Positions 1-42,271 of a DNA stretch of 42,271 nt are shown piece after piece. This stretch comes from Solirubrobacteraceae bacterium. Lineage in GTDB: Bacteria; Actinomycetota; Thermoleophilia; Solirubrobacterales; Solirubrobacteraceae. The stretch spans positions 1 to 42,271 of the forward strand of contig JAUXSD010000134.1 of the NCBI GenBank assembly GCA_030681525.1. The letters run 5' to 3'. Under the pieces are notes generated by a model. It was not told where the DNA came from. It worked only from the letters and a program-made list of their open reading frames with translations, and ran no database searches. The position numbers and the translations under genes were made by a program. Every line of letters starts with the position of its first letter. Position 1 is the stretch's first letter.

Positions 1-209
1 CGCTCGGCCTCAGCCTGGTCGAGAGCCCCCGCGGCGCGACCCTCGCCGTCGCCGAGACGAACGCCGACCGCCTCGCGCGGCTGCATCTACGGACGGGCTC
101 GTACGCCAACTGGCCGGCGCTCGCTCGCGCGACGGCGGGAACCCTCCTGCCCGACTACCCGCTGATCAACAAGAGCTTCGAGCTCTGTTACGCCTGCGTG
201 GATCGCTGA
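1..209 (+). CDS. [NiFe]-hydrogenase group 4 large subunit, C-terminal end (partial)
   Basis: The frame is open from the window edge and ends in TGA at 207-209. The last 68 residues end in ELCYACVDR. The CxxC so close to the C-terminus matches the distal nickel-binding cysteine pair of [NiFe]-hydrogenase large subunits. The complex I homologue NuoD lacks these cysteines, so a hydrogenase fits better. The protein stops three residues after the last cysteine, so there is no C-terminal extension for a maturation protease to remove; Ech-type group 4 enzymes are also made without one. The small-subunit gene starts at the next base, which implies translational coupling. The proximal CxxC and the rest of the operon lie outside the window, so the subgroup is open. 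Confidence 0.72.
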   Translation, partial: LGLSLVESPRGATLAVAETNADRLARLHLRTGSYANWPALARATAGTLLPDYPLINKSFELCYACVDR

Positions 210-659
210 ATGTTCGTCCTCCTGCGCCAGCTCGCCCGATTGCGCCGTGACTCCGGCCTGGAGCGCGGGCCGCGACGATCGCTCGCGCTGCGCCACGTCG
301 ATGCCGGCTCCTGCAACGGCTGCGAGCACGAGCTGGCGCTCGTCGGCAGCCCGATCTACGACCTCGCTCGCTTCGGCCTGGACATCGTCGCCTCCCCCCG
401 CCACGCCGACATCCTGCTGGTCACGGGGCCGGTGACGACGAGGATGGCCGATGCGCTGCGCACGGCCTACGGCGCCATGCCCGAACCGCGTCTCGTCGCG
501 GCGCTCGGGGACTGTGCCCTGGGGTGCGGCATCCTCGCCGACCCCGACGAGATCGCCGGCCCGCTGGAGGCCCTGCTCCCGGTCGACATCCGCATCCCGG
601 GATGCCCGCCCACGCCTCATGCGATCGCGGAGCACCTGCGCGCGGCGCTGGCTCGTTAG
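210..659 (+). CDS. [NiFe]-hydrogenase group 4 small subunit (HycG/NuoB-like)
   Basis: This 149-residue protein belongs to the NuoB/HycG family, which carries the [4Fe-4S] cluster next to the active-site subunit and passes electrons from it. Cysteines suited to the cluster are C35 and C38 in SCNGCE, C102 (with C106 nearby) in GDCALGCG, and C132 in PGCPPTP. There is no twin-arginine signal, as expected for a cytoplasm-facing complex I-related hydrogenase. The ATG directly follows the large-subunit stop codon. The residue pattern is closer to hydrogenase small subunits than to respiratory NuoB. It is the last gene of its operon here; the next gene is on the other strand. Confidence 0.8.
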   Translation: MFVLLRQLARLRRDSGLERGPRRSLALRHVDAGSCNGCEHELALVGSPIYDLARFGLDIVASPRHADILLVTGPVTTRMADALRTAYGAMPEPRLVAALGDCALGCGILADPDEIAGPLEALLPVDIRIPGCPPTPHAIAEHLRAALAR

Positions 660-694
660 GGCCCGAGACCTGCGGCGGACGCCTGGACCGGCTC

Positions 695-1168
695 TCAGTG
701 GACGTAGGCCTCCGCGACGCAGTTGGCCAGGACCCCCGCCTCGGTGTTCGTGGCGTCGTCGTTGTTGCGAAACTCGACGCGGCCGAACGGTATGGAGTTC
801 ACGCCCTTCTCCTCGCCGACCTTCTGGGCCGCGCCCGCCGCGTCGTTCTTGTTGGAGTGGATGATGATCTCGGCCTTCTTCTTGCCGCCCGCCTCGACCG
901 TGTAGTTCGTCGCCTTCTCCTCGTCGTCGCCCTCGTGCGACACCTCGAAGCCCTCGTCCTCGATGCACGCGACCATCTCGGCGCGGGCGCTCTTCTTCTT
1001 CGGCTTGGCGGCCGCCTCCGAGCCGTCGGCCTTCTCGCCCTTCTGCGCCTGCTCGGCCTGCTCGGATGCGCTGCCGCCGCCGTTGGACGGTTCGTCGTCG
1101 TCGCCGCAGCCGACGGCGAACGCGGCGGCGAGGAGGAAGGCGAGACAGAGCTTGGGGGGCTGGCGCAT
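695..1168 (-). CDS. Putative lipoprotein, unknown function
   Basis: This is a 157-residue secreted protein. An N-terminal hydrophobic stretch (LCLAFLLAAAFAVGC) ends in a lipobox-like AVGC, followed by a low-complexity linker rich in D, E, G, K and A. The C-terminal part, from about residue 60 to the end, is a small globular region with two cysteines (MVACIEDEG and LANCVAEAY) that could form a disulfide. The ATG at 1168 is chosen because AGGAG lies 8 nt upstream; an upstream GTG at 1201 would spoil the signal peptide. I do not recognise the globular domain. Confidence 0.75.
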   Translation of the reverse strand: MRQPPKLCLAFLLAAAFAVGCGDDDEPSNGGGSASEQAEQAQKGEKADGSEAAAKPKKKSARAEMVACIEDEGFEVSHEGDDEEKATNYTVEAGGKKKAEIIIHSNKNDAAGAAQKVGEEKGVNSIPFGRVEFRNNDDATNTEAGVLANCVAEAYVH

Positions 1169-1208
1169 GATCGATCTCCTGGTGGGTCGGACCAGACCCA
1201 CTATGGCC

Positions 1209-1370
1209 CTAGCTGATGCGTACGTCGATCCCGAACAGCAGCAGCGGCCAGATGATGACCGCGATGATCGCCGACAACAGGCGACCGAGCGTGCTCAGGT
1301 GATCGAAGTAGTTCTGCGACGCGGCCACGAGCAGGCCGAGGACCAGATAGACGATGCCGCCGATGCTCAC
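1209..1370 (-). CDS. Small hydrophobic membrane protein, 53 residues
   Basis: A GTG-started frame encodes VSIGGIVYLVLGLLVAASQNYF, then a short polar turn (DHLSTLGR), then LLSAIIAVIIWPLLLFGIDVRIS. This is a two-helix hairpin membrane protein. The balance of hydrophobic segments, a central loop with charged residues and a clean stop argue for a real gene. No convincing Shine-Dalgarno sequence precedes the GTG, so the start is less certain than the frame. Function is unknown. It lies downstream of the 1441-1710 gene on the same strand. Confidence 0.55.
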   Translation of the reverse strand: MSIGGIVYLVLGLLVAASQNYFDHLSTLGRLLSAIIAVIIWPLLLFGIDVRIS

Positions 1371-1440
1371 GGCGTGAAGCTACCCGGGCGCCGGAACTCC
1401 CACGCAGGACCCAACGAGTGTTCGAGCACGCGGTGTCGCG

Positions 1441-1710
1441 CTAGCTCAGCGTGCCGGCGGGCAGCACGTACCGGGCCACGCCCGGCACCGCGGTGGCGCT
1501 GTTGCCGCGCAGCCCGCCGTGCAGGCCGCCCGACGAGCGGGGTGCCGCGGCGGGCGCCTCGGCGACGCCGCCGTGGGCCTCGATCCACTTGACGATCTCG
1601 GTCAGGTGGGTGCCCTCCGCGCGCAGCGTCGCGCGCTCGATCGTGTGGCCGCCGCGCCCGTCGGAGCGTGAAAGGCGGATCACCAACTCGCGAATCGCAT
1701 CGTCGTCCAT
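1441..1710 (-). CDS. Small conserved-looking protein, unknown function
   Basis: This 89-residue protein has an ordered N-terminal half (DDDAIRELVIRLSR to IVKWIEAHGG) that looks like alternating helix and strand. The C-terminal tail is rich in Ala, Gly and Ser and is probably disordered. It has no signal peptide or membrane segment. It sits 10 bp after the signalling gene at 1721-3850 on the same strand and could share its transcript. I do not recognise the family. Confidence 0.65.
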   Translation of the reverse strand: MDDDAIRELVIRLSRSDGRGGHTIERATLRAEGTHLTEIVKWIEAHGGVAEAPAAAPRSSGGLHGGLRGNSATAVPGVARYVLPAGTLS

Positions 1711-1720
1711 ACCGACGAGC

Positions 1721-3850
1721 CTACTCCCCTGGTGTCGCCCGGACCTCGTCGGCGACCAGCGCGAGCAGGACGTCCGCCACCCGCGGGTCGAACTGCCGGC
1801 CGGCCTCGCGCCCGACCTCCGCGATCGCCTCGTCGAGCGTCAGCGCGGCGCTGTAGACGCGCGCGCTGGTCATGACGTCCCAGGAATCGGCCACCGCGAG
1901 GATGCGCGCGCCCTGCGAGATCGCGTCGCCCGCCAGGCCGTCGGGATAGCCGTCGCCGTCCCAGCGCTCGTGGTGGCCGCGCACCCACGCCCGCTGCAGG
2001 TCCGACAGGACGTCCTCGACCATGTCGTTGCCGACGACCGGGTGCGTGCGCATCTGCGCCCATTCCTCCGCTGTGAAGCGGCCGGGCTTGAGCAGTACCG
2101 ACTTGGGCACGATGATCTTGCCGATGTCGTGCAGGATCGCCGCCTCGCGCAGCGCGCTGACGTCGACCGCCGCCCAGTCCAGGCGCTCGGCCAGCGCCGC
2201 GGCCAGGTCGGCGACCCGCTCGGCGTGGCCGTGCGAGGTGGGGTGGCCCTCCTCGACCATCCGCGCGATCGCGTGCAGCGCGCGCAGGCGCAGCCGATGC
2301 TCGGCAGCGGTGTTGTTGTGCGACCGCGACTTGCCGGCCAGGCGCGCGGCGGTCTCGGAGGTGTAGCGAAAGACGATGTTGCGCCCGTGGTCCTTGGCCC
2401 AGTACAGCGCGACGTCGGCGAGGCGGTAGAGCTCGTCGGCGTCGGCGTCCGCGGCGGCCTCGCAGACGCCGATGCTGACCGTGAGGTGGCCGACGCCGTC
2501 GAAGGGCTCGCGCTCGATCGCCTGGCGCGCGCGCTCAGCCGCCGCGTAGGCGCCGGCGCCGCCCGTGGCGGGCAGGATCCAGGCGAACTCCTCGCCGCCG
2601 ACGCGGGCGATCTCCTCGCCGACGCGCGTCAGCGCCCGGAAGCGCGCGCCCACCTCGGCGAGGACGCGGTCGCCGGCCGGGTGACCGCAGGTGTCGTTGA
2701 TCTGCTTGAAGTGGTCGAGGTCGAGGATCGCCAGGCTGAGCGGGCTGCCGTGACGGCGCCCGCGCGCGATCTCCTCGTCGAGCCGCTCGCGGAAGCGGTG
2801 ATGGTTGAGCAGACCGGTCAGCGTGTCGTGCGTCGCCAGCCGCGCGAGCTCGGCCTCGTGGCGCTTGCTCTCGGAGATGTCGCGGACGGTCACGACGTAG
2901 CCCAGCGACTCGCCGTCGGGCCCGGTGGCCAGCGCCGCCGTGACCGACGCGTCGAAGCGCCGGCCGTCCTTGCGGCGCAGGACGAAGCCCTCGGACTCGC
3001 CGTAGCGCGCTTCGTACCAGCGGGCGCGGCTGCGGCCCTGGTGTTCGATCTGGTCCTCGGGCACCCACGGGTACGGCCACCTGCGTCCGACGATCTCCTC
3101 GCGCGACCAGCCGACGAGCGCGCACATCGCGTCGTTGACCTGCACGACGGTGTCGTCGTCGATGAGGCAGAAGCCCTCGTGCATCGCGGCGAGCATCGCC
3201 GACGACAGGTCGCGCTCGCGGCGCAGCTCGTGCTCGACCGTCCGCAGCGCGGTGACGTCCTGCCACTGGCCGACCCAGGCGATGCCGGTTCCCTCGTCGT
3301 CGCGCAGGTAGGTCATGTTCGAGATGACCCAGACGGCTGCTCCGTCGGGCCGCACGAAGCGCTTCTCGAGCTGGACGGAGTCGAGCTCGCCGCGCAGGAT
3401 CCGCCACGCCAGCTCGACGTCGCGAGCACGGTCGTCGGGGTGCGTGATCTCGTTGTCGCGCGTGCCCAGGAGCATCTCCCGCTCGCGGCCGAGCATGGCG
3501 CACAGCGCGTCGTTGACGCGCACGTAGCGGCCGTCGGCGCCGAGGATCGCCATGCCGATCGGCGCGTGGTCGAACGCCGTGTCGAAGTACGAGCCGAGGT
3601 CGTCGACGAGCTCGTCGCCGCGCACCTCGCGCAGCAGGCACAGCGTGGTGCCGTCGATCTGCTGCGAGCGCAGGGTCTTCAGGCGGATCGGGGTGCCGTC
3701 GGGTCGCGAGCCCTCGACGACCTCACCGAACGGGCGCCCCACGAGCGTCGCCTTCGGCTGGCGCAACAGCCCGAGCGCGAGGTCGTTGGCGTCGACGACG
3801 AGGCCCTCGTCGTCGAGGACGAGCGAAGGGGCGAGCAGCGTCGTCGGCAC
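1721..3850 (-). CDS. PAS-PAS-PAS-GGDEF-HD-GYP cyclic-di-GMP signalling protein
   Basis: This 709-residue cytoplasmic protein has no membrane segment. Three PAS-like regions span about 1-75, 85-205 and 210-330; the latter two end in typical PAC segments (VGQWQDVTALR, YVVTVRDISESK). A GGDEF domain covers about 335-495 with active-site RVGGEEF at 416-422, a permitted GGEEF variant. An HD-GYP phosphodiesterase domain covers about 525-700 with HDIGK at 574-578, HHERWDG from 626 and GYP at 634-636. Both catalytic signatures look intact, so it could make and degrade c-di-GMP, switched by the PAS sensors. The usual inhibitory RxxD site reads RVGE (409-412). The start is GTG with GAAGG upstream. The gene lies 41 bp after the nucleotidyltransferase-fold gene on the same strand. 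Confidence 0.93.
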   Translation of the reverse strand: MPTTLLAPSLVLDDEGLVVDANDLALGLLRQPKATLVGRPFGEVVEGSRPDGTPIRLKTLRSQQIDGTTLCLLREVRGDELVDDLGSYFDTAFDHAPIGMAILGADGRYVRVNDALCAMLGREREMLLGTRDNEITHPDDRARDVELAWRILRGELDSVQLEKRFVRPDGAAVWVISNMTYLRDDEGTGIAWVGQWQDVTALRTVEHELRRERDLSSAMLAAMHEGFCLIDDDTVVQVNDAMCALVGWSREEIVGRRWPYPWVPEDQIEHQGRSRARWYEARYGESEGFVLRRKDGRRFDASVTAALATGPDGESLGYVVTVRDISESKRHEAELARLATHDTLTGLLNHHRFRERLDEEIARGRRHGSPLSLAILDLDHFKQINDTCGHPAGDRVLAEVGARFRALTRVGEEIARVGGEEFAWILPATGGAGAYAAAERARQAIEREPFDGVGHLTVSIGVCEAAADADADELYRLADVALYWAKDHGRNIVFRYTSETAARLAGKSRSHNNTAAEHRLRLRALHAIARMVEEGHPTSHGHAERVADLAAALAERLDWAAVDVSALREAAILHDIGKIIVPKSVLLKPGRFTAEEWAQMRTHPVVGNDMVEDVLSDLQRAWVRGHHERWDGDGYPDGLAGDAISQGARILAVADSWDVMTSARVYSAALTLDEAIAEVGREAGRQFDPRVADVLLALVADEVRATPGE

Positions 3851-3891
3851 TGCCCTTCTATCGGGCTGCGCCGCCGCGAGCTTGAGCGCGC

Positions 3892-4563
3892 TCAGTGCTC
3901 GGCGGCCTCGGAATCGGGGCCGAGGGCGGCGCCCGACTGCGGCCCCTCGACCGGCCGCACCGCGACCCGGTCGCCGTTACCGGCGTCGCTGCCGGTCCGC
4001 GTCGGCGGCAGGACCTCGAGCCCCTCGAGGATCGTGAAGAACGCCATCCCGTACGGCGTGTGACGCACGCGCTCGCGCACGGCATCCCAGTCGACCTGCT
4101 CGCGCAGCGCGCGCGCCATCTTCAGCAGGCCGGCGTATTCGAGGTGATGCTCGTTGAGCGTCTGCAGCCGCAGGGCGAACATGTCCTCCAGGCCCATGAC
4201 GTTCATCGCCATCGACATCACGGTGAGGTCCTCACCACGCGCGATGACGTCATCGGTCACCTCACCCTCGACGGTCTCGAAGATGAGATCGACGAGCACG
4301 TCGCCGTCCCACGCCTTCAGCAGCCACTCCTCGGGCGGGCGCTCGGGCCTCATGCCGGCCTCGACGAGCACCTCTTGCGCGCGCTCGGCGTCGGACGGGC
4401 GCAGCATGATGTCGAGGTCGCTGGTCACCTCGGGGCCGCCGCGCGCCCAGGCGGCGAGGCTGCCGCCGACGACGAACGGGATCCCGGCATCGCGCAGCAA
4501 CGCGACCGTGCGGCGCAGCGTCGCGAGGATCGGGCCGAAGCGCTCTTCGTCGTCGGGCATCAT
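3892..4563 (-). CDS. Nucleotidyltransferase-fold protein (DUF/AbiEii-like)
   Basis: This 223-residue protein has the nucleotidyltransferase core signature near its N-terminus: GGS at 33-35 and the metal-binding pair D49-x-D51 in TSDLDIML. The family includes antibiotic nucleotidyltransferases, MNT antitoxin-like proteins and AbiEii-type toxins. Later segments (LVDLIFETVEG, DDVIARGEDL, ALRLQTLNEHHLEYAGLLKMARAL) match the helical region common in uncharacterised family members. The tail after about residue 190 is low complexity. Two adjacent ATGs (4563 and 4560) are possible starts. The metallophosphoesterase is divergent, 48 bp away. Substrate is unknown, and no partner antitoxin gene adjoins it. 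Confidence 0.75.
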   Translation of the reverse strand: MMPDDEERFGPILATLRRTVALLRDAGIPFVVGGSLAAWARGGPEVTSDLDIMLRPSDAERAQEVLVEAGMRPERPPEEWLLKAWDGDVLVDLIFETVEGEVTDDVIARGEDLTVMSMAMNVMGLEDMFALRLQTLNEHHLEYAGLLKMARALREQVDWDAVRERVRHTPYGMAFFTILEGLEVLPPTRTGSDAGNGDRVAVRPVEGPQSGAALGPDSEAAEH

Positions 4564-4611
4564 CGGCCACGCTGTTACCCGCCGTGCCCGACGGGGAAAG
4601 CACGGGTCGAG

Positions 4612-5379
4612 ATGACGCTCGCCGACCAGCCGTCGCGGCCCGTCCGGATCGCCGCCGTCGGCGACGTGCACTGCCGCGAGTCCCAGCGCGACGAGATCGC
4701 CGCCGCGTTCGCGGCGGTCGCCGGCGACATCGACCTGATCCTGCTCGCCGGCGACCTGACGACCCACGGCGAGCCCGAGCAGGCGCTGATCCTCGCCGAT
4801 GCCTGCCGCGGGCTCGACACGCCCGTCCTCACCGTCCTGGGCAACCACGACTGGCACTCAAACCGCGCCGACGAGGTCGTCGCGGTGCTGCGCGAGGCGC
4901 GGATCGTCGTGCTCGAGCGCGACCACGAGATCGTCGGGATCGGCGGGATCGAGGTCGGCGTCGCGGGGCTCAAGGGCTTCGTCGGGGGTTTCGACGGCTA
5001 CCGGATCCCGGACTTCGGCGAGCCGCAGCTGCGCGCGATCTACGACGACACCTCGGCCGACGTCGAGGCGCTCGACCGCTCGCTGCGCGAGATCGCGCTG
5101 TGCGCGCTGCGCATCGTGCTGCTGCACTACGCGCCGATCGCGACGACGCTGGAGGGCGAGCCGCCGGAGATCTGGATGATGCTCGGCAGCGAACGGCTCG
5201 CGGCGCCGATCGCCGAGCACCGGCCGCACATCGTGCTGCACGGCCATGCCCACGCCGGCACGTTCGCGGGGGCGATCGGCGAGGTGCCGGTCTACAACGT
5301 CTCCGCGCCGGTCATCGGCCGCGACTTCTGCGTGTTCGAGCTCACGGGGGCCGGCGCGGCGAGCGCGGCCGTCCACTGA
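4612..5379 (+). CDS. Calcineurin-like metallophosphoesterase
   Basis: This 255-residue protein has the complete metallophosphoesterase motif series: GDVH (D18, H20), AGDL, GNHDW, LLHYAP and HGHAH. These residues bind two divalent metal ions in phosphoesterases and nucleases of this fold. No signal peptide is present, so it should be cytoplasmic. The ATG at 4612 is chosen because it gives a compact domain starting ten residues before the first strand. The substrate cannot be told from sequence. The upstream non-coding gap to the divergent nucleotidyltransferase-fold gene is 48 bp. Confidence 0.88.
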   Translation: MTLADQPSRPVRIAAVGDVHCRESQRDEIAAAFAAVAGDIDLILLAGDLTTHGEPEQALILADACRGLDTPVLTVLGNHDWHSNRADEVVAVLREARIVVLERDHEIVGIGGIEVGVAGLKGFVGGFDGYRIPDFGEPQLRAIYDDTSADVEALDRSLREIALCALRIVLLHYAPIATTLEGEPPEIWMMLGSERLAAPIAEHRPHIVLHGHAHAGTFAGAIGEVPVYNVSAPVIGRDFCVFELTGAGAASAAVH

Positions 5380-5434
5380 GCCGACCCGGCGCGCCAGGCC
5401 GCCGGCACCCGGCGAATCTGCCGCCGCGCGCGGC

Positions 5435-5440
5435 TACCAT
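5435..5440 (+). promoter_or_regulatory. -10 box TACCAT of a probable leaderless gene
   Basis: TACCAT ends 7 nt before the GTG at 5448, so transcription would start at or next to the start codon. There is no Shine-Dalgarno sequence in between. Confidence 0.5.
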
Positions 5441-5447
5441 CGTCGGC

Positions 5448-6737
5448 GTGACCGGTGTCTCGCCGTGGCGGTGCTTCGCGCTCGCGGCGCTCCTCGCCGC
5501 GCTGCTCGCCACGCCCGCAGGCGCCCAGGCTCCGTCGCTGCCGCCGCTGCCGGCGAGCGGCTGCAACGTCGGGCCGATCACGAACTTCCTCGCCGCCGAC
5601 GCCACCCGGCCGGGCGTCATCAACCTCGTCTTCTTCGGCGCGCAGGGCACGAGCGTCGAGTTCTTCGAGTGCGTCGACGACAGGCTGCGTCCGCTGGGCA
5701 GGCTGGCCGCACCGCCCGACCAGGGCACCGAGCTGCTCGAGGCGACCACCTGGGACTGCGCGCGCGCGTCGCGCAGCTTCGTCGCCCGCGCGATGCTGCC
5801 CGACGGCACGCTCGTCGCCGGCGCCTACGCCGTGCGCACCGGCTCGTGCGCGACCCGCTTCGAGCTGCGCGTCCCGCGCCGGGCGGCGGAGGGCCGGGTC
5901 GCCCGCGTGCGGGTCGTCGACCGCTGGGGGATCGGCGACTTCAAGCCGCGCCTGTGCATCGCGCCGCCGCGCGGCGACAAGGTCTGCTCGGTCATCGGCT
6001 TCCGGAAGGCCGTCACGATCCGCACGCGCCGCTTCCGTGCCCGGATGGCGGGGCGCTGGCGCATCGAGCTGCGCGTCGACCGCCACCGCGTGCGCCGCAC
6101 CGTCACGGTCGGCGGAGGCGCCGCGCCCAAGGCGCCGCCGGTCGTGCTGACGACCGGCGACTCGACGATGCAGGGCATCGACAACTTCCTCGCCGACGAG
6201 CTCGGCGACGCGGGCACCGTGCGCAGCGACATCCGCGTCGGCACGGGGATCAGCAAGTCCGACTGGCTGGCGATGGCCCGGGCGCAGGTCAAGCGTTACA
6301 AGCCGCGCTTCACCGTGATGTCGCTCGGCGTCAACGAGGGCTTCGACATGACGACCCCCGGCGGCACGAACGTCGTCTGCTGCGACGAGCCCTGGCTCGC
6401 CGAGTACGTGCGCCGCCTGCGCGCGATGATGGTCACCTACCGTCGCAAGGGCGAGGGCCGCGTCCTGTGGCTCACGCTCCCGCTGCCGCGCGGCGGCCCG
6501 CTGACGGCCACGATGACCGCCGTCAACGGGGCGATCGTCCGCGCCGCCGCGGGCATGAAGTACGTCAGCGTCCTGCGGATGGACTCGCTGTTCACGCCCG
6601 GCGGCTACGCCGACGTGATCCGCTACCGCGGCCGCTACATCCGCGTGCGCACGGCCGACGGGATCCACCTCAACGTGTCCGGCACGGCGATCGCCGCGAG
6701 CGTCATCGCGGCGGCGATCAAGCGGATCGGCCGCTGA
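5448..6737 (+). CDS. Secreted SGNH/GDSL-type hydrolase (DUF459-like)
   Basis: This 429-residue protein has a signal peptide ending near ATPAGAQA. Residues 40-220 form a beta-rich domain of unknown role with several cysteines. An SGNH hydrolase domain follows, with block I TTGDSTMQG (nucleophile Ser), block III SLGVNEGFD and block V DGIHLN (catalytic Asp and His). Such enzymes act on acyl or acetyl esters, often in cell-wall or exopolysaccharide modification; the substrate here is unknown. The GTG start at 5448 is chosen because the signal peptide begins there and a -10-like TACCAT lies 7 nt upstream. Confidence 0.8.
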   Translation: MTGVSPWRCFALAALLAALLATPAGAQAPSLPPLPASGCNVGPITNFLAADATRPGVINLVFFGAQGTSVEFFECVDDRLRPLGRLAAPPDQGTELLEATTWDCARASRSFVARAMLPDGTLVAGAYAVRTGSCATRFELRVPRRAAEGRVARVRVVDRWGIGDFKPRLCIAPPRGDKVCSVIGFRKAVTIRTRRFRARMAGRWRIELRVDRHRVRRTVTVGGGAAPKAPPVVLTTGDSTMQGIDNFLADELGDAGTVRSDIRVGTGISKSDWLAMARAQVKRYKPRFTVMSLGVNEGFDMTTPGGTNVVCCDEPWLAEYVRRLRAMMVTYRRKGEGRVLWLTLPLPRGGPLTATMTAVNGAIVRAAAGMKYVSVLRMDSLFTPGGYADVIRYRGRYIRVRTADGIHLNVSGTAIAASVIAAAIKRIGR

Positions 6738-6775
6738 CGGCTACCGCACGCGGTGCGTGATGGCCCCGGCCGCTC

Positions 6776-8683
6776 TCATCGCGCTCGGCGCGAGAGCGTA
6801 CGCGACTCGCGGGCTTTCAGCTCGGGGCTGCCGTTGAACGTCGCGGTGACCCGCAGGCGGCTGCCCCGCCGCGCGCGCAGCGTGACCTTGCGCGCCGCCC
6901 GGCACGGCCGCGGCGTCAACTGCTCGTGGAAGACGTGCGGGCGCTGCGTCGTGCGGACCACGAACGTGATGCTGCCCGCGCACGGGCGCACCGGCAGGCG
7001 CACGCGCAGGCTGACGCGCGCGTCGCGTCCGTCGCGCCGCGAGCGGCGCGATGTCACGGTGACCCGCGGTCGGGTCGGCGTGCGCCGCACCGCGCCGTAG
7101 CCCGAGCGCGTCGCGTCGACGAGCGGCAGCGCGCCGTACGCGCCGTAGATGCTGACCCGGCCCTTCGAGCGCTGCAGCTCGTACGTCGCCGCGCCCGGCA
7201 TGATCTGCAGCCGGTACAGCGAGGCGGGCCCGCCGTGCTCGGCGATCGCCTCCAGCGGGCGCTCGACCGTCCGCTGGCGGCCGTCGAGGATCACCGGCAG
7301 CGGGGTCACGAGACCGCCGAGGACGCGGTCGCGCTCGTCGTCGACGAGCTGGGCGTAGAGGAACGTGCGGGTCGGCTTGGCGCGGCCTCGGTAGACGAGC
7401 CGCACGCGCGGGTTGCCGACGAGGTCCGCCTCGGCGGACGGCGCCGGGAAGCGCACGTCGACGGCGTTGCGGGCCGGGGTGGAGGCGCGGCCGAGGCCGC
7501 GCAGCGGGCTGTCCTTCGCCGCGATCTTCAGCGAGCCCGAGCCGACCGCGTCGAGCGCGCCGAGCGAGGCCAGCGGGAAGTCGGGGCCGGAGCGCCAGAC
7601 GCCGTCGTCGGCGAGCCACTGAAACGGCGCCCCGGTGTCGATCGTCGGATCGCGGCGCAGCCAGCGCTGCAGCCAGGCCAGCCCCGCGCGCGCAAGCGTG
7701 CGCGGGTCGCCCGGGTCCGACGTGCAGGCGACGTGCCCGCCGCAGTACCACAGCATCTGCGCCGGGACGCCGTTGCGGCGCAGCGTCGCGAACACCTCGC
7801 TGGCCTGGTCGAGCGGAAAGAGCGTGTCGGTGGTGCCCTGCATGATGAGCGCCGGCGCGCGGATGCTGCCGATCAGCGCGCCGGGGCCGTGGTCGGCCAG
7901 CCACTTGCGGCTGTCCTTGGAGAGCCGGCCGCGGACCCCTTCCAGGCACGCCGTCTTGAGCGCGTCGGCGGCGGTGGCGGGCTTGACGTCGGCGGGCTCC
8001 GCCTTGCCGTCGACGGCGCCGGGCACCGTGTCCAGGCCGCACAGCCCGGCCAGCCAGCCGGTCTTGACCGCGCCGCCGCGGCGCAGCGCCGTCGTGAGCG
8101 ACTCCCAGCCGATGTCGGGGACGATCGCGTCGACGCGGGCATCGAGCGCGGCCGCGATGTACTGGATCGTCGCGCCGTAGCTCGTCCCGCTCATGCCGAC
8201 GCGCGGGTCGCCCGGTCCGTCGAGCTGGGCCTCCGGCTGGGCGGCGACGAAGTCGATGATCGCGCGCACGTCGCGGCCCTCGACCGCGGGCGAGTCGAAC
8301 ATGATGCTGCCGGCCGACGCGCCGATCCCGCGCGGGTCCCAGGTCAGCACGTTGTACCCCGCCCCCCGCAGTGTGGCCAGGCCGATGCGGTCGCCGACGT
8401 CCTGGTCGGCGCGCGTCTCGCCCGGGCTCGGATACGGCGAGCCGACGAGCACGGTCGGCGCGACGCCGCCCGGCGGCGGTGTCGTCGGGCCGTAGAAGTG
8501 GACCGCGATCCGGGTGCCGTCGAAGGAGGTGACGACCGCGTCGCGCGCGGAGGCCGGGGATGCGATGGCCGCCAGCGCCGCGAGCGCGCACGCGCACGCC
8601 AGCACTGCGATGACCGCTCCCCGCGCAAGCACGCCCGCAACCCTAGGGAGAACCCGCGACGGCCGCGCCTGGTGCCGGAGCAT
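6776..8683 (-). CDS. Secreted S15 / X-Pro dipeptidyl-peptidase-type alpha/beta hydrolase
   Basis: This protein of about 635 residues has an N-terminal signal peptide (hydrophobic core VIAVLACACALAALAAI, cleavage near ASPASA). An alpha/beta-hydrolase of the S15/CocE type follows: DPRGIG oxyanion region, nucleophile Ser in GMSGTSYGA, acid Asp in MQGTTDTLFP and His in YCGGHVAC. A beta-rich C-terminal part (from about residue 380) corresponds to the jelly-roll domain of this family. The last 100 residues are Arg-rich and beta-type, perhaps an extra surface domain. ATG 8683 and GTG 8632 are both workable starts; the second gives a shorter signal peptide. Role is probably scavenging of peptides or esters outside the cell. 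Confidence 0.85.
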   Translation of the reverse strand: MLRHQARPSRVLPRVAGVLARGAVIAVLACACALAALAAIASPASARDAVVTSFDGTRIAVHFYGPTTPPPGGVAPTVLVGSPYPSPGETRADQDVGDRIGLATLRGAGYNVLTWDPRGIGASAGSIMFDSPAVEGRDVRAIIDFVAAQPEAQLDGPGDPRVGMSGTSYGATIQYIAAALDARVDAIVPDIGWESLTTALRRGGAVKTGWLAGLCGLDTVPGAVDGKAEPADVKPATAADALKTACLEGVRGRLSKDSRKWLADHGPGALIGSIRAPALIMQGTTDTLFPLDQASEVFATLRRNGVPAQMLWYCGGHVACTSDPGDPRTLARAGLAWLQRWLRRDPTIDTGAPFQWLADDGVWRSGPDFPLASLGALDAVGSGSLKIAAKDSPLRGLGRASTPARNAVDVRFPAPSAEADLVGNPRVRLVYRGRAKPTRTFLYAQLVDDERDRVLGGLVTPLPVILDGRQRTVERPLEAIAEHGGPASLYRLQIMPGAATYELQRSKGRVSIYGAYGALPLVDATRSGYGAVRRTPTRPRVTVTSRRSRRDGRDARVSLRVRLPVRPCAGSITFVVRTTQRPHVFHEQLTPRPCRAARKVTLRARRGSRLRVTATFNGSPELKARESRTLSRRAR

Positions 8684-8801
8684 CGGCGGGCGGACTGACC
8701 TGCGCGTTGGCGAGCGGTCAGGCTTCAGGGGGCGTGGCGAATTTGGGCCGTCTGGGCGCCCCGAAGACGCCAAGGATCGCCGGGCGGAGCCGGATCCACC
8801 C

Positions 8802-8848
8802 GCGTTGGCACGTTTACCCCTCCATGCGGGGAAAGGTGCCATAGACGC
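8802..8848. other. Long imperfect hairpin in the 8684-8957 gap
   Basis: GGCAC (8807-8811), TTT (8813-8815) and CCCC (8817-8820) pair with GGGG (8828-8831), AAA (8832-8834) and GTGCC (8836-8840) around a 7-nt loop. An outer GCGT/ACGC pair (8802-8805/8845-8848) extends it. It lies between two minus-strand genes and could end transcription of the upstream one, though there is no T-tract. Nothing else coding is visible in this 274-bp gap. Confidence 0.5.
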
Positions 8849-8957
8849 CGGCCCTGGTCGAGACGATCTCGCCGAGAGTACGTGACGCTCTCTTCAGATG
8901 CGGTTGAACGCCGGCACGACCACGCCGCAGCGCGATTAGCCCGCTCGGTGGACCGGC

Positions 8958-9488
8958 TCAGCCGGGGATGCCGGCGTGCTCGAGCTTCCCGTGCCCGTTG
9001 CTCGAGAGCGTGTGCTCGAACCTCGGGACGTCGGGGTCGGGCGGCGCGTTGAGGCGCCGCTCGAGCTCGCCGAGGACGACGCCAAAGACGAGGTGGCGCC
9101 AGGTCGCCTGGGCGAACGCGCGAGAGCTGCCCGCCAGGCGCGGCATCTCGCCGCGCGCGGGGTGGACGCGGTCGACGGCGATCGTCAGCGGCCAGGTCGC
9201 GAGGTGCTCGGCCAGCGCCACCAGTGGGCCGCGGCTCCACGACGGCAGCGGCAGCCGCGGCGCGACGTTCGTGTACGCGGCACCCATCGCCGCGCCGTTG
9301 GCGAGGTGGATCGCCGCGCCGACCACCGGCCACGAGCGCCCGCGCGTGAAGGCCTTGCCGAGCAGTTCGCTGTCGTCGTAGTCGACGCCGAAGATCGGCT
9401 TGTCGAGCGGCTGCTGCGCGAGCCAGACCGCGGCGGCCACCGCGCCGGCGAAGGCTCCGCGAACGGTCTTGGCGCGATCGATCACCAT
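8958..9488 (-). CDS. Putative membrane protein, unknown function
   Basis: This 176-residue protein starts MVIDRAKTVRGAFAGAVAAAVW, then has further hydrophobic segments around WPVVGAAIHLANGAAMGAAY, LVALAEHLATWPLTIAV and HLVFGVVLGELERRL. Three or four membrane-associated helices are likely. The arrangement resembles small uncharacterised integral membrane proteins of actinobacteria. The ATG at 9488 is preceded by a TACAGT -10 box 11 nt upstream. It is divergent from the PlsC-GpsA fusion gene, with 48 bp between the starts. Function is unknown. Confidence 0.7.
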   Translation of the reverse strand: MVIDRAKTVRGAFAGAVAAAVWLAQQPLDKPIFGVDYDDSELLGKAFTRGRSWPVVGAAIHLANGAAMGAAYTNVAPRLPLPSWSRGPLVALAEHLATWPLTIAVDRVHPARGEMPRLAGSSRAFAQATWRHLVFGVVLGELERRLNAPPDPDVPRFEHTLSSNGHGKLEHAGIPG

Positions 9489-9499
9489 GGCTCTCGCTG

Positions 9500-9531
9500 A
9501 CTGTAACGCCCATCTGCACCGCGGGTATCCC
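9500..9531. promoter_or_regulatory. Divergent -10 boxes between membrane protein and plsC-gpsA genes
   Basis: On the minus strand TACAGT (9505-9500) lies 11 nt before the ATG at 9488. On the plus strand TATCCC (9526-9531) lies 5 nt before the ATG at 9537. Neither gene has a clear ribosome-binding site. Confidence 0.4.
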
Positions 9532-9536
9532 GTGGC

Positions 9537-11252
9537 ATGGATCGAAGCCGACTGTTGGCGCGTGCCCAGGGCCGCGGAGTCAATCCCGTCATCTACTGGC
9601 TCGCACGCGCCGTCCTGCAGCCGTTCTTTTGCGTGTACTTCCGCATGAAGCGCATCGGGATGGAGCACGTTCCCAGGGACGGGCAGCTCATCGTCGCCGC
9701 CAACCACCGCTCGTTCATGGACCCGTGGGTGATCGGCATGATGCTGCGCCGGCCGGTCTACTACGTCGCGAAGACCGAGCTCTTCCACCACCGGCTGACG
9801 GCGTGGCTGCTCAGCTCGCTCGGCGCGTTTCCCGTCGACCGGGGCAACGGCGACCGCGACGCGATGGGCGCCGCGCGCCGGATCCTCGAGCGCGGCGACG
9901 TCGTCGTGATCTTCCCCGAGGGCACCCGGACGCGGCCCGGCGCGCTCGGCCAGCCCAAGCGCGGCGTCGGTCGCCTCGCGCTCGAGACCGGCGCGCCGGT
10001 CGTGCCGATGGCGCTGATCGGCACCGAGGCGATCCGCCGCGGCTGGCGCATCCGCCCGCACAAGGTCCGCATCCGCGCCGGCCGGCCGCTGCGCTTCCCC
10101 AAGGTCGACGAGCCCTCGCCCGCGCTGGCCCGCGCGGTGACCGAGCGCATCTGGCCGTGCGTCGAGCTGCAGTGGGAGTGGCTGGGCGGCACGCCCGCGC
10201 TGCGCCGTGCGGCGATCATCGGCGCCGGCTCCTGGGGCACCGGCCTGGCCGTCGCGTTCGCGCGCGCCGGCCTGGAGGTCGAGCTCGGCTGCCGCACGGA
10301 GGCCCAGGCGCTGGCGCTCGAGCGCTCGCGCGTCAACCACCACTACCTGCCCAGCGTCCGGCTGCCCGACGGCGTGCGCGTCACGAAGGCCAGCCGCCTG
10401 GCGCTCGATCGCGCCGACGTCGTCTGCTTCGCCGTCCCGGCCGCCGCGCTGCCGGCCGCCGTCGGCGCACACGCCAACGCGATCCACGCCGGCACCGGCG
10501 TCGCCGTGCTCTGCAAGGGGCTCATCGCCCCCAACGGGATGCTGCCCAGCGACTACGTCGCCGAGCGCGCCAGCGCCCGCGCGGTGGCGTGCGTCGGCGG
10601 ACCCGGCCACGCGGCCGACGCGCTGCACTGCGGCGCCTCGCTGGTGATCGGCTGCAAGGACCCGATCTTCGCCGCGCAGCTCGCGCGCGTGTTCAAGGAC
10701 GCGGGCTTCGGGGCGGACACGACGACCGACGTCGCCGGCGTCGAGCTGGCCGGCACGGCGAAGAACGCCGCCGCGCTGGCGGCCGCCGTGGCCGGGGTGA
10801 GCGGGCCGAACGCCGCGGGCGCCGCGGCCGGCCGGGTCTTCGCCGAGGTCGACGCGTTCGCGCGCAGCCGCGGCGGCCACGAGGAGACGTTCGCGGGGCT
10901 GGCCGGCGCGGGCGACCTCGTTGCGACCGTCGTCGCGGAGGGCAGCCGCAACCGCCGCGCCGGCGAGCTGCTCGGCCAGGGCGTGCCGGCCGCGACCATC
11001 GGCGACGAGCTTGGCCAGTCCAGCGAGGCGCTCGACGGCGTCGGCCTGCTGGCCAAGACGATGCGCCGCGAGGGCGTGCCCTCGCCGACGCTCGACCGCC
11101 TCGCCGCGCTCGTGGACGGCCGCATCGACGCCGACGAGTTCACCGCCGCGGTGACGGCGTCCGGTGGGCGCTTCCGGCGCTCGGGCACGACGGCCGCGCC
11201 GCTCGCCACGGCCGCGTCGGGCGCCACGGACCGGGGCGCCGGCCCGGGGTAG
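9537..11252 (+). CDS. Fusion of PlsC-type acyltransferase and glycerol-3-phosphate dehydrogenase (GpsA)
   Basis: This 571-residue protein joins two enzymes of phosphatidic acid synthesis. Residues 1-220 are a PlsC-type acyltransferase with HxxxxD (H57-D62 in NHRSFMD) and FPEGTR (126-131). Residues 224-545 are an NAD(P)H-dependent glycerol-3-phosphate dehydrogenase: GAGSWG at 229-234, CKGL with K327, ELAGTAKN with K409, and GLAGAGDL followed by SRNRR at 470-474. GpsA reduces dihydroxyacetone phosphate to glycerol-3-phosphate; PlsC acylates lysophosphatidate. The usual GPSFA near residue 356 reads GGPGHA. The linker is only a few residues and the join is clean, with no frameshift, so this looks like a genuine fusion. 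The last 25 residues are low complexity. Confidence 0.9.
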   Translation: MDRSRLLARAQGRGVNPVIYWLARAVLQPFFCVYFRMKRIGMEHVPRDGQLIVAANHRSFMDPWVIGMMLRRPVYYVAKTELFHHRLTAWLLSSLGAFPVDRGNGDRDAMGAARRILERGDVVVIFPEGTRTRPGALGQPKRGVGRLALETGAPVVPMALIGTEAIRRGWRIRPHKVRIRAGRPLRFPKVDEPSPALARAVTERIWPCVELQWEWLGGTPALRRAAIIGAGSWGTGLAVAFARAGLEVELGCRTEAQALALERSRVNHHYLPSVRLPDGVRVTKASRLALDRADVVCFAVPAAALPAAVGAHANAIHAGTGVAVLCKGLIAPNGMLPSDYVAERASARAVACVGGPGHAADALHCGASLVIGCKDPIFAAQLARVFKDAGFGADTTTDVAGVELAGTAKNAAALAAAVAGVSGPNAAGAAAGRVFAEVDAFARSRGGHEETFAGLAGAGDLVATVVAEGSRNRRAGELLGQGVPAATIGDELGQSSEALDGVGLLAKTMRREGVPSPTLDRLAALVDGRIDADEFTAAVTASGGRFRRSGTTAAPLATAASGATDRGAGPG

Positions 11253-11255
11253 CCT
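11250..11255 (+). promoter_or_regulatory. -10 box TAGCCT upstream of the first sigma factor
   Basis: TAGCCT ends 8 nt before GTG 11264 and overlaps the stop codon region of the fusion gene. This would give a near-leaderless transcript. Confidence 0.45.
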
Positions 11256-11263
11256 CATGCGTT

Positions 11264-11788
11264 GTGGACCGACCGGACAAGGCGCGCCTGGACGCCGACT
11301 TCACGGAGCTGTACCGGGCGCACCTGCGCGACGTCTACAGCTACGCGTACTACCGGGTCGGCAACCACCACGACGCCGAGGACCTCACGGAGCAGACCTT
11401 CCTGCAGGCCTACCGCCACTTCGAGCGCGCGCAGGCGGAGTCCGACGGCCGGCCGCTGCGACCGTGGCTGATCCGCATCGCCCACAACCTCGCCGCGAAC
11501 CTCTACCGCGACCGCTCGCGCCGTCCTCAGACACCATTGGACGACACGACGATGCTCAGCGCGATGCACACCACCGAGGACCTCGTCGAGGGACGCGATG
11601 AGCTCGCGCGGATCATCGCGGGCATCCAGAAGCTGCCCGACGAGCGCCGCGATGCGCTCATCATGCGCTTCGCGCTCGGCATGGACAACCGCGAGATCGC
11701 ACGCGCGATGGGCAAGACCGACGGCGCGACGAAAGTCCTCCTGCACCGCGCGATCAAGCAGCTCGAAGGGATCGTGACGCCGGCATGA
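11264..11788 (+). CDS. ECF-type RNA polymerase sigma factor
   Basis: This 174-residue protein has sigma region 2 at about residues 10-80 (FTELYRAHLRDVYSYAYYRVGNHHDAEDLTEQTF, RPWLIRIAHNLAANLYRD) and region 4 at about 115-170 (LPDERRDALIMRF, MDNREIARAMGKTDGATKVLLHRAIKQL), the usual ECF arrangement. GTG at 11264 is the first start in frame past the upstream gene. The following membrane-protein gene overlaps its stop by ATGA, which suggests the two form a sigma/partner pair. Target genes cannot be read from the window. Confidence 0.9.
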   Translation: MDRPDKARLDADFTELYRAHLRDVYSYAYYRVGNHHDAEDLTEQTFLQAYRHFERAQAESDGRPLRPWLIRIAHNLAANLYRDRSRRPQTPLDDTTMLSAMHTTEDLVEGRDELARIIAGIQKLPDERRDALIMRFALGMDNREIARAMGKTDGATKVLLHRAIKQLEGIVTPA

Positions 11789-12141
11789 GCCCCGACGCCG
11801 CCAACATGGACTTCGAGCAGATGCTGCGCATGGCGCTGGCGCCGGTCGACCCGCCCGAGTCGCTGCAGGTGCGCGTCGAGACGACGCTGCAGGAGCTGAC
11901 CGACGCCGCCGTCGACGAGCTCGAGGGCTGGGAGCTGTCGGCGATGCGCGACCCGCGCAACTGGGTGCGTCCGGCTGCGGCGGCCGTCGTCGGCGCATCG
12001 GCCGGCACCGCGCTCGTCGTCCTGCGCGTGCGCCAGCAGCAGCGCCGCCGCGCCGCGCAGTCGCGCAACCCGCTGGACCTCGCGCAGCGCACGCTGCGCG
12101 CGGCCGCCGGCGAGGCGCGCAAGCTCGCGCGCCGCGACTGA
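11785..12141 (+). CDS. Single-pass membrane protein, candidate partner of the upstream sigma factor
   Basis: This 118-residue protein has an acidic, helical N-terminal region (about 1-60, with LQVRVETTLQELTDAAVDELEGW), one membrane segment (WVRPAAAAVVGASAGTALVVL, about 72-92) and a basic C-terminal tail. Its ATG overlaps the sigma gene stop (ATGA). This position and topology are typical of anti-sigma factors, but there is no HxxxCxxC zinc motif and I do not recognise an anti-sigma domain. The role is inferred from context only. Confidence 0.7.
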   Translation: MSPDAANMDFEQMLRMALAPVDPPESLQVRVETTLQELTDAAVDELEGWELSAMRDPRNWVRPAAAAVVGASAGTALVVLRVRQQQRRRAAQSRNPLDLAQRTLRAAAGEARKLARRD

Positions 12142-12175
12142 TCCGCGCGCACCGGTCCGTCGTAGGACCCGGCAC

Positions 12176-12784
12176 ATGTCACGCCTGCGCACGAACGCCG
12201 AGCACAGCCCCACGGAGCTGCGCGACCTCGCCGACGAGGACCTCATGCAGCTCGTCCGCCGCGGCGACGCCCAGGCGTTCGAGGTCGTCTACGAGCGCCA
12301 CTCCAGCGCGGCCTTCTCGCTGGCCTACCGGATGTGCGGCACACGCTCCGCGGCCGAGGACGTCGTGCAGGAGTCCTTCCTGTCGCTCTGGCGCAGCGGC
12401 GCGCGCTATGACCGCACGCGCGGCTCCGTGCGCACCTGGGTGCTGGGAATCGTCCACAACCGGGCGATCGACTCGCTGCGCCGCTCGGTGGTCCACGACC
12501 GCCGCCGCGCCAGCGACGAGGGCATCGAGGAGCGCTTCGAGGCCCGCGAGCGCACCGACATCGAGGTCGGTCGGCTCGCGGAGTCCGCGGAGATCCGCCA
12601 GGCGCTCACGACGCTGCCCGTCGAGCAGTCGCGGGTGATCGAGCTCGCCTACTTCGGCGGCTTTACACAGAGCGAGATTGCGACGATGATCGACACGCCG
12701 ATCGGAACGGTGAAGGGCCGGATGCGACTCGGCCTGGAGAAGATGCGCGCCCAGCTCGGCGGGCTGCGCGAGGTGATGCCATGA
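12176..12784 (+). CDS. ECF-type sigma factor (SigK/RpoE-like)
   Basis: This 202-residue protein has sigma region 2 (FEVVYERHSSAAFSLAYRMCG, SAAEDVVQESFLSLWR, VRTWVLGIVHNRAIDSLRR) and region 4 (LPVEQSRVIELAYFGGFTQSEIA, PIGTVKGRMRLGLEKMR). It closely resembles the SigK group of ECF factors, whose anti-sigma factors are RskA-type membrane proteins. Exactly such a gene follows with an ATGA overlap. An AGGA sequence lies about 9 nt before the ATG. The factor is probably held at the membrane until its partner is degraded. Confidence 0.93.
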   Translation: MSRLRTNAEHSPTELRDLADEDLMQLVRRGDAQAFEVVYERHSSAAFSLAYRMCGTRSAAEDVVQESFLSLWRSGARYDRTRGSVRTWVLGIVHNRAIDSLRRSVVHDRRRASDEGIEERFEARERTDIEVGRLAESAEIRQALTTLPVEQSRVIELAYFGGFTQSEIATMIDTPIGTVKGRMRLGLEKMRAQLGGLREVMP

Positions 12785-13503
12785 CCATCGAGACCTGCCC
12801 TCGGATCGACGACGCCGCGAGCTACGTCCTGCGGGCGATCCCCGACGGCGAATGGGAGGGCTACGCCGCCCACGTGGCGGGCTGCGCCGCCTGCGCGGCG
12901 AAGATCGACGAGCTCGGCTTCGTCGCGGACGCGCTGCTCAGCGGCGTCCCGCAGCTCAGCGCACCGCCGGAGATCCGCTCGCGCGTCATGTCCGTCGTGC
13001 AGGCCGAGGCCGAACTGCTCAACGCGACCGGCGCGATGGCCGACCGGCCGATCCGCCGCGCCCCGTCGCGGGGCCTGAGCCTGCAGTGGCTGCGCCCGTG
13101 GCCCGCGGCGGTGCTGGCCGCCTCGCTGCTCGCTCTCGGGATCGGCGGCGGGGCGCTGCTCGTCGGCGGTGGCGCGGGCGACGACCCGGCGAAGTCGATC
13201 GCGTGCGCGCAGGCGCCCGGTGGCGCCTCGTGCCAGATGCGCGTGACCGCAGACAACGCGAAGCTCGTCGTCGCGGGGCTGCCGGCTCCGCCGCCCGGGC
13301 GCATCTACCAGGTCTGGCTGGACCGCGACAACGGCACGGCGCCCGAGCCGACCGAGGCGCTCTTCTCCGTCCGCAAGGGGCGCGCGTCGGTCGACGTGCC
13401 CGGGAACCTCGAGGGCGTCAAGCAGGTCCTCGTGACCCACGAGCCGCTCGGCGGCAGCGAGGTCCCCACGCGCCAGCCGATCATCGCCGCGCGCATGTCC
13501 TAG
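12781..13503 (+). CDS. RskA-type zinc-binding anti-sigma factor
   Basis: This 240-residue protein has an N-terminal zinc-binding anti-sigma domain with H31-xxx-C35-xx-C38 in HVAGCAAC, a membrane helix near residues 105-130 (AAVLAASLLALGIGGGALLVGG), and an extracytoplasmic RskA C-terminal domain (about 140-240, with IYQVWL and THEPLGGS motifs). It should bind and inhibit the sigma factor encoded just upstream. Release in this family is by stepwise membrane proteolysis. A strong hairpin follows the stop codon. Confidence 0.92.
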   Translation: MTIETCPRIDDAASYVLRAIPDGEWEGYAAHVAGCAACAAKIDELGFVADALLSGVPQLSAPPEIRSRVMSVVQAEAELLNATGAMADRPIRRAPSRGLSLQWLRPWPAAVLAASLLALGIGGGALLVGGGAGDDPAKSIACAQAPGGASCQMRVTADNAKLVVAGLPAPPPGRIYQVWLDRDNGTAPEPTEALFSVRKGRASVDVPGNLEGVKQVLVTHEPLGGSEVPTRQPIIAARMS

Positions 13504-13506
13504 CCC

Positions 13507-13527
13507 CGGCCCGGCTCGGCCGGGCCG
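13507..13527 (+). terminator. GC-rich hairpin after the sigma/anti-sigma pair
   Basis: CGGCCCGGC (13507-13515) pairs perfectly with GCCGGGCCG (13519-13527) around a 3-nt loop, 3 bp after the anti-sigma stop. There is no T-tract, as is common in high-GC actinobacteria. Confidence 0.6.
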
Positions 13528-13542
13528 CCGGTGCGCGGCTGG

Positions 13543-13548
13543 TAGCGT
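13543..13548 (+). promoter_or_regulatory. -10 box TAGCGT of the rhomboid gene
   Basis: TAGCGT ends 9 nt before the GTG at 13558 with no ribosome-binding site in between, suggesting a leaderless transcript. Confidence 0.45.
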
Positions 13549-13557
13549 CAATCACCC

Positions 13558-14391
13558 GTGGAAGCATCGACCGCAACGACCTGTTATCGCCATCGCGATC
13601 GCGAGACCGGCGTCTCGTGCTCGTCCTGCGGGCGGCCGATCTGCCCGGACTGCATGACGCCGACGCCGGTCGGGATGCGCTGCCCGGAGTGCTCGCGCCA
13701 GAAGACGAAGGTCCGGACCGCGGCGACGATCCGCCGCGACCCGCAGCTGACGTACGTTCTCATGGCGATCAACGTCATCGCGTTCCTCGCGATGTCTCTG
13801 GGTGGTGGCGGCCTCGACGGCCGCGGCGGCACGGTCTACTCCAACGGCTTTCTCTTCGGCCCCTACGTGGCCGATGGCGAGTGGTGGCGGATCGTGAGCT
13901 CCGGGTTCCTGCACGCGGGCCTCCTGCATCTCGCCTTCAACATGTACTTCCTGTACTTCCTCGGGACCCTGATGGAGCCCGAGATCGGCAAGCTGCGCTT
14001 CGGGGCGATCTACGTGGTCTCGCTGCTCGGCGGTTCGTTCGGCGCGCTGCTGATCTCGCCGGACGCCGTCACGGTGGGGGCGTCCGGCGCGGTGTTCGGC
14101 CTCATGGGCGCGGCGATCCTCGCGATGCGCGCGCGCGGCATCGACTTCATGCAGTCGGGCCTGGGCGTCACCCTGCTGCTGAACCTCGGCATCACGTTCC
14201 TCATCCCGAACATCTCGATCGGCGGCCACATCGGCGGTCTCGTCGCGGGCGGGATCGTCGGCTACTTCATGTTCGAGATCGCCGATCGCCGGCGAATCTC
14301 CATGACGCCCGTGCTCGGGCTCTGCGTCGCGCTGGCCGTCGTGCTGGCCATCGGCTGCGTCGCGGTCGCCTCGCGCGCCACCGCGCTCTGA
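13558..14391 (+). CDS. Rhomboid intramembrane serine protease with N-terminal zinc finger
   Basis: This 277-residue protein starts with a cysteine/histidine-rich zinc-finger-like segment (C9, H12, C21, C24, C29, C32, C42, C45) followed by six or so membrane helices. Rhomboid active-site residues are present: N128 in AFNMYF, nucleophile S176 in GASGAVFG and H224 in GGHIGG. Rhomboids cut membrane-spanning substrates inside the lipid bilayer. The zinc-finger extension recurs in actinobacterial rhomboids. The GTG start is supported by a -10 box 9 nt upstream. Substrates are unknown; the upstream anti-sigma factor is a possible but unproven one. Confidence 0.92.
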   Translation: MEASTATTCYRHRDRETGVSCSSCGRPICPDCMTPTPVGMRCPECSRQKTKVRTAATIRRDPQLTYVLMAINVIAFLAMSLGGGGLDGRGGTVYSNGFLFGPYVADGEWWRIVSSGFLHAGLLHLAFNMYFLYFLGTLMEPEIGKLRFGAIYVVSLLGGSFGALLISPDAVTVGASGAVFGLMGAAILAMRARGIDFMQSGLGVTLLLNLGITFLIPNISIGGHIGGLVAGGIVGYFMFEIADRRRISMTPVLGLCVALAVVLAIGCVAVASRATAL

Positions 14392-14478
14392 CGCGGTCCG
14401 CGGGCGACCTCCTGCCGCTGCACGGCATCTTGCAGAATGCTGTGATCGTGCCGATTTGCAGTACAAACGCGCTCTTTC

Positions 14479-15651
14479 GTGCGCGCGTCATCACCCCAAC
14501 CCGATCCACTCACCGCGGACCGCGAGAGCCGCGTGACCGGCTGCGAGCGCGTCGAAGTGGGGGCTCGGTCGGCGCTCGTTCGCGTGACGCTGACGCTGGC
14601 CGGCGACATCGCGCCCGAGCACGCCGCGGACGCGCAGCTCGTGGTCCGCATCGACGGGACCCGCGAGCGCCGTCAACGGGCGCTGCCCGCAGCGCCTGAC
14701 GCCGGCGCGGCGGAGCTGACGCTGGGCTTCGCGGTCACCCGCCGCGCCGAGCCGCTGGCGCTCGAGCTGGGCGGCCGCTCGCTGCCGCTGCCGCCGCCCC
14801 TCGTGCGCGCGCCCGCATCGCTGCCGCTGCCGGCGGGGGCCGTATCCGTCACGGCTGGCGGCGCCGGCGCCGGCGCCGACGCCGACGCGCTCCGGCATCA
14901 GCTGCGCACCACCCGGGCGCAACTCGTCGAGGCGCGCGCCGCCGCCGCCTCGCTGCAGGCCGAGCGCGACGACGCGCGCCAGGCCGCCGCGCGCGCCGAG
15001 GCCGCAGCGCACGACGCCACCGCGCGCGCCGAGGCGCTCGCGGGCGATCCGGGCGCGACGGTCGCCGCCGGTCCGCGCATGCGTCGCAGCCCGCGCCGCA
15101 CGTTCGCCATCGCGTGCACGATCGGCTCCGCGGCGATCGTCGGCGGGATCCTCGTCTCGCCGGGCGGCAACCGGGCCGGCGACGGTGGCGTGGCCACGGC
15201 GAGCCCGACGGGGGCCGGCGTGCAGGTGCCGGTCGTCTTCGACGCGCTGGCCCAGCGCCTGCAGATCCCGGCGGACTACTTCACGCTCTACCGTCAGACC
15301 GCGAGCCGCTACGGCCTGGACTGGTCGCGCCTGGCGGCGATCGGCGCGATCGAGTCGCGACACGGGCAGTCGCGCGAGGCGGGCGTGACGTCGGGCGCCA
15401 ATCTTCACGGCGCGAGCGGGCCGGCGCAGTTCCTGGCCGCCACATGGGAGCGCTTCGGCGTCGACGGCGACGGCGACGGGACACGCGATCCGCACGATCC
15501 CGCCGATGCGATCGCCGCGATGGCGAGCTACCTGCGCGCGTCGGGCGCGCCGCAGGACTGGCGCCGCGCGCTGCGCACGTACAACCGCTCGGACGCGTAC
15601 GTGACCGCCGTCGAGCGGCTCGCCGCGTCGTACCGGCTCGGCGCGCGCTAA
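14479..15651 (+). CDS. Membrane-anchored lytic transglycosylase
   Basis: This 390-residue protein has an N-terminal beta-type domain (about 15-115), an alanine-rich coiled coil (about 135-190), one membrane helix (about 208-226) and a C-terminal SLT-type domain (about 260-385). The SLT domain has catalytic E292 in AIESRHG, plus GPAQFLAATW and ALRTYNRSDAYV. It should cleave peptidoglycan glycan strands outside the membrane, with the N-terminal part in the cytoplasm. The GTG at 14479 is the likely start, though no ribosome-binding site is clear. Its end overlaps the convergent glycosyltransferase gene by 3 bp. Confidence 0.85.
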   Translation: MRASSPQPDPLTADRESRVTGCERVEVGARSALVRVTLTLAGDIAPEHAADAQLVVRIDGTRERRQRALPAAPDAGAAELTLGFAVTRRAEPLALELGGRSLPLPPPLVRAPASLPLPAGAVSVTAGGAGAGADADALRHQLRTTRAQLVEARAAAASLQAERDDARQAAARAEAAAHDATARAEALAGDPGATVAAGPRMRRSPRRTFAIACTIGSAAIVGGILVSPGGNRAGDGGVATASPTGAGVQVPVVFDALAQRLQIPADYFTLYRQTASRYGLDWSRLAAIGAIESRHGQSREAGVTSGANLHGASGPAQFLAATWERFGVDGDGDGTRDPHDPADAIAAMASYLRASGAPQDWRRALRTYNRSDAYVTAVERLAASYRLGAR

Positions 15652-16793
15652 CGGCCCGTCAGCAGACCGTCGTAGAGCGCCTGCGTGCGCTCCAGCAGGC
15701 GCGCGGGGGAGAAGCGCGCGCGGGTCGTCGTGGCGGCGGCGCCGCCGAGCCGTTCGCGCGCCGCCGGGTCACGGCGCAGCGCGGCGAGCGCGCTGGCGAG
15801 CGCGGCCGGGTCGCCCGGCGTGACGAGCCGCCCGGTCACGCCGTCCTCGAGCATCTCGGGCAGCCCGCCGTGGTTGGCGGCGACGACGCAGCAGCCGGCC
15901 GCGGCGGCCTCCAGAGCGGCGTTGGGAAACGGGTCGGGCTGCGTGGAGGGGACCGCGACGACGTCGGCCGCGCCGTAGACGTTCTCGACGTCGGTCCGAA
16001 AGCCCGCGAAGCGCACGCGATCGGCGACACCGAGCTGGGCGGCGAGGTCGCGCAGATCGCGCAGGCGCGCTTCCTCGCCCTGCCAGGGATCGCCGGCGAC
16101 GAGCGCGATCGTCTCGCCGTCGCCGATCGCCGCGAGCGCGCGGATCAGGACGTCCTGGCCCTTCCAGGAGGAGATCCGCCCGAGGATCGCCACGACGAAG
16201 GCGTCGGCCGGCAGGTCGAGCGCCGCGCGGGCCGCGCCGCGCTCGGCACGGGCCGGCACGAGCGGAAGGCCGTCGTGCAGCACGCTGGCCTTCGCGGTGT
16301 CGCCGAGCTGGGCGCGCGTGGCCTGCGAGACGCACGGCAGGGCGTCGGCGCTGAGCAGCAGTCGCCGGTAGGCCGGCCAGTAGCGCTCGAAGCCCGTGTA
16401 GATCTCGCGCAGGTGCCAGACGTGGGGGATCCGCGCCACGCGTCCGGCGGCGCTGCCGCCGAGCGTCACGGAGGTGTTCGTGTGTACGAGCGCGGCGTCG
16501 CGCGCCCGGGCCAGCCGCGCCAGCCCGCCCGCGTCGCGCGCCAGCGCCGCCCCGATCCGCAGCAGGCCGGCCGGCGACATCGACGCGCGGCGCATCACCG
16601 CCAGCGGCCGGACGACCACCTCGACGCCGGCCGCCGCGAGGTCCTCGCGCAGCTCGCCGTCCATCGCCAGCACGACGAGCGGGCGGTAGCGGGCAGGATC
16701 CAGACCGGACGCGAGCAGCGCAAGCTGGCGGTCGGCGCCGTAGCGCCCCGCCGACGAGTGCAGGTACAGGACGGTGCGCGGCCCTGCGCTCAG
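15648..16793 (-). CDS. GT4-family glycosyltransferase, probable CTG start
   Basis: This 381-residue GT-B enzyme has an N-terminal acceptor half (RTVLYLHSSAGRYGADRQL), the hinge region ILGRISSWKGQDVLIRAL, and the GT4 nucleotide-sugar motif with E-x7-E near DPFPNAALEAAAAG. It transfers sugar from a nucleotide sugar; the acceptor is unknown. No ATG, GTG or TTG lies near the natural beginning of the fold. CTG at 16793 is in frame and overlaps the TGA of the upstream gene as CTGA, the same geometry as the ATGA overlaps elsewhere here. An alternative is a start inside the upstream gene, which would add an unrelated low-complexity tail. Confidence 0.85.
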   Translation of the reverse strand: MSAGPRTVLYLHSSAGRYGADRQLALLASGLDPARYRPLVVLAMDGELREDLAAAGVEVVVRPLAVMRRASMSPAGLLRIGAALARDAGGLARLARARDAALVHTNTSVTLGGSAAGRVARIPHVWHLREIYTGFERYWPAYRRLLLSADALPCVSQATRAQLGDTAKASVLHDGLPLVPARAERGAARAALDLPADAFVVAILGRISSWKGQDVLIRALAAIGDGETIALVAGDPWQGEEARLRDLRDLAAQLGVADRVRFAGFRTDVENVYGAADVVAVPSTQPDPFPNAALEAAAAGCCVVAANHGGLPEMLEDGVTGRLVTPGDPAALASALAALRRDPAARERLGGAAATTTRARFSPARLLERTQALYDGLLTGR

Positions 16794-17689
16794 GGCTGCC
16801 CCAGCTCGACCGGCAGCGCCTCGGCGGGCGCCTCTGGCACCCGGTCGGGGTGCAGGATGTGGGCGAGCAGCTCGAGGCCGTCGATGAGTCGCGGCCCGGG
16901 CCGCGAGAAGAACGCCGACGCGTTGACCGCGACGACCTGGTCGGCGCCCAGTGTGCGCAGCCGGTCGGCGAAGTCCTCGGCCTCGACGAGCGCACGGGCG
17001 GCGTCGTAGCCGCAGGGCATGACGATCACGATCTCCGGCTGCGCCGCGGAGACCTCCTCCCACGTCGCCTGGCGCGACGGCTCGCCCGCGAAGCCGAGCA
17101 CGTCGTCACCGCCGGCCATCTCGATGAGCTGCGGCGTCCAGTGGCCCGCGACGAAGACGGGATCCATCCACTCCAGCGCGGCGACGCGCGGGCGCGGGGC
17201 GCCGCGCACGGCGAGCCGCACGACGTCCGCGCGCCGCGCGGTGCGGGCGATGAGGTCCAGCGCCGCGTCCTTGGCGTCGGTCGCCTGGGCGATCGTGCGC
17301 ACGTCGCCGACGGTCTCGCCGTAGGTCGTGGGATCGAGCGCGATGACGCGCGGCGGGCCCGGCAGCGTCTGCGCGAGCGCGTGCACCTCGTCGACCGAGA
17401 CCGCGCAGACGTGGCAGAGCGCCTGCGTGACGACGAGATCGGGCTCGAGCTCGCGCACGAGCTCCTCGTCGAGCTCGTAGATCGAATCGCCCGCCGCCGT
17501 GCGGTCGCGCACCGCGGCGTCGATCTCGGCCGGCGACAGGCCCGGCTCGAGCACGTCGCGGGTAACCGCAGGCAGGTCCTGGGCCGCGGCGGGGTAGTCG
17601 CATTCGTGCGTGACGCCGACGACGTCGTCACCGAGGCCGAGGGCGAAGAGCAGCTCGGTAGCGTGGGGCACGAGGCTCACGATCCGCAC
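16790..17689 (-). CDS. BtuF-like cobalamin-binding-protein family member without signal peptide
   Basis: This 299-residue protein begins directly with the fold (VRIVSLVPHATELLFALGLGDDVVGVTHECDYP) and continues through the periplasmic-binding-protein type III pattern (LDEELVRELEPDLVVTQALCHVCAV to ARALVEAEDFADRLRTLGADQVVAVNASAFFSRPGPRLIDGLELLAHILHP). The family includes BtuF and other vitamin B12 or haem-binding proteins. It lacks any signal sequence or lipobox, so it is probably cytoplasmic or misassigned to transport. The CxxC at TQALCHVCAV recurs in this subgroup. GTG 17689 is chosen because a TACCCT -10 box lies 8 nt upstream. It is divergent, 13 bp from the pterin dehydratase. Confidence 0.82.
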   Translation of the reverse strand: MRIVSLVPHATELLFALGLGDDVVGVTHECDYPAAAQDLPAVTRDVLEPGLSPAEIDAAVRDRTAAGDSIYELDEELVRELEPDLVVTQALCHVCAVSVDEVHALAQTLPGPPRVIALDPTTYGETVGDVRTIAQATDAKDAALDLIARTARRADVVRLAVRGAPRPRVAALEWMDPVFVAGHWTPQLIEMAGGDDVLGFAGEPSRQATWEEVSAAQPEIVIVMPCGYDAARALVEAEDFADRLRTLGADQVVAVNASAFFSRPGPRLIDGLELLAHILHPDRVPEAPAEALPVELGQP

Positions 17690-17697
17690 GAAAGGAC

Positions 17698-17703
17698 AGG
17701 GTA
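17698..17703 (-). promoter_or_regulatory. -10 box TACCCT for the BtuF-like gene
   Basis: The minus-strand TACCCT lies 8 nt before GTG 17689 and overlaps the start codon of the divergent pterin dehydratase gene at 17703. Polymerase binding here would interfere with the neighbour. Confidence 0.4.
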
Positions 17704-17981
17704 TGGCACGACTCAGCGATGCAGAGATCGACGAGCGGCTGACGAGCAGCCAGTGGCGCCGCGAGGGCGACAGCATCCTCCGCGACATCGAGCGCGACGG
17801 CTTCACCGCGGCGATGGCGCTGGCCAACGCGGTGGCCGAGGCGGCGGAGGCCGCCAACCATCACCCCGACATCCTCGTGCACGGCTACAAGCACGTGCGC
17901 ATCACGCTCTCGACGCACTCGGCGGGCGGGATCACCGAGAACGACTTCGCGCTCGCCGGGATGATCGACGGCCTGATCTGA
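17703..17981 (+). CDS. Pterin-4a-carbinolamine dehydratase
   Basis: This 92-residue protein matches PCD/DCoH in length and motifs, with the active-site NHHPD at 52-56 and a conserved C-terminal half (KHVRITLSTHSAGGITENDFALAGMID). It dehydrates 4a-hydroxytetrahydrobiopterin, recycling pterin cofactor for aromatic amino acid hydroxylases. The ATG at 17703 is supported by AAAGGA 7 nt upstream. An in-frame upstream extension lies inside the divergent gene and is not needed. No hydroxylase gene is visible in the window. Confidence 0.93.
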   Translation: MARLSDAEIDERLTSSQWRREGDSILRDIERDGFTAAMALANAVAEAAEAANHHPDILVHGYKHVRITLSTHSAGGITENDFALAGMIDGLI

Positions 17982-17996
17982 GCGTCACCGACTGCG

Positions 17997-18020
17997 GTCC
18001 GGGCGAAAGTTCGCCCGGAC
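17997..18020 (+). terminator. Hairpin after the pterin dehydratase gene
   Basis: GTCCGGGCGAA (17997-18007) pairs perfectly with TTCGCCCGGAC (18010-18020). It begins 15 bp after the stop codon. There is no clear T-tract. Confidence 0.6.
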
Positions 18021-18110
18021 GGCTGCTACTCTCGGCCACGCAGCGTCAATGAACGACGAACGACCTCGAAGTCGCGGCCCGCACCCTAGGCCCGGCCGCA
18101 ACCATCCCTC

Positions 18111-19436
18111 TTGATCGCGCTCCTGCTCAGCGCGGTCATCGTGCTGATCTTCCTGAACGGCTTCTTCGTCGCGGCCGAGTTCGCGCTCGTGCGCGCGCGG
18201 CGCGCCAAACTCGAGGAGCTGGCCGAGGCGGGCGACCGCAAGGCGCGGCTCGTCGTCGCGCAGCTCGACGACCTCAGCGAGTACCTGTCGGCCTGCCAGT
18301 TCGGCATCACGCTCGCCTCGCTGGGCATCGGCTTCCTCGGCGAGCCGGCGATCGCCGACCTCGTCGAGCCGGCGCTCGGCAGCCTGTCGCACGCGGTCGC
18401 GGCGCCGGTCGCCATCGCGATCGCCTACATCCTCGTCACGATCGGCCACATCACCGCCGGTGAGCAGGTGCCGAAGATCTACGCGATCGTCAACGCCGAG
18501 CAGGTCGCCCGCTGGATCGCGCGGCCGCTGAACATCTTCAACACGGTCATGCGGCCGTTCATCCACCTGCTCAACAAGGCCTCGAGCGCGATGCTGCGCC
18601 CGCTCGGCATCAAGGGCGACCACGACTTCGAGGAGGGCGCGAGCCCCGAGGAGGTCCGCGCGATCATCGCCCACGCGCACGCCGGCGGTCACCTCGACCC
18701 CGGTGAGGCGGGCATGCTGACCGGCGTCTTCCATCTCCACGACCAGCAGGCGCGCCAGGTCATGACGCCGATCCCCGCGGTCGTCACCGTCGACATCTCC
18801 GAGGACGTCGGCACCGCGATGCGGCTGTGCATCTCGACCGGTCACACCCGCCTGCCGGTGACCGAGGACCACAACCCCGACCGCGTCAAGGGCGTCGTGC
18901 ACTCCAACTCGCTGGCGCGGATCCTCATGGCCGAGGGCTCGGAGGCGTCGATCGAGCCGGCGATCAAGCCGGTGACGATCGTGCCCGAGACCAAGCCGCT
19001 GGACGACCTGCTCGCCGACCTGCAGCGCAACCGCTCGACGATGTCGGTCGTCGTCGACGAGTACGGCCGCGTCGCCGGCATCGTCACCGTCGAGGACATC
19101 ATCGAGGAGATCGTCGGCGAGATCGACGACGAGACCGACCCCGCCGGCGGCGACGTGCGCCGGCTCGCCAACGGCGACTGGTACGTGCGCGGCCACGTCG
19201 CGATCACCGACCTCGCCGACTACGACCTCGGCCTGCCGGTCGACAGCGACGCCTACAACTCGATCGGCGGCTTCGTCTTCGCCAAGCTCGGGCGGCTGCC
19301 CAAGCGCGGCGACACCGTCAACGCCAACGGCTACTCGATTCGCGTCGAGTCGGTTCGCGAGAACCGCATCGAGGCCGTCCGCATCCGCGAGCGGCGCGCC
19401 GCCGCGGCCGCCGAGCAGGAGGCCGGGACGGCGTAA
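18111..19436 (+). CDS. CNNM/CorC-family membrane protein with CBS domains
   Basis: This 441-residue protein has an N-terminal CNNM (DUF21) transmembrane domain (about 1-190, beginning LIALLLSAVIVLIFLNGFFVAAEFALVR). Two CBS domains follow (about 210-335, VMTPIPAVVTVDI and STMSVVVDEYGRVAGIVTVEDIIEEIVGEI) and a C-terminal CorC/HlyC domain (about 350-425). Relatives act in Mg2+ or Co2+ efflux and are often mislabelled haemolysins. The TTG at 18111 is the only start consistent with the first helix. The spacer from the preceding hairpin to the TTG is 90 bp. Confidence 0.92.
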   Translation: MIALLLSAVIVLIFLNGFFVAAEFALVRARRAKLEELAEAGDRKARLVVAQLDDLSEYLSACQFGITLASLGIGFLGEPAIADLVEPALGSLSHAVAAPVAIAIAYILVTIGHITAGEQVPKIYAIVNAEQVARWIARPLNIFNTVMRPFIHLLNKASSAMLRPLGIKGDHDFEEGASPEEVRAIIAHAHAGGHLDPGEAGMLTGVFHLHDQQARQVMTPIPAVVTVDISEDVGTAMRLCISTGHTRLPVTEDHNPDRVKGVVHSNSLARILMAEGSEASIEPAIKPVTIVPETKPLDDLLADLQRNRSTMSVVVDEYGRVAGIVTVEDIIEEIVGEIDDETDPAGGDVRRLANGDWYVRGHVAITDLADYDLGLPVDSDAYNSIGGFVFAKLGRLPKRGDTVNANGYSIRVESVRENRIEAVRIRERRAAAAAEQEAGTA

Positions 19437-19526
19437 GGCGCGTGGGTGCGCTGTCGCGTCGCGTTCGCGTAGCCGTCGGCGAACTGCGTCTCTGACGGGT
19501 GAGTTTGCCTGGCGGCGGCGTGCGCG

Positions 19527-19663
19527 CCGGGTTCGGCGTGGTCGTGACGCGCCGGGTACGGATATCGGACCGGGCGCGTCACGATGCCCCGCCCGAGGAG
19601 GGGTGAGTCGGTTTACTCGCGCATAGCGCGATCTAGCCGACTCACCCCCGACGCCGAACCCGG
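19527..19663. other. Nested inverted repeats forming a three-way junction; candidate structured RNA or DNA element
   Basis: An outer 13-bp perfect stem pairs 19527-19539 (CCGGGTTCGGCGT) with 19651-19663. It encloses two long hairpins. Hairpin A pairs 19543-19553 (CGTGACGCGCC) with 19573-19583 and continues imperfectly to a GATATC centre. Hairpin B pairs 19600-19611 (GGGGTGAGTCGG) with 19637-19648 and holds an inner TCGCGC/GCGCGA stem (19617-19622/19626-19631) with loop ATA. Nothing here codes for a convincing protein on either strand. It could be a small RNA, the 3' end of the CNNM transcript, or a recombination or protein-binding site. Confidence 0.6.
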
Positions 19664-19872
19664 ACGGAGCGCCCGCACACGAACAGACCCACCCCTCATC
19701 GTGCCGTTCGACCACGTGATCGCGGCGACATGGCGATGCGAAGCGCACCCGATGCCACGCCGTTTACGCAAGTTCCGCCGCCGGGTCGCGTTGGAAGCCA
19801 TATGCCGCCGCCCGTGGGAAGGCGGTGGTCCGGCACGGTGGACCGGGGTGGGTCCGCCGCAGCCAAAGACAT
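19664..19872. other. Remainder of the non-coding gap after the CNNM gene
   Basis: The whole gap 19437-19909 carries no credible gene. This part holds short inverted repeats such as CCGCC/GGCGG near 19806-19824 and GGTCC/GGACC near 19827-19844, but no clear promoter or RNA family that I recognise. Confidence 0.35.
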
Positions 19873-19899
19873 GACGGGCCCGCTCCTGGCGGGCCCGTC
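19873..19899 (-). terminator. Perfect 10-bp hairpin after the 3-hydroxyacyl-CoA dehydrogenase gene
   Basis: GACGGGCCCG (19873-19882) pairs with CGGGCCCGTC (19890-19899) around a 7-nt loop, 11 bp after the stop codon of the minus-strand gene. Its symmetry means it could work on both strands. Confidence 0.7.
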
Positions 19900-19909
19900 G
19901 TGCCTTACC

Positions 19910-20719
19910 TCAGCGTGCGTAGAACTCCGGCGGGTACAGGCCGCGGCCGGCCTTGCGGCCCAGCGCGCCCTCGGCGCACAGCGCGCGCAGCGAGTCGGGC
20001 ACGGCGGCGCCGATCGCGTCGCCGATCGCGACCGACACGTCCAGCCCGATGTAGTCCAGCAGCGCGATGGGACCCATCGGGTGCGCCGCGCCGAGTTGCA
20101 TGCAGGTGTCGATCGATGCCGGCGGCAGGCCGGTCTGCTCCATGAAGTCCACGGCGCTGAAGAGGTAGGGAAACAGCAGGCGATTGACGACGAAGCCGGC
20201 CAGGTCGGGCACCTCGACGGCCTCCTTGCCGAGGTCCGCGCACAGCGCCGCCGCGCGCTCGCGCGTCGCATCCGATGCCGCGGCGGGATAGGCGAGCTCG
20301 ACGAGCTTCATGCGCGGCACGGGGTTGAAGACATGCAGCCCGACGAACCGCTCGGCGTGGCCGGAGGCCGCGGCCAGCTCGGAGACCGACAGCGACGAGG
20401 TCGTCGTGCTGAGGACGGCGTCGGCCGAGGCCAGCTGACCGAGGCGGCCCAGCAGCTCGCTCTTCAGCGCGGTGTCCTCGGAGATCGCCTCGACGAGGAA
20501 CGTCGCGTTGGCCAGCGCGTCGAAGTCGGTCGTGACGGTGACGTTGGCCGGGTCATAGCCCTCGCCGAGCTTGTCGCAGGCCTTCGCGATCGCCTTCGTC
20601 GCGCGCGACGCCGAGGCGTCCGAGCGGGCCCACAGGAGGTGGCCTGCGCTCGTCGTCGCGCAGGCCGCCAGACCGGTCGCGATCGCGCCGCTGCCAGCGA
20701 TTCCCAGCTTCTCTCCCAC
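19910..20719 (-). CDS. 3-hydroxyacyl-CoA (3-hydroxybutyryl-CoA) dehydrogenase
   Basis: This 269-residue protein has an N-terminal Rossmann domain (GIAGSGAIATGLA) and the C-terminal helical domain of the family. The catalytic region LHVFNPVPRMKLVEL holds the His. The stretch EVPDLAGFVVNRLLFPYLFSAV and the final GRKAGRGLYPPEFY are also typical. It oxidises (S)-3-hydroxyacyl-CoA with NAD+ in beta-oxidation or butyryl-CoA metabolism. The GTG at 20719 has GGAGG about 5 nt upstream. The divergent thiolase would use its product, acetoacetyl- or 3-ketoacyl-CoA. Confidence 0.92.
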   Translation of the reverse strand: MGEKLGIAGSGAIATGLAACATTSAGHLLWARSDASASRATKAIAKACDKLGEGYDPANVTVTTDFDALANATFLVEAISEDTALKSELLGRLGQLASADAVLSTTTSSLSVSELAAASGHAERFVGLHVFNPVPRMKLVELAYPAAASDATRERAAALCADLGKEAVEVPDLAGFVVNRLLFPYLFSAVDFMEQTGLPPASIDTCMQLGAAHPMGPIALLDYIGLDVSVAIGDAIGAAVPDSLRALCAEGALGRKAGRGLYPPEFYAR

Positions 20720-20733
20720 GTTTCCTCCCCGGA

Positions 20734-20760
20734 TTGACCCGCCAGTCAGTCGCGTACCTT
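20734..20760. promoter_or_regulatory. Divergent promoter/operator between dehydrogenase and thiolase genes
   Basis: A TGAC-N6-GTCA dyad lies at 20735-20748, part of TTGACCCGCCAGTCAGTC. TACCTT (20755-20760) is a possible -10 box for the thiolase, 11 nt before its ATG. TetR-type fatty-acid regulators of actinobacteria often bind dyads of this kind; no regulator gene is nearby. Confidence 0.45.
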
Positions 20761-20771
20761 AGCCTTTTGGC

Positions 20772-21944
20772 ATGAGCGCACAACAGGGCCGCGAGGTCGT
20801 CATCGTCGAAGCCGTCCGCACGCCGATCGGACGCGGCCATCCCGAGAAGGGCTACTACAAGGACACGCACCCCAACGAGCTGCTGGGGACCTGCTTCACC
20901 GAGGTCATCGAGCGTGCCGGAATCGACCCCGCCGAGGTCGAGGATGTCGTCGCCGGTTGCGTGCAGCAGATCGGCGAGCAGTCGTGGAACGTCGCGCGCA
21001 ACGCGTGGCTGCAGGCGGGTCTGCCGATCGAGGCGGCCGCGACGACCGTCGACCGCCAGTGCGGCTCGGCCCAGCAGGCGGTGAACTTCGGCGCGGCGCT
21101 GATCGCCGCCGGCATCCACGACGTCGTGATCGGCTCGGGCGTCGAGCATCTCGGCCGCATCCCGATGGGCATCGGCCTGTCCTTCACCGAGCAGGTCGGC
21201 TCGCCGTGGCCGCCCGCCCTGATGGAGAAGTACGACCTCGTCCCGCAGGGCCTGAGCGCCGAGCTCATCGCCGAGCAGTGGGAGATCCCGCGCTCGGAGC
21301 TCGACGAGCTCGCGGTGCGCTCGCACCGCCTCGCCCATCAGGCGACGGAGGAGGGCCGCTTCGAGCGGGAGATCGTCCCGTTTGCGACCAACGGCGACAC
21401 CCGCTACGTCGACCAGGGCATCCGGCCCGACACGAACCTCGAGACGATCGCCCAGCTCAAGCCGGCGTTCAAGCCGGACGGCCGGATCACGGCGGCGACC
21501 TCGTCGCAGATCTCCGACGGCGCCGCCGCGCTGCTGCTCATGTCGCGCGAGAAGGCCGACGCGCTGGGGCTGGCGCCGCGCGCGCGGATCGTCGACCAGA
21601 CGACCGTCGGCGTCGATCCGGTGACGATGCTGACCGGGCCGATCCCGGCGACGCGCAAGCTGCTCGAGCGCAACGGGATGACGATCGGCGACATCGACCT
21701 CATCGAGATCAACGAGGCGTTCGCGTCGGTCGTCGCCGCCTGGCAGCGCGAGCTCGATCCCGACATGGACCGCGTCAACGTCAACGGCGGCGCGATGGCG
21801 CTCGGCCACCCGCTCGGCTCGACCGGCGCGCGGCTGCTGACGACGTTGCTGCACGAGCTCGAGCGCTCCGACCGGGAGATCGGCCTCGTGACGATGTGCT
21901 GCGGCGGCGGCCTCGGGACGGGGACGCTGATCCAGCGCGTCTGA
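20772..21944 (+). CDS. Acetyl-CoA acyltransferase (thiolase)
   Basis: This 390-residue thiolase has all three active-site blocks: nucleophile C97 in DRQCGSAQQA, H346 in GGAMALGHPLGSTGARL and C376/C377 in MCCGGGLGTG, plus NEAFA at 314-318. Its length and intact catalytic residues fit a degradative 3-ketoacyl-CoA thiolase of the FadA type; the chain-length or steroid specificity is not readable. It is divergent from the 3-hydroxyacyl-CoA dehydrogenase, so the pair covers the last two steps of a beta-oxidation turn. Confidence 0.94.
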   Translation: MSAQQGREVVIVEAVRTPIGRGHPEKGYYKDTHPNELLGTCFTEVIERAGIDPAEVEDVVAGCVQQIGEQSWNVARNAWLQAGLPIEAAATTVDRQCGSAQQAVNFGAALIAAGIHDVVIGSGVEHLGRIPMGIGLSFTEQVGSPWPPALMEKYDLVPQGLSAELIAEQWEIPRSELDELAVRSHRLAHQATEEGRFEREIVPFATNGDTRYVDQGIRPDTNLETIAQLKPAFKPDGRITAATSSQISDGAAALLLMSREKADALGLAPRARIVDQTTVGVDPVTMLTGPIPATRKLLERNGMTIGDIDLIEINEAFASVVAAWQRELDPDMDRVNVNGGAMALGHPLGSTGARLLTTLLHELERSDREIGLVTMCCGGGLGTGTLIQRV

Positions 21945-22064
21945 GCGTCGGACCGAGAACTGGACGAACGTATGAACGTCGAGCCGGCTGGGGTTGTGCG
22001 CCGAGACGGCCGGGTACGTCCCAGACACCTGACCTTGTCCGCGCCGCCCGAGGAGAGACGTCAC

Positions 22065-22223
22065 ATGATCGGAATCCTGATTGCCATCCTGCTTGCCGCC
22101 CTCGTCTACTGGATCTGCCTCGTGCTCGGCCTGCCCGCGATCGTCGCGATCATCGCCGCCGTGCTCGTGCTGATCAGCGGCGTCGGCACCGGCGGCTACG
22201 GCTACGGACGTCGCGGCGTCTGA
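22065..22223 (+). CDS. Small membrane protein, 52 residues
   Basis: The protein reads MIGILIAILLAALVYWICLV, then a second hydrophobic helix to about residue 40 and a tail rich in Gly and Tyr (GTGGYGYGRRGV). Two membrane helices are likely. The ATG at 22065 is preferred over an upstream in-frame ATG at 21972 because GAGGAGAG lies about 8 nt before it and the extra N-terminal sequence is charged and unlike a domain. The function is unknown. Confidence 0.7.
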   Translation: MIGILIAILLAALVYWICLVLGLPAIVAIIAAVLVLISGVGTGGYGYGRRGV

Positions 22224-22266
22224 CCGCCGCAGCAGCGGGCCCGCAGCGGCCCGCCCCCTCCAGAGA

Positions 22267-22296
22267 ACGAAGCCCGGCCCTGCTGCCGGGCTTCGT
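22267..22296. terminator. Perfect 12-bp hairpin between convergent genes
   Basis: ACGAAGCCCGGC (22267-22278) pairs with GCCGGGCTTCGT (22285-22296) around a 6-nt loop. It lies between the small membrane protein gene and the convergent enolase-superfamily gene, so it may serve both. Confidence 0.75.
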
Positions 22297-22311
22297 GCTT
22301 CCGGGTCGCGC

Positions 22312-23361
22312 TCAGCCCCAGCGAAAGCCGGTCGCCGACGGCACCGGCTCCAGCGGGCTGGCCGGCAGGCCGGGCGGCGGGTCCATGACGTGAAAGCCCG
22401 ACGGCGACGTGTCGTTGGGTGTGTCGGGATGGAAGATCGAGGCGAGGTACTGGATCTGCCCGCGGCCGACGCCGAGCTCGAACTGACCGCCGCCGTAGGC
22501 CCCGATGCCGCGCTCGGCGGTGTAGTCGTAGGCGTCGAACAGCGGCTTGATCCCGCCGAGACGCGACGGCTTGAGGTTGACCATCCGCGGCGCGAACGGC
22601 AGGCCCTCGATGTCGGCGATCGAGTGGATGTTGGCGTCCCACGTGATGCGGTCGCGGTGCGGCTCGAGCACAGCGTCGATCTCCGGCGTGAGCTTGGGGT
22701 CCTCGATCCAGGCGTCCGGGAAGGCATCGACGACGCGCAGATAGAAGTCGGGGTCGGCGGGGTTGTCCACGGGCGTGCCCTCGTAGAGGCCCTTGAAGTC
22801 CACGGAGTCCACCGAGCCCGTCGCGATGAGCCCGGCGATCAGCTCGGCGTCCCACGATGGCGTCGGGTCGAGCTTGAAGCGCAGCGTCGGGTAGCGCTCC
22901 AAGCGCGAGGTGACCGGCTGCAGCGACGGCGGCTCGCCGAGCCGCAGGGAGACGACGAAGGTCAGCGGGCGCGGCTGGCGTCCCAGCACCTCGTGCAGCG
23001 GCCTTCCCGCCTGGCGCAGCGCGAGGTCCAGCGCCGCCGACTCGTAGGCCCACGTCCGGTACAGCGGCGAGACCTCGCGCTGGGGCGGCTCCGGGAAGAG
23101 GTCGAGCGTGGCGAGATGCTCGGAGAGCGAGCGGATCGTCCAGTCCCCGGCCAGAGCCAGCGTGGGGCCGGCCTTCTGGGCGATCTCGTGGTCGACGGCG
23201 TCGTACACGACGTCCTCGCCGACGCCCTCCTCGCCGCCGCCGCGCAGACGGATGATCGTCGTCTTGCGCTCGAAGTCGCTGGAGACCATCTGGACGAGCC
23301 CCTCGAGCTCGTAGGCGTCGATGTGGACCGGCAGATCGGCGACGAGGTCGTAGGTGCTCAT
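22312..23361 (-). CDS. Enolase-superfamily protein, probable acid sugar dehydratase/cycloisomerase type
   Basis: This 349-residue protein has an enolase-like N-terminal cap and a C-terminal barrel. The barrel shows metal-ligand candidates in order: D in SVDFKG, E in WIEDP and D in TWDANIHS. Lysine candidates for acid-base catalysis are K in RFKLDP and K in NLKPSRLGGI, the muconate-lactonizing-enzyme pattern. Reactions in this superfamily start by removing the proton next to a carboxylate; the substrate here is not recognisable. The ATG at 23361 has a TAATGT -10 box 7 nt upstream. The antiporter gene is divergent, 40 bp away. Confidence 0.82.
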   Translation of the reverse strand: MSTYDLVADLPVHIDAYELEGLVQMVSSDFERKTTIIRLRGGGEEGVGEDVVYDAVDHEIAQKAGPTLALAGDWTIRSLSEHLATLDLFPEPPQREVSPLYRTWAYESAALDLALRQAGRPLHEVLGRQPRPLTFVVSLRLGEPPSLQPVTSRLERYPTLRFKLDPTPSWDAELIAGLIATGSVDSVDFKGLYEGTPVDNPADPDFYLRVVDAFPDAWIEDPKLTPEIDAVLEPHRDRITWDANIHSIADIEGLPFAPRMVNLKPSRLGGIKPLFDAYDYTAERGIGAYGGGQFELGVGRGQIQYLASIFHPDTPNDTSPSGFHVMDPPPGLPASPLEPVPSATGFRWG

Positions 23362-23368
23362 GCGTGCG

Positions 23369-23395
23369 ACATTACCGAGCGACCGTCCGTAGCCT
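23369..23395. promoter_or_regulatory. Divergent -10 boxes between enolase-like and antiporter genes
   Basis: On the minus strand TAATGT (23374-23369) lies 7 nt before ATG 23361. On the plus strand TAGCCT (23390-23395) lies 6 nt before GTG 23402. Both genes would be leaderless. Confidence 0.5.
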
Positions 23396-23401
23396 GGCCG
23401 C

Positions 23402-24697
23402 GTGCCAGTCCCTGCGCTCGGCGCCGATCGCGGCTTCTCCTTCGCGGATCCGTACGCGATCGCGCTCGCGTTCGCCGGCCTCGCGATCTTCGCGGCCATC
23501 GGCGCGCTGTCGCATCAGCGCGAGCGGGCCTTCTCGGCGAGCCTCGTCTACCTCGGCTTCGGACTCGTCGCGGCCACGATGATCGACGTGCTCGGGGTGC
23601 GCTGGATTCGCCCGTTCGAGGACGCGGCGCTGATCGAGCACCTCGCCGAGTTCGCGGTGATCGTGGCGCTCTTCGGCACGGGGCTGAAGCTCGAGCGCGC
23701 GCTCGACCCGCGCGCGTGGGGCTCCGTCGCGCGGCTGCTCGTCATCGCGATGCCGCTGACGATCGGCGCCGTCACGCTGTTCGGGACGACCGTGATGGGC
23801 CTGTCGCTGGGCGCCGCGATCATGCTGGGGGCGATCCTCGCGCCGACAGACCCGGTTCTCGCGGGCGACGTCGGCGTCGGTCCGCCCGGCGAGGAGGACG
23901 AGCGCGAGCCCAACTTCGCGCTGACCGCGGAGGCGGGCCTCAACGACGGCCTCGCGTTCCCGTTCGTCTTCCTCGGCGCCTTCGTGGCAGCCGGGGAGGC
24001 GTCCGACGCGACGGACTGGACGGACTGGATCGGTGAATGGGTCGCGGCCGACGTGGTCTACGCGGTCCTGGCCGGAGCGGCGCTCGGCGCTGCGGGCGGG
24101 TACGCGGTCGCCGCCGGGATCGTCCGCCTGCGCGAGCGGCGGCTCGTCATCGAGGCGCTCGACGGCTGGGTGGCGATCGGCGCGGTGCTGCTCGTCTACG
24201 GCGCCACGGAGATCGCGGGCGCCTACGGCTTTCTCGCGGCGTTCGCCGCGGGCATCGCGTTTCGCAGCTACGAGCACGGCCACGAGATCAACCGCCGCGT
24301 CCACGGCGGCGCCGAGGTCGTCGAGAAGTTCTGCGAGCTCGCGGTCATCCTGCTGCTCGGGTCGCTGGTGACGCTCAGCGGGCTGGGGGCGGTCGGCGCG
24401 GCCGGCTGGCTGCTCGTCGCGGTCCTGCTGCTGGTCATCCGCCCGCTCGCCACTGCCGTCGCCTTCCTCGGCTCGAGCACGGCGCCGCGCGAGCGCCTGT
24501 TCATCGGCTGGTTCGGCGTGCGCGGTATCGGATCGCTGTACTACGTCGCGGTCGTACTCGGCATGGGCATCCTCTCGGCCGACGAGGCGCGCTCGATCTT
24601 CTGGACCGTCGTCGCCTGCGTCGTCGCGTCGGTCCTCGTGCACGGCGTGACCGCGGCGCCGCTCAGCCGCCGCCTCCTACCCGAAAGCCGACCATGA
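23402..24697 (+). CDS. Cation/proton antiporter (NhaP/CPA family)
   Basis: This 431-residue integral membrane protein has about 12 hydrophobic segments. Typical antiporter motifs are ILAPTDPVLAGDVGVGPPGEEDEREPNF and TAEAGLNDGLAFPFV, the latter carrying the ND pair used in ion binding. It should exchange Na+ or K+ for protons at the plasma membrane. The GTG at 23402 is the first start of the frame and has a -10 box 6 nt upstream. The downstream lipoprotein gene overlaps it by ATGA, so the two are co-transcribed. Confidence 0.9.
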   Translation: MPVPALGADRGFSFADPYAIALAFAGLAIFAAIGALSHQRERAFSASLVYLGFGLVAATMIDVLGVRWIRPFEDAALIEHLAEFAVIVALFGTGLKLERALDPRAWGSVARLLVIAMPLTIGAVTLFGTTVMGLSLGAAIMLGAILAPTDPVLAGDVGVGPPGEEDEREPNFALTAEAGLNDGLAFPFVFLGAFVAAGEASDATDWTDWIGEWVAADVVYAVLAGAALGAAGGYAVAAGIVRLRERRLVIEALDGWVAIGAVLLVYGATEIAGAYGFLAAFAAGIAFRSYEHGHEINRRVHGGAEVVEKFCELAVILLLGSLVTLSGLGAVGAAGWLLVAVLLLVIRPLATAVAFLGSSTAPRERLFIGWFGVRGIGSLYYVAVVLGMGILSADEARSIFWTVVACVVASVLVHGVTAAPLSRRLLPESRP

Positions 24698-25626
24698 CCC
24701 CAACGCCATTCGCCCGCCTGTCCTGCATCGTGATCTGCGCCGTGGCGCTCGCCGTGGGAGCGTGCGGGGGCGAGGACGGCAACGCCGGCGACGGTGCTCC
24801 GGACACGTCCGCGCAGCGCTCGTTCGTCGTCGGCATCGGCGAGCAGGGCAGCGCGATGTTCGCCGACAAGCGGTTTCGCGACCTCGGGGTGAAGCACGCG
24901 CGCCTCGTCGTGCCCTACGACGCCGTCGCGCGGACCACCGAGCGCGAGCTCGCCGACCTCTGGCTCAGCGAGGCCGCGCGCGCCGGCGTCGAGCCGTTCA
25001 TCACGTTCGGCCATTCCCGCGCCGTGCCGGAGAAGCTGCCGACGGTCGCCGAGTTTCGCGCCGCGTTCGGCGCCTTTCGCGAGCGTTATCCGGGGGTGAC
25101 GGTCTACGCCCCCTGGAACGAGATCAACCACGCCAGCCAGCCGACGGCGCGCGCGCCGCGGCGGGCGGCCGAGTTCTACAACGTCGTCAAGGCCGAGTGC
25201 CCGGACTGCACGGTGCTCGCCGGCGACGTCCTCGACCAGCGCGGGATGACGCGCTACGTCCGCCGGTACGAGCGCCATCTCGACGGCGAGCCGGCGATCT
25301 GGGGCCTGCACAACTACGCCGACACCAACCGCTTTCGCACGAGCGGGCTGCGCGACCTGCTGCGCACCGTCAGCGGCGACGTCTGGCTGACCGAGACCGG
25401 CGGGATCGTGAAGTTCGGGCGCAGCTTCCCGCGCGACGAGCAGCGCGCGGCGCGCTCGATCGCCTACGCCTTCAAGCTCGCCCGCGACAACGAACGTGTC
25501 AAGCGCGTGTACCTCTACAACTGGACCGGCGCGAAACCGACGGATCGCTTCGACTCCGGCCTCATCGCGCCCGACGGGACGGCGCGGCCGGGCTTCGACG
25601 CCCTGCGCGCGGAGATGGCGAAGTAG
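24694..25626 (+). CDS. Lipoprotein with a clan GH-A glycosidase-like fold
   Basis: This 310-residue protein has a lipoprotein signal (CIVICAVALAVGAC, lipobox Cys C24). A TIM-barrel-like domain follows, with two candidate catalytic glutamates: E143 in APWNEINH (acid/base) and E234 in VWLTETGG (nucleophile). The order and spacing fit retaining glycosidases of clan GH-A, close to GH39/GH5-type sequences. The substrate is unknown. It overlaps the antiporter gene by 4 bp, an unexpected partner. Confidence 0.78.
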   Translation: MTPTPFARLSCIVICAVALAVGACGGEDGNAGDGAPDTSAQRSFVVGIGEQGSAMFADKRFRDLGVKHARLVVPYDAVARTTERELADLWLSEAARAGVEPFITFGHSRAVPEKLPTVAEFRAAFGAFRERYPGVTVYAPWNEINHASQPTARAPRRAAEFYNVVKAECPDCTVLAGDVLDQRGMTRYVRRYERHLDGEPAIWGLHNYADTNRFRTSGLRDLLRTVSGDVWLTETGGIVKFGRSFPRDEQRAARSIAYAFKLARDNERVKRVYLYNWTGAKPTDRFDSGLIAPDGTARPGFDALRAEMAK

Positions 25627-25687
25627 GCAGACCGGCGGCCCGCATCGCTGCGGGCCGCCGGGGAGCGTTGATCTGTCCGCTGCGCGA

Positions 25688-26497
25688 CTACTGGTCGCCG
25701 CTCACGACCGCGCTCGTGATGAAGCCGGGCAGGCACTTCAGCGCGGGATTGAGCGGTGGGTAGACGCGGTTCCAGCCGGACGGGCAGGCGCCCGGGGGCA
25801 GCGGGCCGGTCGCGCTCTGCAGGCCGCTCGTGATGAAGTCCGGCACGCACTTCAGCGCCGGGTTCAGCGGGCGGGTGGCCTGCTTCCAGCCGGCGGGGCA
25901 GCCGGCCGGCGGGGCGGACGTGGTCTGCACGGCGCTCGTGATGAACGTCGGCAGGCAGCCGAGCGCCGGGTTCAGCGGGTACGACGCGTGCTTCCAGCCG
26001 GGTGGGCAACTGCCCGGGGGCGGCGGGCCCTCGACGCCGCCGCGCGCCGCGCTCGTGATGAACGTCGGCAGGCAGCCCAGCGCCGGGTTCAGCGGGTACA
26101 CGGCCGGCGCGAAGCCGGGCGGGCACGTGCCGGGCGCGACCGATGCGTCCGTCCGCGCCGAGCTCGTGATGAACGTCGGCAGGCAGCCGAGCGCCGGGTT
26201 CAGCGGGTACACGGCCGGCGCGAAGCCGGGCGGGCACTCGCCGGGCGGAGGTGGTCCCTCACGGGAGGGCAGCGCCGCCACGATGAAGTCCGGCACGCAC
26301 TTCAGCGCCGGGTTCAGCGGGTGGACGGCGGCCTTCCACATCGGCGGGCAGCCGGTCGGCTTGACCGTGGCCTGCGTCTGGGCGTGGGCCGGGGCGGCCG
26401 CCGCGCCGAGCGCGACGGTGGCGGCGAGCGCCATGCCCGTCGCGAACAGCCGTCGGGCGAGCGATCCATGGGGTCGGGCGGGGGTGTGCTGGCACAT
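25688..26497 (-). CDS. Secreted protein of six cysteine-paired PLNPAL repeats
   Basis: This 269-residue protein has a signal peptide cleaved near APAHA-QTQ (after residue 39). Six tandem repeats of about 37 residues then fill the rest of the protein. Each repeat has Cys-Pro, a 16-residue interval with an aromatic residue and the invariant PLNPAL, then a second Cys followed by xPxF(I), and a Pro/Gly-rich linker. Twelve cysteines in fixed pairs suggest one disulfide per repeat. The ATG at 26497 is supported by AGGAG 8 nt upstream; upstream ATG/GTG options give no signal peptide. I do not recognise the repeat family. It could be a surface or matrix-binding protein. Confidence 0.85.
   Translation of the reverse strand: MCQHTPARPHGSLARRLFATGMALAATVALGAAAAPAHAQTQATVKPTGCPPMWKAAVHPLNPALKCVPDFIVAALPSREGPPPPGECPPGFAPAVYPLNPALGCLPTFITSSARTDASVAPGTCPPGFAPAVYPLNPALGCLPTFITSAARGGVEGPPPPGSCPPGWKHASYPLNPALGCLPTFITSAVQTTSAPPAGCPAGWKQATRPLNPALKCVPDFITSGLQSATGPLPPGACPSGWNRVYPPLNPALKCLPGFITSAVVSGDQ
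25700..26350. repeat. Tandem coding repeats of about 111-120 bp
   Basis: The DNA encoding the PLNPAL repeats is itself repetitive: the minus-strand segment for LNPALGC recurs almost unchanged (for example around 25960, 26080 and 26200). The near-identical copies 2 and 3 suggest recent duplication. Confidence 0.75.
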
Positions 26498-26567
26498 GCT
26501 GGGCTCCTTGGGGTTGGGGGTGGAGGTGCCTTGCCGGGCCAGCATCCGCGCCGCGACCGGACGTCGC

Positions 26568-26627
26568 ATGAGGGGCGACCCCTCATCTCACGCGCCGCCG
26601 GCCGGCGATCTGAGGGGTCACCCCTCA
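26568..26627. promoter_or_regulatory. Two matching dyads in the divergent promoter region
   Basis: ATGAGGGGCGACCCCTCAT (26568-26586) and TGAGGGGTCACCCCTCA (26611-26627) share the core TGAGGGG-N3-CCCCTCA. Their centres are 42 bp apart, about four helical turns, so they face the same side of the DNA. They lie between the divergent repeat-protein and collagen-like genes and look like a pair of operators for one dimeric regulator acting on both. Confidence 0.65.
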
Positions 26628-26704
26628 TGCGGTCCCGGTGGCATCGGCGCACAGTCCGGCGCGGTGGCAACCGGCCACCGACCCCTGACCACAAGGAGCA
26701 CGTC

Positions 26705-27316
26705 ATGTTCAGCCGCAACCCCCGCCACACCGCCCGCACCGGTACCCGTCGCAGCGCCCGCCGCGCCCCGTCGGCCGCCGTGATCATCTCGTCGATCGCG
26801 CTGTTCGCCGGTCTCGGTGGAGTCGGCTACGCCGCCTCGACGATCGGCTCGCCGCAGATCAAGAACAACTCCGTGCAGGGCCTCGACATCAAGGACGGCA
26901 CGATCAAGGCCGCCGACATCGCCAAGGGCACGCGCAACGGCCTCAAGGGCCAGAAGGGCGCGGCCGGCCCGCAGGGCCCGCAGGGCGACAAGGGCGATCC
27001 GGGGGCGCCGGGCGCGCCCGGCGCTCCGGGGCTCAGCGGCCTCGAGCGCGTCGTCGCCAACACCGCGAACGACTCGGAGTCCGGCAAGTCGCTCGTCGTC
27101 GCCTGCCCGGCCGGCAAGCTGGTCGTCGGCACCGGGTTCGACATCGTCGGCGCCGTGGCGGGCGTCAGCCCCAACCAGACCAAGGAGGCGACCGTCGACC
27201 GCATCGCCGTGGCCGCCGACCTCACCTCCGCGACGTTCAACGCCTACGAGCAGAAGGGCGGCAGCGCGCTGAACTGGTCGCTGTACGGCACGGTCCTCTG
27301 CGCGATGGTCGCGTAG
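26705..27316 (+). CDS. Collagen-like surface protein
   Basis: This 203-residue protein has a basic N-terminus and one hydrophobic segment (AVIISSIALFAGLGGVGYA). A segment QIKNNSVQGLDIKDGTIKAADIAKG is followed by about a dozen Gly-X-Y triplets (LKGQKGAAGPQGPQG to GAPGLSG). A C-terminal beta-type domain has two cysteines, in VACPAGK and VLCAMVA. Collagen-like triplets would make it a trimer at the cell surface. The ATG at 26705 has AAGGAG 8 nt upstream. Divergent from the PLNPAL-repeat gene and probably regulated with it. Confidence 0.87.
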   Translation: MFSRNPRHTARTGTRRSARRAPSAAVIISSIALFAGLGGVGYAASTIGSPQIKNNSVQGLDIKDGTIKAADIAKGTRNGLKGQKGAAGPQGPQGDKGDPGAPGAPGAPGLSGLERVVANTANDSESGKSLVVACPAGKLVVGTGFDIVGAVAGVSPNQTKEATVDRIAVAADLTSATFNAYEQKGGSALNWSLYGTVLCAMVA

Positions 27317-27350
27317 CGCGCGGCGCCTCGATCACCCATCCGCAGGTCCA

Positions 27351-27379
27351 CGACGGCCCGCCCACCCGGCGGGCCGTCG
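27351..27379 (+). terminator. Perfect 12-bp hairpin after the collagen-like gene
   Basis: CGACGGCCCGCC (27351-27362) pairs with GGCGGGCCGTCG (27368-27379) around a 5-nt loop, 35 bp after the stop codon. No T-tract. Confidence 0.75.
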
Positions 27380-27482
27380 GCGTGCCAGGCCACGGTCGGG
27401 TGACAGGCCGATCCCTCAGAGCCGAAGTTCGCCGACGTCGCGGCTCAGCCGGACGCCGCCCCGGCCCCGCCCACCGCGGGCC

Positions 27483-27734
27483 CTACGCGCTCGCTCCGCC
27501 CTCCAGCCGCGCGACGAGCTCGCCGAGCTGAAGCTCCTCCAGCCCCTGACCCACGGCCTCGAGCTCCGCGGCGCACAGCTCGACGAGCGTGCGGCCCTCG
27601 CGGCATAGCTCGAGCGTCTCGCGCAGCCCGGCCCCGCCGGAGTCCAGCCGCTTGATGATCTCCTCCAGGCGCGCGGTGGCCGCCTCGTAGGTCAGCGGGT
27701 CGGCGGTCAGCGGGATCGGCTCAGGCTCGTTCAT
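27483..27734 (-). CDS. xseB: Exodeoxyribonuclease VII small subunit
   Basis: This 83-residue protein has the XseB core: LTYEAATARLEEIIKRLDSGGAGLRETLELCREGRTLVELCAAELEA, two helices. The ATG at 27734 is supported by GAGG upstream; it overlaps the end of xseA by 14 nt. An upstream ATG at 27755 is possible. XseB binds XseA in a fixed excess to make exonuclease VII, which degrades single-stranded DNA. Confidence 0.93.
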   Translation of the reverse strand: MNEPEPIPLTADPLTYEAATARLEEIIKRLDSGGAGLRETLELCREGRTLVELCAAELEAVGQGLEELQLGELVARLEGGASA

Positions 27735-29040
27735 CGTCGCCTCGGATCGTCGCATCCACCGCGGCGTCGGAGAACTTCAGCCGCACGTCGCCGGCGCGGC
27801 GCGCGGCGGCCGCGCTCGTCACGAGCTCGCCCGCCGGATCGGTGACGAGCGCGTAGCCGCGCTCGAGCGTGCGGGCCGGGTCGTGCGCGGCGAGCGCGAG
27901 CGCGAGCGCACCCAGCCGGGTCGCCCCGTGCGCCTCGGCGCTTGCCGCGTGCGCCTTGCGATCGAGCACGAGCGCCTTGCGCGCGGTGCGCCCGACCTCC
28001 GTCTGCACCCGCCGCCGGCCGGCGGCGCGGATCTCGCGCATGCGCTGGTGCAGGCGCCGGCGCTCGCCGGCCAGATGCTCGCCGGGCGCGCGCGACAGCC
28101 GCGCGAGCGTCTGCGCGCGGTGCAGCAGCGCGCGTCGCCCGTGCACGTCCAGGCGCCGTGCGACCGCCAGGACGCCGCCGCGCGCCTCGGAGCAGTGCAC
28201 GGGCACCGCCGACTCGGCCGCGTGCGTCGGCGTCGAGCACGACAGCGCGGCGACGTCGTCGATCAGCGTGCGGTCGGTGTGGTGGCCGACCGAGGCGATC
28301 ACCGGGACGTCGAGCAGCGCGATCGTGCGGCAGAGCGTCTCGTCGCAGAAGCAGAACAGGTCGGCGAGCGACCCGCCGCCGCGGGCGACGACGATGACGT
28401 CGACCGCCCGCGTCGCGGCCAGATCCTGCAGCGCCGCGGTGATGCGCGGCGCGGCGTGGCGATCCTGGACCGGCGCGAACGCCCACACGAGCCGGCCCTG
28501 CCAGCCACGGCGGCGCAGGCCGGCGAGGATGTCGTCGCGCGCCTTGCCGCCCTCGCCGGTGACGATCCCGATCGTGCGTGGCAGGGCCGGCCGGTGCAGG
28601 CGCTTCTGCGGTGCAAACAGGCCCTCGGCATCGAGCGTCTTGCGCAGCCGGTCGAGCTGCGCGAGCAGGTCGCCCTCGCCGGCGACGCGCAGCGCCGTGA
28701 TCGCAAAGGAGAACGACGGCGACGACGTGCGGCTGCCCGCGTAGTAGTCCAGACCGCCGGCGACGACGACCTGCGCGCCGTCGCCCAGCGCGCCCTCGCC
28801 GAGCCGCAACGCGTCGAAGTCGTCGCGCCACATCGAGCACGGCACCGCGCCGTCGGAGTCGCGCAGCTCGAGGTAGACCTTCGACCGGCTCAGACGCAGG
28901 TTCCACACCTCGCCGAAGAGCTGCACGCGCGAGCGCTCGCGCAGGAACTCGCGCAGCTTCGCCGCGTAGGCGCCCACGCCGTAGGGGCCGGGCAGGGTAC
29001 TGCCGTCGATCCCCGCGGGGCGCGTCTGCGGCTCGGCCAT
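27721..29040 (-). CDS. xseA: Exodeoxyribonuclease VII large subunit
   Basis: This 439-residue protein has an N-terminal OB-fold (about 15-110, LFGEVWNLRLSRSKVYLELRDSDGAVPCSMWR). The catalytic domain (about 130-330) includes IGIVTGEGGKARDDIL, DVIVVARGGGSLADLFCFCDE and VPVIASVGHHTDRTLIDDVA. The C-terminal part is coiled-coil-like. With XseB it forms the single-strand exonuclease. The ATG at 29040 has TAGACT on the minus strand 10 nt upstream, consistent with a short or absent leader. Confidence 0.95.
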   Translation of the reverse strand: MAEPQTRPAGIDGSTLPGPYGVGAYAAKLREFLRERSRVQLFGEVWNLRLSRSKVYLELRDSDGAVPCSMWRDDFDALRLGEGALGDGAQVVVAGGLDYYAGSRTSSPSFSFAITALRVAGEGDLLAQLDRLRKTLDAEGLFAPQKRLHRPALPRTIGIVTGEGGKARDDILAGLRRRGWQGRLVWAFAPVQDRHAAPRITAALQDLAATRAVDVIVVARGGGSLADLFCFCDETLCRTIALLDVPVIASVGHHTDRTLIDDVAALSCSTPTHAAESAVPVHCSEARGGVLAVARRLDVHGRRALLHRAQTLARLSRAPGEHLAGERRRLHQRMREIRAAGRRRVQTEVGRTARKALVLDRKAHAASAEAHGATRLGALALALAAHDPARTLERGYALVTDPAGELVTSAAAARRAGDVRLKFSDAAVDATIRGDDERA

Positions 29041-29050
29041 CGTCCGGTCA

Positions 29051-29056
29051 AGTCTA
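29051..29056 (-). promoter_or_regulatory. -10 box TAGACT of xseA
   Basis: Minus-strand TAGACT lies 10 nt before ATG 29040; no ribosome-binding site intervenes. Confidence 0.45.
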
Positions 29057-29085
29057 GGTTCGCAGCGGCCGGACCCGCGCCGCGA

Positions 29086-29757
29086 TCACGCGGTCTTGGC
29101 GTATTCGTCGTGCAGGTTCCACCACTCGTACGGCGCGGTCTGCGGGTAGCCCTCCGGCGAGTCCTCCCACTGCTCCTGGCGGCCGAGCGCGGTGATGTCG
29201 AGGTAGCTCCACGTGCTGCCCATCGCCTCGTCGCCGCGGCTGTTGACGAAGTACGTGCGGTAGATCGCGTCGCCGTCGCGCAGGAACGCGTTCGTGCCGT
29301 GCCACTCGTCGACGCCGAAGTCGGCATCGAAGGCGTCGGTCAGCGTGTACCAGGGGATCTCCCAGCCCATCCGCGCCTTCCAGCGCTCGATGTCGGCCTG
29401 CGGGGCGCGCGAGACGAACGCCAACGTCGTGTCGCGGGCGTTGAGGTGCGCGACGTGCGCGACCTGGTCGCCGACGAACGAGCAGCCACGACAGCCGCGC
29501 TCGGGCCAGCCGCCGACGCCGGGCTCGTAGAAGAAGCGGTAGACGATGAGCTGGCGACGCCCGTCGAACAGGTCGAGCAGGCTCACGGGCCCGGCGGGAC
29601 CCTCGAAGCGGTAGGTCTGCTCGACGGCCATGCGTGGCATCCGGCGGCGCTTGGCGGCGAGCGCGTCCCGGGCGCGCGTCAGCTTCTTCTCCTCCTGCAG
29701 CATCTCCTCGTGGGCGGCGGCCCACTCCTGCGGCGAGACGATCGGCGCCATCTGCAC
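29086..29757 (-). CDS. DUF899-family thioredoxin-like protein
   Basis: This 223-residue protein matches the DUF899 family. It has an N-terminal helical segment (SPQEWAAAHEEMLQEEKKLTRARDALAAKRR), then a thioredoxin-like fold with IVYRFFYEP and the paired cysteines of GCRGCSFVGDQVAHVAHLNARDTTLAFVSRAP, and a C-terminal WSYLDITALGRQEQWED segment. Members are predicted redox proteins of unknown substrate. The GTG at 29757 has GGAGG 7 nt upstream; ATG 29751 would leave that spacing too wide. Confidence 0.88.
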   Translation of the reverse strand: MQMAPIVSPQEWAAAHEEMLQEEKKLTRARDALAAKRRRMPRMAVEQTYRFEGPAGPVSLLDLFDGRRQLIVYRFFYEPGVGGWPERGCRGCSFVGDQVAHVAHLNARDTTLAFVSRAPQADIERWKARMGWEIPWYTLTDAFDADFGVDEWHGTNAFLRDGDAIYRTYFVNSRGDEAMGSTWSYLDITALGRQEQWEDSPEGYPQTAPYEWWNLHDEYAKTA

Positions 29758-29897
29758 GGGGATCCTCCTTCAGGCTCGTGTCGGCAACATCCAGCGCAGG
29801 GGCGACCGCTGTTGCCTGTCGCTACTGAGACGGGCCACGGCCGCCGAAATCATCGCTCGCGGCGGTTGGCGGTGTACGGCGCGGCGGCCGGGGCGGT

Positions 29898-30197
29898 CTA
29901 GTGCGGCGCGTCGGCGGCGCGCGCGCCGTCGGTGACCGACGGCAGCGTCGCCAGGCCCGGCTCGGCGGCGCGGCCGCGCAGCTCGCCGTCGTAGCCGAGC
30001 GCGGTGAGGCGGGCGATCTCGCGCTCGCCCTCGATCCGCGCCGGGTGGTCGGCCGGCAGGCCGCGGATGAGCTTGGCGATGCGGTTGCGCAGTTGCAGCG
30101 CGAAGTGCGGTGTCGAGGCGCCCATGAGCTGGCGCACGTCGGCCAGCGTGACCTCGTGGCCGGGGCGCTGGCGCTCGGGATGCTCGGCTTGGCTCAT
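29898..30197 (-). CDS. Small protein, unknown function
   Basis: This 99-residue protein has a helical central part (HEVTLADVRQLMGASTPHFALQLRNRIAKLIRGLP, then HPARIEGEREIARLTALGYDGE) and a low-complexity C-terminal tail. There is no signal or membrane segment. Its ATG overlaps the stop of the upstream lipoprotein gene (TGATG), so it is translated from the same message. I do not recognise the family. Confidence 0.7.
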   Translation of the reverse strand: MSQAEHPERQRPGHEVTLADVRQLMGASTPHFALQLRNRIAKLIRGLPADHPARIEGEREIARLTALGYDGELRGRAAEPGLATLPSVTDGARAADAPH

Positions 30198-31399
30198 CAG
30201 CGGGGCGCGACGTCGTCGAGATTACCCGGAAGCTGCTCCTGGACGATCTCCAGCAGCGCGTCGATGCGCGCCTGGGCGGTCACCGAGATCGTGTCGGTCT
30301 TGCCGATGATCCAGCCGTGGTTGTAGACGCCGGCGACCGGGTCGGTGCGGTAGGCGGGCTGCGTGTCGAGCAGCTGGCTCTGCAGCGCGGCCGGCAGGCG
30401 CGCGCCGTCGTCGAGCAAGAACAGCGGCCCGTAGCTGCCCGCGCCCGACAGCGGCGCGGCCGCCGCCGCGTACAGCGGCCGGCCGGTGCGCATGAACACC
30501 ATGCCGTGGCCGGGATTGGCGACGCCCCAGCCGAACGTCCCGTCGCGGTAGCGGGCGAACTCGATGGCGTTCGTGATCGGGTCCTGGCCGCCCACCCGCT
30601 TGACGGTGCCGAAGCGCTTGAGCTGCTTCGTGACCGCCGGTGAGATGAGCTTGGACGGCCCGAGGACGAAGATCCGCGGCTTGGCCAGGCCGCGCAGAGC
30701 CGACAGCGCGGCGCGCGTCTCGGCCGGGATGTCGTCCTTCGTGACGAACAGGATCGGGTCGCCGGTCTTGGCGGAGTAGCCCGCCGCCGGCATCGCGAAC
30801 GACGCGTCGTCGGAGCTGGCGATGACGATCTTCGGCGCGACGCCTGGATGCGCGGAGCGGATCAGGCCGGCGATCGCGCGCGTGAGCGCCAGCGGGTTCG
30901 TGCCGCGGATGTCGGTCGTCTTGTAGCCGGCCGGCCGGGCTACGTTGCCGACGCGGATGACCTGCGCGTTGCCGGCGGCCTTGGAGCCGGTCGGCGCCAG
31001 CCGGTCCAGCGCGGTCTGCGACGGACCGGGCAGGGTCGTGCCGTCGCTGAAGAGGATCGGCGCGCGGAAGGGATCGGCCATGAGCGCCGAGGCGGCGAGC
31101 GCCACGCGCCAGTCGCTGCCGTCGACGATCGTCACCGCGCTGGGCTTGCGGGCGGGATCCGGGAAGACGGCGCGCGCGATCGCCGCCGCGGTCTGCGTCG
31201 GGTCGGTGCCGGGCACGCGGGTCGTGTTCTTCGTCGCCGTCTCCGGGAAGCCGAGGTTCTCCTTCGCCTGGCTGGGCGGCGCCAGCAGCGCCGGCTGCGA
31301 AGGATCGTCGGAGCGCACCTCGCGCCCACAGCCGGCCACGACGAGGGCGGCGAGCAGGACGAGAACAGCGCGGCCCGGGAGGCCGGTGGGGCAGAGCAT
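30197..31399 (-). CDS. Lipoprotein with cell-wall-binding repeat 2 (CWB2-like) domains
   Basis: This 400-residue protein has a lipoprotein signal (AVLVLLAALVVAGC). Three repeated alpha/beta units follow that resemble CWB2 (PF04122) modules: AAAIARAVFPDP with SDWRVALAASALMADPFRAPILFSD, then ALTRAIAGLIRS with IASSDDASFAMPAAGYSAKTGDPILFV, and a third containing VFVLG-type and NAIEFARY sequences. CWB2 modules anchor proteins to anionic wall polymers in Gram-positives. The ATG at 31399 gives the shortest signal peptide with a lipobox. Confidence 0.82.
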   Translation of the reverse strand: MLCPTGLPGRAVLVLLAALVVAGCGREVRSDDPSQPALLAPPSQAKENLGFPETATKNTTRVPGTDPTQTAAAIARAVFPDPARKPSAVTIVDGSDWRVALAASALMADPFRAPILFSDGTTLPGPSQTALDRLAPTGSKAAGNAQVIRVGNVARPAGYKTTDIRGTNPLALTRAIAGLIRSAHPGVAPKIVIASSDDASFAMPAAGYSAKTGDPILFVTKDDIPAETRAALSALRGLAKPRIFVLGPSKLISPAVTKQLKRFGTVKRVGGQDPITNAIEFARYRDGTFGWGVANPGHGMVFMRTGRPLYAAAAAPLSGAGSYGPLFLLDDGARLPAALQSQLLDTQPAYRTDPVAGVYNHGWIIGKTDTISVTAQARIDALLEIVQEQLPGNLDDVAPR

Positions 31400-31506
31400 C
31401 GGCGGCACATTAGCGGGCCGTCGCGCGAGCAATCGCCACCGCCGCGCGCCGGCCGGTCCGCGCCCGCGCGAGTTACCGATGCGCGGGCGGCGGGGTACCG
31501 ATCGCC

Positions 31507-32343
31507 GTGACGCGTCGACGCCTCGCGCTCCTTGCCGGAGCGCTGCTGCTCTGCACGGCGCCGCCATCGGCGGCCGCCGCCACCGACGAGACGCTGCTGC
31601 GCCGCCACGCGCCGGTGCTCGTGCTCGACGCGCGGGAACCCGGCCCGCCGGTCGCCGTCGAGCCGTTCCTGGGCGGCGCCCGGGGCGCCGATGCACGTGA
31701 TGCACCGGCCCGCGTCTACGGTCACGCGGTCCGCGACGGCGGCCGCCGGTGGCTGCAGTACTGGTTCTTCTATCCCGACAACCCGCAGGACCGCGGCATC
31801 CTGCGCAGCGGTCGTCACGAGGGCGACTGGGAGATGCTGCAGGTCGGGCTGGACGCCCGCGAGCGGCCGCAGGCCGTGACGTTCGCCCAGCACGCATGGC
31901 GCCAGGGCTGCGGCTGGCCGGACGTCGCCCGCGACGGACCGGCACCCGTGGCCTACGTCGCGCACGCCTCGCACGCGACGTATCCGCGCCGCGGGACGCA
32001 CGACCGCCCGTGGCCCGACCCCGACGACGAGGCGCGCGGCGACGGGCGGCGGGTCCGGCCGGCGGTGCAGGTGATCTCCGACGATCGCCCGCGCTGGGTC
32101 GCAAAGCGCACACCCTGGGGCGCGAGCCGCGCGGCGTGGTGGAGCCCGGCCGAGCAGTCCAGCCCGGTCGGCCCGCGCTTTCAGGACGACGGCCGGTGGC
32201 GCGCTCCCGCGGCGTGGCACGCCGGCGCACGCGCGTGCGCTGACGGCCCGCCGGGCCATCCGTGGTGGGCGTTCGCCGGCCTGGCGGGGCTCGTGGCGCT
32301 GTCGATCGCTGAGATCCTGCGCAGGCGGGCATCCCGCGCCTGA
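31507..32343 (+). CDS. Vps62-like (DUF946-type) secreted protein with C-terminal membrane anchor
   Basis: This 278-residue protein has a signal peptide (LALLAGALLLCTAPPSAAAA). The domain core has RHAPVLVLD, WLQYWFFYPDNP and GRHEGDWEMLQVGLD, followed by HASHATYP, the pattern of Vps62/DUF946-like proteins. A C-terminal hydrophobic segment (WWAFAGLAGLVALSIAEIL) and basic end would hold it in the membrane. Biochemical role is unknown in bacteria. The GTG start follows a TACCGAT sequence by 4 nt. Confidence 0.75.
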   Translation: MTRRRLALLAGALLLCTAPPSAAAATDETLLRRHAPVLVLDAREPGPPVAVEPFLGGARGADARDAPARVYGHAVRDGGRRWLQYWFFYPDNPQDRGILRSGRHEGDWEMLQVGLDARERPQAVTFAQHAWRQGCGWPDVARDGPAPVAYVAHASHATYPRRGTHDRPWPDPDDEARGDGRRVRPAVQVISDDRPRWVAKRTPWGASRAAWWSPAEQSSPVGPRFQDDGRWRAPAAWHAGARACADGPPGHPWWAFAGLAGLVALSIAEILRRRASRA

Positions 32344-32380
32344 TAGAAAGAACAGGACCCACCACCCCCCAGGAGGCACG

Positions 32381-33142
32381 ATGGCCGGCATGTCCGGACG
32401 GATGTCCACCGTCATCAAGGCGAAGATCTCCAAGCTGCTCGACAAGGCAGAGGACCCGGGAGAGACGCTCGACTACAGCTACACGAAGCAGCTCGAGTCC
32501 TTGCAGCAGGTCAAGAAGGGCATCGCGGACGTCGTGACGGCGAAGAAGCGCCTGGGCATGCAGGCCCAGAAGCTCGAGCAGTCCGTGGTCAAGCTCGACA
32601 CGCAGGCCCGCCAGGCGCTGGCAGCCGGCAACGAGGAGCTGGCCCGCACCGCGCTCGAGCGCAAGACGCTCGCGCAGACCGAGCTGCAGTCGCTCGACCA
32701 GCAGGTCGCCGAGCTGCAGTCTCAGCAGGACAAGCTGACGGAGTCCGAGAAGCGCCTGCGCACGAAGATCGAGGCGTTCCGGACCAAGAAGGAGGTCATC
32801 AAGGCCCAGTACTCCGCCGCCGAGGCGCAGGTGCGCATCTCCGAGGCGGCCACCGGCGTGGGCGAGGAGATGGCCGACGTGGGCCTGGCGATGCAGCGCG
32901 CGGTCGACAAGACCGAGGACATGAAGGCGCGCGCCTCCGCGGTCGAGGAGCTCGAGGCGGCCGGCACGTTCGAGGACCTCACGCAGCTCGGCTCCGGCCA
33001 GGACGACATCGACCGCGAGCTCGCCGCCCTGGGGACCGGCAGCATGGTCGACGACGAGCTGGCCAAGATGAAGGCCGAGCTGGGCCAGGGCAGCACGCCG
33101 CCGCCCGCCGAGCTGGAGTCCGGCGAGGAGACCAAGCCATGA
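32381..33142 (+). CDS. pspA: PspA/IM30-family membrane-stress protein
   Basis: This 253-residue protein is almost wholly coiled coil from about residue 10 to 190, the ESCRT-III-like PspA/IM30 fold (VIKAKISKLLDKAEDPGETLDYSYTKQLESLQQVKKGIADV, AAEAQVRISEAATGVGEEMADVGLAMQRAVDKTEDM). The C-terminal 60 residues are acidic and partly disordered. PspA binds damaged membrane from the cytoplasmic face and stabilises it. AGGAGG precedes the ATG by 7 nt. The pspAA gene overlaps its stop by ATGA. Confidence 0.93.
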   Translation: MAGMSGRMSTVIKAKISKLLDKAEDPGETLDYSYTKQLESLQQVKKGIADVVTAKKRLGMQAQKLEQSVVKLDTQARQALAAGNEELARTALERKTLAQTELQSLDQQVAELQSQQDKLTESEKRLRTKIEAFRTKKEVIKAQYSAAEAQVRISEAATGVGEEMADVGLAMQRAVDKTEDMKARASAVEELEAAGTFEDLTQLGSGQDDIDRELAALGTGSMVDDELAKMKAELGQGSTPPPAELESGEETKP

Positions 33143-33417
33143 TCGTGCGGATCATGGGCGAGGGCCAGTACCGGCTCTCGCAGGAGGTCCTCGAGCGCGT
33201 CAACGAGCTCGACAACGCGGTCGTCGCGGCGGTCGACGCCGATGACGAGGACGGCTTCCACGAGTCCTTCGAGGAGATGCTCGACGTCATCCGCAGCGAG
33301 GGCGAGCACCTCGGCGACGAGGAGATCGAGACCTCCGACGTCATCGTCCCGCCGCCGGACACCTCCTTCGAGGAGGCGGCGGCCGAGTTCACGGGCGACG
33401 GTCTGATCCCGGACTGA
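33139..33417 (+). CDS. pspAA: PspA-associated protein PspAA
   Basis: This 92-residue acidic protein begins MIVRIMGEGQYRLSQEVLERVNELDNAVVAAVDADDED and continues with a FHESFEEMLDVIRSEGEHLGDEEI helix, the pattern of the PspAA domain that accompanies PspA in actinobacteria and archaea. It is translated from an ATGA overlap with pspA, so the two are stoichiometric partners. It probably controls PspA assembly or its membrane contact; this has been little studied. Confidence 0.9.
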   Translation: MIVRIMGEGQYRLSQEVLERVNELDNAVVAAVDADDEDGFHESFEEMLDVIRSEGEHLGDEEIETSDVIVPPPDTSFEEAAAEFTGDGLIPD

Positions 33418-33445
33418 ACGCTGCGCCTACCGGCTGCGCTTCGCG

Positions 33446-33462
33446 TCGCGCTGTCGGCGCGA
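33446..33462 (+). terminator. Short hairpin after pspAA
   Basis: TCGCGC (33446-33451) pairs with GCGCGA (33457-33462), 29 bp after the stop codon. A weak terminator candidate. Confidence 0.35.
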
Positions 33463-33566
33463 TCGCGTAGTGAAGCGGCATCGCTGAGGGTGTGACGCGC
33501 TGCGGCGGGAGCGTTCGCGCCGGGGCGGCGGTTGGTGCGGTGCTGCGATTTGACGGGTGGTCAAGT

Positions 33567-33671
33567 GACGGATGGATCGGCGGCGGTCGCTGCGCCGTCA
33601 GTTGTGCACGCATGGCGTGCACTATCGACGGATAGGTTGCCGCGGTTCGTCGATCCGTCAGTTGTGCACGC
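33567..33671. repeat. Degenerate 60-bp tandem repeat with dyad
   Basis: GACGGAT at 33567 and 33627 and the 17-bp sequence CCGTCAGTTGTGCACGC at 33595-33611 and 33655-33671 recur with a period of exactly 60 bp. In the first copy GTGCACGC (33604-33611) and GCGTGCAC (33615-33622) form an 8-bp dyad with a 3-nt centre. The 322-bp gap between convergent pspAA and cupin genes holds no gene that I can support. Confidence 0.55.
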
Positions 33672-33739
33672 CCGTCGACGACGGTGTGTCGAATACGTCG
33701 CGCTCGGCGCGAACGACCCCCCGCGGGCCGGCTCACGCG

Positions 33740-34135
33740 CTAGCCCAGCCCGCTGGCCTTGAGCTGACGCGTCTCCCACTCGGAGATCTCGAACTTCTGG
33801 TCCGGCGCGGCGCCGACGACGAGCACCGCGGTGTCGGGCTGCGTCGCGAACGCCTCGCGCAGGGTGCCGGGCGCGACGTGCACCACGCTGCCGGCGGGCA
33901 CCACGTGCTCGCCGTCGTCGAGGACGAAGCGGGCCGCTCCCCGGACGACGACATAGAGCTCCTCGTGGCCGCCCTCCTCCGTGTGGCGCTCGACGACGCG
34001 GTCGCCGGGCCGCGCGCCGAGGAAGGCATTGACGCCGAAGGACCGGATGCCGAGGTGGCCGCGCACCGGGCGCCAGTCCAGCGACGGGTCGCACGGGTCC
34101 GACGCGCGCGGGATCTCGTCGAGCGCGACGATCAT
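33740..34135 (-). CDS. Cupin-domain protein
   Basis: This 131-residue protein is a single cupin: PGDRVVERHTEEGGHEELYVVVRGAARFVLDD holds the first metal-binding block (H, H, E), and GSVVHVAPGTLREAFATQPDTAVLVVGA the second. Its substrate is unknown; small stand-alone cupins often bind a small molecule or act in sugar modification. Its ATG overlaps the stop of the GNAT-like gene (ATGA), so both come from the 34446 promoter region. Confidence 0.87.
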   Translation of the reverse strand: MIVALDEIPRASDPCDPSLDWRPVRGHLGIRSFGVNAFLGARPGDRVVERHTEEGGHEELYVVVRGAARFVLDDGEHVVPAGSVVHVAPGTLREAFATQPDTAVLVVGAAPDQKFEISEWETRQLKASGLG

Positions 34136-34446
34136 CGCCGCACCTGCGCGGCGCGCAGCCCGAGCAGCTCGAGCAGCCCGCTCGTGGGGACGAACGGGTC
34201 GGCGACGGCGTCGCCGCTGCGGACGTCGAGCGCGGCGACGATGCGGCCCCCGAGTTCGCCGATGAGGCGCTCGCCGCGCGGCAGCTCGTGCTCGTCGAGC
34301 GCGCTCAGGCGGGCGATCGCGGGCTCGTCGGCGGGCGCGGCGGGGCGGATCACGAGTGCGGTCGCGTCGTCGGCCGCCGGGTGGCGCGGTGCGACGCGCG
34401 CCTCCGAGAGGCCGGCGAACCGGGTGAACGTGGATGGATGCAACAT
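34132..34446 (-). CDS. Truncated GNAT-like protein
   Basis: This 104-residue protein contains LVIRPAAPADEPAIARLSALDEHELPRGERLIGELGGRIVAALDVRSGDAVADPF, which resembles the N-terminal half of GNAT acetyltransferases. The acetyl-CoA-binding RxxGxG/A motif is absent, because the protein ends where that motif should be. Similar half-size proteins occur in actinobacteria, so this may be a non-catalytic family and not a decayed gene. It leads the operon with the cupin and is divergent from the CGNR regulator. Confidence 0.75.
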   Translation of the reverse strand: MLHPSTFTRFAGLSEARVAPRHPAADDATALVIRPAAPADEPAIARLSALDEHELPRGERLIGELGGRIVAALDVRSGDAVADPFVPTSGLLELLGLRAAQVRR

Positions 34447-34479
34447 GCGAGCCCCCTGACAGGACAGCGTCGGTCGGTG

Positions 34480-34513
34480 TAACTGGCTACATAGTATAGC
34501 CGGTTAGCTAACC
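34480..34513. promoter_or_regulatory. AT-rich operator-like palindromes upstream of the CGNR gene
   Basis: TAACTGGCTA (34480-34489) and TAGCCGGTTA (34497-34506) form a 10-bp dyad with one mismatch and a 7-nt spacer. GGTTAGCTAACC (34502-34513) is a perfect 12-bp palindrome overlapping it. The stretch is markedly AT-rich for this chromosome and lies between divergent genes, one encoding a likely DNA-binding protein. Confidence 0.65.
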
Positions 34514-34524
34514 TGTCAAGCCGC

Positions 34525-34530
34525 TACACT
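34525..34530 (+). promoter_or_regulatory. -10 box TACACT of the CGNR gene
   Basis: TACACT ends 7 nt before ATG 34538, placing the transcription start at the start codon. The palindromes cover the -35 region, so a bound protein would repress. Confidence 0.55.
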
Positions 34531-34537
34531 GGTGTCA

Positions 34538-35146
34538 ATGTCCAACCCGGCCCCCGGCACGCTCGAGACCGTCCGCGCCTTCGTCAACACGCGCGACGTC
34601 GACGACGACATCGACCTGCTGAGCGGACCCGCCGAGCTGGCGAGCTGGCTGGCGGACGCGGGCCTGGCTGCCGCCGCCGGCGAGAACGCGCGGGAGCTGC
34701 GCGCCACCGGCGCCGACCTGCGCCGCGCGATCGAGCTGCGCGAGGCGCTGCGCGCGCACCTGCTCGCCCACCACGACCAGCCGCTGGACCCGCAGGCCGC
34801 CGCCACGCTCGACGCGACCGCGCGGCGAGCGCGCCTGACCGTGCGCTTCACCGGCCGCGACGAGACCGCGCTGGAGCCCGAGGCCGGCGGCGTCGACGGT
34901 GCGCTGGGTCGCCTGCTGGCGATCGTCGCGCGCGCGATCGAGGACGGCACGTGGCAGCGCCTGAAGGTCTGCCCGGCGGACACGTGCCAGTGGGCGTTCT
35001 ACGACGCCTCCCGCAACCGCTCGGCGGTGTGGTGTGACATGCGCGTCTGCGGCAACCGCGCGAAGGTGCGCGGCTTTCGCGAGCGGACGCGCTCAGGCGA
35101 CCCCGGCGGCCAGGACGCGACGCACGGCCACGGCCACGGCGACTAG
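34538..35146 (+). CDS. CGNR zinc-finger protein, probable transcription regulator
   Basis: This 202-residue protein has an N-terminal ABATE-type stress-response domain (about 1-130, TVRAFVNTRDVDDDIDLLSGPAELASWL and DLRRAIELREALRAHL). A C-terminal CGNR zinc finger follows (about 145-190): C in KVCPADTCQWAFYDASRNRSAVWC and the CGNR signature in VCGNRAKVRGF. The motif supports DNA binding. A GTG at 34532 is in frame, but the -10 box distance favours ATG 34538. It probably regulates itself and the divergent GNAT-like/cupin operon through the palindromes between them. The His-rich tail (HGHGHGD) may bind metal. Confidence 0.88.
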   Translation: MSNPAPGTLETVRAFVNTRDVDDDIDLLSGPAELASWLADAGLAAAAGENARELRATGADLRRAIELREALRAHLLAHHDQPLDPQAAATLDATARRARLTVRFTGRDETALEPEAGGVDGALGRLLAIVARAIEDGTWQRLKVCPADTCQWAFYDASRNRSAVWCDMRVCGNRAKVRGFRERTRSGDPGGQDATHGHGHGD

Positions 35147-35721
35147 ATCGGGATGCCCCAGAGCGGAAACCAGCGCTCGAGCTCGGGCTCGATCGGCATC
35201 TCGCTGCCGATCATCGCCTTGACCTGCAGCTCGCGCTCGCCGTCGCGGGCCTGCTGGCCGGCCGCCGGCACGAACGGATACCAGTAGCCGCGCTTGTAGT
35301 TGTAGATGAAGTACACGCGCTTGCCCTTGGAGTCCTTGAAGGCGAACACCGCGGCGAGCACGCGGTCGCCGTAGCCGCCGACCATGAGCGCGTCGCTGAC
35401 CGCGTTGACGCCGACGACGAGATCCTCGATGTCGTCGTCGCGCAGCTCGATCCAGCGGTAGCCGTGGGAGTCCTCGCTCGTGGAGATCGTCGTCCCCGTG
35501 TCGGCGCCGGTGCCGTGCAGCAGCTCCTCCATCTCGGCCACGATGGCCTCGAAGTCGGCGGTCGCCAGCGGCTGGAAGACGATCGCGGCCACGCCCTTCG
35601 TCTCGATCCCGTGCCCGGTCGACAGCGTCACGTACGCCGTCGACATCGCGAACAGGCGGTCGGCCGCCGGCGGCGCCTTGAGCTTCTTCTTGCCGCCGAG
35701 GATCGCGTCGAGGAAGCCCAC
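35143..35721 (-). CDS. pspAB: PspA-associated protein PspAB
   Basis: This 192-residue protein begins MGFLDAILGGKKKLKAPPAADRLFAMSTAYVTL and contains SHGYRWIELRDDDIEDLVVGVNAVSDAL, YFIYNYKRGYWYPFVP and ELERWFPLWGIP, matching PspAB, a family found beside PspA and HtpX in actinobacteria and archaea. It starts with GTG 3 bp after the htpX stop codon, so it is co-translated with the protease. Its end overlaps the convergent CGNR gene by 4 bp. Confidence 0.88.
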   Translation of the reverse strand: MGFLDAILGGKKKLKAPPAADRLFAMSTAYVTLSTGHGIETKGVAAIVFQPLATADFEAIVAEMEELLHGTGADTGTTISTSEDSHGYRWIELRDDDIEDLVVGVNAVSDALMVGGYGDRVLAAVFAFKDSKGKRVYFIYNYKRGYWYPFVPAAGQQARDGERELQVKAMIGSEMPIEPELERWFPLWGIPI

Positions 35722-35724
35722 CGG

Positions 35725-36633
35725 CTACGCCGCGGCCAGCGTGCCGGACTGCAGCTCGGCCTCGAGGCGCATGAGCTGCTCGATGCGCTTCTCCATCGGC
35801 GGGTGCGTCATGAACAGGCCGCTGATCGCCTTCTTCGGCGAGGCGATGAAGAACGCGCTGAGCTCGTTGGCGACGCGCAGGTCCTGCTGGGGCAGGCGGT
35901 CCATCCCCGAGGAGATCTTGCGCAGCGCCGACGCCAGCGCGCTCGGCCGGCCGGTCGTGAGCGCCGCGCCGCGGTCGGCGCTGAACTCGCGGTAGCGCGA
36001 CAGCGCCATCATGAGCAGGAACGACAGGACGTAGACGACGAGCGACGCCAGCAGGATGACGAGGAATCCGGGGCCGTCGTCGTCGTCGCTGTGGCCGCCG
36101 CCGCCGAAGAGGAAGCCGAACTGCAGGATCATCGCGGCGACCGAGGCGAAGAACGACGCGATCGTCATGATCATCACGTCGCGGTTCTTGACGTGCGCGA
36201 GCTCGTGCGCCATGACGCCCTCGAGCTCGGCGGGGGAGAGCATCTTCATGATCCCGGTCGTCGCGCACACGGTCGCGCTCTTCTGCGACTTGCCGATCGC
36301 GAAGGCGTTGGGCATCTCGGTGTAGGCGACGGCGATCTTCGGCTTGGGCAGGTCGGCCTGGATGCAGAGGCGCTCGATCATCGCGTGCAGCTCCGGCGCC
36401 TCCTGCGGGCTGACCTCACGAGCGCCCATCGCGTGCAGGGCGAGCTTGTCGGAGGCGAAGAACTGCACCGCCGCGAACCCGCCGGCGATGAGCAGGATCA
36501 TGAAGCCTTGGACTCCGGCCGCGAAGAGCACGCCGACGAACGCGACGTACAGCGCACCGAGCAGGAACATCGTGAGCAGCATCCGCGACTGCAGCCCGGC
36601 GTCGCGTGTGAATGTCGTCTTCGTGGCAGCCAT
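35725..36633 (-). CDS. htpX: HtpX-type membrane zinc metalloprotease
   Basis: This 302-residue protein has two N-terminal membrane helices (about 18-60), the zinc-binding HELAH at 143-147, further helices (about 155-215) and the third zinc ligand in YREFSADRGAA. HtpX degrades damaged membrane proteins under envelope stress. Its pairing with PspAB, 1.7 kb from PspA-PspAA, joins two arms of the same stress response. The ATG at 36633 begins the usual short cytosolic segment before helix 1. All catalytic residues are present. Confidence 0.93.
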   Translation of the reverse strand: MAATKTTFTRDAGLQSRMLLTMFLLGALYVAFVGVLFAAGVQGFMILLIAGGFAAVQFFASDKLALHAMGAREVSPQEAPELHAMIERLCIQADLPKPKIAVAYTEMPNAFAIGKSQKSATVCATTGIMKMLSPAELEGVMAHELAHVKNRDVMIMTIASFFASVAAMILQFGFLFGGGGHSDDDDGPGFLVILLASLVVYVLSFLLMMALSRYREFSADRGAALTTGRPSALASALRKISSGMDRLPQQDLRVANELSAFFIASPKKAISGLFMTHPPMEKRIEQLMRLEAELQSGTLAAA

Positions 36634-36784
36634 GGATCCATTCTGGCAAACCCCGCGCGCCGGCTTGCGCCATTTCATCCTCCGCTAAGGTCCTTCGTCG
36701 ATTTCCCCGTAGGGCCGGGGAACGCGGGCGCCCATCGCGACCGCGCAAGCTCGCTCGCAAGGCTCCATAACCCGAGGTGCCGGT

Positions 36785-36814
36785 TTGGTCCGCTGTGCAG
36801 GACAAACCTAGACT
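36785..36814 (+). promoter_or_regulatory. Sigma-70-type promoter for the M23 peptidase
   Basis: TTGGTC (36785-36790) and TAGACT (36809-36814) are 18 bp apart; the -10 box ends 10 nt before ATG 36825, so the message would have only a few leader bases. Confidence 0.55.
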
Positions 36815-36824
36815 CGGCGTTCGC

Positions 36825-38030
36825 ATGCGCGTTCGCCTTCTCCTGACAGCCCTCGCGCTGCCGCTGCTGCTGTGGGCCGTGCTGCCGATGCCGTCGTCGG
36901 GCAAGTCCAAGCAGCAGGAGCTCCAGGAGCTGCAGTCCAAGATCTCCGACGCCCGCGAGAAGATCGGCCGCAAGAAGGGGACCGAGCGCGCGCTGCGCCA
37001 GCAGATCGCCGGCTACGACCGTCGCATCCGCCGCCTGCAGGGCAAGATCGCGGTCCTGCAGACGCGCCAGCAGCGCGTGCAGGCCGACCTCGACGCCAAG
37101 CGCGCCGAGCTCGAGAGCCTGCGCCGTGAGCTGCGCGGCGAGCGCGCGCGGCTCGTGCGCCTGCGCAAGCGCCTCGACGAGACGCGCACCCAGCTGCGCG
37201 TGCGCCTCGTCGAGATCTACAAGGCCGAGCCGCCCGACATGGTCACGGTGGTCCTCAACTCCGATGGGTTCACCGACCTGCTCGAGCGCGGCGAGTTCAT
37301 CAAGCGCATCTCCGAGCAGGACCAGCGGATCGTCACGATCGTGCGCGACGCCAAGACCGACTCGGTCCGCAGCGAGAAGCTCCTGCGCCGGCTCGAGGCC
37401 CGCCAGCGCAAGGTGACCGCGATCGTGCAGCAGCGCCGCGACGAGATCTCCGAGGTGCGGATGGAGCTGGTCGGCACGCGCGTCGGCTACACCCGCACGA
37501 AGGACGGCAAGGCGGCCGCGCTGAGCAACGTGCGCGCGGACCGCGCGAACCTCGAGGACCACGTGGAAGGTCTCGAGGCGGCGTCGCAGAAGATCGCCGG
37601 CCAGCTCAACGCGGCCCAGGGCCAGTACGCGGGCGACCTGCCGATCCGGCGCGGCAGCGGCAGCATGATCTGGCCGATCAACGGCCCCATGAGCTCGCCG
37701 TTCGGCCCGCGCTGGGGCCGGCTGCACGCCGGCATCGACATCAGCGCCGGCGAGGGCACCCCGATCCACGCCGCCGACTCCGGCCGCGTCGCGCTCATGC
37801 AGGGCACGGGGTCCTCGGGCGGCTACGGCAACTACACCTGCGTCCAGCACACCAAGACGATGTCGACGTGCTACGCGCACCAGTCGCGCTTCGGCACGGG
37901 CGTCGGGGCGAGCGTCGGGCAGGGCCAGGTCATCGGCTACGTCGGCAACACCGGCAACTCGTTCGGCGCGCACCTGCACTTCGAGGTGCGCATCAACGGC
38001 TCGCCGGTGAACCCACTGGGCTACCTGTAG
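36825..38030 (+). CDS. Coiled-coil M23-family peptidoglycan endopeptidase (EnvC/NlpD-like)
   Basis: This 401-residue protein has a signal peptide (LLLTALALPLLLWAVLPMPSSG). A long coiled coil (about 25-265, starting SKQQELQELQSKISDAREKIG) leads to a C-terminal LytM/M23 domain (about 285-400) with zinc-ligand motifs GRLHAGIDISAG, TCYAHQS and GAHLHFEV. All metal-binding His/Asp residues appear present, so it may be an active wall hydrolase and not only an amidase activator. The ATG at 36825 is chosen by the signal peptide and the promoter 10 nt before it. Confidence 0.92.
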   Translation: MRVRLLLTALALPLLLWAVLPMPSSGKSKQQELQELQSKISDAREKIGRKKGTERALRQQIAGYDRRIRRLQGKIAVLQTRQQRVQADLDAKRAELESLRRELRGERARLVRLRKRLDETRTQLRVRLVEIYKAEPPDMVTVVLNSDGFTDLLERGEFIKRISEQDQRIVTIVRDAKTDSVRSEKLLRRLEARQRKVTAIVQQRRDEISEVRMELVGTRVGYTRTKDGKAAALSNVRADRANLEDHVEGLEAASQKIAGQLNAAQGQYAGDLPIRRGSGSMIWPINGPMSSPFGPRWGRLHAGIDISAGEGTPIHAADSGRVALMQGTGSSGGYGNYTCVQHTKTMSTCYAHQSRFGTGVGASVGQGQVIGYVGNTGNSFGAHLHFEVRINGSPVNPLGYL

Positions 38031-38049
38031 CCCTCCGCTGCGCGCCCAC

Positions 38050-38055
38050 TAACCT
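38050..38055 (+). promoter_or_regulatory. -10 box TAACCT of the Lgt-like gene
   Basis: TAACCT ends 9 nt before ATG 38065, with no ribosome-binding site between. Confidence 0.45.
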
Positions 38056-38064
38056 CCTGCCCCG

Positions 38065-38856
38065 ATGCAGCCCGAGATCGAATTCCTCGGCCTGTCCCTG
38101 AAGACGTTCGGGATGTGCTTCGGCCTGGCGTTCGTCGTCTCGGGCGCGGTCGTCGGGCGCCGGCTCGTCGAGCTCGGCCGGCCGCCGGACTGGGCCTACG
38201 AGATGGTCTTCGCGGCGCTCGTCGGCGGCCTGATCGGCGCGCGGCTGTACTGGATCGTCACGAACCTCGACGAGGTCGGCGACGACGTCATCGGCGGCAT
38301 CTTCGGCGGCTCGGGGCTCGTCTGGTTCGGCGGGCTGCTGGGCGGCGCGGCGGGCGTCCTGCTGTGGGCGCGGCGGCGCGGGATGTTCAACGTCGGGCTG
38401 CTCGACGCGTGCTCGCCCGCGCTGGCGATCGGCTACGCGGTCGGCCGGGTCGGCTGTCAGGTGTCGGGCGACGGCGACTACGGCAGCCCGACCGACCTGC
38501 CGTGGGGGATGGCCTATCCCGACGGCGTCGTCCCGACGACCGAGATCGTGCACCCGACGCCGATCTACGAGACGCTCGCGATGTGCCTCGTCGCATGGGC
38601 GCTGTGGCGCGGACGCGACGCGCTGCGGCCCGGCCTGCTGTTTGCCTGCTACCTCGTGCTGGCCGGCACCGAGCGCTTCCTCGTCGAGTTCGTGCGCCGC
38701 AACGCGTCTGTGGTCGCCGGGCTGACGGAGGCGCAGCTGCTGAGCCTCGCGATGATCATCGCGGGCGGTGTCTGGCTGTGGCGCGCCTCGCGCGCGGGTG
38801 GCATCCGCCGCGCGGGCGGCGACCCGGCGGCCGCCGCCGCGCCGTCAACCGCCTAG
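38065..38856 (+). CDS. Prolipoprotein diacylglyceryl transferase-like protein
   Basis: This 263-residue membrane protein has about seven helices and the Lgt signature region in altered form: GRVGCQVSGDGDYG in place of the usual GRxGNFxNxExxG, followed by PWGMAYPDGVVPTTEIVHPTPIYE with the HPTxxYE motif. Lgt transfers diacylglycerol from phosphatidylglycerol to the lipobox cysteine, the first step of lipoprotein maturation. The window has at least three lipoproteins as candidate substrates. The altered signature occurs in divergent Lgt groups, so activity is likely but not certain. Its end overlaps the convergent permease gene by 12 bp. Confidence 0.85.
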   Translation: MQPEIEFLGLSLKTFGMCFGLAFVVSGAVVGRRLVELGRPPDWAYEMVFAALVGGLIGARLYWIVTNLDEVGDDVIGGIFGGSGLVWFGGLLGGAAGVLLWARRRGMFNVGLLDACSPALAIGYAVGRVGCQVSGDGDYGSPTDLPWGMAYPDGVVPTTEIVHPTPIYETLAMCLVAWALWRGRDALRPGLLFACYLVLAGTERFLVEFVRRNASVVAGLTEAQLLSLAMIIAGGVWLWRASRAGGIRRAGGDPAAAAAPSTA

Positions 38857-39690
38857 CGTCTGCACCAGCGACCGGCGGGCAGCGCCCGACGTGTCGCCGC
38901 TGCCGGGCGCCAGCAGCGCCGCGAGCACCCACAGCGCGACCGCGGCGAGCGCCACCGACGCGCCGGCCGCGAGGTCGAGCTCGGCGCTTGCGACGAGCCC
39001 GAGCAGTCCGGCCAGCGCACCGAGCCCGGCGGCCAGCGCGATCTGCCGGCCGACGGTGCGCCCGAGGCGGATCGCCGCCGCCGCGGGCGCGACGATGAGC
39101 GCGAGCACGAGCAGGTTGCCGAGGCCCTGGACGGCGGCCACCACGGCCAGCGCCAGCAGCGCCAGCAGCGCGAGCTCGACGCGCGCCGGCCGCACGCCCA
39201 GCGACGGCGCCGCCAGCGGGTCGAAGACCGCCGCCGCGAGCGGGCGGTGGCCGGCGCAGAGCGCCAGGCCGACGCCGCCGGCCAGCACGCAGGCGGCGAC
39301 GAGGTCGGACGTGCTCGTGCCGAGCAGGTCGCCGAACAGCAGCTCGCCGAGCCGGGCCGGGACGTCGGGCGCCAGCGCGAGGACGGCGCCGAGGCCGAAC
39401 GCCGTCGTGACCACGACGCCGACGGCGACCTCCGGCCCGACGCGGGTGTCGCGCGCGGCGAAGGCGATGAGCGCGGCGGCGGCGAGCACGCCGCCGGCGG
39501 CGCCGAGCAGCAGCGGCGCGCCGACGAGCGCGGCGAGCACGAGCCCCGGCAGCATGGCGTGGGCCAGCGACTCCGCCGCGTACGTGTGGCGCAGGTGCAG
39601 CAGCCAGACGCCGAGCGCGCCGCAGGTGGCGCCGAGGATCACGACCTCGAGGAGCGCGCGCTGCAGCAGGCCGGAGGAGAGGACGTCCAT
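38845..39690 (-). CDS. ABC transporter permease, ZnuB/MntB family
   Basis: This 281-residue protein has eight or nine membrane helices and family sequences: RALLEVVILGATCGALGVWLLHLRHTYAAESLAHAMLPGLVL near the N-terminus and LGVRPARVELALLALLALAVVAAVQGLGNLLVLALIVAPAAAAIRL. It is one half of the channel of a metal-chelate-type (zinc or manganese) importer. It lies directly after the ATPase gene, with the stop of one and the start of the other adjacent (39690/39691). Confidence 0.9.
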   Translation of the reverse strand: MDVLSSGLLQRALLEVVILGATCGALGVWLLHLRHTYAAESLAHAMLPGLVLAALVGAPLLLGAAGGVLAAAALIAFAARDTRVGPEVAVGVVVTTAFGLGAVLALAPDVPARLGELLFGDLLGTSTSDLVAACVLAGGVGLALCAGHRPLAAAVFDPLAAPSLGVRPARVELALLALLALAVVAAVQGLGNLLVLALIVAPAAAAIRLGRTVGRQIALAAGLGALAGLLGLVASAELDLAAGASVALAAVALWVLAALLAPGSGDTSGAARRSLVQTLGG

Positions 39691-40449
39691 CTAGTGGCTG
39701 TGCGAGTGATGCTGGATGGCGACCGCGCGGTGGCCGCAGTCGAGCAGCACGATCTCCTCGCCGTACGTGCCCTCGAGAACGGCGTTCGTCAGCGTCTCGG
39801 GCGGCGGGCCGTACGCGATCTGCGCGCCGGCCAGGCACAGCACGCGGTCCCAGTGGCGCGCCTGCTCGACGTCGTGGGTGGCGATCAGCAGCACGCGGCC
39901 CTCGGCGCGCAGCTCGTCGAGGATGCGCACGATCGCCTCCTCGCTCGTGCGGTCGACGCCGGCGAACGGCTCGTCGAGCAGCAGCACGCCGGCGTCCTGG
40001 ACGAGCGCGCGGGCGATGAGCACGCGCTGGCGCTGGCCGCCCGAGAGCGCGCCGAAGCGCGCGCCGGCGCGGTCGGCCAGGCCGACGCGCTCCAGCGCGG
40101 CGCGCGCGGCCGCGCGGTCGCGGGCGGCGATCCGGCGAAACCACGGGGTGCGTGCGTAGGCGCCCATGAGCGCGACGTCGAGCGCGCTGACCGGGAAGTC
40201 CAGGCGCGAGCGCTCGGTCTGCGGGACGTAGGCGACGGTCCCGTGCACGGTGGTCCGGCCGGTGGCGGCGGGGAGCTCGCCGAGCAGCGCCCGAAAGAGC
40301 GTCGTCTTGCCGCCGCCGTTGGGGCCCAGGACCGCGACGGCCTGCCCGGCCGTGGCGGTGAACGTCACGTCGCGCAGCGCGGGGGGTCCGGCGTCGTAGG
40401 ACGCGGACAGACCGCTGACCTCGATGCCGGCCGCGGCCACCGCGCTCAT
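39691..40449 (-). CDS. ABC transporter ATPase, zinc/manganese type
   Basis: This 252-residue ATPase has Walker A GPNGGGKTT (42-50), Q-loop region YVPQTERS, signature LSGGQRQR, Walker B VLLLDEP and switch His in IATHD. It powers the two permeases encoded on either side. The C-terminus is GHRAVAIQHHSHSH, a His-rich tail that could bind the transported metal. The ATG overlaps the upstream permease gene by 4 bp. Confidence 0.93.
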   Translation of the reverse strand: MSAVAAAGIEVSGLSASYDAGPPALRDVTFTATAGQAVAVLGPNGGGKTTLFRALLGELPAATGRTTVHGTVAYVPQTERSRLDFPVSALDVALMGAYARTPWFRRIAARDRAAARAALERVGLADRAGARFGALSGGQRQRVLIARALVQDAGVLLLDEPFAGVDRTSEEAIVRILDELRAEGRVLLIATHDVEQARHWDRVLCLAGAQIAYGPPPETLTNAVLEGTYGEEIVLLDCGHRAVAIQHHSHSH

Positions 40450-41273
40450 GCGGCGGCCGCCTTCGTCCGCAGCGAGCCGGCCAGCGCGACGAGCGCGAAC
40501 CCGCCGCCGCCGATGACCGCGATGGCCGGGCCCGGGGGCAGGTCGAGGTGGTAGGCCAGCAGCAGGCCGCCGACGCCCTCGACGGCGGCGATGGCGACCG
40601 CCGCGCCGAGCAGGCCGCGCAGCGAGCCCGTCAGCAGGCGGGCCGTCGCCGCCGGCACGACGAGCAGCGTGGAGACGAGCAGCGCGCCGACGGCCGGCAG
40701 CACCGCCACGACGGTGAGCGCCAGCAGCGCGAGCAGGAGGCGGTCGCCGTGCGCGGCGCGGACGCCGAGCGCGGGTGCGCCGCCCGGGTCGAAGCCGGTG
40801 GCCAGCCACGTGCGGCCGAGCGCGGCCGTCGCGAGCAGCGCGGCCAGGGCGGCGGCGCCGGCGAGCGCGATGTCCCCGTCGCCGAGCCCGAGCAGCGTGC
40901 CGAACAGCAGCCGGTCGACGTTCGCGGCGGACGCGTAGACGTCGCTGGCGAGGATCACACCGAGCGCCAGCGCGCCGGTCAGCAGCAGCCCGGTGGCGGC
41001 GTCGGCGCTCGTCGCTCCGCGGCGGGTCATGCGCGACAGCAGGCCGGCGAAGCCCAGCCCGGCGCCGAGCGCGGCGAGCGGCGCCGCGATGCCCCAGGGC
41101 GCCGCCACGACGAGGCCGGGAAAGGTCGCGGTGCCGGCCGCGTGGGCGAAGAACGCCAGGCGCCGCAGGACGATCCACGTGCCGAGCAGGCCGGCGGCCA
41201 CCGCCAGCAGGAGCGTCGCGACCAGCGCGCGCTGCATGAACGGGATCGCGAGCGGGTCGGTCAGCCAGCGCAC
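40446..41273 (-). CDS. ABC transporter permease, ZnuB/MntB family, operon leader
   Basis: This protein of about 275 residues has eight or nine membrane helices and starts VRWLTDPLAIPFMQRALVATLLLAVAAGLLGTWIVLRRLAFFAHAAGTATFPGLVV, the usual ZnuB-family opening. GTG 41273 is preferred to the ATG at 41303. Its TAAGCT -10 box lies 7 nt upstream, and a Zur-like box just beyond would otherwise be inside the gene. With the ATPase and second permease it forms a three-gene operon. There is no substrate-binding protein gene beside it. Confidence 0.87.
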   Translation of the reverse strand: MRWLTDPLAIPFMQRALVATLLLAVAAGLLGTWIVLRRLAFFAHAAGTATFPGLVVAAPWGIAAPLAALGAGLGFAGLLSRMTRRGATSADAATGLLLTGALALGVILASDVYASAANVDRLLFGTLLGLGDGDIALAGAAALAALLATAALGRTWLATGFDPGGAPALGVRAAHGDRLLLALLALTVVAVLPAVGALLVSTLLVVPAATARLLTGSLRGLLGAAVAIAAVEGVGGLLLAYHLDLPPGPAIAVIGGGGFALVALAGSLRTKAAAA

Positions 41274-41280
41274 GACGGCG

Positions 41281-41302
41281 AGCTTATCGAAAACAGTTCT
41301 CA
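41281..41302 (-). promoter_or_regulatory. Promoter -10 box with Zur-like operator
   Basis: On the minus strand, TGAGAACTGTTTTCG (41302-41288) resembles the actinobacterial Zur consensus TGAAAATnATTTTCA at most positions. TAAGCT (41286-41281) is the -10 box, 7 nt before GTG 41273. A bound repressor would block polymerase, giving zinc-dependent control. Confidence 0.5.
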
Positions 41303-41368
41303 TCTACGGGATGCGAGATCCTCGCGCTGTGAAGAAATCGCGCTAGGCTCGATGTAGCTGCGCCTTCG

Positions 41369-41431
41369 GCTCACGAGACGTATCTCTCCCCCTTTCTCGT
41401 GAGCGGCGCCATATCCCTCGGGGGGCGAGAT
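41369..41431 (+). ncRNA. Pseudoknot-capable 5' leader of the DUF2294 gene
   Basis: Stem 1 pairs GCTCACGAG (41369-41377) with CTCGTGAGC (41396-41404). Its 18-nt loop contains ATCTC (41382-41386) and CCCCC (41388-41392). These can pair with GGGGG (41421-41425) and GAGAT (41427-41431) to form an H-type pseudoknot, 13 nt before the ATG. GGAG (41433-41436), the only ribosome-binding site candidate, follows directly, so folding could control translation. It does not match a riboswitch class that I know. Confidence 0.5.
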
Positions 41432-41444
41432 CGGAGCCGGCCAC

Positions 41445-41879
41445 ATGCCGGACAGCCCCGTAGCATCAGCCGCACCCGACGCCAAGCACAGCGGAACGCT
41501 CTCAGCAGCGATCTCCAACGCGGTCGTCGGGCTCCTGCACGACTACACCGGCCGCGGGCCGACCCGCGCGCGCACCACGATCGGCGCCGACACGATCGTC
41601 GTCACGCTGCGCGACAGCCTCACGAAGGCCGAGCGCACACTCGCCGACCGCGGACAGGCGACCGAGGTGCTGGCGATGCGCCGCGCCTTCCAGGACACGA
41701 TGCGCAACGACCTCGTCGCCGCGGTCGAGAGCCTCACCGGCCGGACCGTGGAGGCGTTTCTCAGCGACAACCTGCACGAGCCCGACGTCGCCGTCGAGAT
41801 CTTCCTGATGGCGCCGCACGACGGCAACGGGCGCCGCGAGCGCGCGATGGGCGACGGGCAGACCCAGCCCGCCGACTGA
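41445..41879 (+). CDS. DUF2294 (MpsC-like) protein
   Basis: This 144-residue protein shows the DUF2294 pattern: LSAAISNAVVGLLHDYTGRGPTRARTTIGADTIVVTLRDSLTKAERTLADRG, MRRAFQDTMRNDLVAAVESLTGRTVEAFLSDNLHEPDVAVEIFLM. The family is known as the MpsC component linked to a sodium-dependent, membrane-potential-generating system in some Gram-positives. It has no membrane helix and is probably cytoplasmic. The 5' leader could be structured (41369-41431). The next gene on the same strand is lysA, 63 bp away, with its own -10 box. Confidence 0.85.
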   Translation: MPDSPVASAAPDAKHSGTLSAAISNAVVGLLHDYTGRGPTRARTTIGADTIVVTLRDSLTKAERTLADRGQATEVLAMRRAFQDTMRNDLVAAVESLTGRTVEAFLSDNLHEPDVAVEIFLMAPHDGNGRRERAMGDGQTQPAD

Positions 41880-41927
41880 GCCGGGCGGCGCGGGGCGCGC
41901 TGCCGGCGCGCCGCAGGCGGACTTGCA

Positions 41928-41933
41928 TACTCT
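41928..41933 (+). promoter_or_regulatory. -10 box TACTCT of lysA
   Basis: TACTCT ends 9 nt before ATG 41943; the gene probably has a very short leader. Confidence 0.45.
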
Positions 41934-41942
41934 GCGATCCGC

Positions 41943-42271
41943 ATGCCCGCCACGCGCGCACAGCTGTCCCAGGCCTTTCCGATCGGCAGCCGGATCGACG
42001 AGGACGGCCGCCTGCAGCTCGGGGGCTGCGACGCCGTCGAGCTCGCCCGCGAGTTCGGCACGCCCGCCTACATCGTCTCCGAGGACGACCTGCGCGCCCG
42101 CGCGCAGACGTTCGTCGAGGCCTTCAAGGCCCGCACGAAGGACTTCGACGTGCTGTTCGCCTCCAAGGCGTTTCCGTGCACCGCGATCTACCGCGTGCTC
42201 GCCTCTGAGGGGATCGCGTGCGACGTCGCGTCCGGCGGCGAGCTCGCGCTGGCGCTGCGCGGCGGCTTCGA
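41943..42271 (+). CDS. lysA: Diaminopimelate decarboxylase, N-terminal part (partial)
   Basis: The first 109 residues are visible; the gene runs off the window. The opening is typical of the fold-III PLP decarboxylases, and K75 in FASKAFPC is the lysine expected to bind PLP. Further on, CDVASGGELALAL matches the barrel strand of LysA. The enzyme makes lysine from meso-diaminopimelate. Ornithine/arginine decarboxylases of the same fold are the main alternative, but the CDVASGGEL sequence favours LysA. Confidence 0.88.
   Translation, partial: MPATRAQLSQAFPIGSRIDEDGRLQLGGCDAVELAREFGTPAYIVSEDDLRARAQTFVEAFKARTKDFDVLFASKAFPCTAIYRVLASEGIACDVASGGELALALRGGF

Follow-up and report, generated by a model that had tools for sequence, protein, structure and literature searches.

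The window is the whole stretch of 42,271 nucleotides analyzed here, contig JAUXSD010000134.1 of a Solirubrobacteraceae genome (assembly GCA_030681525.1; hereafter G000). It contains a CNNM/CBS gene and a convergent 3HCDH gene separated by a non-coding gap at 19437-19909. A first-pass annotation, made from the letters alone, had described nested inverted repeats in this gap, after the CNNM gene, and all of the claimed stems (a 13-bp outer stem, two inner hairpins and a further 6-bp stem) were found at the place given for them. Hairpin A consists of 12 pairs followed by 3 and 2, and hairpin B of 14 pairs, including one G-T, around an inner stem of 6 pairs (19617-19622/19626-19631). The opinion that this depth of pairing is beyond chance was borne out on folding both strands (z about -8 on either): the RNA minimum free energy (MFE) of 19520-19670 is -105.6 kcal/mol on the plus strand (z -8.11) and -102.7 kcal/mol on the minus strand (z -7.91), and none of 200 shuffled sequences was as low in either case. 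DNA folds of 19440-19756 gave z values of -6.95 and -6.99, with 0 of 100 shuffles as low. While the stems are real, the annotated interval of 19527-19663 covers only the core of a longer fold-back repeat of about 307 bp (Table 1), which starts about 7 bp past the CNNM stop codon; its ends were defined by the complementary GGGTGCGC and GCGCACCC, and the exact insertion ends may differ. No Rfam family matched the window at gathering scores, and relaxed scores yielded nothing convincing, the best sub-threshold match near the element having an E-value of 0.32.

Table 1. Features of the fold-back element and its neighboring genes (positions in the window)
Feature	Position	Strand	Basis
CNNM/CBS/CorC_HlyC gene	18111..19436	+	
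Complete fold-back element (hairpins A and B within the outer arms)	19444..19750	+	Dispersed copies aligned over the span; missing from orthologous gaps
Left arm; elsewhere encloses different central hairpins	19444..19526	+	Matches of model R1
Left terminal repeat GGTGCGCTGTCGC	19445..19457	+	Identical or similar sequence at the left end of further copies
Outer stem of 13 pairs, 5' side	19527..19539	+	RNA fold, core covariation
Hairpin A, near-perfect palindrome; also solo; flanks an AbiEi-type gene (contig C271, locus L026)	19542..19584	.	Own-genome matches
Hairpin B; same family as the paired hairpins directly 5' of AbiEi-DUF559 genes	19600..19648	.	Covariation, B model
Outer stem of 13 pairs, 3' side	19651..19663	+	RNA fold, core covariation
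Right arm, imperfect complement of left arm	19664..19750	+	DNA folds, aligned copies
Right terminal repeat GCGAAGCGCACC, complementary to left end	19738..19749	+	Pairs with left end in DNA folds
3-hydroxyacyl-CoA dehydrogenase gene, convergent	19910..20719	-	

The genome that holds the window is an incomplete assembly of 4.56 Mb in 352 contigs (95% complete). A BLAST search of 19500-19690 against it returned 59 matches, which we merged into 37 places besides the window's own, some of them single hairpins or weak matches. Widening the query to 19400-19800 revealed a longer unit with complementary ends, and in the aligned copies the left and right arms pair with each other and enclose hairpins A and B. 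For the left arm, a 110-position model (R1) had at least 71 matches in G000 and at least two in G002, while the remaining five genomes of the genus had none, all among 150 candidates scored per genome and with the complementary right arm able to match R1 too. The hairpin B model, searched in the same way and counted on both strands, had at least 78 matches in G000, 69 in G005, 24 in G006, 19 in G003, 15 in G001 and 11 in G002, and none in G004 among the candidates scored. A pattern scan for hairpin A in a named genome collection, which may exclude the own genome, matched two contigs, both from the MAG Actinomycetota 0707_bin21, and nothing else. The gap between the CNNM and 3HCDH genes could be located in five congeners (G001, G002, G003, G004 and G006), and the element is missing from all five, as judged by eye and by length, with the right part of the gap conserved there.

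A structured RNA of this gap, which the first-pass annotation had favored, is not supported, because copies are dispersed in large numbers and the orthologous gap of five relatives lacks the element; a stand-alone non-coding RNA was dropped on the same grounds. Repeats at scattered sites had been named in advance as counting against that reading, and the copies in the own genome are just such repeats. The other reading offered there, a DNA-level site, holds in the form of a dispersed repeat. The window element is one insertion of a dispersed repeat family. Elsewhere, nine site sets were picked by hand from locus pairs with shared genes as likely being one site each; in most of them, two or three genomes carry repeats at roughly matching positions, and the repeats at shared sites often differ in type (hairpin B alone in G001, arms and B in G000); in several other such locus pairs, the repeats lie on different sides of the common gene. 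As a separate observation, B hairpins occupy the same position in G005 (L109 1487-1538) and G001 (L128 1542-1593), precisely between two genes; their stems differ and each is self-complementary, so that the hairpins either were inserted twice or share an inherited site that has undergone concerted change.

The non-coding repeat represented by one copy in the window is a mosaic. Hairpins A and B are each found solo at many places as well, and the same arms enclose quite different hairpins at L065, L068 and L071. Gene borders are approximate, being called by a heuristic based on G+C per codon position, and this heuristic underlies the extragenic placement, the positions of solo hairpins and arms, and the palindrome-score comparisons in the genus and family given below. 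Within this limit, 26 of the 34 left-arm copies checked have their left end facing a same-sense stop codon, 24 of these within 60 nt, while six face a start codon and two have no called gene; the 34 were drawn from the R1 matches, the rest of which were right-arm matches, weaker or not fetched. Solo hairpins were found at both gene ends and gene starts. Two further arrangements were seen: the arm element at L065 1080-1400 has a central palindrome of GCTAGCACC-type repeats, unlike A and B, and different hairpins (GTGTGTCGAAT type, A, and B type) stand side by side at three genome places (L036, L039 and L042).

Covariation among 19 copies of hairpin B was 0.233, compared with 0.113 (sd 0.016) after shuffling (0 of 500), and it dropped to 0.024-0.092 with slid partners; for 11 element cores the values were 0.157 and 0.104 (0 of 500). 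In the 11-core set, 8 of the 17 pairs of hairpin A are invariant, and the number of hairpin B pairs changed on both sides (8, with 7.1 expected; 184 of 500) is not unusual. The compensatory changes that the first-pass annotation had envisaged for homologous loci do exist, but between copies inside one genome, and they may stem from selection or from palindrome correction in DNA. Covarying stems are a mark of structured RNA, but corrected DNA palindromes would show the same, and a curated Rfam family match, another such mark, was not found. In a wobble test of three helices, G-T outnumbered A-C pairs (34 vs 21) and hairpin A showed the reverse (2 vs 10); strand assignment from wobble pairs was dropped because the sign is inconsistent between helices.

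One family recurs among the genes that flank the repeats, namely AbiEi_4 with DUF559/MTES_1575 (L026, L040 and L129). PF13338 was present in all seven genomes of the genus, and AbiEi_4 domains, counted irrespective of nuclease fusion, in 48 of 61 genomes of the bacterial family (E 1e-6). Two B-family hairpins stand directly before the AbiEi domain in four of 30 fetched loci (L157, L158, L165 and L167), and these B-paired AbiEi-DUF559 loci come one each from G000, G001, G002 and G005. The L026 gene has hairpin A on its 5' side and a further copy spanning its stop codon; this gene is a diverged member, with a Pfam AbiEi_4 score of 23.7 bits (28 in another search; cut-off 25), one conserved D replaced by H, and no DUF559 match at an E-value of 0.01. 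For one gene-adjacent hairpin of G000 (L157a), the five nearest of the 55 dispersed hairpins compared (L030, L034, window B, L020 and L010) are all from G000, with small margins that do not hold on average. The gene-adjacent B hairpins of G000 are on average no closer to their own dispersed copies (0.65 and 0.69) than to those of other genomes (up to 0.68 and 0.74); those of G005 are nearer their own dispersed copies, and the result for G001, about equally near to G003, is ambiguous.

A CTGGTTTCGTGACG-like motif was also observed between the B hairpins before the AbiEi-DUF559 gene (L040 1930-2260, L129 1400-1720, L165 and L167), with similar stretches by eye upstream of other paralogs; it is perhaps a promoter. 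Similar proteins lie near repeats at 11 loci (L014, L018, L027, L040, L074, L101, L102, L105, L119, L144 and L149), which may simply reflect a common protein family.

Among 58 AbiEi loci, 44 encode 260-340 residues from domain to stop; two of these (L175 and L180), whose C-terminus looked frame-shifted, were dropped, and G35, E195, D226, E237, H244 and D253 are invariant in the 42 aligned full-length proteins. The AlphaFold model of the L157 protein (pLDDT 94.3) matches the AbiEi antitoxin 6y8q (E 3.8e-6) and the catalytic domain of I-Bth0305I (3r3p; E 0.009, probability 1.00), and a profile search returned 3hrl and 3r3p. PADLOC models recognized the N-terminal part as AbiEi in three of three proteins, and Pfam DUF559 scored above its cut-off in six of nine, below it in L157, and was not found in L026 and L174. 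The partner gene has both the winged-helix domain and fold of AbiEi and the catalytic residues and domain of EDxHD/DUF559; its DUF559 nuclease domain we take to be EDxHD/Vsr-like. Direct searches of the open-licence literature retrieved no reported role for AbiEi-DUF559 proteins, and the titles and abstract openings of the best-ranked matches there held no link between DUF559, AbiEi or EDxHD and dispersed palindromes. AbiEi is reported to bind a pair of 23-bp inverted repeats with 3 bp between them at its own promoter (PMC7319586), a two-repeat site of about the size of the gene-start palindromes here. By homology, the present protein likely binds the palindrome, and its nuclease would spread it.

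To compare genes with and without this domain, a stem score was computed in the 170 nt before the AbiEi domain, with a threshold of 14 or more. This score was adopted in place of the MFE because the latter was swamped by G+C; as a measure of upstream hairpins, the rejected MFE had put four of 29 loci beyond the 5% control energy (p 0.009). A scan for ungapped stems proved too strict and was likewise set aside: it detected a palindrome in only three of the 30 loci of the genus, that of L175 lying far from where the gene starts. Within the genus, the median score was 11.5 for 29 AbiEi genes and 9.5 for 53 control genes (p 1e-5), with 9 of 29 and 0 of 53, respectively, reaching the threshold. At the family level, 27 AbiEi genes scored higher than the few controls available (n=8; p 0.008), and the threshold was reached by 13 of 27 compared with 1 of 8. 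Half of the genus and family AbiEi loci with enough upstream sequence (28 of 56) have a gene-start palindrome above the cut-off, and the other 28 fall below it. Phylum-wide, four of 27 loci with enough upstream sequence scored 14 or more, none of them with a DUF559-like motif; none of the five loci with this motif reached 14, compared with one of 11 controls. The link between palindrome and gene is general in the family, and it was not seen outside the family among the phylum-wide loci scored.

An in-frame ATG lies at the palindrome center in 12 of 18 listed family loci and in none of 10 listed genus loci. Ten of the 28 palindrome loci have a second own copy, four of them upstream and six at the 3' end of the gene. 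An in-frame stop codon falls exactly at the palindrome center in L199 and L213, inside the palindrome copy in L206 and L208, and 7 nt past it in L204; in L207 the reading frame followed continues beyond the copy. With start or stop codons thus placed in palindromes, the complete unit would seem to be the gene together with its palindromes, and the solo palindromes would seem to be copies that have spread. The 28 palindromes gave three cross-matches to other loci. Twenty gene-linked palindromes, all AbiEi-linked and hand-chosen as clear, were queried in 5 and 13 genomes; up to 40 candidates were scored in each genome, and ten matches that were partial or at junctions, half of them foreign, were set aside. 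Nineteen of the 20 are dispersed, each with at least two additional copies in the genome of origin, and the exception, L198, has partial matches only; together they have at least 124 further own-genome copies, some beside the gene itself (e.g. L164, L178 and L206). Across 184 foreign palindrome-genome pairs (28 + 156), the matches listed include a single one covering at least 60% of a palindrome, that of L203 in G062, which is of the same genus.

The explanation that we favor, by a modest degree and as a whole, takes hairpins A and B as repetitive extragenic palindromes (REPs): REP-like palindromes with a non-RAYT partner, an AbiEi-DUF559 protein that would bind and probably spread them. Palindromes of the A and B types would belong to genes whose products join an AbiEi-type winged-helix module to a DUF559 nuclease domain at the C-terminus, the gene start lying in or next to a master palindrome copy and, in some loci, the stop codon in a second copy. 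The protein would bind the two half-sites of the palindrome, as AbiEi does at its promoter, and the nuclease would nick or cut at the palindrome or in an extruded hairpin; repair would then copy the palindrome, sometimes plus the gene, to new places. Copies would persist where they are harmless, often directly past stop codons, and copies beside or within each other would give rise to the nested structure. The sequences themselves establish the dispersal in nearly private sets, the mosaicism, the empty orthologous gaps, the covariation, the linkage to the genes and the conserved nuclease residues; binding, cutting and propagation, like any effect on host genes, are what we infer. No partner gene was found for the outer arms, which counts against this explanation, as do the 28 AbiEi loci below the cut-off, the few palindromes of the ungapped scan, the phylum-wide loci with a DUF559-like motif, the lack of a central ATG in the listed genus loci, the average distances of the G000 hairpins and the divergence of L026. 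A nuclease-gene palindrome of G005 (L161 1433-1496) was seen to contain GGTGCGCTTTTC, which resembles the arm ends GGTGCGCTTCGC and is a possible clue to the partner of the arms.

Compensatory changes between copies, together with the many left ends just past same-sense stop codons, would also suit a 3'-UTR or terminator structure selected at the RNA level. We consider this unlikely: the element is missing from the orthologous gap, which has a terminator-like hairpin of its own, no T tract was seen by eye, the strand pointed to by wobble pairs is inconsistent, and hairpins also occur upstream of genes. That the palindromes are sites of AbiEi-type autorepressors, with dispersed copies serving as extra operators or decoys and the nuclease doing something else, e.g. 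defence, is possible, if doubtful. Binding of AbiEi to two inverted repeats at its own promoter, as described in PMC7319586, agrees with it, as do the overlap of palindromes with gene starts and the sites where two or three genomes have repeats in a common position. Under such a scheme, however, it is hard to place arm copies that lie mostly past stop codons, solo hairpins at gene ends as well as starts, second copies that straddle the gene's own stop codon in some loci, and tested copy sets that are nearly private to one genome among the matches listed.

Bacterial MITEs and ERIC are non-coding repeats with complementary ends, and terminal inverted repeats common to many copies are found here as well. 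An ordinary MITE whose parent insertion sequence, with GGTGCGCT ends, went unseen is nevertheless improbable in our view, as the cores vary freely and A and B occur solo; by eye, no target duplication was seen at the ends, which the empty site places only approximately. BIMEs are mosaic groupings of REPs, and RAYT is a Y1 HUH transposase. In size, extragenic place and mosaic, BIME-like grouping, the repeats resemble REP elements moved by a RAYT, and they are short palindromes in many extragenic copies; but PF01797, the sole transposase family searched, gave no hit in the incomplete own-genome assembly (352 contigs), while the control was positive in 5 of 14 named genomes, and no GTAG/CGTC tag was noticed by eye in hairpins A or B. 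We consider RAYT-driven movement very improbable.

With REPs and BIMEs, REPtrons and TIRtrons, the present system shares short, dispersed extragenic palindromes grouped into larger structures. In REPtrons and TIRtrons, as described in PMC3733652, a protein gene is bordered by its own repeat, which in some cases extends into the 5' or 3' end of the gene, and flanking repeats that overlap gene ends are known for RAYT genes. By analogy, the system would work like a REPtron, with the gene of a DNA-processing protein bordered by a palindrome dispersed around it. The protein here is, however, an AbiEi plus DUF559 nuclease and not a Y1 HUH transposase, and in several loci the start or stop codon lies exactly at the palindrome center. 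We have not filed the system as a REPtron because no RAYT (PF01797) gene was found in the own genome and the enzyme is of another class. CGTC-tagged REPs are described without a dedicated transposase in PMC3733652; they resemble the present repeats in being dispersed palindromes without a RAYT, whereas a gene partner is visible here. The AbiE type IV toxin-antitoxin system has the same N-terminal winged-helix family and a palindromic site of about 2x 23 bp at the gene start, but here AbiEi is fused to a nuclease domain and the palindrome is dispersed. With EDxHD homing endonucleases (I-Bth0305I), the protein shares the catalytic fold and residues; it differs in the AbiEi module in front and in a gene bordered by its own palindromes.

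For the spread of short palindromes in bacteria, still an open matter, RAYTs are one enzyme class proposed, and some REP families are reported without one in PMC3733652. The present analysis links private dispersed palindromes, one gene at a time, to an unrelated class of nuclease, and each AbiEi-DUF559 gene supplies a candidate substrate for binding and cutting, which offers these proteins a possible role. If our explanation is true, the AbiEi-DUF559 nuclease could be the kind of partner that is missing for RAYT-less REPs. For the wider proposal of a RAYT-independent second class of bacterial palindromic mobile element, in which an AbiEi-DUF559 (EDxHD) gene bordered by its own palindromes, with start and stop codons at their centers, would seed private families in each genome, we regard the arguments for and against as evenly balanced.

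The remainder of the gap in the window, 19763-19899, is a separate structured stretch. It had no Rfam match at gathering scores, and the covariation term of RNAalifold is +0.25, so that paired changes give the fold no support. The stretch is conserved in six members of the genus with a mean column identity of 76%, its motifs CGCAAG, GTGGGA and GGGGTGG are invariant, and it ends in a terminator-like GACGGGCCCGC/GCGGGCCCGTC hairpin. It is a candidate conserved RNA.
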